Assembly (NCBI GenBank): GCA_902526175.1
Contig: CABZJY010000004.1
Coordinates: 1 to 64,000 of the forward strand
DNA: 64,000 nt
Origin: an uncultured Alphaproteobacteria bacterium
GTDB lineage: Bacteria > Pseudomonadota > Alphaproteobacteria > Methylaequorales > Methylaequoraceae
Direction: 5' to 3'
Part shown: one piece after another, positions 1 to 64,000 of the stretch
How positions within the stretch are numbered: the first letter of the stretch is position 1
Layout: every line of letters begins with the position of its first letter
Notes under the pieces: model-generated
Database searches by the model: none
What the model saw: the letters and a program-made list of their open reading frames with translations, nothing else
What the model was told of the DNA's origin: nothing
Program-made: the position numbers and the translations under genes

Positions 1-1388
1 GAAAAAGAAGAATCTAATTTTTTTTCAAAATCTAGATTTGTCTTTTTAAGAATGGGTTCGAGCCCAACGGTTTGTATTAATCTTGCAATTTCATTGTTGT
101 TCAAATCTGGATTACCTAAACTAATATTATCAATTATAGAACTATTTAAACTTCTTGTGTTTTGAGGCACATAGCTTAATTTATTTCTCCACCAAAAATG
201 TGAGAGTTTTTGCAAATTAGTTCCATCCAATGTTACTTCTCCTGAATTAGGCGCGAAAAGACCTAAAAGTATTTTGCAAAGAACAGTCTTTCCTGAACCA
301 TTTGAACCAGAAACAACATTAAGTGATCCCTTAATAAATTTGATGTTAAAATTTCTAAATAAAAAAGAAGAATTTTTAATAAAGCTAAAGTCCATATTCT
401 TACATGAAATACTCCCAGAAACTCTATTAAGCTCCATACCACTTCTTTTTCTGGAAGAAGATTTAAAAAATTCTTTGTTTTTTTTGAAATAACCATTGAT
501 TTTTTTCATATTATAAAATGATCTTTGTGCACTCATAGATATTTGTAATGCTCTAGAGGCAAAAATATTAAAACCAATTAATGTACCAACTGTTAAATCA
601 CCATTCACAACAAATGTACTTCCCAAACCTATTACTACAATAGAATTCATTATGAGTAAAAAATGACTCATACTATTTTCATAATTAGTTACTTTAGATA
701 AAGATTTATTTTTAAGAAATTGATTTTCTAATGTTTTTGAGAAATTATAAGCAGAAAATTTTAGGCCATTAAAAACTTTTAAAAATTCTGCCTTACTTAG
801 TATTTCTAATAAATTCTTTGAGTCATTTGGATGACTTTGATTATTATCTACAATAATTAAGTCTTTTTTTTCGTTGGATTTCTGTTGATAGAAAAATGCA
901 AAAAATAATATAAAAATAAAAACAGTTGCAAGTGTAGCGTTAAGAAAAAATAAAACTAAAATTATTAACGTAGCAAAAAAGAAATCAATGATATTTGATT
1001 GATTTTGAGAATTTAAAATTTTTAATAAATTATTATTTACATCAATTGCTTCAAAAAGTTCTTTACTTTTAGAATTGTTTTTTGCAGAGATTTCTTGATC
1101 GAAAAAAATTTTAAGTGCACTTAATTTTATAGATTTTATTGGTTTTATTATTATTGATGAACAAAAATTATGTCTTAGATTTCTCAATATAAATTCGAGT
1201 GAAGCAACTATTAATGCACCTAATACAAGAAAAAATAATGTTCCTTCTAAACCAAATGCTATGTACCTATTAAATATATGAATAATAAATATTGGACTTA
1301 GCAAACCCAAAAATGTAATTAAAAGTGACAAAAAAAACAATACACCCATTCCATTGTTTTCATTAATTATTTTAATCCAAAATTTCAT
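1..1388 (-). CDS. Type I secretion ABC transporter (permease-ATPase), 3' end cut by window edge
   Basis: This is the first 462 codons of an inner-membrane ABC exporter that would power type I secretion with a periplasmic adaptor and a TolC channel. It starts directly with hydrophobic segments (first about residues 15-75), so it has no C39 peptidase domain and is of the short PrtD-like kind. The nucleotide-binding domain follows at about residue 340, with Walker A GSNGSGKT near residue 370 and a Q-loop in SYVPQN. The ABC signature and Walker B would lie beyond the window edge. It starts 33 bases after the upstream FecR/RTX gene, so those proteins are its likely cargo. No adaptor (HlyD-type) gene is seen; it may lie off the edge. 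Confidence 0.85.
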   Translation of the reverse strand, partial: MKFWIKIINENNGMGVLFFLSLLITFLGLLSPIFIIHIFNRYIAFGLEGTLFFLVLGALIVASLEFILRNLRHNFCSSIIIKPIKSIKLSALKIFFDQEISAKNNSKSKELFEAIDVNNNLLKILNSQNQSNIIDFFFATLIILVLFFLNATLATVFIFILFFAFFYQQKSNEKKDLIIVDNNQSHPNDSKNLLEILSKAEFLKVFNGLKFSAYNFSKTLENQFLKNKSLSKVTNYENSMSHFLLIMNSIVVIGLGSTFVVNGDLTVGTLIGFNIFASRALQISMSAQRSFYNMKKINGYFKKNKEFFKSSSRKRSGMELNRVSGSISCKNMDFSFIKNSSFLFRNFNIKFIKGSLNVVSGSNGSGKTVLCKILLGLFAPNSGEVTLDGTNLQKLSHFWWRNKLSYVPQNTRSLNSSIIDNISLGNPDLNNNEIARLIQTVGLEPILKKTNLDFEKKLDSSF

Positions 1389-1421
1389 TTCTCTACTTAG
1401 ATTTTAAACACCTAATAAAAA

Positions 1422-4043
1422 TTAAATTGGTGGTGTTAACATAATATCAGATACTGTTAAGGTATCATTATCAAAATCATTTAAAAGTGCAACTAAAGAT
1501 AGTTCGTCAGGTTCGTTAACAAACATACCATGATCATTAAATAAATCTTGCCATAAAAAGACTGCAGAATTTGTTCCATCACCCGTAATTATTAAAAAGT
1601 CGTTTGTTCCAGATACATTTTCATAACTAGTACCTTGAATAGCAAAACTTGTAAAATGATCTGCAACTACATTCTTATCTTTGTAACCAATATTTGACAA
1701 ATCTGTCTTAAAATTAATAACATTAGGTAAGATATCCCCATTACTATCAACATCATAACTTGAACCGTGTTGTGTGCTATCATTAATAAATCCTGATCTT
1801 GTATAGACATTGTGGCTTACAGTAGCATCAAAAAGTAAAGTATCATTTCCAAGTCCAAAATCATAAATAATATCATAAAAATCACTTTTGGATCCGTAAT
1901 AGAATTGATCGTCCCCTAAACCACCCTTTATTTTGTCAATTCCCTCACCTCCTTTAATAACATCATTTCCTTCGCCTGCATTAATAGTATCATTACCTCC
2001 TTTACCCTCGATTGTATCTGATAAAGAGGTTCCAGATAATGTTTCAGCTGCTTCTGTTCCACTTATTGTATTTGTAGTCTCTTGTTCTTCAGTATAATTA
2101 GTTTGAGTGTTTTCTATTGTATTGGTATTTCCATACAAAGAAGCATCTTCAAAGAAATATTCTGATTCAGAAAATTCATAGCTATCAATGTTGGAATAAA
2201 TATCTGTAAACCCCATATCAAAACCTTCAGAACCATAAACATCAAGTCCAAATTCATTCTCAAAAGTATTTTCAATATCTACACCAAATGACCCTAGAGA
2301 ATCTTGAAAATAATTAGCAACTCCAAATCCAAAATTAATTGGAGAATTAGAACCACTGAAGGTACTTATAGAACCTATACCACTCAGCATCTGACCACTA
2401 AAGACAGGTCCAGAATTAAATTTATCTGTTGAAAAATTAGATTCAATTTCTTCACCAGAAAATGCTTCCCTTATAGAATCAAGAGAAGTCTGGCTACTAT
2501 CAATATCAAAATTATCTCCACCTAAACCAGCTAGTGGAGATACTTGCTCAGATTCAATATCATCAAAAATACTTTCTCCAAACTCAACTGAACCACCTAA
2601 ATTTTCTGTAAATGGTTCTGTAATATCTGGTGTTAATTCAGCACCGGAAGCTTCAGCTGCAGCTGCCATAGCTGCCTCAGGATTAGCTCCATCTGCTAAT
2701 GCTGTTTCAAATACTTCTTCAGCTGAAACTTCATTATTTTCTTGCATATCACTTTCACTTTCTTGATCTAATTCACCCTGTTCCGGTAGTATTTCTCCTT
2801 CAGGATCTATACCTTCAATTGCATCCTCCTCAATTGTTTCATCATCAAGTCCTTCCTCTCCTTCAGGTGATATTTCTTCTTCAACAGATTCTTCAACCTC
2901 TACTTCATCCGTTGATTCAGTCGTTTCTTCATCAACATTTTCATTTTGATCTGATTCTTCGCTTGATTCTTCAGCTTGTACTTGTTCTTCTTGAGGTTCA
3001 GATTGGGGTTCTGGTTGTGGAGCAACAGCTGGAGTTGGTGGTAAAACTTCTAATGCAGTACCATAATTTGCTTGAATTTGTTCTGCTGATAAAATTATAG
3101 GTGGCGGAGGTGCCATATTAATACTAGTAACACTGGTAGTTGCACCCACTTGCGATAGAGTCTGTGTACCAGCCGCATTACTTACTGATATCTGTCCAAC
3201 TGTACCCCCAGCATCCTGGAGCAATGTAAACGAATTTTCATTACCTTCGACAGCTGCTTTACCAGCAACCGTTGTTCCTCTTATACCTAAAGTTGCAACT
3301 GGGGTACTTACAGTCATTGCATCCGATCCAGTTTTAGCAATCTCGCCACTCACAAAACTGAAAGCGCCCTCCACAATATCAATAGCCATATTACCTTCAC
3401 CACTAGTTGGATCAAATACTAGTTCATCTAAAACCATTTTTCCTCCATCAGAAAGCGACATTGTGGTTTTATCCAAAAAAACTAGTCCTACTGAACTATC
3501 TCCAATTGTTTCAATAATATCTCCTTTGAACACTGGATCCCCATCTGATAAGGTAAATACGTTACCATCTACTCGAGTAGCTTGAACCTTACCTTTAATA
3601 GCTGAAACTTCACCAATTGATAATGTATCAGAATTACCCACCTGAGCATATTGCATTGGTGCTATTGGTCCGGCCAATGCTTTTATTAATGAACCTTTTA
3701 ATAATAATCCATTTTCTGTTTCAATAGATTTTAAATCCTGATCAGAAAAATAGTTCTCAAAAATTATTTGTTCACCATTTCTATTTTTTGCTATTAAATC
3801 ACTATGAGTTCTACTAAATTCAGACTTTGGAAGCCAATAGGGTGTATTTGTTATAGTATCTTCAGAAGCTGTTTCTTTATTTTTAAGCTCTATTCTAGAT
3901 TGTAAAAGCTCTTCTCTTATCTCCGATAAAATTAATTCATTCCTAATATCAGATATATTTGATCTTAGTTCGCTTACTTTTTCATTATGGTAAAAATCTC
4001 TATGCACTACATTAAAAAGCAATCCATATGCCAGATTATACAA
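1422..4043 (-). CDS. FecR-domain protein with RTX calcium-binding repeats, likely type I secretion cargo
   Basis: This 873-residue protein probably acts outside the cell. Residues about 65-125 form an N-terminal module shared with the next gene (FSRTxxDLIA). A FecR-type domain follows (about 130-270, containing STPVATLGIRGTTVAGK). Next come a proline-rich linker and a very acidic Glu/Ser-rich stretch (about 340-470). Near residues 670-715 there are RTX nonapeptides (GGNDTINAGEGND, GGLGDDQF), and then a C-terminal tail ending in hydrophobic residues as expected of a type I secretion signal. No signal peptide is visible, which fits type I export. The N-terminal 60 residues have no counterpart in the paralogue, so the true start could be further in. 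It lies between its paralogue and the ABC exporter. Target or ligand is unknown. Confidence 0.85.
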   Translation of the reverse strand: MYNLAYGLLFNVVHRDFYHNEKVSELRSNISDIRNELILSEIREELLQSRIELKNKETASEDTITNTPYWLPKSEFSRTHSDLIAKNRNGEQIIFENYFSDQDLKSIETENGLLLKGSLIKALAGPIAPMQYAQVGNSDTLSIGEVSAIKGKVQATRVDGNVFTLSDGDPVFKGDIIETIGDSSVGLVFLDKTTMSLSDGGKMVLDELVFDPTSGEGNMAIDIVEGAFSFVSGEIAKTGSDAMTVSTPVATLGIRGTTVAGKAAVEGNENSFTLLQDAGGTVGQISVSNAAGTQTLSQVGATTSVTSINMAPPPPIILSAEQIQANYGTALEVLPPTPAVAPQPEPQSEPQEEQVQAEESSEESDQNENVDEETTESTDEVEVEESVEEEISPEGEEGLDDETIEEDAIEGIDPEGEILPEQGELDQESESDMQENNEVSAEEVFETALADGANPEAAMAAAAEASGAELTPDITEPFTENLGGSVEFGESIFDDIESEQVSPLAGLGGDNFDIDSSQTSLDSIREAFSGEEIESNFSTDKFNSGPVFSGQMLSGIGSISTFSGSNSPINFGFGVANYFQDSLGSFGVDIENTFENEFGLDVYGSEGFDMGFTDIYSNIDSYEFSESEYFFEDASLYGNTNTIENTQTNYTEEQETTNTISGTEAAETLSGTSLSDTIEGKGGNDTINAGEGNDVIKGGEGIDKIKGGLGDDQFYYGSKSDFYDIIYDFGLGNDTLLFDATVSHNVYTRSGFINDSTQHGSSYDVDSNGDILPNVINFKTDLSNIGYKDKNVVADHFTSFAIQGTSYENVSGTNDFLIITGDGTNSAVFLWQDLFNDHGMFVNEPDELSLVALLNDFDNDTLTVSDIMLTPPI

Positions 4044-4124
4044 AATTAAAAAAAATCAATTCTTAATAAAAAAACACTAAAGTTATGTTTTATTAGTAAT
4101 TTATAGCTATAATTTAAAGTATCA

Positions 4125-7100
4125 CTAGACTCCTGATATCGTCTGAAACGAAAATTCTACACCTGATAAAGTGTCATTATCTACGCCTGTTAGATTAGCC
4201 ATGTGATAAAGTTCACTGCTTGCAACCACTCCATTTCCAGTATCCTCCCATACGTAAACAGATGAATTAGTTCCATTGCCTAAAATCATAAAAAAAGATT
4301 CGGCTGCTGAAATAGCAGTAGAACCATCAGTGGTGACTTTAAATCCTGATAATAAAGTAGCAACAGCTCCAGCAGAATTATAACTATTTGTATTTGATGT
4401 AAAATTAAATATGCTTGGAAGCGTATTATCTGTACTTATATTATATGTACTACCGTTTGCACCTGCATCGTTTTGAATGGTTCTCCTAGTATATGAACTT
4501 GAAGGTGTTGCCCCAAATAGTAAACTGTCTTGATCACCTGATTGTCCAAAATCTGTTATCGTATCTGTACCATCATTTAAAGCGGTAAAGTAAAACTGAT
4601 CATTTCCACCGCCACCAGTGAGAGTATCCGCATCTAATCCACCAAATAAAACATCATCTCCAGTTCCCCCTTTAAGTATATCTGTTCCACTAAATCCCTT
4701 TAAAGTCCATGATGAAGAATCTGAGCTTTTATCAAAAGTATCTGCAGCATTAGTTCCTGATTGTGTAAAATCTGTTGCTTGAATAGATGATGTTCCTAAA
4801 CCACTGGAGGAGCCACCAGTATAATAATCACCGTATAAAGATGGATCATCATAAAATTCTACAGTAAATGATTCACTTCCAGAGGATCCCCCCATAGCTG
4901 GTCCAAATCCAGGACCAAAAGCTGGACCCCCAACAAAGCCGCCTGGTCCTCCATATCCTCCAGGACCGCCAGCAAAACCTCCGCCTGGCCCACCTGCAAA
5001 ACCTCCGCCTGGCCCACCTGCAAAACCTCCGCCGGGTCCACCTGCAAAACCTCCGCCGGGTCCACCTGCAAAACCTCCGCCTGGTCCACCTGCAAAACCT
5101 CCGCCTGGTCCACCTGCAAAAACTCCAGGTCCACCATCAAAACCACCTGGAGCATATCCTCCTCCTGAAAAACCCATATTAGCTTGACCTATAGGATCTG
5201 GACCAAAAGCAAAATTAGTTGGTTGGCCCAACGGTGCAAAGGACGCTGCCCCGGGTGGTTGGGCGCCCATAAATTGATTTGGAACAAAACCACCTGGACC
5301 CCCACCTGGACCGAAATCCGCTGGACCTCCAGGGACTCCACCTGGAGCACCAATATCACCCGGTCCCCCTAGGCCGCCTGGACCACCAAATAAATCACCT
5401 GGACCACCTGGACCACCTGGAACGCCTGGACCGCCACCAAATAAATCGCCTGGACCTCCTGGACCGCCAGGGCCAACACCAAATAGATCACCTGCACCTC
5501 CTGGACCCTCAGGTCCACCAAATAACCCTTCATCTCCAATTTCTCCGAAAAGATCTCCACCACCAAATCCTTCAGGACCACCTGGACCAAAATCACCTGG
5601 TCCTCCTGGACCTCCTCCTGGACCAAAATCACCTGGTCCTCCTGGACCAAAATCACCTGGTCCTCCTGGACCTCCTCCTGGACCAAAATCACCTGGTCCT
5701 CCTCCAGGAATAGGTCCGTCAAAACCTGCTGCTGCTGCTGCTGCTGCCATTGCCTCTTCTGGGGTAGCACCGTCAGCCATTGCTGTTTCAAAGGCTTCAC
5801 GCGCTGCCGCATCTTGTTCTGGACTTGGTCCTCCATCAGGACCAAATTCAGGGCTACCCTCACCTGGTGGTAATGGTTCACCATCTGGTCCTATTGGTGG
5901 ACCTCCTTCACCTGGTGGTAATGGTTCGCCATCTGGTCCTATTGGTGGACCTCCTTCACCTGGTGGTAATGGTTCGCCATCTGGTCCTATTGGCGGACCC
6001 CCTTCACCTGGCGGTAAAGGCTCTCCATCTGGACCTACTGGAGGACCTCCATCTTCTGGAAGTGGTTCACCATCTGGACCTACTGGGGGACCTCCATCTT
6101 CTAGAAGTGGCTCACCATCTGGACCTAATTCTCCTTCGCCTTCTGGAAGTGGTTCTCCATCAGGACCCAATTCTTCTTCGCCTTCAAGAAGTGGCTCTCC
6201 GTCAGGACCTAACTCATTTTCCTCACCTTCGCCCTCCTCACCTTCAACTACTGATTCCTCTTCAACAATTTCTTCATCGTCAGACTCATCTTGATCTTGT
6301 TCTTCCGAAACATCTTGAACCTGTTGTTCTTCTTGTTGGGATTCAGGTTGAGGCTGAGGTTGTGGTGCAACTGCAGGAGTGGGAGGTAAAACCGCCAAAG
6401 CAGTTCCATAGTTTGCTTGAATTTGTGCTGCTGATAATATTACAGGAGGAGGAGGAGGAGCACTAAAACTAGCAATACTAGTTGTTGCTCCCACCTGAGA
6501 AAGTGTTTGTGTACCACCAGCATTACTTACTGAAATAGTACCAACACCGCCATCTGCGTCTTGTAACAATGTGAATGAGTTTTCATTTCCTTCAAGAGCA
6601 GCCTTACCTGCAACTGTTGTACCTCTTATTCCAATGGTCGCAACTGGTGTACTAACACTCATGGCATCAGGACCAGTTTTTGCTATTTCTCCACTAACGA
6701 AACTAAATGCTCCTTCAACCATATCTATGGCCATACTTCCATTTCCAGTGTTAGGATCATAAACAAGTTCATCTAAAACCATTTTTCCACCTTCAGATAT
6801 CGATAATGTTGTTTTATCCAAGAACACTAATCCTACGGAACCATTTCCAATTGTCTCAATTACATCACCTTGAAAAACTGGATCACCTTGATTTAAATTG
6901 ACCTCATTACCATCAGAACGAGTTGCTTTTGCCTCACCTTTAATAGCAGTAATTTCACCAATCGATAAAGTCGCATCGTTAGCTTGTTGAGCTTGAGCAT
7001 ATTTTAAAGGGTTAATATTTATAGCCAGGTTTTTGAGTAAATTTCCATTCAAAAAAAGTCCATTTTTAGTGAAGATTCCAGGTAATTCATGATGCGTAAA

Positions 7101-7295
7101 AAAATCCAGGAAAATAATTTTTTTACCGCTTATCTCTGTAGCAATTAGATCTGTTTCAGTTCTTGAAAAATTTGAGTGTATAACCCAATCTGGTACATGT
7201 TCAAGATTTAACCCAGAATTGGCTGATATAAAGGTTTTTATACCATTTACATTTTCTATGTCTAATTGACCAACACTACTGTTGCTTTTAACCAT
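4125..7295 (-). CDS. FecR-domain, collagen-like, RTX-repeat secreted protein
   Basis: This 1056-residue paralogue of the neighbouring FecR/RTX gene has the same N-terminal module (about residues 40-95), FecR domain (about 105-245) and proline-rich linker. Its middle is very different. There are acidic GPDGEPLPPGEGGPPI-type repeats (about 358-490), an alanine-rich patch, GPGDFGPGG-type glycine/proline repeats (about 530-640), and six copies of GGPGGGFA (about 725-772). RTX repeats (GGTGDDVLFGGLDADTLTGG) lie near 870-890, before a C-terminal secretion-type tail. It looks like an extended surface or matrix protein whose C-terminus folds on calcium after type I export. It starts 25 bases after the tolC-like gene. 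Its function (adhesion, matrix, ice or particle binding) cannot be told from sequence. Confidence 0.85.
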   Translation of the reverse strand: MVKSNSSVGQLDIENVNGIKTFISANSGLNLEHVPDWVIHSNFSRTETDLIATEISGKKIIFLDFFTHHELPGIFTKNGLFLNGNLLKNLAININPLKYAQAQQANDATLSIGEITAIKGEAKATRSDGNEVNLNQGDPVFQGDVIETIGNGSVGLVFLDKTTLSISEGGKMVLDELVYDPNTGNGSMAIDMVEGAFSFVSGEIAKTGPDAMSVSTPVATIGIRGTTVAGKAALEGNENSFTLLQDADGGVGTISVSNAGGTQTLSQVGATTSIASFSAPPPPPVILSAAQIQANYGTALAVLPPTPAVAPQPQPQPESQQEEQQVQDVSEEQDQDESDDEEIVEEESVVEGEEGEGEENELGPDGEPLLEGEEELGPDGEPLPEGEGELGPDGEPLLEDGGPPVGPDGEPLPEDGGPPVGPDGEPLPPGEGGPPIGPDGEPLPPGEGGPPIGPDGEPLPPGEGGPPIGPDGEPLPPGEGSPEFGPDGGPSPEQDAAAREAFETAMADGATPEEAMAAAAAAAGFDGPIPGGGPGDFGPGGGPGGPGDFGPGGPGDFGPGGGPGGPGDFGPGGPEGFGGGDLFGEIGDEGLFGGPEGPGGAGDLFGVGPGGPGGPGDLFGGGPGVPGGPGGPGDLFGGPGGLGGPGDIGAPGGVPGGPADFGPGGGPGGFVPNQFMGAQPPGAASFAPLGQPTNFAFGPDPIGQANMGFSGGGYAPGGFDGGPGVFAGGPGGGFAGGPGGGFAGGPGGGFAGGPGGGFAGGPGGGFAGGPGGGFAGGPGGYGGPGGFVGGPAFGPGFGPAMGGSSGSESFTVEFYDDPSLYGDYYTGGSSSGLGTSSIQATDFTQSGTNAADTFDKSSDSSSWTLKGFSGTDILKGGTGDDVLFGGLDADTLTGGGGNDQFYFTALNDGTDTITDFGQSGDQDSLLFGATPSSSYTRRTIQNDAGANGSTYNISTDNTLPSIFNFTSNTNSYNSAGAVATLLSGFKVTTDGSTAISAAESFFMILGNGTNSSVYVWEDTGNGVVASSELYHMANLTGVDNDTLSGVEFSFQTISGV
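4978..5121 (-). repeat. Six tandem 24-base units coding GGPGGGFA
   Basis: Six units starting at 4978, 5002, 5026, 5050, 5074 and 5098 differ only at synonymous third positions (for example ggc/ggt and ccg/cct). They code an in-frame Gly/Pro/Phe/Ala octapeptide in the collagen-like protein. The near-identity suggests recent expansion or ongoing homogenisation, so copy number probably varies between strains. Confidence 0.95.
5583..5702 (-). repeat. Tandem repeats coding GPGDFGPGG
   Basis: The 24-base block reading ggaccaaaatcacctggtcc plus cct on the plus strand occurs at about 5583, 5619, 5643 and 5679, with 12-base GGP spacers between some copies. It codes glycine/proline-rich repeats within the collagen-like protein. 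Related but more diverged Gly-Pro repeats continue down to about 5290. Confidence 0.85.
5827..6210 (-). repeat. Tandem 42-48-base units coding GPDGEPLPPGEGGPPI-like repeats
   Basis: Units begin at 5875, 5923, 5971, 6019, 6064, 6109, 6151 and 6193 (plus strand), with a partial one at about 5827. Unit length falls from 48 to 45 to 42 bases along the array, matching 16-, 15- and 14-residue acidic proline-rich repeats. The 48-base copies are almost identical, while the 42-base copies are more diverged. All length changes keep frame. Confidence 0.9.
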
Positions 7296-7320
7296 AACAT
7301 GTTGAATATTACCCTTTTTT

Positions 7321-8631
7321 TTAAATCAGTTCAACAACATCTATAGTAAGACCACCCATTAAACTTAACAATGTAAAACTATTAATTAAAACTTCAATTT
7401 TTGCTGCAATTGCATCTGCTTGTGCATTGATTAGTGCAGTCTCTCCACCCAAGACGTCCAATAACGATCTATTTCCGGCTTGTCTTTCTGTACGCGCTAA
7501 TTCCAAAAATTCTTTAGAAATTCTGGCTTGATTTGTCAAAAATTGAGCATTTTGTTGTGCTGTATTAAGTCCATCCCACGTTGTCCTCAACATTTGCAAA
7601 GTCATATCGTATTGATCATCAATTCTAGTTTCAGTTGCCAGATACGACTCTACAGCTGCATCTTTACCGGCATACTCAGAAAAACTTAAGTTAAGTGGAT
7701 ATGATAAGTCAATTTTAGCGGAAGATTCTCTTTTATGACCAACAATACCACCAAAATCTTGTTTTTCAGAATGACTAATTGTTCCTTTTATGGTTGGGAA
7801 AAGAGAGGCACGAGCAGTATTTATTCCTTCTTTGCCAATTTCTTTGTTTACTGATGCAGCTTTTAATGCAGGATTATTTAAAATTGTTTTATTTTCAGCT
7901 TCCTCTAATGTTTTTGGTAATAAGTTGAATATCGATTTAGTTAGAGACAATGCATTGATATCTTTAGGGAAAAAACCAAAAACATACTCAAATTCATGTT
8001 TAGCAGCCGACAACACTCCCTCAAATTGTATTAATCTAGCCTGAGCACCAGCTAGCTGAGTTTTTGCCTGTAAAACGTCCGAAGTCAGTCCTCCACCTGC
8101 AGTTACTGCCGCATCTTCAAGCTCTGTTTGCTTCTTAATGTTAGATACAGATTGAAATGCGTATTTCACACTCTCTCTAGCCTGTATTACTCTGAGATAA
8201 GCAGTTAGTGCTCTTAATAATAAATCATTTTTAATTTGAGTCTCAATTGCTTTTGATTGTTTTACTGCAAGTTCTGAAGTTTTTACAGTTGAATCAGTTA
8301 AACCAAAATCAGTAATTGTTTGAGTGAATTTTGCTGTCGCGTCTCTAGCCGCAAGTTGAGTATTATTTCCAGACCCATACTTATTTATATGTTCATGACC
8401 ATAATTAGCTGTTAAATCAAACGATGGATAATAACCACCCTTAGCTTGTTTTACTCTTAAAATAGATGCCTTAATATCAATTTGTGTAGCCTTTATAAGT
8501 TTATGATTATTTAAAACATCATCGAGTGATTCGATTAAATTAAACTTCTCAGATACCAAAGAGGATTCTTTATCTTGGGCAAAAGTAAAATTAGCAAATA
8601 AAAAAACAAAAATAGCTAAGTATCTTGTCAT
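7321..8631 (-). CDS. TolC-family outer-membrane channel of the secretion operon
   Basis: This 436-residue outer-membrane efflux protein has an N-terminal signal peptide (about 18 residues, ending TFAQ) and two long alpha-helical hairpin halves typical of TolC. Examples are the segment around KSEIxIKNDLLLRALTAYL-like helices near residue 130 and the conserved ending of each half (for example GNRSLLDVLGGETAL near residue 385). It would form the trimeric exit duct for the ABC exporter and FecR/RTX cargo encoded immediately downstream. A second TolC-family gene lies at 50951-52324 beside valS, so this copy is probably dedicated to this secretion system. Confidence 0.9.
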   Translation of the reverse strand: MTRYLAIFVFLFANFTFAQDKESSLVSEKFNLIESLDDVLNNHKLIKATQIDIKASILRVKQAKGGYYPSFDLTANYGHEHINKYGSGNNTQLAARDATAKFTQTITDFGLTDSTVKTSELAVKQSKAIETQIKNDLLLRALTAYLRVIQARESVKYAFQSVSNIKKQTELEDAAVTAGGGLTSDVLQAKTQLAGAQARLIQFEGVLSAAKHEFEYVFGFFPKDINALSLTKSIFNLLPKTLEEAENKTILNNPALKAASVNKEIGKEGINTARASLFPTIKGTISHSEKQDFGGIVGHKRESSAKIDLSYPLNLSFSEYAGKDAAVESYLATETRIDDQYDMTLQMLRTTWDGLNTAQQNAQFLTNQARISKEFLELARTERQAGNRSLLDVLGGETALINAQADAIAAKIEVLINSFTLLSLMGGLTIDVVELI

Positions 8632-8652
8632 AGTTTTTTAAAATTTAAAATA

Positions 8653-8748
8653 TTATCCACAACCTTTTCCACAGCAATCTCCGTACCAAATTAGGCTATC
8701 ATTATTGATAATATTTTGCAAAAATTTTTTTTTTTGAAAACAAAACAT
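8653..8748 (-). CDS. 31-residue cysteine-rich peptide (candidate small gene)
   Basis: The gap between the phosphodiesterase and tolC genes contains an ATG-started, stop-closed frame of 32 codons. The peptide begins MFCFQKKKFLQ and ends DSLIWYGDCCGKGCG. It starts 9 bases after the phosphodiesterase stop and ends 21 bases before the tolC start, in operon orientation. The terminal CC-GKG-C cluster looks like a metal- or disulfide-forming motif, and its amino acid content differs from random AT-rich translation (Trp, Tyr, three Gly, three clustered Cys). There is no clear Shine-Dalgarno sequence, but few genes here have one. I do not recognise a family. Confidence 0.5.
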   Translation of the reverse strand: MFCFQKKKFLQNIINNDSLIWYGDCCGKGCG

Positions 8749-8757
8749 TAAGTTACA

Positions 8758-9480
8758 TTATCTAGCACATGATTTTTTTGAAATATCTAGATGTAGTTTT
8801 TTTTTTTCTAATAAGGATAAAAAACCTTTGTATAATTCTTCACTATTTTTTTCAAACTTAATTTCGTGTTTTAATCTTTTCGATAAAATTAAACCATTAA
8901 TGTGACCAAACATCATCGAACAAATTATATCTACATCAAGTAAAATCTTTTCTACGATATCATCAGTAGAATTAACAATTTTTGGAAAATATGTATTTAA
9001 TAAAATTCTTTTAAATCTAATCCATATTTTGTAATTAACAAAATGTTTAAAGACATAAGGCTTCAGTTTTTTTAAAGTTTTTAGTTCTTGGTAATATGGC
9101 GTACTTAATATTCTTCTTCCTTGATGATTCATATCATGTGTAAGAGCTAATAATATCAAAAATATTTTTTCATTATTTTTTAAACTAAGAATATTTGCAA
9201 ATATTGATGATATAACTATTACGGACTTAAAATGGTGCTGATCATGATAAGAATTATAAGTATGGTTTTCTGAACATTTTTTGGATAACAATTTTAAAGA
9301 TTTTCTTATTGGATATTTACAATGATAGTTTAAGTCCTTTAGACAACACAAACTAAGCTTAAACAAGTCTGGTTTTTTTTGATTCGACATTACATATTTT
9401 TTAACCAAATGCTTGCTCTTAGGCCATCTTAAAGCTAAGTATCTAATGCTAGGGAAAGAATATTCAAAAATATTTTTCAT
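8758..9480 (-). CDS. HD-type 3',5'-cyclic nucleotide phosphodiesterase-like protein
   Basis: This 240-residue protein has the metal-binding pattern of class I cyclic nucleotide phosphodiesterases. It contains YHDQHHFKSVIV near residue 78, THDMNHQGRR near residue 113 (the HDxxHxG signature) and a later LDVD (about residue 181) supplying the final aspartate. The family hydrolyses cAMP and/or cGMP to the 5'-monophosphate. It starts 2 bases after the stop of the nucleotidyl cyclase gene, so synthesis and breakdown of the same messenger would be co-expressed. The protein is shorter than most eukaryotic-type catalytic domains and has a divergent N-terminus, so activity is inferred. A plain HD-domain phosphohydrolase is the alternative. 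Confidence 0.7.
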   Translation of the reverse strand: MKNIFEYSFPSIRYLALRWPKSKHLVKKYVMSNQKKPDLFKLSLCCLKDLNYHCKYPIRKSLKLLSKKCSENHTYNSYHDQHHFKSVIVISSIFANILSLKNNEKIFLILLALTHDMNHQGRRILSTPYYQELKTLKKLKPYVFKHFVNYKIWIRFKRILLNTYFPKIVNSTDDIVEKILLDVDIICSMMFGHINGLILSKRLKHEIKFEKNSEELYKGFLSLLEKKKLHLDISKKSCAR

Positions 9481-9482
9481 TT

Positions 9483-11789
9483 TTACTTACTTTTCATTAT
9501 CCAAACCCCTTTCCAGTCACTAGGATTTTCTTTTATTAAATAATTACACCTTTCTATATATGTCCCTGACAGTGAATCATCTTTATTTGCTTTTAAACAT
9601 TCATTAAATGATGTTATTGCATTACTAAAATCACCTGATTTATATTTTTTTCTTCCTTCATTAAAATGGTTTACAACATCCATCAAATTTGGAAAAGTTA
9701 AATCGCTGTGAAAATCTAGTACTTCATGAATACCTACAGGTTCAGTTTTTCCTTTTACGATAACGTCATCTATGTATCTTATTCTGTAAGTTCCTTTTAA
9801 TTTTTTATAAGTATAATCACTAATTAATATTCTTGCATTATATTGTTTACACGCACTTTCTAATCTTGCCGCTAAATTAACTCCATCGCCAATCATTGTG
9901 TAATCCATTCTTTTTTGTGAACCAATATTACCTGCAACAATTTTATCTGTATTTAGCCCAAGTCCCATATCCAATGGGGGTTTCCCGTCTTTTTCTCTTT
10001 GATCATTCCAATCCCATAATCTTTTAATCATGTTAATACCAGCTTTTACTCCTCTATCTTCGTCATCCTCATGACTTATTGGTAAACCAAATGCAGCCAT
10101 AATTGCATCGCCTATAAATTTGTCGAGCATACCTCCTTGTTCAGAAATACATTCGACCATTATTTCAAAATATTCATTTAATAATTTTACAGTACCTTGA
10201 GCTCCAAGCGATTCTGTAATTGTGGTGAAACTTCTTAAATCTGAAAATAATAATGTTGCTGTTGTGTCTAATCCTCCCATTATATCTGCTCCATCTTCAA
10301 GTAATTGATTAGCAATTCCGGGGTCCATGTATCTTGACATAGTTGATTTCATTCTTTTTTCAGATGAAATATCTTCAAACATTAATAATGTCCCTAAAAA
10401 ATTATCAGACTGATCTGTTCTTCCATCGCTGTCTTCATTAATCAGAGGCAGAATTGTTAAATTAAGAGAAATTTTTTCGTTTTTTTCTGTATTCTTATCA
10501 AAAATTTCAACTTCGGCATCCATAATTATATCAGGTTCTTTTGATTCAGAGACATTAGTAATTTTCTCAAAAATCCATGATTTTGAATTTGAAAAAAAAT
10601 CTTTAGCTTTTTTTTTTATAATTTCATTCTCATTTATTTTGAAAATTTTAAGACCAGATTTATTACAAGTTACAATATTTCCTTCACTATCAATTGTTAT
10701 TACACCATTTGACATACTAGAAAGCATACTTTCATTATATTTTCTAGACTTTGAAACATCCTCAAACAATTTTGCGTTTTCCAATGCAATAGCTACTTGT
10801 TGTGTAAAAGCTTTTAACCTTGATTCATCCTCTTCTGTAAATTTGCCCCCACTTTTATTAAGAACCTGAGTACATCCAATTACCTTTCCTTCTTTATTAA
10901 TAATTGGAACACAAAGAATTGACCTAGTGAAATAACCAGTTTGTTTATCAAAAGCTGGGTTAAATCTGAGATCAGCATATGCATGAGGTATATTCATAGT
11001 TTTACCTGATGTAAAAACACTTCCAGCAATTCCGGCATTGTTTGGTAATCTAATTTCTCCAATACCTTCTCCCATAGCCACTCTTGAAAAAAGTTCATTA
11101 CTTTTTTCATCATTTAAAAATAACGTTGCTCTATCTGCATTTAGCATCCTAGTTGCTTCCTCCATAACTCTTTGAAGTAATGCTCCCAAATCAATTTCTG
11201 CTGTTACATCAGAGACAATACTTATAAATTCCATTTCTTTTGCTCTTTTTTTTTCAAAATGCTCAGTATTTTGCGCATTTTGAATTGATACCGCAGCTTG
11301 TGTGGAGATGGCATTAACAACTGTTAGATTATCTTTAGTAAATCTACCCTTTTTTTTATTAAGTACTTGAATTACACCAATTGTTTCACCTCCGACAGTT
11401 TTAACAGGACAGCAAATCATATTTTTAGTACGGTAACCAGTTTCTTGATCAACTTCTTTGTTAAATCTTTGATCTTTGTAAACATCATGAATAATTTCAC
11501 CTTGTTTAGAATTAAATATTGCACCAGCTATTCCAACATTGTTTAAAATCCTTATCTCTCTGGTAAGGTCTCCTTGCGCTACTCTTGAATATAATTCGTT
11601 AGTTTCCTTATCATTTAAAAAAAGAGTTCCTCTATCTGCTTCAAGTTCATTTGTTATAAACTCAATTAAGGTCCATAATATTTGACTAAGATCATGGAGG
11701 CCTGCTATTTTCTTATTAATTTCTAAAAGAAGTTCAGTTCTTCTTAATTTAATTTTTATTTCTTCAATTGAATCATTTCTTTTTTTCAT
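9483..11789 (-). CDS. GAF-GAF-PAS class III adenylate cyclase
   Basis: Domains in this 768-residue protein are GAF-A (about 20-165), GAF-B (about 190-340), PAS (about 350-470), a class III cyclase domain (about 505-690) and a helical TPR-like tail (about 695-750). The order matches the cyanobacterial CyaB1 type. The cyclase domain has metal-binding aspartates in LFSDLRSFT and DKFIGDAIMA, the Lys of DKFIGD and Thr of DYTMIGD expected for ATP specificity, and the NLAARLE asparagine/arginine pair. GAF-B carries the cyclic-nucleotide-binding signature NKSGGKFTEEDE (NK-x-F-x3-DE), while GAF-A has it imperfectly. This suggests cAMP feedback. No membrane segment is seen. It overlaps the coiled-coil gene upstream by one base and leads directly into the phosphodiesterase gene. 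Confidence 0.88.
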   Translation of the reverse strand: MKKRNDSIEEIKIKLRRTELLLEINKKIAGLHDLSQILWTLIEFITNELEADRGTLFLNDKETNELYSRVAQGDLTREIRILNNVGIAGAIFNSKQGEIIHDVYKDQRFNKEVDQETGYRTKNMICCPVKTVGGETIGVIQVLNKKKGRFTKDNLTVVNAISTQAAVSIQNAQNTEHFEKKRAKEMEFISIVSDVTAEIDLGALLQRVMEEATRMLNADRATLFLNDEKSNELFSRVAMGEGIGEIRLPNNAGIAGSVFTSGKTMNIPHAYADLRFNPAFDKQTGYFTRSILCVPIINKEGKVIGCTQVLNKSGGKFTEEDESRLKAFTQQVAIALENAKLFEDVSKSRKYNESMLSSMSNGVITIDSEGNIVTCNKSGLKIFKINENEIIKKKAKDFFSNSKSWIFEKITNVSESKEPDIIMDAEVEIFDKNTEKNEKISLNLTILPLINEDSDGRTDQSDNFLGTLLMFEDISSEKRMKSTMSRYMDPGIANQLLEDGADIMGGLDTTATLLFSDLRSFTTITESLGAQGTVKLLNEYFEIMVECISEQGGMLDKFIGDAIMAAFGLPISHEDDEDRGVKAGINMIKRLWDWNDQREKDGKPPLDMGLGLNTDKIVAGNIGSQKRMDYTMIGDGVNLAARLESACKQYNARILISDYTYKKLKGTYRIRYIDDVIVKGKTEPVGIHEVLDFHSDLTFPNLMDVVNHFNEGRKKYKSGDFSNAITSFNECLKANKDDSLSGTYIERCNYLIKENPSDWKGVWIMKSK

Positions 11790-12412
11790 TACTTCAATTT
11801 GTTAATTTTTTCTTCATAAGTTTTTATAATTTTCTCTAATTCATCTCGTAAAAGCTGACTTGATTTTTTTAGTTGATTGATTTCGTCGTTGGAATTTAAT
11901 ACAGCTTTTTGCACTTCTTTTTTCTTTGAAAATTTCATACTTTCTAATTCTTCTCTGAGCTGTGTCAGGGAACTTTTTAAATCTCTATTTTCCATAGAGG
12001 ATTTTAGAATCGCTTTTTGTACAGCTTTATCTTTTTCGAATTTCAGACTTTCAAGCTCTTCTCTTAGAGCGAAACATGATTTTTTCAATTGCTTAATTTC
12101 ACCAGCTGAAGATTGAACCTGTTTTTGTACAGCAACCTTTTTTTCAAATTTTAGTTTTTCTAATTGGTTTCTTAGCTCGGAAATAGATGATTTAAGGTCA
12201 TTAATCTCATTATTTTTATCGGAAATTGCTTGTTGAACAGCAGTATTTCTTTCAAATATAGATTGGTCTAATTGTTCTCTTAGAGAATTTATAGTTGAAA
12301 AAAGATCCTTATTTTCCTCGTTATTCTCAGACTTTATTTGTTGGACTAACTCATTTAACTCAAAAGAGAAATTAGGATTTTCCGATTTATATTTTTCTAT
12401 TAATTTTCCCAT
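11789..12412 (-). CDS. Coiled-coil protein of 36-residue repeats
   Basis: This 207-residue, highly charged, all-helical protein has no signal peptide or membrane segment. About four copies of a 36-residue unit (for example LKSSISELRNQLEKLKFEKK followed by VAVQKQ) fill residues about 40-190. Each unit holds an LRxxLE heptad stretch and an FEKxxAVQKA segment. Its stop overlaps the cyclase start (TAATG), implying translational coupling and perhaps a physical partnership with the cyclase. Not a recognised family; a scaffold or oligomerisation role is a guess. Confidence 0.75.
   Translation of the reverse strand: MGKLIEKYKSENPNFSFELNELVQQIKSENNEENKDLFSTINSLREQLDQSIFERNTAVQQAISDKNNEINDLKSSISELRNQLEKLKFEKKVAVQKQVQSSAGEIKQLKKSCFALREELESLKFEKDKAVQKAILKSSMENRDLKSSLTQLREELESMKFSKKKEVQKAVLNSNDEINQLKKSSQLLRDELEKIIKTYEEKINKLK
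11850..12300 (-). repeat. 108-base tandem repeat inside the coiled-coil gene
   Basis: The plus-strand motif g-c-t-t-t-t-t-g-y-a-c-a-g-c (coding AVQKA) recurs at about 11899, 12007, 12115 and 12223, an exact 108-base spacing. Copies are diverged but keep frame and the 36-residue period. Boundaries are approximate. Confidence 0.8.
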
Positions 12413-12465
12413 ATTAATTTCATCTAAATAGTTTATCTAATTTTTATAGTTTTGTGATATTTTTT

Positions 12466-12951
12466 TTACAAACATGGGAATAGGTTGTTTTTATTAATAT
12501 TTCTATTGTTGATTTTTTTTGGAAACAGCTCATCCCAGAATACGCTATCATTAATTTTTAAGTTAAGAGTTTTTAGACATGAATAGGGTATTTCTAAAAC
12601 AGCAATAATTGGGTAATCTGAAGTTATTACCTTATCAGAAAGAGTTTTGCCTTTTATTATTTTTTTGACCTTTTTATTATTATCAATAAAGATAATTGCC
12701 AAGGAGATATGTGTATTTTTCATCCAAAATTTTACTTTCTTGGGTTTTTTATAAATGAATAACATACCGTTTGTATCTACAAGTTTCTTTTTGAACATTA
12801 AACCATTTTTTTTTTGTTTTTCTGTCAAGGCCACATCTACTAAAAGACTATAATTTCCAATATTGACTATTGTATTTTTTGAATAAGAATTTAATATGTA
12901 AGCTGAAAAAAAGATAAAGGAAAAATAAATTTTAAAATTTAAAATCTTCAC
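12466..12951 (-). CDS. DUF192 family secreted protein
   Basis: This 161-residue protein has a hydrophobic N-terminal signal segment (about residues 5-24) and then a single DUF192 domain. Hallmarks are VALTEKQKKNGLMFKKKL, GMLFIYKKP and FWMKNTHISLAIIFID, with a late WDELF segment. The family is widespread and usually exported; its biochemical role is not established. It overlaps the upstream small gene by 20 bases and precedes the coiled-coil gene by 53 bases, so it heads or belongs to the cyclase operon. Confidence 0.85.
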   Translation of the reverse strand: MKILNFKIYFSFIFFSAYILNSYSKNTIVNIGNYSLLVDVALTEKQKKNGLMFKKKLVDTNGMLFIYKKPKKVKFWMKNTHISLAIIFIDNNKKVKKIIKGKTLSDKVITSDYPIIAVLEIPYSCLKTLNLKINDSVFWDELFPKKINNRNINKNNLFPCL

Positions 12952-13177
12952 CTTTATTAATCCTATCTAAAGTAACTTTTGCTCTTTCAGATAATTCAGT
13001 TTCATTTTTCTCTTTTGTAAATTCTTCATTTGAAAGAGATAGATCATATTTTGATTTCAATGAATTGAAGGCAGATATTTGTGAAGGGGTAAGTTTCTTT
13101 AAATTACTTGATTGATTTTCAATTTCGGGGTAGTTTTTTTTTATTCTTTTTAATGATTGAGCTAATTTTTTTTTCAT
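12932..13177 (-). CDS. Small charged hypothetical protein
   Basis: This 81-residue Lys/Glu-rich soluble protein has no recognised domain. It begins MKKKLAQSLKRIKKNYPEI and contains LTPSQISAFNSLKSKYDL, which has a loose LSPRALKSLYRLSDKY-like resemblance to the 138-residue unknown at 14036-14452. Its 3' end overlaps the DUF192 start by 20 bases, which supports real, coupled translation. It may be the first gene of the long minus-strand operon; the 49-base gap to the divergent gene at 13227 would hold the promoter. Confidence 0.6.
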   Translation of the reverse strand: MKKKLAQSLKRIKKNYPEIENQSSNLKKLTPSQISAFNSLKSKYDLSLSNEEFTKEKNETELSERAKVTLDRINKGEDFKF

Positions 13178-13226
13178 TTTAAAAAATTTATATTATATTC
13201 TATTTATAATTGTATCATGTATAATC

Positions 13227-13370
13227 ATGAAAAATAATAAAAAGCTTGAAAAAATCAGAATTGAGATGGAATCTTTAAGAGAGTTATATATAAAAGGATA
13301 CATAACAAAAAATATTTACCAAAATGAAACCAGAAAAATGTTTGAAATAGCAACAAAGTTTGGTGCATAA
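13227..13370 (+). CDS. 47-residue free-standing SHOCT-like domain protein
   Basis: This small frame starts MKNNKKLEKIRIEMESLREL and continues YIKGYITKNIYQNETRK. By eye it matches the C-terminus of the membrane protein at 13594-13992 over 39 ungapped residues (about 19 identical, including RELY, GYITK, IY and ET). The pattern (leucine-rich helix, Gly-Tyr-Ile-Thr turn, second helix) resembles SHOCT oligomerisation domains. The next gene's ATG follows its stop immediately. The function is unknown. Confidence 0.65.
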   Translation: MKNNKKLEKIRIEMESLRELYIKGYITKNIYQNETRKMFEIATKFGA

Positions 13371-13592
13371 ATGAAAAAAATTTCTGAAATAGCCAAATCA
13401 ATCGAACTTCTTCATGAAAACTCTGAAATTGAAAAAAAAAACCTTTTAGAATCAATTGAATTTATGTGGTTGAACGCTGAGGTCCAGAAAAAAAAAAAAG
13501 AATTTCAAATACCTAATGGCTCGTCAGACGAAAATATACTTAGAATTCGACAATTACTTGCAAGTGCGTGGTTTGAAGATTTTAAAAACTAA
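13371..13592 (+). CDS. Small hypothetical protein downstream of the SHOCT-like gene
   Basis: This 73-residue, charged, mostly helical protein begins MKKISEIAKSIELLHENSEI and ends RIRQLLASAWFEDFKN. Its ATG directly follows the stop of the 47-residue gene with no intervening base, so the two are probably co-translated. It ends 1 base before the stop of the convergent membrane-protein gene. No known family is recognised. Confidence 0.6.
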   Translation: MKKISEIAKSIELLHENSEIEKKNLLESIEFMWLNAEVQKKKKEFQIPNGSSDENILRIRQLLASAWFEDFKN

Positions 13593-13593
13593 T

Positions 13594-13992
13594 TCACAAT
13601 CCAAAAATCTTTGCTTTTGAATAAAGTCTATCTGTTTCTGAAATATAAATACCTTTTGTTATATAACCACTGACATACAATTCACGAACTGCTGCCATTT
13701 CTTCTTCTATTGCAACTAAAATGTCTATAAAGTCATTTTTATTTTTATCATCATGAATCGGGTCGGAATTTAAAATTTTGTCTACTGCTGGTTTAGCTTT
13801 AATTGATTCATCTTTCTTCTTACTCTTTGATATTCTACTAATTATAAAAAAAAGAATAATAATCGCAAATAAAGAACCAAACATAAGAATCAGAAAATGG
13901 TTATCAGCTAAGTTTTGTAAATTTAAATTAGTTTTTAAATTGTAAATCAATAAATTAAAGTCTTGTGTGTCCATTTTTTTCTCATTAAACAA
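13594..13992 (-). CDS. Single-pass membrane protein with C-terminal SHOCT-like domain
   Basis: This 132-residue protein has one transmembrane helix at about residues 29-50 (FLILMFGSLFAIIILFFIIS), a lysine-rich charged linker, and a C-terminal SHOCT-like domain (AAVRELYVSGYITKGIYISE) homologous to the whole of the 47-residue protein at 13227. An internal Met at residue 7 (MDTQDFN) is an equally good start. It faces that gene pair convergently. A membrane anchor for hetero-oligomerisation with the free domain is a reasonable inference. Confidence 0.7.
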   Translation of the reverse strand: MFNEKKMDTQDFNLLIYNLKTNLNLQNLADNHFLILMFGSLFAIIILFFIISRISKSKKKDESIKAKPAVDKILNSDPIHDDKNKNDFIDILVAIEEEMAAVRELYVSGYITKGIYISETDRLYSKAKIFGL

Positions 13993-14035
13993 TATATTGT
14001 GTTTACAAAATGTCTTAATACAGTATATTGATATT

Positions 14036-14452
14036 ATGTCCTTTTTTAACTTTAATAAATTTTACACAAAAAGTAAAAAGAATTTATCTTTTCCTGAAAA
14101 CAAACATAAAATATCTTATAAAGCTTACTTGCTTCTAAAAAAATTTGTTGTCTTAAAGATTATTGATCAATCAAAACTAGATTTTGCCTATCCCCAAAAA
14201 TGGAAACCCAAAATTTTTAAAAATCTCTCACCACGTGCATTGAAAAGTTTATATAGATTGTCTGATAAATATGAAAAGAATAGTCATGGTATTATCTCTC
14301 AAACTTATGGTCTAGAAAACTCGAATAGTAATAAAAAAAAAATTTCAAAAAAATCTTACGAACTTCTTAAAAAAATTAATAATAATTTACCCAGATACGA
14401 AAATATCGATTTGAAGATAAAAAAATTCAGAATCAATAGTATTTTAGACTAG
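14036..14452 (+). CDS. Hypothetical lysine-rich protein
   Basis: I place the start at the internal ATG (MSFFNFNKFYTKSKKNL), giving 138 residues. The longer frame from 13967 would overlap the divergent gene and add an unconvincing hydrophobic tail. The protein is basic and soluble, with repeated short motifs of the form ISxKxYxLLKK (near residues 26 and 103) and LSPRALKSLYRLSDKY (near 62). No known family is recognised. It ends in a 4-base convergent overlap with the small gene after umuC. Confidence 0.55.
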   Translation: MSFFNFNKFYTKSKKNLSFPENKHKISYKAYLLLKKFVVLKIIDQSKLDFAYPQKWKPKIFKNLSPRALKSLYRLSDKYEKNSHGIISQTYGLENSNSNKKKISKKSYELLKKINNNLPRYENIDLKIKKFRINSILD

Positions 14453-14667
14453 TTTTTTTTGCTATAAATTCCGTTTTTTACTTTTTCAGCTATTGTCTCT
14501 AGAAATTTAGCAATTTTGTCGTCGTCGTTTTGTTTTGCTAATTCTCTTATCACCTGATCAATAAAAGATCCTATTCTTATATAAGGATCAATTCCTTTAT
14601 CATTACATTCTTTTATAGCTTTTAATACTATTTTTGATGCCAGTTTCTTTTGTTCAATTTCGTTCAT
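14449..14667 (-). CDS. Small protein co-transcribed with umuDC
   Basis: The chosen start gives 72 residues beginning MNEIEQKKLASKIVLKAIKE. The longer 82-residue frame would start inside umuC. The ATG lies one base after the umuC stop, so it is the third gene of the SOS-controlled operon. It is an all-helical charged soluble protein with no recognised domain; a link to translesion synthesis rests on position only. Confidence 0.65.
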   Translation of the reverse strand: MNEIEQKKLASKIVLKAIKECNDKGIDPYIRIGSFIDQVIRELAKQNDDDKIAKFLETIAEKVKNGIYSKKN

Positions 14668-14668
14668 G

Positions 14669-15997
14669 TTAATTAGTATTAACAAATGGTATATCACACC
14701 ATTTTGTTGTATAGCAAGGAGAACTAAAATCAGACTTCATGAACCATTTTCTTTCTGATTCTTTAGATTTTTGAGCTTTTTTAAATCTTCCTACACTATC
14801 AGACGATAACCTAATTTTTCCTTCGCCAAATTTTCTATTTATTTCATCCATGACACTCATTAATTTGGAATTTTCTTCAAAAGATTTTTTGTTGTTTAAA
14901 TCATTATTACCAAATAAAAAACTTTGTATTTGTTTTTTTTCCTTTAAATCAGTAAGAATTACCCCAACTTTATTAAATTCATATCCTCTTAAGTAAATAC
15001 TCTTGAGTAATTTATCTGATTCCAGCCATATCTGTCGAGAATCTGATGTAGGTTCTTTAAATACATAGCTAACAGAATTTTTATAGTATTTCTTTTCATA
15101 GTTTGAGGTCTTTAGAAAAACATTAACAATACCACAATATAAATTATATCTTCTTAGTTTTTCTGATGCCTTTTGGACATATAAGACCAAAGCTTCTCTT
15201 ATATCTTCATATTTTGTTAGTTTCTGTCCAAAAGATCTTGAAACACATATGCTTTTTCTTTTATCATTATTATTATCTGAGATTTCATAGCATTTCATAC
15301 CTTTTAATTCTAAAATTGTTTTCTGAACTAATATTCCTTTTTTTTGTCTAGCAAAATTCTGATTCATTTTTTTTAAATCAAAGGCACTATTAAAACCAAG
15401 TTCTTTAAAATAAATTGATAGTCTTTTACCTATACCCCAAATATCCCGAATATCTATTAGTTTCAAAATAGAGTCTAAATTTTCGTCGCAGTTGATTTTG
15501 TAGACTCCTTTGTAGTTAATTTTGATATCATTTTTTTCGGAATCTTTAGCAAATTTATTTGCTATCTTTGATAAAGTTTTTGTCTGACTAATTCCTATAC
15601 TAACTGGTATACCAGTAAATTTTAATATTCTTTTTTTCAAATTATAGCAGAAGTACTCACATTCTTTTATTTTTTCTAGGTTAATAAAAGCTTCATCTAT
15701 CGAATATACCTCAACATGATCACAATAGTTTTTAATAGTTCTCATAACCCGTTTAGACATATCACCATAAAAAGAATAATTTGAAGAATAAACATGAATA
15801 CCCAAACTTTTAACTCTATTTTTAATTTTAAAAAAGGGTTCTCCCATCAGTATACCAAGTTTTTTTGCTTCATTTGACCTAGAAATGACACAGCCATCAT
15901 TATTAGATAAAACAACTACTGGTTTACCTATTAATTTTCTATTAAATAATCTCTCACAAGATACGTAAAAATTATTGCAATCTAAAAGGGCTATCAT
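14669..15997 (-). CDS. umuC: Error-prone DNA polymerase V catalytic subunit UmuC
   Basis: This 442-residue Y-family polymerase would carry out translesion synthesis with processed UmuD. It shows the palm motif LLDCNNFYVSCERLF at the N-terminus with the first catalytic aspartate, the steric region VVLSNNDGCVISRSNEAKK, and the catalytic VEVYSIDEAFINL (about residue 100). A helix-hairpin-helix region follows at about residue 185 (DIRDIWGIGKRLS), then the little-finger domain and a C-terminal tail typical of UmuC (SLxxxKWF-like ending). Length fits the family (about 420). It follows umuD by 8 bases under the LexA box at 16434. Confidence 0.95.
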   Translation of the reverse strand: MIALLDCNNFYVSCERLFNRKLIGKPVVVLSNNDGCVISRSNEAKKLGILMGEPFFKIKNRVKSLGIHVYSSNYSFYGDMSKRVMRTIKNYCDHVEVYSIDEAFINLEKIKECEYFCYNLKKRILKFTGIPVSIGISQTKTLSKIANKFAKDSEKNDIKINYKGVYKINCDENLDSILKLIDIRDIWGIGKRLSIYFKELGFNSAFDLKKMNQNFARQKKGILVQKTILELKGMKCYEISDNNNDKRKSICVSRSFGQKLTKYEDIREALVLYVQKASEKLRRYNLYCGIVNVFLKTSNYEKKYYKNSVSYVFKEPTSDSRQIWLESDKLLKSIYLRGYEFNKVGVILTDLKEKKQIQSFLFGNNDLNNKKSFEENSKLMSVMDEINRKFGEGKIRLSSDSVGRFKKAQKSKESERKWFMKSDFSSPCYTTKWCDIPFVNTN

Positions 15998-16005
15998 TGA
16001 TACTT

Positions 16006-16428
16006 TTATCTTAGTGGATGAATCGAATAAATAACTATGCCCCAGATATCGATATCACAATCATTTGTCAAACTAATTGATGGATATTTAGGGTTCTCAG
16101 ACTTAAGTAAAGGAAACTTGGATTTATTATTTTTAATTAATTTTTTAACTGTTAATTCCCCATTTATTGTGGCAATTACTATATCATTATTTTTTGCGTT
16201 CAAACTTCTATCTACAATGAGTATATCACCTGAAAATATTCCAGAATTTATCATGGATTCTCCTTTTGCTCTCACTAAGAAAGTAGCTTCGGGTTTATCT
16301 ATTAAATAATCATGTAAATTCAATTCTTTTTCAATATAGTTATCTGCAGGAGAAGGAAAACCTGCTTCTACTTTGCATAATTGGAGAGGCAAACTAGCCT
16401 TTTTTTTATATTTTTCTTTATTTGTCAT
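16006..16428 (-). CDS. umuD: UmuD, self-cleaving SOS mutagenesis protein (S24 peptidase)
   Basis: This 140-residue LexA-like protein has the self-cleavage site Ala-Gly in KVEAGFPSPADNY, the catalytic serine in GESMINSGI and the catalytic lysine in ELTVKKL. RecA filaments stimulate self-cleavage to UmuD', which joins UmuC to form polymerase V. It lacks the DNA-binding winged helix of LexA. It is the first gene of umuD-umuC-small gene and has a LexA operator 5 bases upstream of its ATG, so SOS induction is strongly indicated. Confidence 0.95.
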   Translation of the reverse strand: MTNKEKYKKKASLPLQLCKVEAGFPSPADNYIEKELNLHDYLIDKPEATFLVRAKGESMINSGIFSGDILIVDRSLNAKNNDIVIATINGELTVKKLIKNNKSKFPLLKSENPKYPSISLTNDCDIDIWGIVIYSIHPLR

Positions 16429-16433
16429 ATTAA

Positions 16434-16448
16434 GAACAAATGTAGAAC
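16434..16448 (-). promoter_or_regulatory. Alphaproteobacterial LexA (SOS) box
   Basis: On the minus strand this reads GTTC TACATTT GTTC, a perfect GTTC-N7-GTTC direct repeat, the established LexA operator of Alphaproteobacteria. It ends 5 bases before the umuD ATG, so LexA would block transcription of the umuD-umuC operon. It is also within the 83-base region shared with the divergent rhomboid gene, which might therefore feel LexA too. Confidence 0.9.
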
Positions 16449-16511
16449 ATATTAACTTTTTTGCAATATATTTTTTAAATAATATTTATATGTTAATGTG
16501 AAAATAATAAA

Positions 16512-17222
16512 ATGATCCCACTAAAAGACGATAACCCAACACAAAATAGAAGTATAGTTAGATTACTAATACTCTTAGTTTGCCTTATAGTATTTTTACT
16601 ACAAATATCTTCTGCAAATAAAAATGATTTGTTATTCTACTACGGCTTTAAACCAGCAAGTATTCTAAACTCAGATTTTGCAAATTATACATTCTCACCT
16701 ACACTAACCATTTTCACCTCAATGTTTATGCATGGTGGCTGGCTACATTTCCTAAGCAATATGCTATATCTTTGGATCTTTGCTGATAATGTTGAAGATG
16801 TTTTGGGAAAAAAAAAGTTTATTTTCTTTTATATAATGAGTGGGGTATGTGCAGCAATATTTCAAATGCTAGCAGATATTGATTCACAAATTCCAATGGT
16901 GGGAGCGTCAGGAGCAATCGCTGGTGTTTTAGGCGCCTATATGTATTTATTTCCAAAAGCAAAAATATTGGTACTTGTACCACTTTTAATTTTTTTTTTT
17001 ACAACAAGACTTCCTGCAGTTTTAGTAATTGGTATGTGGATCATAATTCAATTTATAAACATAAGTTTTGTTGATCAAAGTACATCAAATGTAGCATGGT
17101 TTGCTCATGTAGGTGGATTTATTTTTGGACTTTTATATTGTATTTTATTTGTTAGAAAAAAAACAGTCAAAAAAGCAAATTCCATACTACCAAAAAAAAA
17201 ACATAATCCATGGAGCAATTAA
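16512..17222 (+). CDS. Rhomboid-family intramembrane serine protease
   Basis: This 236-residue polytopic inner-membrane protein has about six hydrophobic helices. It shows the rhomboid features HGGWLHFLSNMLYLWIFADN (about residue 75), the catalytic serine in GASGAIAG (about 134) and the catalytic histidine in FAHVGGFIFG (about 197). Family members cleave single-pass membrane substrates within the bilayer. It is divergent from umuD and convergent with the CoA-transferase gene (4-base overlap). The substrate is unknown. Confidence 0.93.
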   Translation: MIPLKDDNPTQNRSIVRLLILLVCLIVFLLQISSANKNDLLFYYGFKPASILNSDFANYTFSPTLTIFTSMFMHGGWLHFLSNMLYLWIFADNVEDVLGKKKFIFFYIMSGVCAAIFQMLADIDSQIPMVGASGAIAGVLGAYMYLFPKAKILVLVPLLIFFFTTRLPAVLVIGMWIIIQFINISFVDQSTSNVAWFAHVGGFIFGLLYCILFVRKKTVKKANSILPKKKHNPWSN

Positions 17223-18370
17223 GTAATCCCAAACTCTTTAAGGATTTGTAGCCTATTTTGATCTAAGTCTGGAGCCTTGGATGCAACTTTACTCTCTTTA
17301 ACTCCTTCGATTTTTATGGGGTTTCCCACTACATTAATTTTACCGAAATCATCATCAACATAATCTAAAATCATATTTCTATTTTGAATTTGAGGATTTT
17401 TAATAAGACTCTTTACATTTTCAATTTTACAACAAGGCACTTCAAAAGTTCTGAATTTTTTTATCCAATGTTCGGCCTTTTTGGTTTTTAGTGTTTTTTC
17501 TATTTCTCTTCTTAGTGATTTTAGATTCTTATTTCTTAGCTCATTATTAAGGTATTTTTTTTCTTGAATTAAATCTTTTCTAGAAATGGCTTTACAAAGA
17601 TTTTCAAAAAGTTTTTGATTACCAGCAGCCAAAACTACAGAAGAGTCCTTGGCTTTAAAAGCACCAAACGGTGAAATACTTGGGTGATCTGTCCCAAGAG
17701 GATATGGAATTTTTTTTGATACAGAGTACCGAGTTATTGCATTTTCTAAAATTGCTACTTGACAATCTAACATGCTAATATCTATTTTTTTTCCTAAATT
17801 AGTCTTATTTCTCTCATTCAGAGCAGCTAAAATACCAATAGCACAATACAGCCCGGCTGTTATATCACCAATTGAACTCCCAACACGAGTAAAATTGTTT
17901 TCAGATGGGCCTGTAATACTCATTATACCGCCCATCGCTTGGACAATTACATCATAAGCTGGTAAGTTTTTTAAGGGACCACTCTCTCCAAAACCTGATA
18001 TTTTGGCATAAACTAACCTTGGGTTATTCTTTTTTAATTTGCTCCATGAAAAACCTAATTTATCTAATACTCCAACTTTAAAATTTTCAACTAGAATATC
18101 TGTTTTTTTGATAAGATCTGTAAATATTCTTTTATCTTCCTTATCCTTTAGATCTAGTTTTATACTTTTTTTACCTCTATTAAGAGAAATAAAATAACCT
18201 GATTTATTTTTTTTTATAGGACCGAATGATCTTGAGTCGTCACCCTTACTTTTTTCAACTTTTATAACATTAGCACCTAAATCTGATAAAATTAATGTTG
18301 CAAATGGACCTGAAAGAACTTGAGTAAGATCTAAGATGTTAATTCCTTTTAGTGGTAATTGATTTTCCAT
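17219..18370 (-). CDS. Family III CoA-transferase (CaiB/BaiF type)
   Basis: This 383-residue enzyme begins with the family start GINILDLTQVLSGPFATLIL and has the catalytic aspartate region LPAYDVIVQAMGG (about residue 140) with GSSIGDITAGLY following. It transfers CoA between acyl-CoA and a carboxylic acid. The substrate (formyl-, succinyl-, carnitine-, mesaconyl-type) cannot be assigned. It stands alone on the minus strand, divergent from clpB. Confidence 0.9.
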   Translation of the reverse strand: MENQLPLKGINILDLTQVLSGPFATLILSDLGANVIKVEKSKGDDSRSFGPIKKNKSGYFISLNRGKKSIKLDLKDKEDKRIFTDLIKKTDILVENFKVGVLDKLGFSWSKLKKNNPRLVYAKISGFGESGPLKNLPAYDVIVQAMGGIMSITGPSENNFTRVGSSIGDITAGLYCAIGILAALNERNKTNLGKKIDISMLDCQVAILENAITRYSVSKKIPYPLGTDHPSISPFGAFKAKDSSVVLAAGNQKLFENLCKAISRKDLIQEKKYLNNELRNKNLKSLRREIEKTLKTKKAEHWIKKFRTFEVPCCKIENVKSLIKNPQIQNRNMILDYVDDDFGKINVVGNPIKIEGVKESKVASKAPDLDQNRLQILKEFGIT

Positions 18371-18428
18371 TTTAGCAGTTTAATATAATTCTCAGGATCA
18401 AAGTTTAAAATTTATTTATAAGATTAAT

Positions 18429-21011
18429 ATGAATTTTTCTAATTTTACAAGAAGAAGCAAAACATTTATTGATCAAAGCCAAAAACTTGCTGTATCAAAT
18501 GAGCATCAACAAGTTTTACCTGAACATCTATTAGGAGTGTTTTTAGATAATTATTTAAATAAAAATTTTTCACTACTAAAAAATATAAGTTTTGATCAAA
18601 ATATTTTGCACGAGTATTTAAATGATAAATTCAAGAAAATACCTAAGGTTTTTGGAGATGATTTAAAAATAATTTTTTCTGATGATTTTCAACGTATTCT
18701 TCAAAAATCATCAAAAGATATTCACATTTTTGGTGATAAATTTATTTCACCAGAAGTTTTATTTTATTCTTTATTAACTTTTGATGAAAAAGAAATTAAT
18801 TTAATTTTATCTAATTCTGGAATTACTATTGAAAAAATCGAAAATGGTATAAAATCGCTAAGAAAAAATTCTACAATTAACACTCAGACTATGGACGAAA
18901 AAGATAAAGTATTAGAAAGCTATACCATTGATATAACTAAACTTGCTAAAGAAGGGAAACTTGACCCGGTTATTGGCAGAGAAGAGGAAATAAGAAGAAG
19001 TATTCAAGTTTTATCTAGGAGAACAAAAAATAATCCAGTTCTAATTGGGGAACCAGGGGTTGGAAAAACTGCAATTGTTGAAGGACTTGCACAACGAATT
19101 ATTAATCAAGATGTACCAGAACTTTTAAAGAAAAAAAAACTACTTTCTCTTGATTTGGGTGCACTCGTAGCAGGCGCAAAATTTCGAGGTGAATTTGAAG
19201 AAAGACTTAAGTCAATACTTTCTTTTGTAGAACAAGAACAAGAAAATCTTATAATTTTTATCGATGAAATTCATACTTTAGTTGGTGCCGGAAAAGCAGA
19301 AGGTTCAATGGATGCTTCTAATCTTCTAAAACCGGCACTCGCAAGAGGTGAATTACATTGTATTGGTGCAACAACATTGACTGAGTATAGAGAAAATGTT
19401 GAAAAAGATGCCGCATTAGCCAGAAGATTTCAACAAGTTTTGGTTTCAGAACCATCATTGGAAAACTCAATATCAATTCTTAGGGGATTGAAAGAAAAAT
19501 ATGAAGTTCATCATGGTGTAAGAATTCATGATTCAGCAATAATTTCTGCTGTTGAATTATCAAAAAGGTATATAAATGACAGATTTTTACCTGATAAGGC
19601 TATTGACTTAATGGATGAGGCTGCCTCAAGAATTAGAATTCAAGTTGATTCTAAACCTGAGGCTTTAGATAAAATTGAAAGAAAAATCATGCAAAACAAA
19701 ATTGAACTAGAAAGTCTTAAAAAAGATAGCGACAAAAAATCCATAGAAAGAAAAAAAGAAATTAAAATACTTATAGACGACCTAGAAAAAGATTTTTTAA
19801 ATTTGAATAAACAATGGGAAAAAGAAAAAAATAAAATCAATGACATACAAAAAGTCAAATCAGATATTGAAAATTATAAAAATAAATTAAGTTTACTTCA
19901 GAGAGATGGAAAACTATCTGAGGCCGGTGAACTAGCTTATGGTAAAATTCCCATGCTTGAAAAACAATTAGATACAATGGAAAACAACTTTTCTGAAAAA
20001 GAAATGTTTCAACTTCTAAATGAATCTGTATCAAGTGAAGATATAGCTCATATTGTTAGTAAATGGACTGGAATACCAATTGAAAGAATGGTTCAAAATG
20101 ATAAAAATAGAATTCTAGGTATAGAATCAGAACTTAAAAAAAAAATAGTAGGTCAAAACAATGCTATTGAGGTAATTTCAAAAGCAGTTAAACGTGCTAG
20201 CGCTGGCATACAAGATCCGAACAAACCAATCGGGATTTTTATGTTTTTAGGTCCAACTGGAGTTGGAAAAACTGAGTTAACTAAAGCATTATCAGAATTT
20301 CTTTTTACAAATAAAAGTGCAATGCTTAGAATTGATATGTCAGAATATATGGAAAAACATTCTGTATCAAAGTTAATTGGTGCCCCTCCAGGATATATTG
20401 GGCATGAAAATGCGGGTCTACTGACTGAGGCAATTAGAAGAAAACCATATCAAATAATTTTATTAGATGAAATTGAGAAAGCCCACGATGACATTTTTAA
20501 CCTTCTTCTTCAAGTTTTTGATGATGGTAGGTTAACAGATAGTCAAGGAAGAACAGTTAATTTCAAAAATACAATAATAATTCTTACTTCAAATCTTGGC
20601 GCTGATTTAATGACAATGGATACAGAACAAGAAAAACTTAACGTTTACACAAAGGAAAAAATTTTAGAAATAGTAAGAAATCAATTTAAACCTGAATTCT
20701 TGAATAGAATTGATGAAATATTGATTTTTGAAAGACTTACAAAAAAAAATATTGAGGAAATTATTGATATTCAACTTAATGAGCTATTTTTACAACTTAA
20801 AGATAAAAAAATTAGAGTTAAAATAGACGAATCTGTAAAAAAATGGCTTGTAAGTGAAGGATTTGCTCCTGAGTATGGAGCTAGACCACTTAAGAGAGTA
20901 ATACAAAAAAATATTAAAGATAAAATCGCAGAGAAAATTCTTTCTGGGAAAATAAAAGACGACGAAGAAATAACTATATCAACTAATGAAGAAGGAGTAG
21001 TAATTATTTAA
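18429..21011 (+). CDS. clpB: ClpB protein disaggregase
   Basis: This 860-residue AAA+ chaperone would resolve aggregates with DnaK. It has an N-terminal Clp repeat domain (1-145), a first AAA with Walker A GEPGVGKT (about 206) and Walker [12 protein letters not shown], and a long coiled-coil middle domain (about 405-530) that separates ClpB from ClpA/ClpC. A second AAA follows with GPTGVGKT (about 607), then a ClpB C-terminal domain. The length is typical. No RpoH-type heat-shock promoter is apparent in the 58-base gap upstream. The next gene starts immediately after its stop. Confidence 0.97.
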
Positions 21012-21884
21012 ATGAAAAAAATTGGATTTATTGGTCTTGGGATTATGGGATACTGGATGGCAACACATCTTTTAAAAAAATATAAAACAATATTAGTTTT
21101 TAATAGAAGTAAAAAAAATTTGATTAAATTAAAAAAAAATAATTCATCATTAAAAATAATTTCAACAGATTCGTTAAAAAGCATAGGCGAACAATCTAAT
21201 TTTATTTTTTCTTGTGTTGGAAATGATTCAGATTTGGAAGAAATATATTTTTCTAGAAACGGCATATTTAATAACATGAATAAAACCACATATATTGTTG
21301 ACCATACAACCTCTACATCTGATTTTGCAATTTATGCCAGCAAAAAATTTTCAAAAAAAAAAAGTTATTTTTTTGATGCTCCAGTAAGTGGAGGAGAAAT
21401 AGGAGCTAAAAAAGGTCTTCTATCTGTAATGATTGGAGGATATAAAAAACAATTGGAAATTATATTGCCTCTAATAGAAAATTATTCAAAAAAAATTACA
21501 TACATGGGAACTGCAGGTAATGGACAGTTAGCAAAAATGGTAAACCAAATTTGTGTAGCAGGAGTTATACAAGGTCTATCGGAGGGTTTAATATTTGCAA
21601 AAAAGAATAATTTAAATTTTAATAATTTATTTTCTGCAATTTCTTCAGGGGCCGCACAGTCGTGGCAAATGGATAATAGATCTAAGACCATGTGGAACAA
21701 CAAATTTAATTTTGGATTTATGAACAAACATATGTATAAGGATCTAAAAATATTGGAAAAAGTTGCAACAAATAAAAAAATTAATTTACCAATAACTAAA
21801 GAAATTATTCGATTCTATAAAATACTTATAAAAAATGGATTTGAAAGTGAAGATACTTCAAGTCTTATAAAGCTACTTAAGTAA
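21012..21884 (+). CDS. NAD(P)-dependent beta-hydroxyacid dehydrogenase (3-hydroxyisobutyrate dehydrogenase family)
   Basis: This 290-residue protein has the Rossmann motif GFIGLGIMGYWMATHL at the start, the substrate signature DAPVSGGEIGAKKGLLSVMI (about residue 120) and the catalytic lysine in GNGQLAKMVNQ (about 172). The family oxidises 3-hydroxyacids such as 3-hydroxyisobutyrate, tartronate semialdehyde or succinic semialdehyde-type substrates; specificity cannot be told. The ATG follows the clpB stop directly. It ends 2 bases from the convergent hflX stop. Confidence 0.88.
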   Translation: MKKIGFIGLGIMGYWMATHLLKKYKTILVFNRSKKNLIKLKKNNSSLKIISTDSLKSIGEQSNFIFSCVGNDSDLEEIYFSRNGIFNNMNKTTYIVDHTTSTSDFAIYASKKFSKKKSYFFDAPVSGGEIGAKKGLLSVMIGGYKKQLEIILPLIENYSKKITYMGTAGNGQLAKMVNQICVAGVIQGLSEGLIFAKKNNLNFNNLFSAISSGAAQSWQMDNRSKTMWNNKFNFGFMNKHMYKDLKILEKVATNKKINLPITKEIIRFYKILIKNGFESEDTSSLIKLLK

Positions 21885-21886
21885 TA

Positions 21887-22966
21887 TTATTTTTTTAGAT
21901 TTTTATAGATTGTATCTCTGAGTTTTTTAATTCCAAAACCATTAATTGCTGATATAAAATGTTTTTTTTGATTAATTTTAGAGTCAGTTAATAAATTATT
22001 TTCTAATAAATCATATTTATTAAATACTTCTATTATTCTGTCATCACAACTATTTATTCCAATCTCTTCTAAAACTTTAACCACCTCATTAGCTTGATTA
22101 TGCGAATCCTTGTCCGAAACATCCCTTACATGAAGGATAAGATCTGAGAAAATAATCTCATCTAAAGTAGATTTAAAGGCTGCAATTAAGTTAGTTGGTA
22201 AATCTCTTATAAAACCGACAGTATCGATTAAAATAAAATTTTGAGAATTAATATTTAACTTTTTTATAGATGAATCCAAGGTTGCAAAAAGCATATTTTT
22301 TGCCAAAGTTGAAGAATTTGTCAAATTATTAAACAAAGTTGACTTACCAGAATTTGTATAACCAACAAGTGTGATAATTGGTATTCTATTTTTTTGCCTT
22401 CTGTATCTATGTAGTCTTCTAGTTTTATCGATTGTTAAAATTTTTTTTTTTATTCTATTTATTTGTTCTGTAATTTGTCTACGATCAGATTCTATTTGAC
22501 TTTCTCCAGGACCTCCCATGAACCCTGCACCACCTCTTTGTCTTTCTAAGTGTGTCCAAGACCTGACTAATCTACTTTTTTGGTACTGCAAACTTGCAAG
22601 GTTAACTTGTAGTTTACCCTCATTTGACTTTGCTCTTGCTCCAAAAATTTCTAGTATTAGACCAGTTCTGTCAATTATCTTACAATTAATAGTTTTTTCT
22701 AAGTTTCTTTGCTGTATAGGAGAAAGGTTACAATTAAAAAAAACTAAATCTATTTGATTTATTATAACTCTTTTTCTAATAAAATCTAAATTTCCATCAT
22801 TCAAAAAGGTTTTTGGGTTTACCTTTTCAATTCCAAAAGATTTAGAATCTTTTATCTCTAAATTGATTGATAAACTTAATTGCTTTGCTTCTTTAAATTG
22901 CTTATCTCTTTGAAATCTATTTTTTTTTAAATATGGATGTACAATAAAAATTTCTTTTTCATTCAT
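21887..22966 (-). CDS. hflX: Ribosome-associated GTPase HflX
   Basis: This 359-residue protein has an N-terminal HflX domain with the glycine-rich GGAGFMGGPGESQIESDRR linker (about 145-163) and a GTPase domain with GYTNSGKSTLFNNL (about 199), DTVGF and NKYDL. HflX splits stalled or stressed ribosomes. It is shorter than the E. coli protein (426), missing C-terminal sequence. It is the last gene of the ntr-trkA-dat cluster and overlaps the aminotransferase stop by 4 bases, leaving no room for hfq, the usual neighbour. Confidence 0.95.
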   Translation of the reverse strand: MNEKEIFIVHPYLKKNRFQRDKQFKEAKQLSLSINLEIKDSKSFGIEKVNPKTFLNDGNLDFIRKRVIINQIDLVFFNCNLSPIQQRNLEKTINCKIIDRTGLILEIFGARAKSNEGKLQVNLASLQYQKSRLVRSWTHLERQRGGAGFMGGPGESQIESDRRQITEQINRIKKKILTIDKTRRLHRYRRQKNRIPIITLVGYTNSGKSTLFNNLTNSSTLAKNMLFATLDSSIKKLNINSQNFILIDTVGFIRDLPTNLIAAFKSTLDEIIFSDLILHVRDVSDKDSHNQANEVVKVLEEIGINSCDDRIIEVFNKYDLLENNLLTDSKINQKKHFISAINGFGIKKLRDTIYKNLKK

Positions 22967-23814
22967 ATTAACTGATTTTTCAGAAATTCATTATAAATTT
23001 CTATAAGTATTTTTGTTTTATTTCCTATTTTACCACTTTTTATTTTTTTGTTATTTATTTTTGTTACCGGCAAAACCCCAACAGTTGTACTAGTTAAAAA
23101 AGCTTCCTCACAATTTATTAGTTCTTTCAAAGAAAAAGCTTTCTCCTCAATTCGTATTTTTTTTTTTTTTGCGACTCTTATTAGTGTATTTCTAGTGACA
23201 CCACCTAGTATTTTATTATTAAGTGGATGAGTTTTTATCTTTCCTGCACCGGAAACTATGAACGCATTAGATGTGGTACCTTCTGTTATATATTGTTCTT
23301 TATCCATTTGCCATGATTCATAACAACCATTCTCATGTGCAAACTGTTTTCCTAATACGTTAGGCAATAATGATACTGATTTAATGTCACATCTTTTCCA
23401 TCTCATATCATCTGTCAAAATAATACTAACCCCTTTAGATAAATTAGATAAATTCGGTTCAGGATACAAAGAAAGTATAACATTTGGTTTTGAAAATTTT
23501 GGGAATAAATGATTACGAGTAGCAGTACCTCTTGTGATTTGTAAATAAACAAATCCATTTTCATATGAATTAATCTTTAATAGATTTGAAATAATAATTT
23601 TTACTGATTTTTTACTCGCAAAAGGAAAATTAATTTTAATTTCATGTAATGATCTCTCTAGCCTTATTTGGTGATCTTTATAATTTAATAATTTTTTATT
23701 TTTAAATCTTATTACTTCATAAATACCGTCAGAAAAGTTTAAACCTCTATCTTCAATTGAAATCTTTGATTCAATTTTAGGCATATACTTCCCATTTATG
23801 TAACAAATCGTCAT
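22963..23814 (-). CDS. Class IV aminotransferase, D-amino acid transaminase type
   Basis: This 283-residue pyridoxal phosphate enzyme of the D-alanine/branched-chain aminotransferase fold has the PLP lysine in LLPNVLGKQFAHENG (about residue 150), the phosphate-binding TEGTTSNAFIV, and TSTTVGVLPV near the C-terminus. Its position between trkA and hflX matches the alphaproteobacterial dat gene, which supplies D-glutamate/D-alanine for the wall. It overlaps trkA by one base and hflX by four. Confidence 0.9.
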   Translation of the reverse strand: MTICYINGKYMPKIESKISIEDRGLNFSDGIYEVIRFKNKKLLNYKDHQIRLERSLHEIKINFPFASKKSVKIIISNLLKINSYENGFVYLQITRGTATRNHLFPKFSKPNVILSLYPEPNLSNLSKGVSIILTDDMRWKRCDIKSVSLLPNVLGKQFAHENGCYESWQMDKEQYITEGTTSNAFIVSGAGKIKTHPLNNKILGGVTRNTLIRVAKKKKIRIEEKAFSLKELINCEEAFLTSTTVGVLPVTKINNKKIKSGKIGNKTKILIEIYNEFLKNQLI

Positions 23815-25193
23815 TAGAAAAACTCTATATTTACTTCAGAAAATTTTTCAACCTCTTTAATAGATTGTGAATCAGAAAATAAAATTAGTTTATCATTGAT
23901 CTGCAATGTAAATTCATTGTCAGCAAAATAAACATCTTTTCCTCTTAAAATAGCACCAATTATAATACCCTTTGATAAATTTAGCTCAATAATTTTTTTA
24001 TCAGCAAATTTAGATGTTGGTAAAATCTCAATTTCCATAATTTCACCTCTTTTATCACCAAAGTCGTGAATTTCCCTAACTTTTCCCTTTCTTACATGCC
24101 TTAATATTGCTGAAATAGTATTATTTTTGGGACTTATCATAACATCTAAATCTAATTTTCTTGCTAACTGTCTATAAATTGAATTATTTAAAATTGCAAA
24201 TGACCTTAAACAACCAAGTTCTTTCGCCAATAATGTTGAAAAAATATTTACCTCGTCATCGTCTGTAACAGATACAACTGCTTCAGCACCTGCAACCCCT
24301 GCTTCAATTAGAAGTTCTTTGTCAAGAGCATTACCGTCTAAAATAACTGTTTGATCTGATAATTTATTTACAACTTCTTTCGATCTTTTAATATTACTTT
24401 CTATTACTTTGCAAATTACATCAGGAAACTCTTTTTCTATTTTTTTTAATAAATATGTTCCAATGGTTCCTAAACCTATTATAACAATTTTTCTTGTTTC
24501 TTGACTTTTTATACCAAAAACTCTTAGTGCTCTTTTTAGTTCATTAGATCTCACTAAAAAATAAATCTCGTCATTTGGATATATTTCTACTTTTCCTGTA
24601 GGTATAATAATTTCTTCTCCTCTATATATGACTAAGATTTTAATTTCTAGACCAGAAAATATACCCGGTAACATTCTTAATGGGGTGTTAATTATAGGAC
24701 AATCCAAGTTAATAGTAATACCTATTACATTAATTAAATCATTCCCTAATAAAAATGAATCAAATGCACCAGGCGTATTTAGTTTTCTAATAATTTCATT
24801 AGCAATCTCAATTTCTGGAGAAATTATATGATCTACAGACAAACATTTATCAGAAAATAATTTTGACCATTTCTTATCAAGATAATTTGATTCTTTTATT
24901 TTTGATATTGTAGACGGTATCTTAAATATATGTTTAGAAATTTGGCAAGTAACCATATTCATTTCGTCATTCTCTAATACTGAAATTAATATGTCTGCTT
25001 CTTCAGCACCACCTTTACTCAAAATATCTGGAAAAGAAGTTTTACCGCAAACTGTTTTTACATCTAAAGACTGGTTAATTAGTCTTAATAAATCTTCAGA
25101 CTCATCAATAATAGTAACATCGTTATCTTCTTCAACAAGTTGTTTAGCTATATTAAGTCCGACTTCTCCAGCACCACATACAATAATTTTCAT
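23814..25193 (-). CDS. trkA: Potassium uptake regulator TrkA
   Basis: This 459-residue cytoplasmic NAD-binding gating subunit of Trk/Ktr potassium channels has two RCK units. Each has a Rossmann motif (CGAGEVGLNIAKQL at residue 5; IGLGTIGTYLLKKI at about 239) followed by a TrkA-C domain. It overlaps ntrX by 4 bases and the aminotransferase by one. The membrane partner TrkH is not in the window. Confidence 0.96.
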   Translation of the reverse strand: MKIIVCGAGEVGLNIAKQLVEEDNDVTIIDESEDLLRLINQSLDVKTVCGKTSFPDILSKGGAEEADILISVLENDEMNMVTCQISKHIFKIPSTISKIKESNYLDKKWSKLFSDKCLSVDHIISPEIEIANEIIRKLNTPGAFDSFLLGNDLINVIGITINLDCPIINTPLRMLPGIFSGLEIKILVIYRGEEIIIPTGKVEIYPNDEIYFLVRSNELKRALRVFGIKSQETRKIVIIGLGTIGTYLLKKIEKEFPDVICKVIESNIKRSKEVVNKLSDQTVILDGNALDKELLIEAGVAGAEAVVSVTDDDEVNIFSTLLAKELGCLRSFAILNNSIYRQLARKLDLDVMISPKNNTISAILRHVRKGKVREIHDFGDKRGEIMEIEILPTSKFADKKIIELNLSKGIIIGAILRGKDVYFADNEFTLQINDKLILFSDSQSIKEVEKFSEVNIEFF

Positions 25194-26560
25194 TTTTTTT
25201 GAATTTCGATATTTAAAGATTTAAGTTTTCTATATAAAGCTGTTCTTTCCATTTTTACTACATTAGAAACTTTATTAATATTAAAATCATATTTTTTTAA
25301 AGCCTTTTCTAAAAATTTTTTTTCAAATCTATCTCTTGCTTCCCTCATAGATATATCATCATAGTTATCTAATACCATTTCAGGACTAAACTGTGATCTA
25401 ACCTCGTGAGGAATATCATTAAGATTAATAATACTATCATTTTTTTCTGATAAAAGAATAAGAATCCATTCTATTAAATTTTTTAATTGTCTTACATTTC
25501 CATTTAGTTTTATTTTTTTAAAAAATGAAATTGAATCATCTGAAAAAGTTTTAAGTTTAAAGTTATTTTTTTTTATAAAATCTTTAGAAAAAACATCTAC
25601 TAGAGATTTAATATCTTCTTTTCTATCTTGAAGAGGTGGAACATTGATAGGAATTACATTTAACTTGAAATATAGATCTTCTCTAAATTGATTTGACTTT
25701 ATACAGTCCTCTAAATTTGTTTTTGTACTTGAAATTATTCTAATATTAGTTTCAAGATTTTTTATTCCCCCTACTCTATAAAATTTTTGCTCTTCTAAAA
25801 ACCCAATTATTCTACCTTGAATTTTTAATGGCATGTCTTCTATTTGGTCAAGTAAAATTGTACCACCATTACATTCTTCAAGAATACCTTTTATTATTTC
25901 ACCATTATCTTTCTCAACACCAAATAATTTTTTTTCAAATGTCTCAGTTTCTAAATTCGCACAATTAATTATACTAAAAAGATTCTTTGATCTGTTAGAT
26001 TGTTTATGAATTAACCTCGCAATAACTTCTTTTCCCGATCCAGGTGGCCCATTCAATAAAACAAAAGATTCAGTCTTGGATATTTTTTCAATTAAATTTT
26101 TGAGTTTTGAAGTAACTATAGATTCATGAACAAAATTAAAGTCGTTATCATTTTTTATTAACTGCTCAATTTTATTTTTTAATGTTTGGTTTTCCAGTGC
26201 CTTCTTAACCTTAAATAATAGTAATTCTGCATCAAAAGGTTTCTCAATGAAATCGAAAGCACCATTTTTTATTGAATTTATTGCTGTTTCAATATTTCCA
26301 TGACCACTTATCATTATCACAGGAATATTATCATTAAAATTCTTTATTTTTTTTAATAGCATAAATCCGTCTAATTTTGAATTATTAAGCCATATGTCTA
26401 AAATAATAAGTCCAGGAGAAAACTTTGAAATTTTTTTTAACGCTTCATCACTAGTATAACAATAACTAGTTTCATAAAGATTATCTTGTAAAATACCAGA
26501 AATTTGCTCACATATATCCTTTTCATCATCTACAATTAATATCAAAGGTTTATCTGTCAT
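25190..26560 (-). CDS. ntrX: Response regulator NtrX with degenerate AAA+ domain
   Basis: This 456-residue regulator has a receiver domain (phospho-acceptor D55 in LIILDIWL), an AAA+ domain with Walker A GPPGSGKE (about 170), and a Fis-type C-terminal helix-turn-helix (VVKMERTALYRKLKSL). Two key elements are altered. The sigma-54-contact GAFTGA loop is replaced by VEKDNGEIIKG, and Walker B reads LLDQIED with Gln where NtrC has the catalytic Glu (FLDEIGD). It is likely a DNA-binding regulator that does not activate sigma-54 polymerase. It is coupled to ntrY (1-base overlap) and trkA (4-base overlap). Confidence 0.93.
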   Translation of the reverse strand: MTDKPLILIVDDEKDICEQISGILQDNLYETSYCYTSDEALKKISKFSPGLIILDIWLNNSKLDGFMLLKKIKNFNDNIPVIMISGHGNIETAINSIKNGAFDFIEKPFDAELLLFKVKKALENQTLKNKIEQLIKNDNDFNFVHESIVTSKLKNLIEKISKTESFVLLNGPPGSGKEVIARLIHKQSNRSKNLFSIINCANLETETFEKKLFGVEKDNGEIIKGILEECNGGTILLDQIEDMPLKIQGRIIGFLEEQKFYRVGGIKNLETNIRIISSTKTNLEDCIKSNQFREDLYFKLNVIPINVPPLQDRKEDIKSLVDVFSKDFIKKNNFKLKTFSDDSISFFKKIKLNGNVRQLKNLIEWILILLSEKNDSIINLNDIPHEVRSQFSPEMVLDNYDDISMREARDRFEKKFLEKALKKYDFNINKVSNVVKMERTALYRKLKSLNIEIQKK

Positions 26561-28704
26561 TACCTACCTCCAAAAGGAATAATAATCTTTACTCCAGCAC
26601 CACCAAGTATTTTACTTGTATATAGGCTTATTTCACCATTGTGTTCTTCCACAATTTTCTTACAAATAGCTAAACCTAAACCAGTACCACCTTTTTTTTT
26701 TGTAATGTATGGCTCAAATAAAACATCTTTATTTTCTGGAAATCCTTTACCATTATCTTCAAAATAAATATAAATTAGATTTTGATGTAATTTTATATCA
26801 ATATTTATAATTTTCTTTTTTTGTTCACTAATTGATTCAATTGAATTTTTAAATAAATTATTGAATAATCTATTTAACTTACTTGAATCACAAGAAATTA
26901 AAATCTTTTTTTTTGGCGTACTAATATTAAATTTAATCTGTTTATTAATAATTTTAAGATTTCGAATATGTTCATGAATTAGTGCTAGAATATCCGCTTT
27001 TGTAAAAATACTATTTGGCATTCGAGCAAATTCAGAAAATTCTGTTACTAGTTTTTTTATATCATTTACCTGTCTAACAATTGTGGAAGTGCAATTTTCA
27101 ATAATATCTAAGCTCAATTTATTTTTTTTGTAGTTTGACTGAATCCTTTGCGCAGAAAGATTTATTGGCGTTAATGGGTTTTTAATCTCGTGTGCTAAAT
27201 ATCTTGCTACATTAGACCACGCAGCTTGTTTTTGGGCAAAAATTAAATCAGTTATATCATCAAAAGTGATAATATAACCAATAATATTTTTACCCTTTTT
27301 TTCAAAAACAATATTTATATTTATAGTTTTTTCTGAGTTGTTAATATTTGTTTTAATTTGATCTTGCATCCTTAATTTTGTTTTTACGTACATCTTTTCG
27401 ATTATTTTTGGCACCTCTGGTAATAAAATACTCAAATTTTTATCTTGTAAATTTTGATTTAAAATCTCAATAGATCTTTGATTAAATAGTTTAACATCAA
27501 AATTAAGATCAATATAAATAACCCCCGAACTAACTCCCTCTATTACTGTTTCAGTAAATTTTCTTCTTGCGTCAATTAATTCTTTGGCTTCAAATAATTT
27601 ATTTTTTTGATTTAAAAGTATACCTACCATTTTATTAAGCGAGATTGCTAATTTATTAAAGTCATTTAAATTCGAAAATTCTCTAATTTTTGTTGATAAG
27701 TTTCCAGAACTAATTTTTTCTGATGCCACAATAATTCTTTTAATAGGGAGAGTAATTCTATTTGCAAATAAAAGTCCAAACCAAATTGATAATAAAATAA
27801 CAAGTAAATTAATTGCAAAAAACAACTGATAAGATAGGTTTTGAAGCTTACTAATATTCTTTTCTAAATTTAAGTATTTCGATGCCGCTTTGTTAACTGA
27901 TTCAACTCTACTTAGAACCAAGCTGTCAACAGTTTTTCCAATATAAAGATATGTTGGTATAACTCTGTCTAATCTAATTATACCCCTTACTTTATCCTTT
28001 GATTCATTTGTAAAAATTGGTATTTCACCATCATCTGCCCTATACAGAGACCACAATGGTGGCGGTGGTTCTTTATCTATTAGAAAACTTTTACCTACTT
28101 TTGCAAGTAGTTGTCCACTTCTTTCAAATATTACAGCTTCATCTATTAATTTAATAATTACTAAAGATCTTAATAAATTCGTTAAGCGATCCCTATTAGT
28201 AAAAAAAGCTATTTTTTCATTATTTATTTCATTATTCAGAAAAATTAAATCCTTCTTTAAATTACTTTTATGTTCTTCAAAATAAGATTCAGAAATAAGT
28301 TTTGATCCTGAAATTGCAACATTCACTTTTTCGTCAAACCAGTTTTTTATACCTTGGTCAAAGAAAATTATTGATGACAAAGTTACCATTAAGGATGGAA
28401 TCAAAGCTATAATTGTTATTAAAAGAGTTATTTGAGTATGAAGGTTTTTACTTGATTTAATGGTTTTTTTTTCTTGATTTTTAAAAATTCTTAGGACTTT
28501 AAGAGATGTTTGCCCAATTAATAGGAGTATAATTAGTAAATCTGTAATCAAAATAGAGGATATTAAAGACTGATTATCAAATTTAGTAAATTGACCTATT
28601 AAAATTAAGAAAATAAAAAAACTTAAAAAAAATGAACATAAAAAAAGTATAAAGAAAATTTGATTTTCTTTTTTTACAAAATTTTTTTTTAAAAATTCAA
28701 ACAA
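26560..28704 (-). CDS. ntrY: Membrane sensor histidine kinase NtrY
   Basis: This 714-residue inner-membrane kinase has several N-terminal transmembrane helices (about 15-115) and a periplasmic stretch ending in another helix (about 280-305). A HAMP (about 315-370), PAS (about 375-490), H-box with the phospho-histidine in YLAHEIKNPLTPINLS (about 501), and HATPase (DNGKGFPEN, GGTGLGLAICKKI) follow. It would phosphorylate NtrX; in other Alphaproteobacteria the pair senses nitrogen and/or redox state. Encoded between ntrC and ntrX. Confidence 0.95.
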   Translation of the reverse strand: MFEFLKKNFVKKENQIFFILFLCSFFLSFFIFLILIGQFTKFDNQSLISSILITDLLIILLLIGQTSLKVLRIFKNQEKKTIKSSKNLHTQITLLITIIALIPSLMVTLSSIIFFDQGIKNWFDEKVNVAISGSKLISESYFEEHKSNLKKDLIFLNNEINNEKIAFFTNRDRLTNLLRSLVIIKLIDEAVIFERSGQLLAKVGKSFLIDKEPPPPLWSLYRADDGEIPIFTNESKDKVRGIIRLDRVIPTYLYIGKTVDSLVLSRVESVNKAASKYLNLEKNISKLQNLSYQLFFAINLLVILLSIWFGLLFANRITLPIKRIIVASEKISSGNLSTKIREFSNLNDFNKLAISLNKMVGILLNQKNKLFEAKELIDARRKFTETVIEGVSSGVIYIDLNFDVKLFNQRSIEILNQNLQDKNLSILLPEVPKIIEKMYVKTKLRMQDQIKTNINNSEKTININIVFEKKGKNIIGYIITFDDITDLIFAQKQAAWSNVARYLAHEIKNPLTPINLSAQRIQSNYKKNKLSLDIIENCTSTIVRQVNDIKKLVTEFSEFARMPNSIFTKADILALIHEHIRNLKIINKQIKFNISTPKKKILISCDSSKLNRLFNNLFKNSIESISEQKKKIINIDIKLHQNLIYIYFEDNGKGFPENKDVLFEPYITKKKGGTGLGLAICKKIVEEHNGEISLYTSKILGGAGVKIIIPFGGR

Positions 28705-28717
28705 AGCTCTCTTAATT

Positions 28718-30118
28718 CTAAATTTTAATTCTTAAATTCTGAATCTTTTTTCTTAGTGTATTTCTATTTATTCCAAGTAAATTCGCAGCCTTAATTTGAT
28801 TACCACCACAATATTCTAAAGTTCTTTGAATTAATGGCCTCTCAAATTCTGACAGAAGGTTTTTATATAGATCTAGATTATTAGAATCTTTATCCAGTGC
28901 TTTAAAAAAATTATTTATATGCATTGTAATACTATTTGTGAGAGATGAACTATAAAAATTACTTGACTTAATTCCTTCCTCTTTAGGCAACTCATCTTCA
29001 ATTGTTTGCCGTGTTATAATATCCTCAGAATATAATAACGAAATTTTTTTAATAAGGTTTTCAAGTTCTCTAACATTTCCTGGCCATTTATACGCTTCTA
29101 AAACTTTTTGACAATCAAAATTAAATTTCTTAGTTTTGGAAAATTTTTTTAAGAAAAATTCAGCTAAGATCATTATATCAGATATTCTATGTCTTAATGG
29201 TGGCATATCAATATTTACAACATTTAATCTATAGAATAAATCTTCCCTAAAGTTACCTTTTTCAACAGACTGTTTAAGTTTAACATTTGTTGCTGCAATT
29301 ATTCTTACGTTAGTTTTAATGATTTCTCTTCCACCTACTCTAGAAAATTCTCCAACCTGAAGTATTCTTAATAATCTTGCTTGAGCTTCAATAGGCATAT
29401 CTCCAATTTCATCTAGAAAAATTGTTCCACCTTCTGCTTTTTCAAAATATCCGATTTTCAGTTTTTCTGCTCCAGTGAAAGCACCTTTCTCATAACCAAA
29501 CAGCTCACTTTCAATTAAATTTTGTGGTAATGCAGCCATATTTAAAACTACAAACTCATTACTAGACCTAGTACTAAAATCATGAATTGCTTTCGCAACT
29601 AGCTCTTTACCTGTTCCAGATTCTCCGGTTATCAAAACAGTTAAGTCGGCTTTCATGAGTTTAGCAATTGTTTTATATATTTTTTGCATCTCTAATGAGG
29701 TACCAACCATTGGTAATTTTTCATCTTTAAAATCTTCATTAACAATTATTTTCTTTCTACTCGTCAATGATTTGTTTACGGAAATAGTCAAATCATTTAA
29801 ATCAATAGGTTTTGGTAAATAATCAAAAACACCAAGTTTGCTTGATTTAACGGCAGTAAGAAGATTATTTTTGGCACTTATAACTATAATTTTAGAATCA
29901 TTATGTATTTTTGTAACTTTTTCTACTAATTCTAGACCATCTCCATCTGGTAGCATTACATCTGTTATAATTAAATCATATTTTTTTTTTGTAACTTTTA
30001 ACCATGCCTCTGAGATTGACCTAGATGTATCTATAAAAAAATCTTTGTTGCTAAGTGCTTTAACTAACACTCTCATTAAAGAATAATCATCATCAATTAT
30101 TAGAATATTTTTTTCCAT
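28718..30118 (-). CDS. ntrC: Nitrogen regulator NtrC (sigma-54 activator)
   Basis: This 466-residue protein has a receiver with D53 (LIITDVMLPDGDG), AAA+ domain with GESGTGKE (about 167), intact GAFTGA loop (GYEKGAFTGAEKL, about 210), Walker B IFLDEIGDMP, and a Fis-type helix-turn-helix (NQIKAANLLGINRNTLRKKI). All elements for sigma-54 promoter activation are present, unlike in the NtrX next to it. It lies 12 bases after ntrB, its partner kinase. Confidence 0.97.
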   Translation of the reverse strand: MEKNILIIDDDYSLMRVLVKALSNKDFFIDTSRSISEAWLKVTKKKYDLIITDVMLPDGDGLELVEKVTKIHNDSKIIVISAKNNLLTAVKSSKLGVFDYLPKPIDLNDLTISVNKSLTSRKKIIVNEDFKDEKLPMVGTSLEMQKIYKTIAKLMKADLTVLITGESGTGKELVAKAIHDFSTRSSNEFVVLNMAALPQNLIESELFGYEKGAFTGAEKLKIGYFEKAEGGTIFLDEIGDMPIEAQARLLRILQVGEFSRVGGREIIKTNVRIIAATNVKLKQSVEKGNFREDLFYRLNVVNIDMPPLRHRISDIMILAEFFLKKFSKTKKFNFDCQKVLEAYKWPGNVRELENLIKKISLLYSEDIITRQTIEDELPKEEGIKSSNFYSSSLTNSITMHINNFFKALDKDSNNLDLYKNLLSEFERPLIQRTLEYCGGNQIKAANLLGINRNTLRKKIQNLRIKI

Positions 30119-30130
30119 TATAAATTTATT

Positions 30131-31177
30131 TTAATCAACAGGTAACAATATTTTGAATTGTGTTATTTTTGTATCACTACTTACACTTATAATTCCACCA
30201 AAATGTTTAATAATTTTATTGACTAAAAATAAACCAATTCCTTTTCCCTCTTTTCTTGTTGTAAAAAAAGGATAAAAAACCGACTTCAAATCAGACTTCG
30301 ATATACCAGAACCATTATCTTCGACAATGATTTTTATGTAATTATTTTTTGAATTGGATTTAATCCCAGGTATCCTTTTCAACCCTCCGAATACAAATCT
30401 TGTTTTTATTTTAATATAGCTATTAACGTGATTTCTAAAATTAACAGAATTTTCTATTAAATTATCAAGTATGATTATTAAATTATTTTTACTTAGATTT
30501 ATTAAGGGTAATGATGGATCAAACTCTTCAATAATTTGTACTTTTTTTAAATCTTTTAGTTTAAGTTTTTTAATTACATACCTAATTATTTCATGAACAT
30601 TGCTTTTTTCTTCTGTTAATTTTTCTGCATTTATATTAACTTGAAATGAATCTATAAGATCTCTTATTCTGTTGCATTCATTAATAATTATTTCTGTTAA
30701 TTCATTATCAATTTTTTTTTTTTCCAGTAATTGTGAAGCCATTTTTATGCTTGAAAGAGGGTTTTTTAATTCATGAGATAATATTGAAAATAAATTATCA
30801 AAAAAAAATAAGTCATCATCAATATTTTGAGTAATTAAATTTTTTTTGATTTTTATACAGATAATTAAAAAATCTAGCTTCTCACTGTTTATTATATCAA
30901 TATTAACTTTTTTCGATTTTTTTTCCACTGATAGTTCTACATCTTTAAAAATATAATTACCAAATTGTGAAAGAGATTTTTTTACAAAATCATTCATTAC
31001 TGATGTTTGTGGAAAAATAAAATTCAAATGTTTTTTTATTAAAAATTCATTACTTTTTTTGAAAAATGCTTCTCCCTCATAATTTACATACTGTATTATA
31101 AGTGTTTTTTTGTTAATGGTGAAAACCGGGTCGTTAATGTAATCTATAATCTGGATAGGAGAGAATTTACTACTCAT
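30131..31177 (-). CDS. ntrB: Nitrogen sensor kinase NtrB
   Basis: This 348-residue soluble histidine kinase has an N-terminal PAS domain (about 1-115), phospho-histidine in LSHELKNPLSSIKMASQLL (about 133) and HATPase motifs EDNGSGIS and KEGKGIGLFLVNKI. It would phosphorylate or dephosphorylate NtrC in response to PII signalling. It follows dusB by 24 bases, the ancestral nifR3-ntrB-ntrC order. Confidence 0.95.
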   Translation of the reverse strand: MSSKFSPIQIIDYINDPVFTINKKTLIIQYVNYEGEAFFKKSNEFLIKKHLNFIFPQTSVMNDFVKKSLSQFGNYIFKDVELSVEKKSKKVNIDIINSEKLDFLIICIKIKKNLITQNIDDDLFFFDNLFSILSHELKNPLSSIKMASQLLEKKKIDNELTEIIINECNRIRDLIDSFQVNINAEKLTEEKSNVHEIIRYVIKKLKLKDLKKVQIIEEFDPSLPLINLSKNNLIIILDNLIENSVNFRNHVNSYIKIKTRFVFGGLKRIPGIKSNSKNNYIKIIVEDNGSGISKSDLKSVFYPFFTTRKEGKGIGLFLVNKIIKHFGGIISVSSDTKITQFKILLPVD

Positions 31178-31201
31178 AATAGTTTAAATAAAAGTTGAAA
31201 A

Positions 31202-32155
31202 TTAAAAAAAAGTTTTAATGCATTTCTCAATTTCATCTTTGTCCTCAACACTGTTTACTTTAGCCCTAAACATGTTTGAGTTATTAAGCTTTTTAGAATA
31301 CCATCCAAGGTGTTTTCTAAAGTTTTTCACTCCTATTTCATTCCCATAGTGTTCAATATTTAAATTAAAATGTTCGAGTATTAGTTCCTTTAGATTAATT
31401 TTAATTTGTTTCTTATTATCTTCAAATGAATCTAAGATTTGATTAAATATCCAAGGCTTACCATAGCTACCTCTCCCAATCATAATTCCATCTGCTTTTG
31501 AAATTTTAAGTATATTTTGAGCATCTTCAACATTTTTTACATCACCGTTTGCAATTACAGGAATATTTACTGAGTTTTTTACTCTTTTTATAAAATTCCA
31601 ATCAGAACTTCCCCTATACATTTGGCAACGAGTTCTCCCATGAATTGTAATAAGGGATACTCCAATCTTTTCAGCAATTCTTGCTAATTTTGGAGCATTT
31701 CTTGAATTTTCATCCCATCCAGTTCTCATTTTTAGAGTTAGAGGAATTTTGATTGACTTTTTTACAGATTCTAAAATTCTTATTGCAAGGTCTTCATTTT
31801 TCATTAGTGCAGAGCCAGCATAGCCATTTGTAACTTTTTTAACTGGACATCCCATATTAATATCTAAAATATCTGCACCTTCATTTTCACAGATCATTGC
31901 AGCATTAGCCATTATCTGAGGATCACAGCCAGCTATCTGTATTGCAAGTATTTCTTTTGTGTTTTTTTTTAGCATTCTAATAGTTTTTTTGTTTTGCTCT
32001 ATCAATGCCCTACTTGCAATCATTTCGGAAAACACAAGCCCAGGTGAAAATTTATTAACAATCATTCTAAATGGCAAATCACTTACACCTGACATAGGTG
32101 CCATTAATATATTATTTTTTAAAACTAAATTACCAATTTCAATAGATTTTTTCAT
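31202..32155 (-). CDS. dusB: tRNA-dihydrouridine synthase DusB
   Basis: This 317-residue flavin-dependent TIM-barrel enzyme reduces uridines in tRNA D-loops. Motifs include LAPMSGVSDLPFR-like start (APMSGVSDLPFRMIV), DINMGCPVKKVTNGYAGSAL with the catalytic cysteine (about 102), and GIMIGRGSYGKPWIF. Formerly called NifR3 because of its place before ntrBC. It overlaps the upstream membrane gene by 4 bases. Confidence 0.96.
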   Translation of the reverse strand: MKKSIEIGNLVLKNNILMAPMSGVSDLPFRMIVNKFSPGLVFSEMIASRALIEQNKKTIRMLKKNTKEILAIQIAGCDPQIMANAAMICENEGADILDINMGCPVKKVTNGYAGSALMKNEDLAIRILESVKKSIKIPLTLKMRTGWDENSRNAPKLARIAEKIGVSLITIHGRTRCQMYRGSSDWNFIKRVKNSVNIPVIANGDVKNVEDAQNILKISKADGIMIGRGSYGKPWIFNQILDSFEDNKKQIKINLKELILEHFNLNIEHYGNEIGVKNFRKHLGWYSKKLNNSNMFRAKVNSVEDKDEIEKCIKTFF

Positions 32156-32970
32156 TCAAATATTTTTAATCCAAAGTACGCAAAATTTATTATTAAAAAA
32201 GACATCAATACCAAATTAAATATTTTTTTCCCACTTATACCAAAAAAGTATCTTCTGATCAAAATTACTGATAAAAGAAGAAAAGTCATAATACTTAAAA
32301 TAGTTTTTTTGTTAAATAGAAAGTTCATAAAGTTTTCATATTCTAGACTGTAAAAAAATCCGGTTACAAATGAGAAAAGAAGAAAAGTAATTGTTAAATA
32401 AAGCAATCTAACAGTTATTTTTTCGCTCTCATAGAATGATGGAAACATTGATATAAATCTAACATTTTTTTTATCAGTAAGTTTTAAATTTTTTTCCAAT
32501 AAAAATACTGAAATTGAGGTTAACACAGAAAATGTTAGAAGTGAGTATGAAAGAAGTGAAAACAATATATGCGATAATAGAAATTTATTATTAAATAGCA
32601 AATTCGCTGAGAAAGTTGCTTGTGAATTAATTAGAAGTGAAATGGTAGTGGCAACATAAAATAGTAAAACATAAGGAATATATAAGAGCCTTAATCGTAC
32701 AAAATTAAAATTTATTAAACAGAGTAAAAAGTAACTTAAAGAAATTATTATCAGTGAAAGTTGCAAAATTTTAGATATTTGTGAAATGTCATCCATTGGA
32801 ATTATAATTAAAAAAAAAGTAAAGAAAGAAAAAAAACACAAGAAATTACATACTAGAAAGATCTTTTTTACAAAACTATCCTTTCTATTAATGTCAAGAA
32901 AGGATATTATTGTAAATACTATAAGTAAAAACAATGACTGTAAATTTATTAAAAAAGTAGAATTAAGCAT
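32152..32970 (-). CDS. CcsA/YpjD-like inner-membrane protein
   Basis: This 272-residue protein has about eight transmembrane helices. The segment LLSHILFSLLSYSLLTFSVL (about 135) with a conserved histidine, the ERLLFRLI-like ESEKITVRLLYLTI, and the terminal NFAYFGLKIF match the YpjD branch of the cytochrome c assembly (CcsA/CcmC) superfamily. The tryptophan-rich WWD haem-handling motif of true cytochrome c synthetases is absent. The YpjD role is not well established (linked to haem handling or metal-ion transport regulators). It overlaps dusB by 4 bases and is divergent from ispDF. Confidence 0.8.
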   Translation of the reverse strand: MLNSTFLINLQSLFLLIVFTIISFLDINRKDSFVKKIFLVCNFLCFFSFFTFFLIIIPMDDISQISKILQLSLIIISLSYFLLCLINFNFVRLRLLYIPYVLLFYVATTISLLINSQATFSANLLFNNKFLLSHILFSLLSYSLLTFSVLTSISVFLLEKNLKLTDKKNVRFISMFPSFYESEKITVRLLYLTITFLLFSFVTGFFYSLEYENFMNFLFNKKTILSIMTFLLLSVILIRRYFFGISGKKIFNLVLMSFLIINFAYFGLKIFE

Positions 32971-33017
32971 CTACAAATAATATAGTTTTTTTTTTATCTT
33001 AAAATACTTTTTTTATT

Positions 33018-34163
33018 ATGCATAAAAATATAGCACTTGTACTACTTTGTGGGGGTATCGGAAAAAGGTTTTCGAAAACACTACCCAAACAATTTCATAA
33101 AATAAATAATTTAACAATCTTAGAAATTAACCTAAAAACTTTTATAAGTTTTTCCATATTTAAATACATAACTGTTGTTTCATCAAAAAAATATATAAAT
33201 AAAACAAAAAATATTTGTAAAAAGTTTTTTTCAAATGAGTTAACAATAAATATTACAGAAGGAGGAAGTACTAGACAATTATCCTCAAAAAATGCATGTA
33301 GAAATCTAAAAAAATATAACCCAAACAAAATTCTAATTCATGATGTAGCAAGACCATTTATTAATAAAGATTTAGTAACTAGGTTAATAAAAAATACAAA
33401 AAAAAACTCAGGGTGTATTCCTGTAATTAAAATTAATGATACTATAAAAGATATTAAAAATGGAGTAATTAAAAGTGTTAAAAGAGATAATTTATTTATT
33501 ATCCAAACGCCACAATGTTTTAACTTTGTGGAAATTTATAATGCACATATGAATGCAACAAGAGATGATTATACAGATGACTCTTCATTAGCAAGCGATT
33601 ATGGAGCAAAAATTACTACTACAGAGGGATTAAAAGAAAACGTTAAAATTACTACTATGAAAGATTTAGAAATTTATAAAGCAAAGAATAATATCGTTGT
33701 AGGATCAGGTTTTGATGTACACGAATTTACCAAAGGTAAATCGCTTACCCTTTGTGGAATTCAAATCCCATTTTCGAAAAAATTAAAAGGTCACTCAGAT
33801 GCAGATGTTGGAATTCATACAATTGTTGATGCAATTTTAGGAGCTTTATGTCTTGGAGATATTGGTGATCATTTTCCACCATCTGATAAGAAATGGAAAA
33901 ATGCTAACTCAGTAATTTTTTTAGAAAAATGTTATAATCTAATAAAAAAATTAAACTCTGAAATTATTCATATTGACTTAACATTTATTTGTGAGGAACC
34001 TAAACTTACCAAATATAAATTAAAAATGAAAAAAAGAATTTCTAGTATCTTAAAAATTGATACATGTAAAATTAATATTAAGGCCACTACGACTGAAACA
34101 TTAGGATTTCTTGGAAGAAAAGAGGGTATAGCAGCTCAGGCGACTGTAACTCTAAAAAAATGA
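33018..34163 (+). CDS. ispDF: Bifunctional IspD/IspF isoprenoid enzyme
   Basis: In this 381-residue fusion, residues about 1-215 are IspD (cytidylyltransferase on MEP; LLCGGIGKRF, the DVARPF motif and IIQTPQCF). Residues about 225-381 are IspF (MEcPP synthase; GSGFDVHEF metal site, GHSDADVGIH, GDIGDHFPPSD). Together they catalyse two non-consecutive steps of the MEP pathway; the fusion is common in Alphaproteobacteria. It overlaps pgpA by 4 bases. Confidence 0.97.
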   Translation: MHKNIALVLLCGGIGKRFSKTLPKQFHKINNLTILEINLKTFISFSIFKYITVVSSKKYINKTKNICKKFFSNELTINITEGGSTRQLSSKNACRNLKKYNPNKILIHDVARPFINKDLVTRLIKNTKKNSGCIPVIKINDTIKDIKNGVIKSVKRDNLFIIQTPQCFNFVEIYNAHMNATRDDYTDDSSLASDYGAKITTTEGLKENVKITTMKDLEIYKAKNNIVVGSGFDVHEFTKGKSLTLCGIQIPFSKKLKGHSDADVGIHTIVDAILGALCLGDIGDHFPPSDKKWKNANSVIFLEKCYNLIKKLNSEIIHIDLTFICEEPKLTKYKLKMKKRISSILKIDTCKINIKATTTETLGFLGRKEGIAAQATVTLKK

Positions 34164-34618
34164 AAGATTTTTCAATTTTCTTTTGTACGTTTTTTGGTTT
34201 AGGTTATCTTACGAAATTTCCTGGTACATTATGCTCATTTGTAAGTCTATTTTTGATCTGGTTAATAAAACATAAATTTAATATAGAAATAGTACTTTTG
34301 ATTTATGTCTTATCTTTTATAATTTCATTTTTTTTAATTAGTAAAGCAATATCTAAATTAAAAGAAAAAGACCCGAGTATAATTGTTATAGACGAATATA
34401 TAGGTCAATTTACAGCATTGTTGTTCTGTAAAGAAAATATTATACAATATACTCTTGCTTTTATTTTATTTAGACTTTTTGATATTTTTAAGCCGTTTCC
34501 TATTAATTTGATTGATAGTCGTTATGGAAGCTTTTATGTGTTATTCGATGATATATTAGCTGGATTATATACTGGTTTAATTTTACAATTAACTTATTTT
34601 TTTTGGATTAATGGATAA
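34160..34618 (+). CDS. pgpA: Phosphatidylglycerophosphatase A
   Basis: This 152-residue inner-membrane lipid phosphatase converts phosphatidylglycerol phosphate to phosphatidylglycerol. It shows the family's GLGYLTKFPGTLCSF start (about 14), acidic motif VIDEYIGQFTAL (about 75) and C-terminal DDILAGLYTGL. It sits between ispDF and the CinA-like gene, as in other Alphaproteobacteria, overlapping both. Confidence 0.93.
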   Translation: MKDFSIFFCTFFGLGYLTKFPGTLCSFVSLFLIWLIKHKFNIEIVLLIYVLSFIISFFLISKAISKLKEKDPSIIVIDEYIGQFTALLFCKENIIQYTLAFILFRLFDIFKPFPINLIDSRYGSFYVLFDDILAGLYTGLILQLTYFFWING

Positions 34619-35132
34619 TCAAAATATAAAAGTAGAAATATTAGAAAATGTAATTTTATTACTAAAAAAAAAATCATTAAAATTGGTAACAGTGGAATCT
34701 TGTACTGGTGGACTCCTCTCTTCGACTATAACTAGTATTTCAGGTTCATCAGAAATCTTTGATTATGGTTTAGTGACCTATTCAAATTCATCAAAGATTA
34801 ATCTTTTAAATGTTTCACCCACGTCACTTAAAAAATATGGTGCAGTAAGTGAGGAAATTTCTGAAGAAATGATTAGTAAATTATCAAATAACTTTAATAC
34901 TAATATAATTTACATATCCATCACTGGATTAGCTGGTCCAGAAGGTGGATCAAACACAAAACCGATTGGAACAGTTTTTATCTCAATTAAAATAAATAAT
35001 AAGATTAAAAAGTATAACTTAAAATTAAAAAACAATGGTAGACAAAATATCCAGAGAAAAATTGTTAACAAGGTTTTAGAAGAACTTTATAAATTATTAA
35101 TAAATTTTAAGACAAAAAGTTTTCTGGATTGA
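34611..35132 (+). CDS. pncC: CinA C-terminal domain protein (nicotinamide-nucleotide amidohydrolase)
   Basis: This 173-residue stand-alone CinA-C domain has TVESCTGGLLSSTITSISGS with the catalytic serine region (about residue 25), FDYGLVTYSNSSK, and GLAGPEGGSNTKPIGTVFI (about 105). The family deamidates NMN in pyridine nucleotide salvage. It overlaps pgpA by 8 bases. Its last 26 bases overlap the 3' end of the convergent nlpD gene. Confidence 0.92.
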   Translation: MDNQNIKVEILENVILLLKKKSLKLVTVESCTGGLLSSTITSISGSSEIFDYGLVTYSNSSKINLLNVSPTSLKKYGAVSEEISEEMISKLSNNFNTNIIYISITGLAGPEGGSNTKPIGTVFISIKINNKIKKYNLKLKNNGRQNIQRKIVNKVLEELYKLLINFKTKSFLD

Positions 35133-35964
35133 ATGCTTTTTTACCCTTTCTAATCTCAAAATGAAGTTGAGGATTATTAACATTACCAGTAAGACCCACT
35201 GTACCAATTTTTTGTCCTTTTCTTACATTGCTTCCTCTAGATAGATTTATTTTGTCTAAATGGCTATATGCAGTTATCCAATTTTGGTTATGCTTTATTA
35301 AGACCAAATTACCATAACCAGGAATTTCATTACCTGTATAAATAATTAGACCACTTTCGGCAGCTACCACATCATCATTTAAGAATGTTCTTATATTAAT
35401 TCCGTCATTATGAAATCCAGGTCTTATTCTTCCAAATTTTAAAATAATCTCACCTTTTACAGGCCATATAAAGTTAGGTTTATTCTTTATTGATTCTTTC
35501 TTTATACTAATGTTTTGGTTATCTTTTACCTTTTTTTTTATTGTCTTTTCTGACTTATAGTTTTTATACGGAATAATTAGTTTTTGACCAATATAAATTA
35601 TATTGTTCTTTGCAATATTATTTATTTTTACTAAAGAATATTGATCAACATTGTATTTTCTTGAAATTGAATACAAGGTTTCACCTCTAGAAACAATATG
35701 ACTTTCTTTTTGAGGTATAAAAATTATTTGGTTTTTAAATATCTTGTACGGATATGTAATCTTATTTATCTCTATCAATTTTTTTAAAGAGACTTTTTTT
35801 TTTTTTGAAATTGAATATAGATTGTCTCCATCAAGTACTTTATACGTATTTTGATTTATTTTATTATCTGATTGAAAGTGGTCTAATATTTTATACTCAC
35901 CATATATAAATTTCTCACAAGAATTTGCCATAATACAAATAATTATTAAAAAAAAATATTTCAT
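35107..35964 (-). CDS. nlpD: NlpD-like lipoprotein with LysM repeats and degenerate LytM (M23) domain
   Basis: This 285-residue protein has a lipoprotein signal peptide with lipobox MANSC (Cys16), two LysM peptidoglycan-binding modules (about 40-85 and 90-135; DGDNLYSISKKKK, RGETLYSISRKYN), and a C-terminal M23 domain (about 170-285). Zinc ligands are not all conserved: the HxGxD site reads HNDGIN, and the last HLH reads QLHFEI. It is therefore likely an amidase activator, not an active peptidase, as in NlpD/EnvC. It follows pcm (4-base overlap), the usual order. Confidence 0.9.
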   Translation of the reverse strand: MKYFFLIIICIMANSCEKFIYGEYKILDHFQSDNKINQNTYKVLDGDNLYSISKKKKVSLKKLIEINKITYPYKIFKNQIIFIPQKESHIVSRGETLYSISRKYNVDQYSLVKINNIAKNNIIYIGQKLIIPYKNYKSEKTIKKKVKDNQNISIKKESIKNKPNFIWPVKGEIILKFGRIRPGFHNDGINIRTFLNDDVVAAESGLIIYTGNEIPGYGNLVLIKHNQNWITAYSHLDKINLSRGSNVRKGQKIGTVGLTGNVNNPQLHFEIRKGKKAFNPENFLS

Positions 35965-36617
35965 GAAAATTTTTTTCCCTCGAGAAGTGGTACAAATCTG
36001 ACAGGTATCAATTTCTTTGATTTAATTTCTTTATTGTTTTTTTTAATTTTAATTAAGAACTGGGTGTCGTTATCTTCACCTATTGGAATTATCATAATTC
36101 CGTTATCCGTTAATTGTTCAATTAAAGCGTTTGGAATCTCTGGTGCTGCAGCTGTTACAATAATTCTATCAAAAGGAGCTTGACTTTCCCAGCCAAATCC
36201 ACCGTCATCGTGCTTAAGAAATATATTTTTAAATTCTAATTTTTTCAATTTCTCTTCAGCAATTGTTTTTAGAGTTTTAAATCTCTCAACCGTATAAACA
36301 AATCTTGATAATAATGAAAGTACTGCTGTTTGATAACCACTTCCTGTACCAATTTCTAGTACTCTATGTTTTTTATTTAATTCTAATGCTTGAGTCATAA
36401 ATGCAACAACGAGTGGTTGCGAAATTGTTTGTCCACATTCAATTGGTAGAGCAATATTTAAATTAGCTTTACTTTTAATTGACTCCTCAATGAAATAGAA
36501 TCTAGGCAAAGTTTCAATAACTCTTAAAACATCCAAATCATTGATACCATTTTTTTTTAAATCTAATATTAAATTAATAATTTCATTTTTTTTTTCTTTT
36601 GAATTAATTTGATTCAA
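35961..36617 (-). CDS. pcm: Protein-L-isoaspartate O-methyltransferase
   Basis: This 218-residue SAM-dependent repair enzyme has the SAM motif VLEIGTGSGYQTAVLS (about 87), upstream GQTISQPLVVAFMTQ, and PFDRIIVTAAAPEIP. It methylates isoaspartyl residues in damaged proteins. It overlaps serS by 14 bases directly; surE, which commonly separates the two, is missing. A second, more divergent homologue is at 52302-52970. Confidence 0.95.
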   Translation of the reverse strand: MNQINSKEKKNEIINLILDLKKNGINDLDVLRVIETLPRFYFIEESIKSKANLNIALPIECGQTISQPLVVAFMTQALELNKKHRVLEIGTGSGYQTAVLSLLSRFVYTVERFKTLKTIAEEKLKKLEFKNIFLKHDDGGFGWESQAPFDRIIVTAAAPEIPNALIEQLTDNGIMIIPIGEDNDTQFLIKIKKNNKEIKSKKLIPVRFVPLLEGKKFS

Positions 36618-37884
36618 TTTTCTTCTTACCTCCCATGTATGTCTGCAAAACTTTTGGTATATTTACAGAACCATCAGAATTTTGATAATTTTCAAGTATA
36701 GCCACTATAATTCTTCCAATAGCTAAGCCTGATCCATTTAATGTATGAGGAAAAAATATTTCATTACTTTTCTGATCTTTAATTCTCATTTTCATTCTTC
36801 TTGATTGAAAATCAGAACAATTTGAACAACTTGATACTTCAACAAATTTATTCTGTCCAGGCATCCAAACCTCAAAATCAAAAGTTAATGAAGATGAAAA
36901 ACCAATATCTCCAGAACAAAGACTTACTTTTTTATATTTAAAATCTAAATTTTTTAAAATTTTTTCGACGCATTCACACATTCTCTCTAGTTCATTATCT
37001 GACTTTTCAGGTAGAGTAATGGATACAAGTTCGACCTTTCCAAATTGATGTTCTCTAATTAAACCTTTTGTATCTCTTCCAGATGCACCTGCTTCTTGTC
37101 TAAAACAATTGGTATATGCTGTGTACCTAAGTGGAAGCAAATCACTATTAATTATAGAATCCCTATTTAAATTAGTTAAACAAACTTCAGCTGTCGGTAT
37201 TAACCATAAGTCTTTACTAGTGTGGAATAAATCATCTGAGAATTTTGGTAATTGACCAGTACCCTCAAGTGTTTTACTCTTTACCAGCTCTGGAACTATG
37301 ATTTCTGAATAATTATTTTCTTGTGTATGAGTATCTAGTAAATAATTTACTAAAGCTCTATGAATTAAAGCTAAATCATTACTTAGAACAGAAAATCTTG
37401 ATCCAGAGATCTTTTGAGCCTGATCATAATTTAACATTTTTAAGCTTTCACCAAGCTCGAGATGATTTTTAGGTTTAAAATTAAAAACTCGGTCATCTCC
37501 TTTTATACTAAGGACAACATTATCTTCTTCGGATTTACCTATAGGCACATTTTCATGAATATTATTTGGAATTGAAAGTAATTTCAAATTTAATTTACCA
37601 TAGTTTTCACTGGCATTTTTTTCAAATAGATTAATACTTTCTTTAATTTTTAAAACTTCTTTTTTTAATACTTCAACTTTGTCTAGACTTTGTTCTTTTG
37701 ATAAAATAGAAATTTCTTTAGTTAAATCATTCCTTTTTTTTTGAAACTCTTCTTTTTGGGATAGTACTTTAAGATAATCATTATATAGAGATAAAATTTC
37801 TCTACTAATAGGTTCGAGGTTCCTTTTTTTTAGCCCAGCATCAAATAATTCAGGATTATTTTTTATAAATTTAATATCATGCAT
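36604..37884 (-). CDS. serS: Seryl-tRNA synthetase
   Basis: This 426-residue class II synthetase has an N-terminal coiled-coil tRNA-binding arm (about 28-105), motif 2 in FRQEAGASGRDTKGLIREHQ (about 268) and motif 3 in GSGLAIGRIIVAILEN (about 390). It charges tRNA-Ser and, before modification, tRNA-Sec where present. It follows tatC by 2 bases. Confidence 0.98.
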   Translation of the reverse strand: MHDIKFIKNNPELFDAGLKKRNLEPISREILSLYNDYLKVLSQKEEFQKKRNDLTKEISILSKEQSLDKVEVLKKEVLKIKESINLFEKNASENYGKLNLKLLSIPNNIHENVPIGKSEEDNVVLSIKGDDRVFNFKPKNHLELGESLKMLNYDQAQKISGSRFSVLSNDLALIHRALVNYLLDTHTQENNYSEIIVPELVKSKTLEGTGQLPKFSDDLFHTSKDLWLIPTAEVCLTNLNRDSIINSDLLPLRYTAYTNCFRQEAGASGRDTKGLIREHQFGKVELVSITLPEKSDNELERMCECVEKILKNLDFKYKKVSLCSGDIGFSSSLTFDFEVWMPGQNKFVEVSSCSNCSDFQSRRMKMRIKDQKSNEIFFPHTLNGSGLAIGRIIVAILENYQNSDGSVNIPKVLQTYMGGKKKIESN

Positions 37885-37886
37885 AC

Positions 37887-38612
37887 TTATTTCTTATTTA
37901 AAAAATCTATAAAATATATAGACAGTTCAAAAAAAATAAACAATGGTATAGCAATACCTAATTGAGAAATTATATCAGGCGGGGTAAAAACTGCACCAAA
38001 AATTAAGATTCCTATAAAATAATATTTTCTGTTATTTCTTAAAATTTGCGAATTAATAATTTTTAACTTAGCAAGAATAAGTAAAAAAATGGGAAATAAG
38101 AATGCAAACCCTGTTGAAAAAAGTAAATACATAGTCAGCCTTATATATTCATTAAATTTTGACTCTAATTCAATAGAAAAATAATTTGAGCTTTTCAAAT
38201 TTTCAAAAGACACAAAAAAATCCCATATAATAGGTATTAAAAAAAAATATGAAAATAAAACACCAATATAAAACAGAAAAGGAATAGAATAGAATAAAGG
38301 TATAAAAAATTTTTTCTCTTTTTTGTACAATGCTGGTGAAATAAAAAGTGACATCTGTATTATAAAAAAAGGGAATGAAACCAAAAACGAAGAAAAAAGA
38401 GAGATTTTCAAGTATGAAACAAAAACTTCGGGTAAGCCAGTAAATATCATTCTTTTATTTTCTTTGTCACTGACTGCATCATATAATGGATACGTTAAAA
38501 TGTTTGTTATTTTCTCAGAATAAAAAAATGAAATGATAAAAATTGATATTAGAAAAATAAAACAAAATATTAATCTGTTTCTTAATTCTTTAAAATGGTC
38601 GAAATATGACAT
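37887..38612 (-). CDS. tatC: Twin-arginine translocase subunit TatC
   Basis: This 241-residue inner-membrane protein has six transmembrane helices and the conserved N-terminal FDHFKELRNRLIF segment that helps bind twin-arginine signal peptides. FTPPDIISQ in the fourth periplasmic/cytoplasmic transition is also typical. With TatA and TatB it exports folded proteins. It follows tatB by 5 bases. Confidence 0.97.
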   Translation of the reverse strand: MSYFDHFKELRNRLIFCFIFLISIFIISFFYSEKITNILTYPLYDAVSDKENKRMIFTGLPEVFVSYLKISLFSSFLVSFPFFIIQMSLFISPALYKKEKKFFIPLFYSIPFLFYIGVLFSYFFLIPIIWDFFVSFENLKSSNYFSIELESKFNEYIRLTMYLLFSTGFAFLFPIFLLILAKLKIINSQILRNNRKYYFIGILIFGAVFTPPDIISQLGIAIPLFIFFELSIYFIDFLNKK

Positions 38613-38617
38613 ACCAA

Positions 38618-38824
38618 TTAATTAGATTTATTTTTTTTTTTAATTTTTTTTTTCTCTTTAATTTCAAGATTTGAAAATTCATATTTAAGATTACTAATAT
38701 ATTGATTAATTTTTCTGTAAAATAAACCAATATTTTGAAAAATTTTTGGAAAATCTTTTGGCTTTACAAGAATTAAAATAAAGAAAATAATTATTAATAA
38801 TTCAATTAACCCAATATTGAACAT
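38618..38824 (-). CDS. tatB: Twin-arginine translocase subunit TatB (short)
   Basis: This 68-residue protein has one N-terminal transmembrane helix (IGLIELLIIIFFILILVKPK) with the family Pro and a short amphipathic, lysine-rich tail. It is much shorter than E. coli TatB (171), as in streamlined genomes. Identity as TatB, not TatA, rests on position between tatA and tatC and the Glu at residue 8. Confidence 0.88.
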   Translation of the reverse strand: MFNIGLIELLIIIFFILILVKPKDFPKIFQNIGLFYRKINQYISNLKYEFSNLEIKEKKKIKKKNKSN

Positions 38825-39004
38825 TTATTTGTTTTTAGTTTTCTTAATTGTGCTTTTCTTTTTTTCAGAATCCTGAAGTCCTAATTTAAAAGATTTTATT
38901 CCCTTAGCTAATTCTCCTGCAACCTTCGGCAATTTACCAGCACCAAATACTATTAAAACAATCACCAATATTAATAATATTTCCCAATGTCCAAGTCCAA
39001 ACAC
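38825..39004 (-). CDS. tatA: Twin-arginine translocase subunit TatA (GTG start)
   Basis: This 59-residue protein has the typical TatA start FGLGHWEILLILVIVLIVFG, then AGKLPKVAGELAKGIKSFK and a lysine-rich tail. It starts at GTG with a good AGGAG ribosome-binding site about 8 bases upstream; no ATG exists in frame. Its stop abuts the tatB ATG. TatA oligomers form the translocation path of the Tat system. Confidence 0.95.
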   Translation of the reverse strand: MFGLGHWEILLILVIVLIVFGAGKLPKVAGELAKGIKSFKLGLQDSEKKKSTIKKTKNK

Positions 39005-39034
39005 TAATACTCCTTTGTTTGTAAGATTATACCT

Positions 39035-39565
39035 TTATTTGTCATCTAATCCAATAGATTCTAATTCTTCAACTTTCGGTAAATCATTTATGTTCCTTAG
39101 TCCAAAATGTTTTAAAAATTCATCATCTGTTCCCCATGTCATCGGTCTTCCAGGTGTTTCTCTCCTCCCTTTTGGTTTAATCCATTTGAGGTCTAAAAGT
39201 ATGTCAATAGTTCCTTTAAATACTGGTTTACCTCTGATTTTTTCTATTTCAGCTCTTGTTACAGGTTGATGATATGAAATTATAGCTAATGTTTCCATTG
39301 TTGATTTTGATAATTTCCTTTTTTTCTCTGTTTCTATTTTCAAATAATTATTTAATAATGGTGAAGTTCTAAAAAACCATTTGTTTTCAGAACTAAATAA
39401 ATTTATACCTTTATCTTTATAATCAGATTCAATTTCTTTAATAATCTTATTTACATCAAAATCTCCATAATTACCTACAACTTTCTTTATGTAACTTAAA
39501 GTAAGCGGTTCCAAAGAGGAAAATATTAAGGCTTCAACTAATTTTTTTACAATTAAATTATCCAT
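39035..39565 (-). CDS. scpB: Segregation and condensation protein ScpB
   Basis: This 176-residue winged-helix kleisin partner begins with the typical KKLVEALIFSSLEPLTLSYI and contains ETLAIISYHQPVTRAEIEKI (about 90) and RGKPVFKGTIDILLDLKWI. With ScpA it completes the Smc condensin ring. It overlaps scpA by 8 bases and precedes tatA by 30 bases. Confidence 0.96.
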   Translation of the reverse strand: MDNLIVKKLVEALIFSSLEPLTLSYIKKVVGNYGDFDVNKIIKEIESDYKDKGINLFSSENKWFFRTSPLLNNYLKIETEKKRKLSKSTMETLAIISYHQPVTRAEIEKIRGKPVFKGTIDILLDLKWIKPKGRRETPGRPMTWGTDDEFLKHFGLRNINDLPKVEELESIGLDDK

Positions 39566-40292
39566 TTTTCCTTTTTGCTTTGATTAAAATTTTCCTCTGC
39601 TCATTATCTTGAATTATTTGTAGTTGACCTTTTTGCGCATAAATAAGAGAAGCCATAAGAATAGAGGCAATTGCAGATTTTTTTAATTTATAATTTATTA
39701 AACTGTCTGGCAAGAAATCAAAAAGTTCGCTCCATTGATCATTAAAATTAAGAAGAAAATATTTTAACCATAATTTTGCATCATCAGCAGAAAATAATTG
39801 ATCTTTTTGTATATGTAAATTTAATCTCTTTCTTGTTTTTTCTATACTTACATATGTCTTAAGTAAATCATGAAGAGAGGCGTTTATAACAATTTTGTTA
39901 CTAACAAAAAAATCATTATTTTTTTGTTTTCTAGTAAAAAAATCTTTACCTTCCTGATATAGACTTTGTATTTTTTCACTTGCAATTTTAATAGCATTAT
40001 AATGAAGTAATCTTTTTGTTATATCTTCTTCTAAACTTTCAAATTCCTCTGTTTCGTCTTTGGGTAATAACAAACGGGATTTCAGCAAAGCTAGAAAAGA
40101 AGCCATAACTAAATAATCTGCGGACAAATTTAGTCTATTTATATTCATTTTAATAAAATCTAAATATTGATCAGCTAGCTCTAAAATGGATAATTTTGTA
40201 ATATCTACTTTTTGATTTTTAGACAATTCTAAAAGCAAATCTAAAGGTCCTTCAAAACCACTTATATTTAGATTTAATTTTTCTATATCCAT
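39558..40292 (-). CDS. scpA: Segregation and condensation protein ScpA
   Basis: This 244-residue kleisin subunit of the Smc complex has the signature FEGPLDLLLELSKNQKVDIT at the N-terminus, YLVMASFLALLKSRLLLP (about 65-83) and a C-terminal winged-helix region. It follows nagZ by 10 bases and overlaps scpB. Confidence 0.96.
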   Translation of the reverse strand: MDIEKLNLNISGFEGPLDLLLELSKNQKVDITKLSILELADQYLDFIKMNINRLNLSADYLVMASFLALLKSRLLLPKDETEEFESLEEDITKRLLHYNAIKIASEKIQSLYQEGKDFFTRKQKNNDFFVSNKIVINASLHDLLKTYVSIEKTRKRLNLHIQKDQLFSADDAKLWLKYFLLNFNDQWSELFDFLPDSLINYKLKKSAIASILMASLIYAQKGQLQIIQDNEQRKILIKAKRKNG

Positions 40293-40302
40293 CTAGTATA
40301 CA

Positions 40303-41304
40303 TTATTTTTTTGAATATAAAATTTCATTCATTTTTGTTGAGTTTATACATTTTGATTTATAAAATTTTTTTTTGTATTCTTTTAAATATTCCAGTTTTT
40401 TTGTATTAACATAGCGAGAATTTTCATAAATTATTTTCATTTCATTTAATTTTGCATCACAATACAAAACTATATCACAACCAGCATCGTAAGATTTAAT
40501 AGTCCTTTCTTTCATAGTACCTTTGAGAGCTTTCATAGACAAGTCATCAGTTATTATTAATCCATTAAATTTCATTTTTTTGATTAGAAGTTCATTAATT
40601 AGCTTTTGAGAGTAAGTAGCTATATTTTTGTCGATATTTTCATACACTATATGAGCTAGCATTACAAATATTTCATCCTTAAGATAGCGAAAACATTTTA
40701 AATCAGTTTGAGCAAGGTTTTTTAAAGAAACTTTGAGACGTGGCAATTCAAGATGACTATCTTTTTTGGATCTACCATGACCAGGAAAATGTTTAGGAAC
40801 CGGAAAAATACCTGAGTCTTGAAAACCTTTACAATATTGTTTTCCTAAAATAGAAATCATTTCTTCATTGTTTCCAAAAGATCTATCTCCGATTACTTTA
40901 TTTCCATAGCTAAATCTAATATCTAAAATTGGAGAAAAGTTAACATCAACACCAACAGCTTTTAGCTGCTTACCAATTTTGTTTGCATTATAATATGCTA
41001 ATTTCTTAGCCAAAAGCATATTTTTTTCGTATATACTTCCAAAAAAAGACTGAGGTGGAATTTTATTAAATTCGTTATTATCTAGTCTTTGGACTCTTCC
41101 ACCTTCTTGGTCTATAAAAATTAAAAGCTTCTTATTTAATGTAATCTCCTTAATTTCTTTTATTAAATTTGTTACTTGTAATTTATTCTTAAAATTTCTT
41201 TTAAAAAGAACAAATCCGAAGGGATTAGTTTTAGAAAAAAAAAGTTTTTCTTTTTTTTTTAATTTTAGTCCCTCACAAGAAAAAATTACTCCTTTGACAG
41301 ACAT
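40303..41304 (-). CDS. nagZ: Beta-N-acetylhexosaminidase NagZ
   Basis: This 333-residue GH3 enzyme of cell-wall recycling removes GlcNAc from anhydromuropeptides. It shows the catalytic loop KHFPGHGRSKKDSH (about 168) with the acid/base His-Asp dyad and the nucleophile Asp in LIITDDLSMKAL (about 247), plus IDQEGGRVQRL. It follows the SPOR gene without a gap. Confidence 0.95.
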   Translation of the reverse strand: MSVKGVIFSCEGLKLKKKEKLFFSKTNPFGFVLFKRNFKNKLQVTNLIKEIKEITLNKKLLIFIDQEGGRVQRLDNNEFNKIPPQSFFGSIYEKNMLLAKKLAYYNANKIGKQLKAVGVDVNFSPILDIRFSYGNKVIGDRSFGNNEEMISILGKQYCKGFQDSGIFPVPKHFPGHGRSKKDSHLELPRLKVSLKNLAQTDLKCFRYLKDEIFVMLAHIVYENIDKNIATYSQKLINELLIKKMKFNGLIITDDLSMKALKGTMKERTIKSYDAGCDIVLYCDAKLNEMKIIYENSRYVNTKKLEYLKEYKKKFYKSKCINSTKMNEILYSKK

Positions 41305-41820
41305 TTATGAAACCTTAACAATTAAACAGGGTTTTTTCTCTTTTAAAATCAGTTCACACAACAATTTTGCTTCATTTTTTGTAAATAGATTTTTTGTTTG
41401 AATTCTTACATATAAACCAAGTCCCGGAACACTTACTTCTGAATCAGTTAAAGTTCCAATTTTATCTTTAATTTTATTTGAAAAGTTTATACCTTGAATT
41501 GTCTCTAAACTGTACACTTTTTTTTTTATTGATGCTAATTGTAACCTATAGTTTTTTTTTTGATCCACATTAGCGATTAATTTTTCAGTGATATCTTTGC
41601 CAATATCTTTGCCCTTTTTTTGATTTTGTATTTCGAAAATTTCCAAATTATTTTCTGAACTTTCTGTAATTTTTATATCTATCCACAGAATATCATTATT
41701 TTGACTAATCTTCGGAATGTTATTATTTGGTACTATTAAAAAATAAGTTTTCAGGACAAATAACGAGAAGCTTAAATAGATTATTAAAAGGAACGAAAAT
41801 TTGATAATTCTTATTTTCAT
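41305..41820 (-). CDS. SPOR-domain membrane protein
   Basis: This 171-residue protein has one N-terminal transmembrane helix (about 8-30) and a C-terminal SPOR domain (about 90-171; YRLQLASIKKK, VPGLGLYVRIQTKNLFTKNE). SPOR domains bind denuded septal peptidoglycan, so a division-site role is likely. Its place between argS and nagZ is conserved in Alphaproteobacteria. Confidence 0.85.
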   Translation of the reverse strand: MKIRIIKFSFLLIIYLSFSLFVLKTYFLIVPNNNIPKISQNNDILWIDIKITESSENNLEIFEIQNQKKGKDIGKDITEKLIANVDQKKNYRLQLASIKKKVYSLETIQGINFSNKIKDKIGTLTDSEVSVPGLGLYVRIQTKNLFTKNEAKLLCELILKEKKPCLIVKVS

Positions 41821-41821
41821 A

Positions 41822-43537
41822 TCACATTTTTTTAGGTGCTTTAATATTCAAAATTAATAAACCGTTACAAATTATCTTTTTTACAACTTTTATCAAACCT
41901 ACTCTTGCAAACATTAGAAATTTGTTGTCGTCAAGTATTATTCTTTTACTTTGATCTTTTGATCCTTGAGAATAATAGTTATGAAAAAGTTTTGCCAAAT
42001 CATATAAATAATTTGTCAATCTATGAGGTTCTAATTTAACAATACAAGATTCTAAAATATTTAAATAATTTGAAAGCATAATTATAAGATTTATCTCTTC
42101 TGGTAATATTAAATATTTAAAATACTTATCAAACTCTTCATCTTTTAAATTACTTGATTTTGTCATCCTTTCAATAGAACAACATCTAGCATGAGCATAT
42201 TTGACATAGAAAATAGGATTATCTTTACTTTGCTCTTTTACTTTATCAAAATCAAAATCTATTACTTTATCTGATTTTCTTGAAACCATCATAAATCTTA
42301 AAACGTCCTTTCCTACATCATCTATTACCTCTCTTAAAGTAATAAAACTACCTTTCCTTTTTGACATTTTGATTGGTTTTTTATTTTGAATTAAGTTAAC
42401 TAAGGCTGTTAATTCAATATTAAATTCAAAATTGTTGCCAAAAAGAGATGTGATCGCATTTTTTATTCTTTTTACGTATCCTGAGTGGTCTATTCCCCAT
42501 ACATTTAATAACAAGTCATATTTTCTATCAATTTTCGTTGAATGATAAATAATATCTGACATGAAATAAGTTAAATCTCCGTTTGGTTTTATTAATGTTC
42601 TATCTTTGTCATCATCAATTGATTCTGATTTGAAAAGTAATTGTTTTTCTGGCTTCCAATTATCATCTGTTTTTCCAAGCGGTTTTTTTGAAAACCCTTC
42701 GTAAGCTAAATCTTTTTTAAGTAATTTTTCAATCACTAAATTTACATTGTCTTTAGTAGCAATTTCTTTTTCAGATATGAAATAGTTATGTATAACTCCA
42801 AGATTTTTTAAATCTATTTTTATATCTTTTATGATATTTTCTACTATCAAATCTCTAAGTCTTTTGTCATTCTTTAAATTAATGACATCATTATTATCCA
42901 AGAAATTTTTTGCTATGTTTTCAATATATTTTCCTGAATAATATTCTTCTGGCTCTTTGATATTTTTATCGGACAACTTATTACAATAATAAATTACTGA
43001 ATTAATTAAAACATCAATTTGATTTCCTGCATCATTAATATAATACTCCTTATCTACTTCATAACCAGCTTCAATAAAAAGGTTTGCAATTGTATCTCCT
43101 AATATGGCTCCTCTTGCATGCCCAATGTGCATTAACCCAGTAGGGTTTGCAGATACAAATTCAATATTAACACGTTTTTTTTTAAATTTACTTTTATCTA
43201 TTTTTTGATTACTTAGTAACATTTCATAAAGTTCATTTTGCCAAAAACTATTTTTGAATTCAAAATTAAGAAATCCTGGCTTTACTATTTTAATGTTTTC
43301 AAATTCAGCTAAATTTGATATTTTTTTTAAAAAAATATCACCAAATTCTACAAACTTCATTTTGGATCTTTTTGAATTTATCATTAGTACATTTGTAGAT
43401 AATTGTCCAAATTTATTATCAGGAACTTGCTCTATAGAGTATTTAAAGATCTCTGGACAATTTTCTATTACTTTTGATTTTACTAACAAGGTTAGAGTTT
43501 TATCTATGGTTTCTTTTAAAAATTTATAATAAGACAT
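41822..43537 (-). CDS. argS: Arginyl-tRNA synthetase
   Basis: This 571-residue class I synthetase has an N-terminal Add-1 domain, the HIGH motif in NPTGLMHIGHARGAILGD (about 132), a KMSKS-type motif KMSKRKGS (about 395), and a C-terminal DALR anticodon-binding domain. It abuts dgt upstream. Confidence 0.97.
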   Translation of the reverse strand: MSYYKFLKETIDKTLTLLVKSKVIENCPEIFKYSIEQVPDNKFGQLSTNVLMINSKRSKMKFVEFGDIFLKKISNLAEFENIKIVKPGFLNFEFKNSFWQNELYEMLLSNQKIDKSKFKKKRVNIEFVSANPTGLMHIGHARGAILGDTIANLFIEAGYEVDKEYYINDAGNQIDVLINSVIYYCNKLSDKNIKEPEEYYSGKYIENIAKNFLDNNDVINLKNDKRLRDLIVENIIKDIKIDLKNLGVIHNYFISEKEIATKDNVNLVIEKLLKKDLAYEGFSKKPLGKTDDNWKPEKQLLFKSESIDDDKDRTLIKPNGDLTYFMSDIIYHSTKIDRKYDLLLNVWGIDHSGYVKRIKNAITSLFGNNFEFNIELTALVNLIQNKKPIKMSKRKGSFITLREVIDDVGKDVLRFMMVSRKSDKVIDFDFDKVKEQSKDNPIFYVKYAHARCCSIERMTKSSNLKDEEFDKYFKYLILPEEINLIIMLSNYLNILESCIVKLEPHRLTNYLYDLAKLFHNYYSQGSKDQSKRIILDDNKFLMFARVGLIKVVKKIICNGLLILNIKAPKKM

Positions 43538-44680
43538 TTAAAAAGAATAAAGGTTGAAGTATTTCTCATGAATATTTATTGCATTTTTATCAGTCATACT
43601 TGCAATATAATCGCCTATTACGATTTCTAAATCATTTTCCTGTTTTAATTTTTTTTTCCATTCGTCAGGTAATAGTTGTGGCTCAACCAAAAATAAATCG
43701 AATAAATCAGAAACAATTTTTTTTGCTTTGTAGGTCATTATCTTTACAGAGTGATTAAAATACATTTTTTTTTTTAAAAATTTTCTTAATTCATCTTCTT
43801 TGGCAATCATTTCATCACTAAAAGATACAACAAAACCTTTATAATCTTTAATTTCATTACAAGATTTTGGCTTTATAAGAGATAAATTTTTTTTAGTATT
43901 TTTTTCTAAATCGTCAATCATACTTTTTATTAGTGATCTTACCAATTCGTGTTGTACTCGTTTCTTTTCTAATTTTAAATTTTTTTTTTTTATTTTCATT
44001 AATTTTTCTTTTACTAATTGGACTTCGGATATCTCATCAAGGTCAAAAATTTTTGCGTGCAGTCCATCATCAATATCATTATTATTATAAGCAATGTCGT
44101 CTGAAATTGATGCGATTTGTGCTTCAAAACTTGGACTTTTCTTCAAGTTGCAATTAAATTTTTTTAATATGGGTACCATAAAATTTGGTAAATGAGTTTT
44201 GACTGGGCCATTATGCTTTAATATTCCCTCTAATGATTCCCAAGTTAAATTTAAACCATCAAAATTTAAATATCTCTGTTCTAAATTTGTAAGTATTTTC
44301 AATGCATGTAAATTATGGTTAAATCCACCTTTTTTTTTTAATTTTATGTTAAGTGCTTCTTCACCTGCGTGACCGAAGGGAGTGTGACCAAGATCATGAG
44401 CAAGTGCAATAGTCTCAGATAGATCTTCATTAACTCTAAAAAGTTTTGATAATGACCTCGCCAATTGAGAGACTTCAATGCTATGTGATAGTCTTGTTCT
44501 GTAGTAATCTCCTTCATGATGTACAAATACTTGGGTTTTATATTTTAGTCTACGAAAAGATGTGCTGTGAATAATACGATCTCTGTCCCGCATATAAATT
44601 GTTCTATTCCTATCCTCTTTTTCTTTATGAAAGCGTCCTTGAGAATTTTTTGCTAGTTGTGAAAAAATTGAATATTGCAT
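43538..44680 (-). CDS. dgt: Deoxyguanosinetriphosphate triphosphohydrolase-like protein
   Basis: This 380-residue HD-domain enzyme has SHSIEVSQLARSLSKLF, the metal-binding LAHDLGHTPFGHAGEEAL (about 93), and SISDDIAYNNNDIDDGL (about 190) supplying the final Asp. It hydrolyses dNTPs to nucleoside plus triphosphate. It heads the argS-SPOR-nagZ-scp-tat operon and is divergent from erpA, a conserved arrangement. Confidence 0.95.
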   Translation of the reverse strand: MQYSIFSQLAKNSQGRFHKEKEDRNRTIYMRDRDRIIHSTSFRRLKYKTQVFVHHEGDYYRTRLSHSIEVSQLARSLSKLFRVNEDLSETIALAHDLGHTPFGHAGEEALNIKLKKKGGFNHNLHALKILTNLEQRYLNFDGLNLTWESLEGILKHNGPVKTHLPNFMVPILKKFNCNLKKSPSFEAQIASISDDIAYNNNDIDDGLHAKIFDLDEISEVQLVKEKLMKIKKKNLKLEKKRVQHELVRSLIKSMIDDLEKNTKKNLSLIKPKSCNEIKDYKGFVVSFSDEMIAKEDELRKFLKKKMYFNHSVKIMTYKAKKIVSDLFDLFLVEPQLLPDEWKKKLKQENDLEIVIGDYIASMTDKNAINIHEKYFNLYSF

Positions 44681-44741
44681 TAGATATATCTTGAGGTATA
44701 TTATAATTACAAATTTTTTAAACTACACATTTTTTTTAATT

Positions 44742-45062
44742 ATGATTACAGTTACTGAACAAGCAATAAATAGAATTCAAGAAGTATCAAAAAAGAAAAA
44801 AACAGGTTCTTTCTTTAGAGTTTCAATTTCTGGTGGTGGTTGTCAAGGATTTCAGTATAATTTTAAGTTTGAAGAGAAGAGTAATTCAGATGATGAAATC
44901 TTTAATTTTAAAGATGTTCAACTTCTAGTTGATAAGGTCTCACTTGATATTTTAAAAGGTAGTAAAATTGACTTTGTGAATGACATGCTTGGTTCATATT
45001 TTAAAATCGAGAATCCAAAAGCTTCTTCTACTTGCGGTTGTGGAACCTCCTTTTCCATATAG
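44742..45062 (+). CDS. erpA: Iron-sulfur cluster insertion protein ErpA
   Basis: This A-type carrier has three cluster ligands: Cys in GGGCQGFQY (about 36) and the pair in STCGCGTSF near the C-terminus. I place the start at the second Met (MITVTEQAINRIQE), giving 106 residues, the family length. The longer frame from 44691 adds a hydrophobic, non-homologous stretch. It is divergent from dgt and 16 bases before xthA. Confidence 0.94.
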   Translation: MITVTEQAINRIQEVSKKKKTGSFFRVSISGGGCQGFQYNFKFEEKSNSDDEIFNFKDVQLLVDKVSLDILKGSKIDFVNDMLGSYFKIENPKASSTCGCGTSFSI

Positions 45063-45078
45063 CTGAATAAAATCTAAA

Positions 45079-45855
45079 ATGCTAATTGCCTCATGGAATA
45101 TAAATTCTATTAGAGTAAGACTGGAAATTCTCCAAGAATGGATGGCGAAAAGAAAACCAGATGTAGTTTTACTGCAAGAAATAAAATGTGAAAATAAATT
45201 TTTTCCAGAAGAATTTTTAAAAAAACTGGGTTATATATCGAATATACATGGAGAAAAAGGAAAAAATGGGGTTGCTATATTAATTAATGAAAGTATTTCT
45301 CACGAATTAGAAAAAGTGCAAATAATAGATCTTAATCAAACCCATCAATCAAGATTCATTCATGTTGTTCTAAAAAAAATAAATATTTGTTGTTTATATA
45401 CACCAAATGGCAACCCACTGAGTAATCAGAAAAAATTTGAAGATAAGTTAATATGGTTAAAAAATTTAAAAAAATTTGCTGAACCATTTTTAAGAGATGA
45501 AAAGGATTTAATTCTTGGTGGGGATTTTAATGTTTTAGAAAATGAATTTGATGTAAAAGATATTGATAATTGGAGAAATGATGCTCTTGGGCATAATGAA
45601 GTAATAAAATATTTTAGAGAATTGATAGCACTTGGTTTAACAAATGTCGTAAGATTATATAAAAAGCCTGGAGAATGCTATAGTTTTTGGGACTACCAAA
45701 AACAATGTTGGCAAAGAAACTATGGCCTTTTAATTGATCATTTTCTAGTTTCTCCAAAAATTATTGAGAAAATTAGTGAATTTGGAATAGATTCATATTT
45801 AAGAAATTTAAATAAGCCTTCAGACCATGTTCCGATTTGGATTAAAATAAACTAA
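45079..45855 (+). CDS. xthA: Exodeoxyribonuclease III
   Basis: This 258-residue AP endonuclease/3' exonuclease has [11 protein letters not shown] at the start, the metal ligand in LLQEIKCEN (about 34), GGDFNV (about 152) and the terminal catalytic SDHVPIW. It acts in base excision repair. It pairs with erpA and overlaps the convergent ilvD stop by 4 bases. Confidence 0.96.
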
Positions 45856-47567
45856 ATATCTGAAAAAACCTTTTTCTCTTTTTTTGCACCAGGATGAGTT
45901 ACTGCACCAAATCTTGCTGATCCAACAATTTTAGAATATTTCCAGAGTGCTCCAGATGAAAAATCATTTTCTTTAGGTTTCCAATTCTTTTTTCTTTTAA
46001 TTAATTCATTATTATCAATAATAAGATTTATAGTTCCTTTATTTGCGTCAATCTCAATAATATCACCGTTTTTTATAAGAGCAATGGGTCCACCAACTGC
46101 AGCCTCTGGTGAGATATGACCTATACAGAACCCTCGTGTTGCACCTGAAAATCTACCGTCGGTTATAAGGGCTACATGCGCTCCCATTCCCTGACCATAT
46201 AAGGCTGCAGTAGTTGCGAGCATTTCTCTCATTCCTGGACCACCTCGCGGTCCTTCATATCTAATGACTATTACCTCCCCCTTTTTAAATTCTTTTTTTG
46301 TAACCGCTTTAAATGCTTCTTCTTCATTATCAAAACATCTAGCTTTTCCTTTAAAAGATAATTTTTCTAAACCAGCTATCTTTACTATAGCCCCGTCTGG
46401 TGCAAGGTTTCCTCTTAGGCCAACAACACCCCCAGTTGAGGTAATAGGTTTTGAAGTTGAATAAACAATTCTTTGAGAATTTGTATCAAACTTAACATCT
46501 TTAATATTTTCTTCAATTGTTTTTCCAGTTACTGTCATGCAATTTAAATTTAATAAATTCCCTTCTTGTAAGGCCTTAAGGATTATAGAAACACCCCCTA
46601 CTTCAAATAGATCTTTAGCTAAGTATTTACCTCCGGGCTTCAAATCGACTATATATGGGGTATTTTTAAAAATTTCGGCTACATCAAAAATATCGAAATC
46701 TATCCCAATTTCATTTGCTATTGCAGGTAAATGAAGAGCTGCATTAGTTGAGCCTCCACTACATGCGACCATCCTAGCGGCATTTTCAAGTGATGCTTTT
46801 GTTACAATATCTCTTGGTTTTATATCTTTTTTTATAAGATCCACTACCTGCTTTCCAGATTCATATGCATATTTATCTCTGGATTCATACGGCGCGGGTG
46901 TTGAACTTGATCCTGGTAATGCCAAGCCTATAGCCTCAGAAACACATGCCATTGTATTAGCTGTGAATTGCCCTCCACAGGAACCTGCGGAAGGACAAGC
47001 AACTTTTTCTAATTCTTTTAATTCATTTTCAGAAATTTTTTTTGCAGAAAGTTTACCTACTGCTTCGAAAACATCTTGTATAGAAACATCTCTATCTTTG
47101 AATTTACCAGGCAAAATCGAACCACCGTAAAGGAATACAGAAGGTACATTTAATCTCAACATTGCCATCATTATTCCAGGAAGGGATTTATCACAGCCTG
47201 CTAAACCAACAATTCCATCGTAACAATGACCTCTTACTGAAACTTCAATTGAATCGGCAATAATATCTCTTGATACAAGAGAAGATTTCATTCCTTCATG
47301 TCCCATTGCGATGCCATCAGTTACACTAATTGTTGTAAATTCTCTTGGAGTAGCAAGATTTTCTCTACATCCATCTTTTACAGATTTTGCTTGCCTAGAT
47401 AAGGAAATATTACAAGGCGCAGATTCGTTCCAACAACTCACAACTCCAACAAAAGGTTGGTTGATTTCTCTTTCAGTTAAACCCATAGCATAATAATAGG
47501 ATCTATGAGGGGCACTTTCTGGTCCTAAAGACACATGTCTACTAGGTAAATTTTTTTTTTCTTTCAA
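45852..47567 (-). CDS. ilvD: Dihydroxy-acid dehydratase
   Basis: This 571-residue iron-sulfur enzyme of isoleucine/valine synthesis has cluster cysteines in [12 protein letters not shown] (about 43), [10 protein letters not shown] (about 124) and [12 protein letters not shown] (about 197). The C-terminal [20 protein letters not shown] motif (about 475) is intact. It starts 5 bases before the stop-proximal hydrolase gene downstream. No leader attenuator is seen upstream. Confidence 0.97.
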
Positions 47568-47572
47568 TTTTA

Positions 47573-48346
47573 TTACTTTCTTTTGTTCAATTCATTTAAA
47601 ATTATTCTTTTTATTGTTACTTTTTTCTCCAGGTGCGCAAAATGTCCAGTATGTTTCAAATGTATAATTTGGTGTCCTTTAATTCTTTTTATAACTTCAG
47701 TATTTTTAGTATACTCTCCACAAATATAAACCTTTTTTTTAAAAAAATAATTAATCCATTTAAGTAATATATTTTTATCTGACCAATATACAACAGATCT
47801 TGAGTAATTGTAAAAATTAGTTGCTGAAATTTTTTTTAATGAATCACTCCAAATACTTATAGACTTAATATTAGACATTTTGCATTTCCTTATTAATTTA
47901 TTAAATCCGTGATTCTTAAAATAATGTTCTGAATAACTCAAGGTTTTTCTTGTAATAATTCCCGCGTCTAAGGAACAAATATTTCCTTCATTATTAATTA
48001 AAAGCTGACATTTCTTCTTTAAGAAATATCTAAAAAGTAATGTTGATATAATATTACCCATTGAATGCGCATAAATCGAGAAATCATCAATTTTTTTTTT
48101 TTTTAAAAATACATATATTTGTTGTGCAAAATCATATAATGGATCGAATTTATTATGCATAGACAAATTTGAGTGACCAGGGATTATGGGTATTAAAATT
48201 TGAATCTTATTGAAGTTATTTTTAAAAATATCTTTAAAGTCTAATGCATCGCAACCTAAACCGTGAAATAGTAATAATTTACTATATTTATTTATAATTT
48301 TGTAATTAGAATAAAATACTATTTTTTCAAAACATACTTTATACAT
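47573..48346 (-). CDS. Alpha/beta hydrolase
   Basis: This 257-residue protein has the alpha/beta-hydrolase oxyanion region [13 protein letters not shown] (about 26), the nucleophile elbow AHSMGNI (about 94) and the catalytic histidine in [10 protein letters not shown] (about 238). The substrate is unknown. It sits between valS and ilvD with 1- and 5-base gaps. Confidence 0.82.
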
Positions 48347-48347
48347 A

Positions 48348-50951
48348 CTAATTTTTATTATCGCATAATAATGCTAAATTTTTCTTTGCTTCATTGAGTT
48401 TCTTTTTCTGAATTTCTATAATTTTTTTTGGAGCTTTTAGTAAAAAATCTTTATTAGAAAGTTTTTTTTCGAAAAATTTAATTTCATTTTTGAAATATTC
48501 AATTTTTTTTTCTATCTGAATACTAATCTTTGTAGTGTCTTTTTTTATTGTTCCAAATTTTATTTTTGATGACACAAAGTAGTCATATTTTTCACTTGTC
48601 TTTTTTGCTAAAGAAATATCCTTTATTTTTAAGACTGATTTTATTATAGTTTCATTTAATATTATCCACTCTGGTTTTTTTTCTGCAAATACAAAGATTG
48701 ACTTTTCAGATATACTTTTATTGTTCGTAAACTGTCTAAAATCATAAATAAAATTTTTTAAATTATTAATTTTATTATAATCATCTATCTTAAAAATATT
48801 TTTTGTTCCTTTTTCAATTTGTTTTTGGGATAGCGTATAGTTTTTTGTATAACCAAGTTTAAGAGCAATTTCCTCTGTTACAAATGGTAAAAACGGGTTA
48901 ATTAAAATTAAAATGTTTTGGAATACCCATGAGAAAGTACCACTTATCTCATCTAAATAATTTTCATCTTTTAAGTAAGGTTTTATAAACTCAATATATA
49001 AATCACAAAAGTCACTCCAAACAAAATGATAAATATTTTTTGATGCTATGTTAAAATTATAATTGTTTAAATCTTTAATAATTATTTCCTGAATCTCAAG
49101 AAATCTTTGGTAAATCCATTTATTAATCAGAAGCTTAATTTTATTTATTTCAAAATTTTTATTAAGGTTAAATTTATTTACACTTGAAAATCTCGCAACA
49201 TTCCAAAGTTTTGTTATAAATTTCCTGCTATCTTCAACTATTTTGTCAGAAAGTTTTATATCTCTTCCTTGAGAACACATTGATGCAAGTGTAAATCTTA
49301 AAGCATCAGCACCATATTTATCTACTAATTTTGCTGGATCAATAACATTTCCTTTAGACTTTGACATTTTTTGACCATGTTCATCTCTTACTAATGGATG
49401 AATATAAACATGCTTAAATGGAATATTTCCAGTAAAATGGATCCCCATCATAACCATTCTTGCAACCCAGAAAAAAATTATATCAAATCCAGTAATTAAT
49501 ACAGATGTTGGATAGAATTCTTTAAAATCATTGGTTGTTTTAGGCCATCCTAATGTGGAAAAAGGCCACAGAGCAGACGAAAACCAAGTATCTAAAACGT
49601 CAGTATCTTGAGATAAAAGAGGTTCTTTAATTTTAAATTTTTTTTTAGCAATTTTTTTTGCCTCATCTAGATTTTCTGCAACTATAATGTCACCATCTTC
49701 TGTATACCATGCTGGTATTCTGTGTCCCCACCAAATTTGTCTAGAAATGCACCATGGTTCAATATTATTTATCCAATAATTGAAAGAATTTACCCAATTA
49801 GGAGGAAAAAATTTGATCTTTTTTTTTAAAATAAATTGCTTGATAGGTTTTGCTAATTTTTTTGCATCGCAAAACCATTGTTCAGTTAACATTGGTTCTA
49901 TAATTGAATTTGATCTATCACATTTGGGAATTACCATTTCATTTTTTTCAATTTTTTTTATCAGCTTAAGTCTTTCAAGTTCTAGGACAATCCTTTTTCT
50001 TGCTTCAAACCTATCAAGTCCATGCAAACTTGTTTGATCCTCAAAGTTAATTTTAGCATCTTTGTCAAAAATATTAATCATTTCTAAATTATGTTTTTTC
50101 CCAACAACAAAATCATTAAAGTCATGCGCTGGGGTGATTTTTACAGCACCACTTCCTTTTTCTGGATCTGCATATTCATCAGCAATGATTGGGATTTTCC
50201 TCTCACATATTGGTACAACAGCATATTTACCAATTAGATGATTTAATTTTTTATTTTTTGGGTGAATGGCAATTGCTGAATCACCTAACATTGTCTCTGG
50301 TCTAGTTGTAGCAACTATTACATAATCTTTTTCATTAAAAATTTTATATTTTATATACCATAGAGAACCAATAACATTTTCTTGAACTACCTCTAAATCA
50401 GAAATTGCTGTTTTTATTTTCGGATCCCAATTTACTAATCTATTATCTTTATAAATTAAACCTTGATTATAAAGATCAACGAAAACCTTTTTTACACAAT
50501 TACTAAGATCGTCATCCATGGTAAATCTAGCTCTTTTCCAGTTTGCAGATGTACCAAGTATTTTTAATTGATTGATTATTTCACTGCCTGATTTTTTTTT
50601 CCATTTCCAAATTTCATCTATAAACTTTTTTCTTCCAAGTTCTTGTTTACTTTTTTTTTTTTTTTGTCTTATTTGATTTTCAACTATTATTTCAGTTGCT
50701 ATTCCTGCGTGATCCGTTCCTGCCTGCCACAAAACTTTTTTTCCTAGTTTTAGCTGAAATCTTACCAAAATATCTTGCAAAGAAAATGTTAGGGCATGCC
50801 CCATATGTAAACTCCCGGTAATATTGGGAGGAGGCATCATTATACAATATGAATCTGTTCCTTTTTTTTCAAATTCGAATGTATTATTTTTTTGCCAATA
50901 AGATATACATTTTTTTTCTGTTGTTTTATGATTAAATCTATTATCGATCAT
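48348..50951 (-). CDS. valS: Valyl-tRNA synthetase
   Basis: This 867-residue class I synthetase has the HIGH motif in PPNITGSLHMGHALTF (about 41), the KMSKS motif in GQKMSKSKGNVIDP (about 525), an editing (CP1) domain and a C-terminal coiled coil. Its start overlaps the upstream tolC stop by one base; in many Alphaproteobacteria a popZ-type gene lies between them. Confidence 0.98.
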   Translation of the reverse strand: MIDNRFNHKTTEKKCISYWQKNNTFEFEKKGTDSYCIMMPPPNITGSLHMGHALTFSLQDILVRFQLKLGKKVLWQAGTDHAGIATEIIVENQIRQKKKKSKQELGRKKFIDEIWKWKKKSGSEIINQLKILGTSANWKRARFTMDDDLSNCVKKVFVDLYNQGLIYKDNRLVNWDPKIKTAISDLEVVQENVIGSLWYIKYKIFNEKDYVIVATTRPETMLGDSAIAIHPKNKKLNHLIGKYAVVPICERKIPIIADEYADPEKGSGAVKITPAHDFNDFVVGKKHNLEMINIFDKDAKINFEDQTSLHGLDRFEARKRIVLELERLKLIKKIEKNEMVIPKCDRSNSIIEPMLTEQWFCDAKKLAKPIKQFILKKKIKFFPPNWVNSFNYWINNIEPWCISRQIWWGHRIPAWYTEDGDIIVAENLDEAKKIAKKKFKIKEPLLSQDTDVLDTWFSSALWPFSTLGWPKTTNDFKEFYPTSVLITGFDIIFFWVARMVMMGIHFTGNIPFKHVYIHPLVRDEHGQKMSKSKGNVIDPAKLVDKYGADALRFTLASMCSQGRDIKLSDKIVEDSRKFITKLWNVARFSSVNKFNLNKNFEINKIKLLINKWIYQRFLEIQEIIIKDLNNYNFNIASKNIYHFVWSDFCDLYIEFIKPYLKDENYLDEISGTFSWVFQNILILINPFLPFVTEEIALKLGYTKNYTLSQKQIEKGTKNIFKIDDYNKINNLKNFIYDFRQFTNNKSISEKSIFVFAEKKPEWIILNETIIKSVLKIKDISLAKKTSEKYDYFVSSKIKFGTIKKDTTKISIQIEKKIEYFKNEIKFFEKKLSNKDFLLKAPKKIIEIQKKKLNEAKKNLALLCDNKN

Positions 50952-52324
50952 TACTCAATTATATCAATCCATTTAAATTTCACTCTATTGTAATTTTTTG
51001 TATCATCAAATTTCTCTACTGATAATTTAAGAAAATCTGCATTTAAATTACCCATATGACTGAGAATCATAAAATATGAATTGAAATACTCTTCATTTGC
51101 CTTTACCAAATTAAGTTCAGACTCAATTAATTCTTGCTCTCCATCAAGAACTTCAAGAACAGTTCTTTCACCTAAAAATAATTCCTGATTTAATCCTTCC
51201 AAAAATTTAGTGTTTGCAATTATTTGTTCCTCATAGGCCTTAATTTTTTTAAGTGCTGTTTCAAAAGTTGACCATGAATCTACTATTCGAGATTTTAGAT
51301 CGTTAATACTGGATCTTAAAAGTTCCTTATTTGACTCAAGGATTTGTCTTGACTCTCTTATTTTTGATGAGGCAATACCAGATTGATATAAAGGAAAATC
51401 AATATTAGCAAATGCACTCATGATTTCTCTACCGCTATCTGACCGAAAATAACCAGAATCTTTCCTAAGTTGTGCTTCAATTTCTATACTTGGTAACTTT
51501 TTACCTTTTAAAACAGTTAGGTTTTTTTTATCAGCCTCTATTAAATGCAAAATGCTTTGTATCTCAGGATTATTTTTTTTCGATTGTTGAATAATATCTT
51601 CAATGTCTAAATTAAAATCTGGAAAACTAAAAAATAAATCTGGCCTTTCAGGCTCAATCCCAATAATGCTTTTATATTCTTCTGTTATTGCCCTTAATTT
51701 ACTTTCGGAACTGATTAAATCAGATTCAGCCAAAAGTAGCCTTGACTTGGCTATAGATACATCAGTTAAAGTTAAATCTCCAATTTCAAATTGATTTGTA
51801 ACTGATTCAAAATTTTTGCTTAAGAATTCTACATTTTTTTTTCTAAGTTTTAACTTTGATTTTTCTGAAGTTAATTTTGAGTATACTCTAATTGCTGACA
51901 TCAATACATCTTGTTCGACTTTTTTCAACAAAAATCTTTGAGAAATAATTTTATTTCCTGCTTCCTTAATCTTATTGATACTACTACCCCCATTAAAAAT
52001 TGGTTGTGTAATAGTTATTCCTTTTGATGTTTCAGTTCTTACACCATCTTGAATAAAATTTGAACCAGATATAGCTGTATCAACTTTTCCTTTATTATAA
52101 TATCCATCAATTTTCGGTCTAAAGTCAGATAATGCTTGTGGCATTAATTCATCAGTTTTAAATAAGTTTTTTCTTTCTAAATTAATTTTTGGATTTTTTG
52201 TATATGTACTTGATAATGCATTAAGCAAATCATCAGATAAAAAACTTTTTGTATGGGAATCTTTTAAAAAAAAAATACCACATAATAAAATAACTAAAAA
52301 TTTAAAAAGATTTATTTTTATCAT
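50951..52324 (-). CDS. TolC-family outer-membrane protein
   Basis: This 457-residue protein has a signal peptide (about 25 residues) and the doubled helical-barrel structure of TolC. Hallmarks are ITQPIFNGGSSINKI (about 100), GDLTLTDVSIAKSRL and GERTVLEVLDGEQELIESEL (about 392). It lies in the conserved pcm-tolC-valS cluster, so it is probably the general efflux/secretion channel, in contrast to the operon-specific copy at 7321. It overlaps the upstream gene by 23 bases. Confidence 0.92.
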   Translation of the reverse strand: MIKINLFKFLVILLCGIFFLKDSHTKSFLSDDLLNALSSTYTKNPKINLERKNLFKTDELMPQALSDFRPKIDGYYNKGKVDTAISGSNFIQDGVRTETSKGITITQPIFNGGSSINKIKEAGNKIISQRFLLKKVEQDVLMSAIRVYSKLTSEKSKLKLRKKNVEFLSKNFESVTNQFEIGDLTLTDVSIAKSRLLLAESDLISSESKLRAITEEYKSIIGIEPERPDLFFSFPDFNLDIEDIIQQSKKNNPEIQSILHLIEADKKNLTVLKGKKLPSIEIEAQLRKDSGYFRSDSGREIMSAFANIDFPLYQSGIASSKIRESRQILESNKELLRSSINDLKSRIVDSWSTFETALKKIKAYEEQIIANTKFLEGLNQELFLGERTVLEVLDGEQELIESELNLVKANEEYFNSYFMILSHMGNLNADFLKLSVEKFDDTKNYNRVKFKWIDIIE

Positions 52325-52970
52325 TACTTATGAAATCATCAAGTAATATTGAATTACAAGTAAAAATTGGTCTATAGGAAACTATACCATTTACTTTTAT
52401 TCCAAGCGTAAATTCAAATATTATACTATTATCTTTTTTCATCATAAAGAAAATCTCCCCCCCTTCTCTTATTTGCTCCAAAATTGCTTTTGGTACAAAT
52501 TCTATCCCACCTTCAATAATGATTTTATCGTAGGGAGCATTTTTTTTGTATCCATCTTGTAAATTTGAATAACTTACTGAACAGTTAAGACAACCAATAC
52601 TTGAAAGTATATTATTTGCTTTAGCAACCATATCATAGTCATTCTCAACTCCAAAAGCGTATCCACAAAGTTTCGAGATAACAGCCACAGAATATCCAGT
52701 GAGACACCCAATAACTAAAATAGAATCTTTATTTTTGATACTACAATTTTGAATCATTTTAGCAAAAACAAAAGCTTTCATTAAAAATCTTTTATTCTTA
52801 ATTAAAATATTACTATCACTGTAAACAATAGCATGTGATTCTGAGGGTACAAATTTTTCACGTTCTATTTCACTTATTGCATCAATTAGACTTTGACTAC
52901 TAACTTGATTAGTAATAATCTGATTTTTGATCATATTTTCCCTAGACATTTGAAAAAACTTATTATTCAT
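52302..52970 (-). CDS. Divergent protein-L-isoaspartate O-methyltransferase family protein
   Basis: This 222-residue protein has a Pcm-like fold: an N-terminal RENMIKNQIITNQVSSQSLI helix, FVPSESHAIVYSD, a SAM site ILVIGCLTGYSVAVIS with Cys in place of the usual acidic/Gly residues, and APYDKIIIEGGIEFVP. The usual catalytic loop GQTISQP is absent, so repair activity is doubtful. The order pcm-like-tolC-valS is typical of Alphaproteobacteria. It is the first gene of this operon. Confidence 0.82.
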   Translation of the reverse strand: MNNKFFQMSRENMIKNQIITNQVSSQSLIDAISEIEREKFVPSESHAIVYSDSNILIKNKRFLMKAFVFAKMIQNCSIKNKDSILVIGCLTGYSVAVISKLCGYAFGVENDYDMVAKANNILSSIGCLNCSVSYSNLQDGYKKNAPYDKIIIEGGIEFVPKAILEQIREGGEIFFMMKKDNSIIFEFTLGIKVNGIVSYRPIFTCNSILLDDFISNDKNKSF

Positions 52971-53044
52971 CTTTATCCATTTTTATTTTGTACTATATTA
53001 TTTTATATATTTATTACAATAGTTTGTAACTTTAGTTTATCTAA

Positions 53045-53118
53045 GGTGCGGTGGCGGAGAGGCTACGCTGCGGCCTGCAAAGCCGTCTACACCGGTTCGA
53101 ATCCGGTCCGCACCTCCA
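53045..53118 (+). tRNA. tRNA-Cys (GCA), CCA encoded
   Basis: The acceptor stem GGTGCGG pairs with CCGCACC. The anticodon loop is CTGCAAA (anticodon GCA) on a CGGC/GCCG stem, and the T-arm is CCGGTTCGAATCCGG. The discriminator base is T, as expected for Cys, followed by an encoded CCA. Confidence 0.96.
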
Positions 53119-53172
53119 AAAAATAAATGTTTTTACAAATTAAAAAATTGATCTAATATAAATCTTAAATTT

Positions 53173-53248
53173 TCCGGCGTAGCTCAGTTGGTAGAGCAAG
53201 CGACTGTTAATCGCTGGGTCACAGGTTCGAGTCCTGTCGCCGGAGCCA
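53173..53248 (+). tRNA. tRNA-Asn (GTT), CCA encoded
   Basis: The acceptor stem TCCGGCG pairs with CGCCGGA. The D-arm is GCTCAGTTGGTAGAGC, the anticodon loop CTGTTAA carries GTT on a GCGA/TCGC stem, and the T-arm is ACAGGTTCGAGTCCTGT. The discriminator is G, with encoded CCA. It lies 54 bases after tRNA-Cys and is probably co-transcribed. Confidence 0.97.
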
Positions 53249-53351
53249 TCCTATATAGAATTTATAGATTATTAATTTTTCCTTTTCTCTTTTTATAAGA
53301 CAGTGAAATATTAATGATACAATTATTATTATTAATATAATTATCTTAAGA

Positions 53352-53525
53352 ATGAAATTTATTTCCAAAATGCAGTCTCAAATAAAACCAATTTTACTTT
53401 GCATTTACTTTAATTTTAAGAAATTTTATTGTAAAAGTATTGCGATGAAAAGTTATAACACCTTGACCTATTTTGGATCGTATCGTAATAAGTTAAAGTT
53501 AGTGAAAAATGAATTAAATAAATGA
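53352..53525 (+). CDS. Possible 57-residue upstream frame before the epimerase gene
   Basis: This ATG-started frame begins MKFISKMQSQIKPILLCIYF and ends in TGA that overlaps the epimerase ATG (ATGA), the arrangement used for coupled translation. It has no recognised family and is Lys/Tyr/Phe-rich as AT-rich noise would be. A good sigma-70-like promoter (53463-53491) falls inside it, which argues against it being coding. It occupies most of the roughly 270-base gap after tRNA-Asn. Confidence 0.25.
   Translation: MKFISKMQSQIKPILLCIYFNFKKFYCKSIAMKSYNTLTYFGSYRNKLKLVKNELNK
53463..53491 (+). promoter_or_regulatory. Candidate sigma-70 promoter for the epimerase-glycosyltransferase pair
   Basis: TTGACC and TAATAA hexamers are separated by 17 bases. 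The -10 ends 30 bases before the epimerase ATG at 53522. Spacing and the strong -35 support it; no experimental start is known. Confidence 0.5.
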
Positions 53526-54523
53526 AGATTTTTATTAGTGGTATTGCAGGTTTTTTGGGAAGTCATCTCGCTGATTCTTTTTTAAGAGATGGTCATCAAG
53601 TTGTTGGTTGCGACAGCCTAATAGGTGGAGAATTAGCGAATGTTCCAGCTGAAGCTGAATTTTATCAATATGACTGCTGTTTCAGAAACTCAATGTTAAA
53701 AATCACAAAGGATTGTGATTTAGTATATCATACCGCAGCTACAGCATATGAAGGACTTTCAGTTTTTTCACCTCATCTTATAACACAAAATATTGTTACT
53801 GGATCAGTATCACTTTTTAGTGCGGCAATTCAGAATAAAGTAAAAAGAATAATTTTTTGTTCATCTATGGCAAGATATGGTACGAATGATATACCTTTTA
53901 AAGAAACTTTTGATCCAAAACCACAAGACCCTTATGGCATTGCCAAAGTTGCTGCTGAAAATATATTGAAAAATTTGTGCGAAACTCATGGTGTTGAATA
54001 CACAATAGCAGTACCACACAATATAATCGGTCCACGACAAAAATACGATGATCCATATAGGAATGTTGCATCAATAATGATAAATTTAATGCTTCAAAAA
54101 CGACAGCCAATTATATATGGAGATGGAAAACAGAAAAGATGTTTTTCATATATTGATGATGATCTGTTTTGTTTAAAAAAAATGGCGACTGACAAAAAAA
54201 TTGTTGGGGAAATCATTAATATCGGACCCGATGAAGAGTTTATTTCAATTAATGAGTTAGCCGATAGAATTGCAAATATTATGAGATTTAATTTAAATCC
54301 AGTGTATGTTAAGGAAAGGCCAAAGGAGGTCCAACTCGCAACATGTTCGGCAGATAAAGCAAGAAAATTATTGGGCTATAAAACGCAAACAAAACTCGAT
54401 GATGCACTTTTAAAAATGATCAATTACATCAAATCTAAAGGTGTTAGAAAATTTAGATATCATCTTGATTTAGAGATTATAAATAAACTTACACCTAAAA
54501 CATGGAAGGATCGATTATTTTAA
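53522..54523 (+). CDS. NAD-dependent sugar-nucleotide epimerase/dehydratase
   Basis: This 333-residue extended short-chain dehydrogenase has the N-terminal GIAGFLGSHLADSFLRDGHQ NAD-binding motif (GxxGxxG), the catalytic Ser-Tyr-Lys in FCSSMARYG and YGIAKVAAENI (about 140), and RCFSYIDDDLFCL. It resembles UDP-glucose 4-epimerases/UDP-glucuronate epimerases. The exact sugar is unknown. It is followed one base later by a glycosyltransferase, so the pair likely serves surface-polysaccharide synthesis. Confidence 0.88.
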   Translation: MKIFISGIAGFLGSHLADSFLRDGHQVVGCDSLIGGELANVPAEAEFYQYDCCFRNSMLKITKDCDLVYHTAATAYEGLSVFSPHLITQNIVTGSVSLFSAAIQNKVKRIIFCSSMARYGTNDIPFKETFDPKPQDPYGIAKVAAENILKNLCETHGVEYTIAVPHNIIGPRQKYDDPYRNVASIMINLMLQKRQPIIYGDGKQKRCFSYIDDDLFCLKKMATDKKIVGEIINIGPDEEFISINELADRIANIMRFNLNPVYVKERPKEVQLATCSADKARKLLGYKTQTKLDDALLKMINYIKSKGVRKFRYHLDLEIINKLTPKTWKDRLF

Positions 54524-54524
54524 T

Positions 54525-55457
54525 ATGACAAAGATTAGTTTTATTTGTCCTATTTTTAATAAAGAAAAGTATTTACCAAAAGTATTAAAATCTATAAAAA
54601 ATCAAATTGGAGATTTTAATAAAGAATATATATTTATTAATGATGGTTCAACAGATAATTCCCTTGATTTTTTAGAAAAAGAAACAAAAAAATGGAAGAA
54701 TACAACAATTATCAATCAAACTAATAAGGGTCCAGCCAGGGCAACGCAAGAAGGGATTCTTAGGTCAAAAGGTGATTTTATTAAGTTAGTAGGTGGCGAT
54801 GACGTCATGACTCCTAATTGTACAAATATCCTTTTAGAAACTATAAAAAAGACAAATTCTGTCGCAGTGTTTAGTAAGTATAAACTAGTAGATAATTATG
54901 AAAATTTAATATTTAGTAATGAAAAAATAAATATATATAAGACCATATCCAACCCTTTAGAAAAAACAATTTCATCAACCTTTTCAGGAACAACACCAAA
55001 TTTATATTCAAAGAGAGCAATTCATAAATCAAAGGGTTGTGATACAAGACTGTTTGTAGAAGACTTCTCGCTAGTACTTAGATTATCAAGCCAAGGAAGT
55101 TTCAGCTTTATTAATAACATTACTAGTTATGGACCTAAAGATGATCAAACAAGAATTATGCTTGGACAAAAAACTCAACTTCTTCATGATTATAACGCAG
55201 CTTTATATTATTTTATTAAAGAAAACCCAAATATTAATAATCATTACAAAAAAATTGCCTGTAAAAAAGCACTAGGTAGAGCTGAGAAATGGTATAGAAG
55301 GACTCAAAAAAAAACAATTTTTAGTGAAATAAATTACTTAAGAATTTTAAATTATTTCACAAATAAAAATGAATTAAATTTATTGAAAAAATCATGTGAA
55401 ACTTTTTATTCTAATAAAGAAGATAAATCAGAAAGTATACGTTATATGATTGTTTAA
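54525..55457 (+). CDS. Family 2 glycosyltransferase
   Basis: This 310-residue GT-A enzyme has the family start FICPIFNKEKYLPKVLKSI, INDGSTDNSLDFL (about 38), NKGPARATQEGILRSKGDFI and the metal-binding GGDDVMT (about 90). No transmembrane segment is seen. It probably adds a sugar to a cell-surface glycan using the nucleotide sugar made by the epimerase one base upstream. It ends 2 bases before the convergent ABC permease stop. Confidence 0.88.
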   Translation: MTKISFICPIFNKEKYLPKVLKSIKNQIGDFNKEYIFINDGSTDNSLDFLEKETKKWKNTTIINQTNKGPARATQEGILRSKGDFIKLVGGDDVMTPNCTNILLETIKKTNSVAVFSKYKLVDNYENLIFSNEKINIYKTISNPLEKTISSTFSGTTPNLYSKRAIHKSKGCDTRLFVEDFSLVLRLSSQGSFSFINNITSYGPKDDQTRIMLGQKTQLLHDYNAALYYFIKENPNINNHYKKIACKKALGRAEKWYRRTQKKTIFSEINYLRILNYFTNKNELNLLKKSCETFYSNKEDKSESIRYMIV

Positions 55458-55459
55458 AC

Positions 55460-56248
55460 TTATTCTCCAAAGTTTAAAAATTTTCCTGATTTTCTTGTAG
55501 AAATAATCATTTTATAAAAGAAGTACACAGATACTGATAAATAAAGAATATTTAAAATAAAAGCCTTTAAGATATAAGAAAAATTAGTCTGATTTTGTAT
55601 TATTATTTCTCTCATACCTTCAAATACATAAACTGGAGAAATAAAGATTGAAAAATTCTGAATAATTTCTGGTAATGTACTCAAAGGATAATAAACACAT
55701 GAAAAAGGAAGCAATAAAAAAATAAATGCCCAAGCAAGTTCTTCAAAAGATTGACCATATCTAAGAACTAATCCAGAAACTATAAATCCTATTGACCAAC
55801 CGGTAATAATAAGATTAAAAAAAAATATTACGAAATAAAATCCCAGATAAAATGTTTTCAATTCAAAATAATAAGTTGAAATAAATATAGCGGGAATTAA
55901 ACCCAAAACTGTTCTTATAAAACTTGTTATAATTAAACCAATTATCAGTTCAAAATTTCTCAGAGGAGTAATGAAAAGATGACTAAGATTCCTAGACCAT
56001 ATTTCTTCAAAAAAGGTTATAGTCAAACCTAATTGTCCTCTAAAAAGTACATCCCAAAGAATTACAGCAGTAAGTAAAACTGAAATTGTACTATATGGAG
56101 AAGAAGTTTCTGAATCCAAAAAAGTTGAGAAAAATCCCCACAAAACTATCTGTATTGAAGGCCACCAAAAAACACTTATAAGTCTTGGTATTGATCCTAC
56201 AACTAATGTTTTATATCTGATTATTAATGCAAATATCCTCAAAAACAT
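55460..56248 (-). CDS. ABC-2 type transporter permease
   Basis: This 262-residue inner-membrane protein has six hydrophobic helices and the ABC-2 arrangement, with EEIWSRNLSHLFITPLRNFE (about 83) as the coupling region and FLLLPFSCVYYPLSTLPEII (about 177). It pairs with the ATPase gene one base upstream. The substrate could be a polysaccharide, lipid or drug; the glycan genes next door hint at the first. Confidence 0.88.
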   Translation of the reverse strand: MFLRIFALIIRYKTLVVGSIPRLISVFWWPSIQIVLWGFFSTFLDSETSSPYSTISVLLTAVILWDVLFRGQLGLTITFFEEIWSRNLSHLFITPLRNFELIIGLIITSFIRTVLGLIPAIFISTYYFELKTFYLGFYFVIFFFNLIITGWSIGFIVSGLVLRYGQSFEELAWAFIFLLLPFSCVYYPLSTLPEIIQNFSIFISPVYVFEGMREIIIQNQTNFSYILKAFILNILYLSVSVYFFYKMIISTRKSGKFLNFGE

Positions 56249-56249
56249 G

Positions 56250-56963
56250 TTAATTCCTAATATTTAAAAAAAGATCTTCAAGATTTTCAAAATTATATTT
56301 ACTAATTAGTTCCTTTGGAATGCCATCGACAAATAGCTTTCCTTTGTCTAGTATTATAACCCTATCACAAATCTCCTCAACTTCTTGCATGTTATGTGAT
56401 GCAGTAAAAATAGTGATATGATTTTTTTTTTGATAATTCTTTAAAAAGTTTCTCACAAAATACGATGTTTCTGGATCAAGAGAAGATGTAGGCTCATCAA
56501 GTAATAAAAGTTTAGGAGTATTAATTAAAGCTTTACATAAACCTACTTTAGTTTTCTGCCCAGCTGATAACGAACCAAATTGTTTTTTTAAAAGATCAGA
56601 AATTTTTAACTCTTCTGAAAGTTCTTCAATTATATCAAAATTTAATACATTATAAAGGCGGGCATAAAAAGTTAGGTTTTGTTTAACGGTGAGTTTTTTT
56701 GGGAGATCAAGGTATGGACTGGTAAAATTAAGTTTTTTTAAAATATCGTATCTAAATTCTGACAAATTTTTTTCAAATACAAAAACGTCACCTTTAGTAG
56801 TGTCAATTAATCCTAGAATTATTCCAATTAAAGTAGTTTTTCCGGCTCCATTTGTACCTAAAAGACCAAAAATTCCTTTACTTGGTAAAGTGAAACTTAT
56901 TTTATTTAGTGCTACATTATTATCAAATAATTTTGTGACATTTACTAATTTGAGAGAATCCAT
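56250..56963 (-). CDS. ABC-2 exporter ATP-binding protein
   Basis: This 237-residue ATPase has Walker A GTNGAGKT (about 36), signature SLSAGQKTKVGL (about 131) and Walker B LLLLDEPTSSLD (about 150). The signature LSAGQ (not LSGGQ) is common in ABC-2 partners. It is the first gene of the two-gene exporter operon, divergent from the cysteine synthase gene across 106 bases. Confidence 0.93.
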   Translation of the reverse strand: MDSLKLVNVTKLFDNNVALNKISFTLPSKGIFGLLGTNGAGKTTLIGIILGLIDTTKGDVFVFEKNLSEFRYDILKKLNFTSPYLDLPKKLTVKQNLTFYARLYNVLNFDIIEELSEELKISDLLKKQFGSLSAGQKTKVGLCKALINTPKLLLLDEPTSSLDPETSYFVRNFLKNYQKKNHITIFTASHNMQEVEEICDRVIILDKGKLFVDGIPKELISKYNFENLEDLFLNIRN

Positions 56964-56983
56964 AAATATTGTGTTTAAAGAAA

Positions 56984-57013
56984 TTGTTTGAGTTTAGATA
57001 CAAATTATATAAT
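56984..57013 (+). promoter_or_regulatory. Candidate sigma-70 promoter of the cysteine operon
   Basis: TTGTTT and a perfect TATAAT are separated by 18 bases. The -10 ends 56 bases before the cysteine synthase ATG, in the 106-base region shared with the divergent ABC operon. Confidence 0.5.
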
Positions 57014-57069
57014 AGATATCATTGTAAAATCCAAGATGATATTATAATGCAAAAAAATTCAAATAACCT

Positions 57070-58068
57070 ATGAAAACATTTTTAAACAAATCATTTTCAG
57101 ATGTAATTGGAAATACCCCCTTAATTAAACTTAGATCAGCTTCAAGAATAACAAAATGTAATATTTACGGAAAATGTGAATTTCTTAACCCAGGTGGCTC
57201 TGTAAAAGACAGAGCAGCATTACAAATTATAACAGATGCACTAGAATCTGGGGCAATTAAAAAAGGAGGTACTATTATAGAAGGTACTGCTGGTAATACA
57301 GGTATAGGACTTTCACTAGTTGGAAACTCTCTAGGATTAAAGACTGTAATAGTAATGTCTGAAACACAAAGTCAAGAAAAAATCAAAATGCTAGAATTGT
57401 GTGGTGCAGATTTAAGATTAGTTAAAGATGCACCATATAAAAATCCAAACAATTATATAAGAGTTTCTGAGAGATTGTCACAGAAAATAAAAAACAAAAA
57501 TGGTGTTTTTTGGGCAAATCAATTTGATAATTTGTCAAATTGTAAGGCACATTACAATACTACAGGTCCTGAAATATGGAATCAAACAAAAGGAAAAATT
57601 GATGGCTTCATATGTGCAGTTGGTACAGGTGGAACACTTGCTGGGGTGAGCAACTATCTTAAAAAAAAAAACTCAAATATAACTATAGGACTTGCTGACC
57701 CTCATGGAGCTTCTATGTACAGTTATTTTAAAACAGGTAAACTTGAGGGTAAAGGTACATCTATTACAGAAGGTATTGGGCAGGGAAGAATAACTAAAAA
57801 CGTTAACAAGATTTCACTTGATGAAGCATTTAGAGTCAGCGATAAAGAAGCTTTGCAGATAGTTTACAAATTAATAAGAGAAGAAGGTTTAATTTTAGGC
57901 GGTTCCTCTGGAATAAATATTGCTGGTGCTATTAAACTTGCGAAAAAAATGGGACCTGGAAATACAATTGTGACTATACTTTGTGATTACGGCACAAGAT
58001 ATGAGAGTAAAATCTTCAATAAGAAATTTTTAAAAATTAAGAAATTACCAATACCAAAATGGCTATAA
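57070..58068 (+). CDS. cysK: Cysteine synthase (O-acetylserine sulfhydrylase family)
   Basis: This 332-residue PLP enzyme has the lysine in LNPGGSVKDRAALQII (about 41), the substrate loop EGTAGNTGIGLSLVG (about 73) and the phosphate-binding VGTGGTLAGV (about 185). It makes cysteine from O-acetylserine and sulfide; a cystathionine beta-synthase-like role is possible because GTAGNTG replaces the usual PTSGNTG. It overlaps the sulfurtransferase gene by 10 bases and opens a four-gene operon. Confidence 0.92.
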   Translation: MKTFLNKSFSDVIGNTPLIKLRSASRITKCNIYGKCEFLNPGGSVKDRAALQIITDALESGAIKKGGTIIEGTAGNTGIGLSLVGNSLGLKTVIVMSETQSQEKIKMLELCGADLRLVKDAPYKNPNNYIRVSERLSQKIKNKNGVFWANQFDNLSNCKAHYNTTGPEIWNQTKGKIDGFICAVGTGGTLAGVSNYLKKKNSNITIGLADPHGASMYSYFKTGKLEGKGTSITEGIGQGRITKNVNKISLDEAFRVSDKEALQIVYKLIREEGLILGGSSGINIAGAIKLAKKMGPGNTIVTILCDYGTRYESKIFNKKFLKIKKLPIPKWL

Positions 58069-58886
58069 GTTTTAATCCAAATTATATGTTAATTGAAGCT
58101 GATTCATTAAACAGAATTGTGAATAATAAAGATGTAAAAATTCTCGATTCCAGATGGTATCTAAATGACAAAAGAAAAGGACTAAACGAATTTAAAAAGA
58201 ATCACATACCCAATTCAATATTTTTAGATCTGGAGAATTTTTCAGACCAAAAGTCTAACTTACCTCACATGCTTCCTTCAAAAGAAGAATTTGAATTAAA
58301 AGTATCAGAATTAGGTATAAAAAAAAGAGACAAAATTATTATTTATGATCAAGTAGGATTCTTTTGTTCAACAAGAATTTGGTTAATGTTCAAAATTTTT
58401 GGTCACCAAAAAGTATCAGTTCTTAATGGTGGATATCAAAATTGGAAGAAAAAGTTTAAAACTGAAAAATATATTAAAAGTTTTTCCAAAACTACTTACA
58501 AAGTTTATAAAAAAAATAAAGTTATACTTTCTAAGAAAGAAGTTAAAAATATTTTAGGTAATATTAAATTTCAAATAATTGATGCGAGACCAAAAAACAG
58601 ATTTGATGGCATAGTGGCAGAACCCAGAAAGAACATCATAAGAGGTAATATAGAAGGTAGTATAAACATTCCTTTCGATTCAATTAATAAATCTGGTAAA
58701 ATTTTCTGTAATTATAAATTAAAAGAAATACTATACAAAAATAAAGAATTAGAAAAAAAAAAAATTATTGTCCTTTGTGGTTCCGGTGTAACTGCGTGTA
58801 ATATAATTTTTGCCCTACATAAAATACAACATAAAAAAAAAATATATCTTTATGACGGTTCATGGTCTGAATGGGGTTTGAAATGA
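58059..58886 (+). CDS. sseA: 3-mercaptopyruvate/thiosulfate sulfurtransferase
   Basis: This 275-residue protein has two rhodanese domains. The C-terminal active-site loop is LCGSGVTACN (about 240), the CGSGVTA type found in 3-mercaptopyruvate sulfurtransferases. The inter-domain IIDARPKNRFDG is also conserved. It overlaps cysK by 10 bases and the downstream lyase by 16 bases. Confidence 0.92.
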   Translation: MAISFNPNYMLIEADSLNRIVNNKDVKILDSRWYLNDKRKGLNEFKKNHIPNSIFLDLENFSDQKSNLPHMLPSKEEFELKVSELGIKKRDKIIIYDQVGFFCSTRIWLMFKIFGHQKVSVLNGGYQNWKKKFKTEKYIKSFSKTTYKVYKKNKVILSKKEVKNILGNIKFQIIDARPKNRFDGIVAEPRKNIIRGNIEGSINIPFDSINKSGKIFCNYKLKEILYKNKELEKKKIIVLCGSGVTACNIIFALHKIQHKKKIYLYDGSWSEWGLK

Positions 58887-60040
58887 AAAAAAAAACAAAA
58901 CTTATACATTCAGGAATTGATACCAAGAAATTTGCTGGTTCCTTGACTACACCAATTTACCACAATTCAACAATAGTATTTAATAATTACAAAGATTTTT
59001 TATTGGCCAAGCGTAAACGATTTTCAAAACTTTATTATGGGAGATTTAAAACAAAAACTGTGATTACATTCGAAAACATAGTTAAGGATCTGTATAAATC
59101 AGAAAAGGCCATAATCACAAGTTCTGGTTTGTCGGCAATTATAATTACCCTATTTGCTTTAGTAAAAAAAAATGACCATATCTTAGTGGTTGAAAATTGT
59201 TATGAACCTGTATCAAATTTTGTTAAAGATGAGTTTAAAAAATTTGGAATAAATTGCGACTTTTATTCATCAGACTTTAATGAGAATATTGAAAAACTAA
59301 TTAAGACAAATACCAAACTCATTTACTTAGAGTCACCAGCGTCATTGAATTATGAAGTGCAAGACATTACTAGATTTGTTAAATTTGCGAGGAAAAATAA
59401 AATTGTTACTGTTATGGATAATACATGGTCAACTATTATAGGTTGTAATCCATTAGAGTATGGTATTGACATTGTGATTGAATCAGCAACAAAGTATTTT
59501 TCAGGACATTCAGATTGCTTCTGTGGCTTAATTGCTTGTTCAAATAGACATTTTAATCAAATATTTAAAACCAAAGTTAGATTTGGTGATTTTGTATCAT
59601 CTGAGAGTTGTTATCTTGCAATTCGTGGACTTAAAACATTATCATTAAGATTAAAACAACATCATGAATCAGCAATTAAAATGTATAAATATCTTAAGAC
59701 AAATAAGAACGTATTATCAATATTATTTCCTTCAGTAGTTGAGAATAAGAATTTCAAGTTATGGAAAAAGTATCATTCAACTGGAAATGGACTAATCACG
59801 TTTAAAATAAAAAGAAATGGAAAAAAGTCTTTAGATTTTTTTTTCGATAATTTAAAGTTTTTTAAAATAGGCTTTAGCTGGGGGGGATTTGAAAGTTTAA
59901 TATTACCACTTGAATCTCTTGATCCATTTCATAATTGTAATGATGAGAATGGTTTTTGGTGTAGGATTCATGTAGGTTTAGAAGATGTCAATGACTTAAT
60001 TAATGACATTGATTATGCAATAGATAATTATGAAAAATGA
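58871..60040 (+). CDS. metC: Cystathionine beta-lyase-like PLP enzyme
   Basis: This 389-residue gamma-family PLP enzyme has TSSGLSAIIITLFAL (about 77), YLESPASLNYEV (about 155), VMDNTWSTIIG and the PLP lysine in ESATKYFSGHSDC (about 208). It would cleave cystathionine to homocysteine in methionine synthesis; cystathionine gamma-synthase/lyase activity is the alternative. Its position with cysteine genes fits transsulfuration. Confidence 0.9.
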   Translation: MGFEMKKKTKLIHSGIDTKKFAGSLTTPIYHNSTIVFNNYKDFLLAKRKRFSKLYYGRFKTKTVITFENIVKDLYKSEKAIITSSGLSAIIITLFALVKKNDHILVVENCYEPVSNFVKDEFKKFGINCDFYSSDFNENIEKLIKTNTKLIYLESPASLNYEVQDITRFVKFARKNKIVTVMDNTWSTIIGCNPLEYGIDIVIESATKYFSGHSDCFCGLIACSNRHFNQIFKTKVRFGDFVSSESCYLAIRGLKTLSLRLKQHHESAIKMYKYLKTNKNVLSILFPSVVENKNFKLWKKYHSTGNGLITFKIKRNGKKSLDFFFDNLKFFKIGFSWGGFESLILPLESLDPFHNCNDENGFWCRIHVGLEDVNDLINDIDYAIDNYEK

Positions 60041-60342
60041 ATACAAAATTTAAGATATACATCCCAGCGAAATCATCAATGCAATCGGGCTTACACAATT
60101 CATCAAAATGGTGTTTGGAAACATCCAATGTTTCAGATAAAGTCCATAGCTCTAATTACGGATGGGTTTCATCGAATAATCCCGTGGAGCAAATAAAATT
60201 ATTCTTTAATACAAAAAAACAGGCTATTGACTTTGCCACAAAAAAAGGATGGGAATTTAATGTTGAAGAAGAGAGCAAAAGAACTCTTACTAAAAAGAAT
60301 TATGCAGATAACTTCAAACCCAAAAAAAAAAAATTAACCTAA
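60037..60342 (+). CDS. NDUFS4-like NADH dehydrogenase (complex I) accessory subunit
   Basis: This 101-residue protein matches the ETC complex I subunit family (NDUFS4/18 kDa): KIYIPAKSSMQSGLHNSSKW at the start, GWVSSNNPVEQIKLFF (about 43) and KKQAIDFATKKGWEF. The family is nearly confined to Alphaproteobacteria and mitochondria. It overlaps the lyase stop by 4 bases, so it is the fourth gene of the sulfur amino acid operon and away from any nuo cluster in this window. Confidence 0.9.
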   Translation: MNTKFKIYIPAKSSMQSGLHNSSKWCLETSNVSDKVHSSNYGWVSSNNPVEQIKLFFNTKKQAIDFATKKGWEFNVEEESKRTLTKKNYADNFKPKKKKLT

Positions 60343-60863
60343 TCTTTATCTAATGATTCTATTAAGTCATTAATCCCGAAATTTTTATTAATTAAAGAAA
60401 TTAAAAATTCTAATTCTGGATCCTCTTCTTCTTTAATATCCCAACTTTTTGGTGCTTTTTTAACTAAATTTGATCTAAGCGAATAAACAAATGTTTTAAA
60501 TTCTTGTAAAGTTGATTCTTCTTCATATTCCTTCTCTTTAGTGCCATCGTAAGCAGATCCAAATAATGTCTTATATTTTCTTTTTTTATAATATGTTTCA
60601 TATTTAAGTGTAAAAAATAAAAAATGTTTCAATCTTTCATAAGGTTCATATTCAGGATTTTTAATTTTACCCATAAACTTAATAATTAATTCAGATGCAT
60701 TTTTAATTTCAATGAACTTCACTTCTTTGTATTTTTCGTTTAAACCTCTAGAATATTTTTTGCAACTAATATCAATTGGTACATCATTCACAATATAATC
60801 ATAAGCAGTCATAGCAGAACAAATATCAAAAATCCATTTCGGACAAAAAAGATTATCAACCAT
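60339..60863 (-). CDS. Hypothetical protein
   Basis: This 174-residue soluble, charged protein begins MVDNLFCPKWIFDICSAMTA and contains YEPYERLKHFLFFTLKYETY, an acidic EYEEES patch and a C-terminal EEEDPELEFLISLINKNFG. No known family is recognised. It is convergent with the complex I subunit gene (4-base overlap) and divergent from the nucleosidase-like gene. Confidence 0.6.
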   Translation of the reverse strand: MVDNLFCPKWIFDICSAMTAYDYIVNDVPIDISCKKYSRGLNEKYKEVKFIEIKNASELIIKFMGKIKNPEYEPYERLKHFLFFTLKYETYYKKRKYKTLFGSAYDGTKEKEYEEESTLQEFKTFVYSLRSNLVKKAPKSWDIKEEEDPELEFLISLINKNFGINDLIESLDKD

Positions 60864-60913
60864 AATAAATAATTATATCATATAATATTAAATTATGTAA
60901 TTATTGTGAATCG

Positions 60914-61690
60914 ATGTTGAATTTAGTTGTAGCTACTATTCCAGAGGCAAAACCTATTATTAAATTTTTTAATTTAAAGCAAAATAAACTTATCTCAGAA
61001 TTTAAAATATTTGAAAATTACCAAAAAACAATTTCACTAATAATCAGTGGTATTGGAAAAATAAATGCTGCTTCAGCAGTTACATATTTGGCTTTAAAAT
61101 CAAAAAATATAAAAAATAACATATGGCTTAATATTGGTATTGCAGGAGGAAAAGAAAACATTGGTAAACTTTTTATGATCAATAAATCAATTGATCATTC
61201 AAGTAAAAAATGTTGGTATCCATCTTTTTGTTTTAAAACAAAAATAATCACAAAAGCATGCAAAACATTTGATATACCGGTATTTAAATATGAAAATCAT
61301 CTAAATGATATGGAACTAAGTGGATTTTTTTCAGCCAGTTTGAGATTTTCATATAATGAACTAATTCATAGTATAAAAGTTATTTCAGATAATGAAATAG
61401 AGAAAAAAACAATTATGGATAATGATTATATAAGTAAACTGATAAAACCCCATATAAAAGATATCGAGGATATAATTATTAAATTACTTATAGCACGATC
61501 ATTTGTAATTTTTGATGACTCAATTAAAAATGTAGCAAATATATATTTTGCAAAAAATAAATTAAAGAAAAAAGAAGAAGATGAAATACTCTATCTGTTA
61601 TATAAATGGAATCTTCATAAGAAAAAAAGTATTGATATTGAATATTTTTCTGGAAAAGAAATTTTGGAAGTTCTAAGAATTAAAAATTGA
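60914..61690 (+). CDS. Nucleoside phosphorylase/nucleosidase superfamily protein
   Basis: This 258-residue protein has the superfamily's N-terminal VVATIPEAKPI and GIGKINAASAVTYLAL, WLNIGIAGGKENIGKLF (about 75) and HLNDMELSGFF (about 133), equivalent to the DMEgaa catalytic site of MTA/SAH nucleosidases. The fold is that of purine-type phosphorylases, but substrate residues are too divergent to name. It starts the operon with the radical SAM gene one base downstream. Confidence 0.75.
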   Translation: MLNLVVATIPEAKPIIKFFNLKQNKLISEFKIFENYQKTISLIISGIGKINAASAVTYLALKSKNIKNNIWLNIGIAGGKENIGKLFMINKSIDHSSKKCWYPSFCFKTKIITKACKTFDIPVFKYENHLNDMELSGFFSASLRFSYNELIHSIKVISDNEIEKKTIMDNDYISKLIKPHIKDIEDIIIKLLIARSFVIFDDSIKNVANIYFAKNKLKKKEEDEILYLLYKWNLHKKKSIDIEYFSGKEILEVLRIKN

Positions 61691-61691
61691 T

Positions 61692-62672
61692 ATGATTGAA
61701 AATATTTATATTGAACACACCATAAGTAATAATAAAATTGTAAAAGATATTATTAAGAAAATTAAAGCCAAAAATATTATTAAATGCGATAGTTACAGAG
61801 AAATTTTTAATTTAAAAAAACAAAATTTTATTTTACAAAAGAAGAATCCATCAATGATACTAGCTCAAAAAAAAAATAACTTAGTTTTAAAAACACCAGC
61901 AAAATTTAATATTGGTTCGAAAAATAATTATTATTTTTCTCACATGCTTAATTGTTTATTTGATTGTGAATATTGTTTTTTGCAAGGAATGTATAGATCA
62001 GCGAATTACGTAATTTTTACAAATTATCATTCATTTAAAAGTGAAATAAAAAAAATTTCTGAGTTTCATAAGAATGAAGCAGTACATTTCTTTTCAGGTT
62101 ATGATTGTGACAGTTTAGCATTAGAAAATATAACAAGTTTCGCAAAAGTATTTATTCCTTATTTTAAAAAGATTAAAAATGCATACTTAGAATTAAGAAC
62201 TAAGAGTACAAATATTAAAAATATTTTAGCTTTTGAACCATCAGATAATATAATACTTGCATGGTCCTTAAATCCAAATGAAATTACAAAAAACTATGAG
62301 AATAAAACTCCAAGTTTAAAAAAGAGGTTAGAGGTAATAAAAAAATTACAAAAATTGGGTTGGCAAGTTGGACTCAGATTTGACCCGCTAATCTACCACG
62401 ATAATTTTAATAGAATTTATGGAGATTTTTTTAAATCTGTTTTTTGTGAATTAGATAGTGATAGAATTCACTCTATTACACTCGGGACTTTAAGACTACC
62501 AAAAAGTTTTTTTTCAACTTTAAAAAACCTTGGTAAAGCTAATTTATTTTCTAAGCACAAATTTGAAGACAAATTATATAATTATAAAAAAATTGATAGA
62601 GATAAAATGTTAAGTTTTTGTTACAAACAGATTTTGGAGAATGTAGATAAAAAAAAGGTATTCTTTAATTAA
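61692..62672 (+). CDS. Spore photoproduct lyase-family radical SAM protein
   Basis: This 326-residue protein has a radical-SAM Cx3Cx2C motif in HMLNCLFDCEYCFLQGMYRS (about 96-108), preceded by the family's KKNPSMILAQKKNN. It also has VHFFSGYDCDSLALE (about 135) and LGWQVGLRFDPLIYH (about 225). In Firmicutes the family repairs UV spore photoproduct in DNA; non-spore formers carry relatives of less clear role. It is paired with the nucleosidase-like gene, suggesting a joint function in modified-nucleotide or photolesion processing. Confidence 0.85.
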   Translation: MIENIYIEHTISNNKIVKDIIKKIKAKNIIKCDSYREIFNLKKQNFILQKKNPSMILAQKKNNLVLKTPAKFNIGSKNNYYFSHMLNCLFDCEYCFLQGMYRSANYVIFTNYHSFKSEIKKISEFHKNEAVHFFSGYDCDSLALENITSFAKVFIPYFKKIKNAYLELRTKSTNIKNILAFEPSDNIILAWSLNPNEITKNYENKTPSLKKRLEVIKKLQKLGWQVGLRFDPLIYHDNFNRIYGDFFKSVFCELDSDRIHSITLGTLRLPKSFFSTLKNLGKANLFSKHKFEDKLYNYKKIDRDKMLSFCYKQILENVDKKKVFFN

Positions 62673-63097
62673 AATTTTCGGTTTTTAATTTTAAAATTTT
62701 CACATTGATAATTTAGATTACTTTTTGCATTTGAAGAAATTTTCAAGAATTCTAAACTTAATATACCTGAAAATCGACCAAGTAGCCCACTTGATAAACC
62801 ATGCTCATTTTCCCCAAACATATTTTCTTTTTTTGCGTTTGACCATTTAATATTAGATTCTGAAACCTCAAGATTTTGTACAGAAATTGAAAGGCCTCCA
62901 ATATTAATCTGGTTTGTATCAGAATTAATTCTTACTATTAAATCTCTGGGATATATATGATTTGAAAAACCAGACGTATTTTGTGTGCATAGTAGATCTA
63001 ATTCTACAGAAGAAATATTTGTTGAAAAAAATAAAAAAATGAACAAGAAAAATTTAATTTTGTTTAATTTTTCTGACATGTTTATATTTTGAGTCAT
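62669..63097 (-). CDS. Hypothetical exported protein
   Basis: This 142-residue protein has an N-terminal signal peptide (KFFLFIFLFFSTNISS); the start at the internal Met (63079, MSEKLNKIKFF) gives a more usual n-region. The mature part is small, has two cysteines (LDLLCTQN and YQCENF) that could form a disulfide, and contains GLSSGLLGRFSGILSLEF. No family is recognised. It overlaps the radical SAM stop convergently by 4 bases. Confidence 0.6.
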   Translation of the reverse strand: MTQNINMSEKLNKIKFFLFIFLFFSTNISSVELDLLCTQNTSGFSNHIYPRDLIVRINSDTNQINIGGLSISVQNLEVSESNIKWSNAKKENMFGENEHGLSSGLLGRFSGILSLEFLKISSNAKSNLNYQCENFKIKNRKF

Positions 63098-63175
63098 AAA
63101 ACAAAATTGTCAATTTTTTTTTCTAATTATTTGTAACGGAATATATTTAATTTTTTATTCTGTTATGATAAAAAA

Positions 63176-63904
63176 ATGTGGAAAAAAAAAATATACATCA
63201 AAGGCAATTTGTCACCCTTTGCGTTAAGTCGTACAAAAATTGACTTATTCATCGATTGCAGGAAATGTTTTTATAATGAAATAGTTAGAGGAATAAAGCG
63301 TCCACAGGGACCACCGATGGCTTTAAACAATGCAGTAATTTATAATATTAAAAACGAATTTCAAGATTATAGAGAATTAGATAAAAGACATGAGATTCTA
63401 AGTAATTTAGGAAAAGATTTTGTTTTCGCAAAGAATACAGAACTTAATGATTGGAAAAATGTATTTAAAGGGATTAGATATATTCACAAAAACACAAACC
63501 TAGAGCTATTTGGTACAATAGACGAATTATGGTTTAATAAAAAAGAGCAAACATATTCGGTCGTGTCGATTAAGGCCACATCAAAAAAAGAAGAATTAAA
63601 TTTAGAAGATATTCCGTCAAATTATTGGAGACAATTATCTTTTTACAATTATTTATTAAAAAAAAATAATTTTAAAGTTTCAAATCTAGGATATATCATA
63701 TATTGCAACGCTATAAAAAATACTAAAAAATTTGAGTCTAAATTAATGTTTAATACCAATTTATTTTCAAACATTCTTCAATTTGACTGGATTGAAGAGA
63801 AATTAAGTGAAATATTTGAAATATTGCAAGGACACAATCATCCACCGCCGTCAAGAAATTGTAAATACTGTGAATATGTAAATTTAACAAATCTAAAGAT
63901 ATGA
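63176..63904 (+). CDS. PD-(D/E)XK nuclease-like protein with altered catalytic motif
   Basis: This 242-residue protein resembles RecB/Cas4-type PD-(D/E)XK proteins: LSRTKIDLFIDCRKCFYNEI at the N-terminus, the first acidic residue in GTIDELWF (about 115), a core strand VVSIKATSKKEE (about 132), QLSFYNYLLKK and a C-terminal CKYC pair (about 232). The N-terminal and C-terminal cysteines suggest an iron-sulfur or zinc site. The expected Asp/Glu of the (D/E)xK motif is Ser (S-I-K), so nuclease activity is doubtful. The ATGA overlap with the next gene marks an operon. Confidence 0.72.
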   Translation: MWKKKIYIKGNLSPFALSRTKIDLFIDCRKCFYNEIVRGIKRPQGPPMALNNAVIYNIKNEFQDYRELDKRHEILSNLGKDFVFAKNTELNDWKNVFKGIRYIHKNTNLELFGTIDELWFNKKEQTYSVVSIKATSKKEELNLEDIPSNYWRQLSFYNYLLKKNNFKVSNLGYIIYCNAIKNTKKFESKLMFNTNLFSNILQFDWIEEKLSEIFEILQGHNHPPPSRNCKYCEYVNLTNLKI

Positions 63905-64000
63905 AAAAACCATATGAAATAATTAAAGAACTAGAGTCAAATAACTCAAGATTATTTAAAGAGTCAGTTATCCTTCGAGAGATGAGAATGGGAAATGATA
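63901..64000 (+). CDS. Start of an unidentified gene, cut by the window edge
   Basis: Only 33 codons are visible (MKKPYEIIKELESNNSRLFK and onward). The ATG overlaps the stop of the PD-(D/E)XK-like gene (ATGA). The helical start faintly resembles the N-terminus of phage T4-type ATP-dependent DNA ligases, but this is a weak guess from too little sequence. Confidence 0.6.
   Translation, partial: MKKPYEIIKELESNNSRLFKESVILREMRMGND

Follow-up and report, generated by a model that had tools for sequence, protein, structure and literature searches.

A cyclase gene paired with an HD protein gene in an exporter gene block: indications of a local messenger circuit with possible control over secretion

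Introduction

The cyclase CyaB1 carries its domains in the order GAF-GAF-PAS-cyclase. Class I cyclic-nucleotide phosphodiesterases, as presented in an excerpt of PMC13095499, bind zinc through His, His, Asp and Asp and have an invariant purine-binding Gln, while PMC10865986 gives their signature as H-D-[LIVMFY]-x-H-x-[AG]-x(2)-[NQ]-x-[LIVMFY]. In the streptophyte protein CAPE, according to an excerpt of PMC8115329, a class III cyclase and a class I phosphodiesterase are made together.

Here we describe a cyclase gene and an HD protein gene lying side by side in an exporter gene block, within a 64,000-nucleotide stretch of DNA from an uncultured alphaproteobacterium (the whole stretch is the window). 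The family that carries this pair consists of small, probably marine bacteria. The arrangement suggests a local messenger circuit, and this circuit may control secretion. Among the listed titles and abstract openings of open-licence papers, no report was found of a cyclase/HD pair or of a secretion system with a cNMP-binding domain on its HlyD adaptor (cNMP-HlyD).

Results

The cyclase gene

The earlier note had described a GAF-GAF-PAS-cyclase gene followed after 2 bases by an HD protein gene, and both open reading frames were found at the positions given there, on the minus strand and with that 2-base gap:

9483..11789, minus strand: GAF-GAF-PAS class III cyclase, predicted adenylyl type (GAF-AC), 768 aa (Pfam and PDB matches, residue motifs)
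10782..11192, minus strand: second GAF domain of GAF-AC, residues 200-336 (Pfam; NKFDE-like string NKSGGKFTEEDE)
10419..10709, minus strand: PAS domain of GAF-AC, residues 361-457 (Pfam PAS_9)
9741..10259, minus strand: catalytic domain of GAF-AC (Pfam; FSDLRSF, LDKFIGD and DYTMIGDGVNLAAR)
8758..9480, minus strand: HD protein (HD-PDE), 240 aa, putative divergent class I-type cyclic-nucleotide phosphodiesterase (motifs, profile, model)

The proposed domain architecture of the cyclase was upheld by Pfam, with GAF (5.1e-39, two stretches), PAS_9 (6.2e-08) and Guanylate_cyc (2.9e-23) all over their curated cut-offs. The catalytic domain scored 82.9 bits against a cut-off of 21.9, and the PAS domain, which sits between the GAF and cyclase domains, 33.3 bits against 27. 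Loose NKFDE-like strings were matched in both GAF stretches of all 18 orthologues. The best PDB match of GAF-AC (1.2e-43) was the tandem GAF chain 1ykd, which is named as an adenylate cyclase and which we take to be CyaB2.

In a motif comparison, FSDLRSF, LDKFIGD and DYTMIGDGVNLAAR were intact in 18/18 orthologues, with a single X; presumably these motifs supply the two metal Asp, the adenine-selecting Lys with its Thr/Asp, and the transition-state Asn and Arg. The purine-reading positions are Lys and Thr in every orthologue, and from this pair we infer cAMP as the product; judged from its sequence, GAF-AC very likely has adenylyl cyclase activity. Its LDKF and DYT are shared with the solved CyaB chain 3r5g, whereas 2w01, which we take to be the guanylyl cyclase Cya2, carries E and G there. 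Although guanylyl cyclases occur among class III domains (excerpt of PMC8115329) and cGMP is able to compete for a CyaB2 GAF domain (excerpt of PMC4411481), the constancy of the CyaB-like Lys and Thr makes it highly improbable that GAF-AC is a guanylyl cyclase and that the circuit runs on cGMP.

The HD protein

The HDxxHxG signature attributed to the HD protein is present, as one of three conserved sites:

9232..9249, minus strand: YHDQHH motif, residues 78-83, putative catalytic/metal His (Y78, H79, H82 and H83 invariant in 17 rows)
9118..9138, minus strand: HDMNHQG motif, residues 115-121, putative metal His-Asp (H115, D116, H119 and G121 invariant in 17 rows)
8929..8931, minus strand: D184, candidate fourth metal ligand, in an LDADI motif in most relatives (invariant in 17/17)

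The underlying alignment holds 17 of the 20 HD proteins, L004, L017 and L020 having been left out as they contain X. The putative metal ligands H79, H83, H115, D116 and D184 are invariant throughout it, in columns that align with PF00233 proteins, and hhalign pairs D184 with the Asp in their AD[IL] motif.

Taken alone, the HD protein had no Pfam match at E<=1, nor at E<=10, and yielded nothing useful against NCBIfam or the PDB sequences; in PHROGs it matched a 'phosphohydrolase' weakly (1e-05) and also a virion protein (0.0074). Single Pfam scans of the 17 relatives matched the generic HD superfamily model in 16/17 (best 1.5e-06), PDEase_I in 9/17 (best 1.3e-04, at E<=10) and HD-CE in 5/17 (best 3e-04). 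By their motif, COG4339-type HD proteins may be a further candidate family. When the 17 relatives were combined into a profile and compared with PDB sequences, the best 60 of 75 matches were all named phosphodiesterases (best 1.2e-04), and hhalign of the relatives against six PF00233 proteins, taken from 10 PF00233 genomes, gave 97.9% and 5e-13.

The predicted structure points the same way. The AlphaFold model has a mean pLDDT of 79.1 and 12 helices, and the best 50 of its 472 Foldseek matches were all cyclic-nucleotide phosphodiesterases (probability 0.99-1.00), with no match at E<=0.001. By VIA superposition the best match was 1zkl (Z 17.2, 3.2 A, 230 residues), PDE7A 3g3n gave Z 17.1 at 3.5 A over 232 residues, and the best 50 rows were again all such phosphodiesterases, which leaves room for other HD folds. 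Profile and model thus place the HD protein with the class I cyclic-nucleotide phosphodiesterases, as a short and divergent relative, and it is likely that it hydrolyses cAMP or cGMP. The earlier assignment to these enzymes therefore stands as far as profile and model rank them first among solved structures, and is weakened by the generic HD model of Pfam, which matches more relatives and matches them better; the outcome named beforehand as refuting, a better alignment to other HD families, holds in part.

The divergence is plain at two sites. At the [NQ] position of the strict class I signature the HD protein has I (HDMNHQGRRILS) and its relatives I or V, and in our reading the invariant purine-binding Gln is not recognisable. 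Residues 216-221, L-[YF]-x-x-F-[LI], resemble, by eye only, the Gln-x-x-Phe site, which we take to be the class I purine site, with Tyr/Phe in place of Gln.

Linkage of the two genes

Conservation of the pair in relatives had been set beforehand as a test. Within the family of the source bacterium, the HD gene lies directly downstream of GAF-AC in all 18 complete GAF-AC genes found, and because the two are neighbours in 18/18 orthologues their adjacency is not due to chance. The junction is a 4-base overlap in 17 of the 18, the source genome having the 2-base gap. Values of dN/dS of 0.02-0.11 (15 pairs of 6 genomes) add to the evidence for linkage. Outside the family, GAF-AC had no neighbour with HDxxHx[GA] in the 9/9 loci examined of 11 found (L049 and L050 were left out; the ORF set drops overlapping ORFs).

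Two of the 20 genomes with the HD gene, G003 and G016, keep it without GAF-AC or the coiled-coil gene that adjoins it, and the pair is therefore not obligate. In both, a CHASE2 cyclase gene lies on the same contig as the HD gene. The idea that the pair is a self-contained module must accordingly be given up: the HD gene occurs without GAF-AC in 2/20 genomes, and the pair forms part of a larger island, which also encodes the CHASE2 cyclase, proteins with cNMP-binding domains, and type I secretion components.

These two genomes bear on what the HD protein does. That the HD gene still stands beside TolC in them would suit a metal phosphohydrolase for another substrate (a nucleotide, a 2',3'-cyclic compound or another phosphoester), with a place in the operon that serves the secretion genes and not cAMP breakdown, as would the unrecognisable Gln, the unusual [NQ] position and the wider, stronger match of the relatives to the generic HD model than to PDEase_I. 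However, phosphodiesterases fill all the best rows of the PDB, Foldseek and VIA comparisons, the HD gene directly follows GAF-AC in 18/18, and the CHASE2 cyclase persists in the same island of both genomes, and we consider this alternative unlikely.

We are only slightly less doubtful that the HD protein serves the cAMP pool of the whole island, chiefly the CHASE2 cyclase, with the GAF-AC junction secondary, a reading that overlaps with our preferred one and differs in which cyclase matters. It fits the retention of the HD gene in G003 and G016, with CHASE2 on the same contig, and the grouping of the two in the HD tree (98/94), which calls for caution as two long branches meet there. Yet the 4-base overlap in 17/18 points to selection on the junction, and loss of GAF-AC is as likely, because G000, which has GAF-AC, lies outside a CHASE2 clade (99/98) that mixes 4 of the 5 genomes labelled as lacking GAF-AC with 15 having it; the rooting of that tree is uncertain, and G004, G005 and G009, three of the five so labelled, are genomes of only 66-84% completeness.

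A search for further cyclic-nucleotide phosphodiesterases found none over a curated cut-off, in line with a role of the HD protein in breakdown. Among 32 genomes, many of them incomplete, none had a CpdA match over the curated cut-off, and 7/32 had weak matches below it. PF02112 likewise gave 0/32 over its cut-off, a weak negative given that its control matched in 2/14, none over cut-off; the control for the PF00233 search matched in 0/14 genomes.

The surrounding island

The pair is flanked in the window by the following genes:

12466..12951, minus strand: DUF192 protein, upstream of the unit (Pfam; position conserved)
11789..12412, minus strand: coiled-coil-like protein, 207 aa, sharing one base with the cyclase start (ORF and Pfam search)
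7321..8631, minus strand: TolC-family outer membrane protein (OEP 3.4e-49)
4125..7295, minus strand: FecR and RTX-repeat protein, probably exported by type I secretion (FecR, HemolysinCabind; Pfam)
1422..4043, minus strand: second FecR and RTX-repeat protein (Pfam)
3..1388, minus strand: ABC transporter, incomplete at the contig start (gene order)

The coiled-coil gene adjoins GAF-AC across the family and also at L072 (G059) of another family. The TolC-family protein scored 201.1 bits with type_I_sec_TolC, under the cut-off of 225.15, and the larger FecR/RTX protein (4125..7295) 28.3 bits with the LapA retention model, under the cut-off of 50. By gene order, the island continues from the ABC transporter onto another contig of this genome, C19 (L101), across a presumed junction. 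It comprises TolC, the FecR/RTX proteins, two type I secretion gene sets, the CHASE2 cyclase, small cNMP-binding proteins and a HlyD adaptor fused to an N-terminal cNMP-binding domain; ABC exporter, HlyD adaptor and TolC-family protein thus occur together, split in the source genome over contigs C4 and C19. A GEMALI[DR][KR]QPRSA-type phosphate-binding motif is present in 19/19 cNMP-HlyD proteins retrieved. Five genomes of other families also encode cNMP-HlyD, with no island cyclase or HD gene seen beside it. Neither promoter-like sites (28 against 38.3 expected) nor terminator-like sites (3 against 1.7 expected) were informative.

Discussion

The best overall explanation, and in our view a reasonably probable one, is that the pair makes and destroys cAMP in a circuit that acts on secretion. 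GAF-AC would make cAMP, probably controlled by a cyclic nucleotide that its GAF domains bind, and the HD protein, translated from the overlapping or abutting gene, would hydrolyse it; computation supports both the fold and the metal ligands of a class I-type metal phosphodiesterase. The CHASE2 cyclase, the second in the island, may supply the same pool. The readers of cAMP are probably the cNMP-binding proteins of the island, above all cNMP-HlyD, and cAMP may therefore gate type I secretion, with the FecR/RTX proteins as candidate targets. That cAMP controls secretion by the island has, we estimate, somewhat less than an even chance. More tentatively still, the pair could form the messenger core of an island whose secretion is gated by cAMP. 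GAF- and CHASE2-controlled cyclases and one class I-type phosphodiesterase would then adjust the cAMP level next to two type I secretion systems; cAMP would bind directly to the cytoplasmic cNMP-binding domain of the HlyD adaptor, and to the small cNMP-binding proteins, and so switch, with no transcriptional step, the export of FecR/RTX surface proteins. The LapA adhesin is controlled by c-di-GMP; a cAMP-gated island would parallel this with cAMP instead.

The pair joins predicted cAMP synthesis to predicted breakdown, the latter through an enzyme fold most familiar from animals. A short phosphodiesterase co-translated with a GAF-bearing cyclase would offer a compact, natural case in which to test how synthesis and breakdown work as a pair. 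Should the linked cNMP-HlyD prove to be cAMP-responsive, it would show a type I secretion machine under the direct action of a classical second messenger.

GAF-AC has in common with Anabaena CyaB1 and CyaB2 the tandem GAF domains and class III catalytic domain. Unlike them, it occurs in an alphaproteobacterium, with a coiled-coil gene upstream and an HD gene downstream. The HD protein has the predicted fold and metal-ligand motifs of class I phosphodiesterases (PF00233) but differs from them in lacking a recognisable invariant Gln and in its [NQ] signature position. It is also shorter, at 240 aa against 277-338 aa for the solved phosphodiesterase chains compared, and its model has 12 helices, against the 16 given in an excerpt of PMC13095499. 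Standalone alphaproteobacterial PDEase_I proteins (L137-L146) have YHN..H, HD..HDG and AD[IL] motifs like those of the HD protein, whereas the six that were aligned are longer (318-394 aa); a motif check of the short flanks of these loci flagged no cyclase. CAPE, as described in the excerpted source, is one fused eukaryotic protein with the phosphodiesterase first, whereas here there are two bacterial genes with the cyclase first. Finally, the island shares TolC, ABC, HlyD, FecR and RTX repeats with type I secretion systems that handle FecR/LapA-like RTX proteins and, unlike such systems, has cyclases and a cNMP-binding domain on the HlyD adaptor.

The cyclase and HD genes lie within a secretion island

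The 768-aa GAF-GAF-PAS class III cyclase (GAF-AC) and its neighbour, the HD protein, belong to a run of minus-strand genes that reaches the contig start, in an assembly of 1.33 Mb and 31 contigs with an estimated completeness of 83%; the window covers positions 1-64000 of its contig C4.

Features of the locus, in 5' to 3' order of the run
12932-13177, minus strand: 81-aa ORF, first of the run
12466-12951, minus strand: DUF192 protein
11789-12412, minus strand: 207-aa coiled-coil-like protein
9483-11789, minus strand: 768-aa cyclase (GAF-AC)
8758-9480, minus strand: 240-aa HD protein
7321-8631, minus strand: TolC-family protein
4125-7295, minus strand: FecR/RTX protein 1
1422-4043, minus strand: FecR/RTX protein 2
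3-1388, minus strand: ABC transporter, truncated by the contig start

FecR/RTX protein 1 has long Gly/Pro-rich repeats and a weak, below-cut-off match to the LapA retention module. UmuC-like (IMS) and Peptidase_S24 genes adjoin the island at 14669-16428, and several relatives have the same neighbours.

The earlier note had proposed a self-contained CyaB1-like cyclase and phosphodiesterase module with 2 bases between the genes. The predicted synthesis/breakdown pair is real, conserved and tightly linked: by computation, the HD gene lies directly downstream of all 18 complete GAF-AC copies in the family, and the genes overlap by 4 bases (ATGA type) in 17, the window being the sole exception with its 2-base gap. 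However, the pair is not self-contained, as it sits inside a bigger secretion island.

The HD gene and a second cyclase, the CHASE2 cyclase, share one contig in ten genomes (G003, G006, G010, G014, G016, G018, G023, G027, G028 and G030), of which G003 and G016 lack GAF-AC and the coiled coil. The usual order is DUF192, coiled coil, GAF-AC, HD, TolC, one or more FecR/RTX proteins, ABC (~530 aa) and HlyD (~425 aa); from there on the genes point the other way and encode a small protein, a P-II-like protein, DUF1538 and one or two cNMP-binding proteins (~146 and ~155 aa), followed by the CHASE2 cyclase (~790 aa), an HlyD adaptor with an N-terminal cNMP-binding domain (cNMP-HlyD, ~575 aa) and an ABC protein with a C39-like domain (~720 aa); and, where the stretch is long enough, a low-complexity protein and TolC. 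In the window's own genome this second half is on contig C19 (L101), and from gene order we infer that C19 and C4, the window's contig, adjoin. At L101:4385-6773, with the CHASE2 cyclase and cNMP-binding genes alongside, two small proteins come after DUF1538, one P-II-like and the other from the same BLAST cluster; at L111:10874-12604 the cNMP-HlyD fusion adjoins the C39-like ABC exporter. A pair of look-alike stretches on G003 contigs C12 and C19 (L123 and L124) carries numerous small ORFs besides another class III cyclase, of 643 aa, and an HlyD-cluster ORF of 240 aa.

A cNMP phosphate-binding motif (GE-hydrophobic-x-L...R-x-A/S) is present in 19/19 fetched HlyD-cluster proteins above 500 aa and in 35 of the 40 small cNMP-cluster proteins; of the five that lack it, three are unlinked and two (G010 and G017) are island copies. 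Beyond the family, a class search of 289 genomes found cNMP-HlyD in five (G258, G089, G142, G286 and G223); these matches start at residue 5-19 and therefore span its cNMP part. In the stretches read, an ABC partner lies beside it in each of the five, and no island cyclase or HD gene was found nearby by ORF list or BLAST. Within the family, PF00211 occurs in 26/32 genomes and PF00027 in 32/32.

GAF-AC is a predicted adenylyl cyclase

GAF (two stretches), PAS_9 and Guanylate_cyc each exceed the Pfam cut-off in GAF-AC. Among solved chains it is closest to 1ykd (adenylate cyclase tandem GAF) and, for the catalytic domain, to 6fht, 2w01 and CyaB 3r5g. The purine-reading positions are Lys (LDKFIGD) and Thr (MDYT), the same as in 3r5g, whereas E and G stand there in 2w01, the guanylyl cyclase Cya2. 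In 18/18 complete family orthologues (one X) the motifs for metal, Lys/Thr, Asn and Arg, whose residues have known roles in class III cyclases, are intact and identical. Because the purine-reading Lys/Thr and these motifs are kept in the family, we predict that GAF-AC acts as an adenylyl cyclase.

The HD protein resembles class I phosphodiesterases

Searched singly, the HD protein had no match in Pfam or NCBIfam and nothing significant in the PDB. Twenty homologues were aligned at first, 17 of which form alignment A1; its metal ligands are invariant, and Y78, H79, H82, H83, H115, D116, H119, G121 and D184 do not vary. Against PDB sequences the A1 profile gave 75 matches at E<=10, the best 60 all named phosphodiesterases (best E 1.2e-04). 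A template-free model (mean pLDDT 79.1, pTM 0.81) predicts a class I-like fold: Foldseek returned 472 matches at E<=10 and none at E<=0.001 (best E 0.019), the best 50 all being cyclic-nucleotide phosphodiesterases with probability 0.99-1.00. Superposition with VIA, where a Z below ~13 may mean little for helical bundles, gave Z 17.2 on 1zkl (3.2 A, 230 residues) and Z 17.1 on PDE7A 3g3n (3.5 A, 232 residues), with cyclic-nucleotide phosphodiesterases throughout the best 50 rows. In addition, profile-profile comparison of the HD relatives with six alphaproteobacterial PF00233 proteins (97.9%, 5e-13) put the YH..H, HD..H.G and AD[IL] columns in register. In G131, a long ORF (L145) has two PDEase_I-like units, the first with IHDWHHDG and the second with ICHWHHTG at the same place.

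Searched singly against Pfam, 16/17 relatives matched the generic HD model (best 1.5e-06), 9/17 PDEase_I (best 1.3e-04) and 5/17 HD-CE (best 3e-04), and the window protein matched none of the three at E<=10. The class I signature, as given in PMC10865986, includes an [NQ] position at which the window protein (HDMNHQGRRILS) departs from it, the residue being I or V among HD relatives. Nor is the invariant Gln of class I enzymes, as described in PMC13095499, recognisable in the HD protein; by eye, L-[YF]-x-x-F-[LI] (residues 216-221) appears to resemble the Gln site with an aromatic in its place. We file the HD protein as class I-like by predicted fold and probable chemistry, short of full membership.

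The HD protein ends at or near S-K-x-[SL]-C in 18/18 genomes with complete GAF-AC (...SKKSCAR in the window), and the HD proteins of G003 and G016 do not have this ending; the tail is a possible cyclase contact.

As the CpdA model found nothing above cut-off in the 32 family genomes (seven weak matches below) and PF02112 found nothing in the same 32 with a weak control, the HD protein is the only cyclic-nucleotide phosphodiesterase candidate found in a family with many incomplete genomes.

Origin of the pair

The HD gene occurs in 20/96 genomes searched, its own included, all within the family's 32. GAF-AC was found at 1e-60 in 27/96; of these, 8 lie outside the family and 19 within it, one of the latter being truncated at a contig end. 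For 15 pairs from six genomes, dN/dS was 0.02-0.11 for the HD gene and 0.006-0.034 for the cyclase; purifying selection acts on the HD gene. With A1, 10 of 385 genomes of the class matched at E<=0.01; four are family members, and the other six (G051, G080, G182, G198, G279 and G294) gave weak matches at places that PF00233 matches too. PF00233 is itself rare in the class (10/372 genomes at E<=1e-05), and among 398 genomes of the phylum the own genome was the sole A1 match at E<=1e-05.

The pairing is not obligate. G003 and G016 keep DUF192-HD-TolC with the coiled coil and GAF-AC missing from between, and GAF-AC had no match at 1e-60 in G003, which is 96% complete. Outside the family, no HDxxHx[GA] ORF was seen near GAF-AC-like genes in the 9 loci read of 11, and L072 retains the coiled-coil/cyclase pair. 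This distribution suggests that coiled coil plus cyclase may have come first, with HD added in the family and the cyclase lost afterwards in one branch; the trees have long branches and an unsure root.

A possible circuit and its precedent

We propose that cAMP would be the product of GAF-AC and the substrate of the HD protein, that feedback could act via the GAF domains, that HlyD may bind cAMP and that the circuit might thereby control secretion. For the pairing of cyclase with phosphodiesterase activity there is a precedent in CAPE of streptophytes, in which, according to PMC8115329, a class III cyclase is fused to a class I phosphodiesterase.
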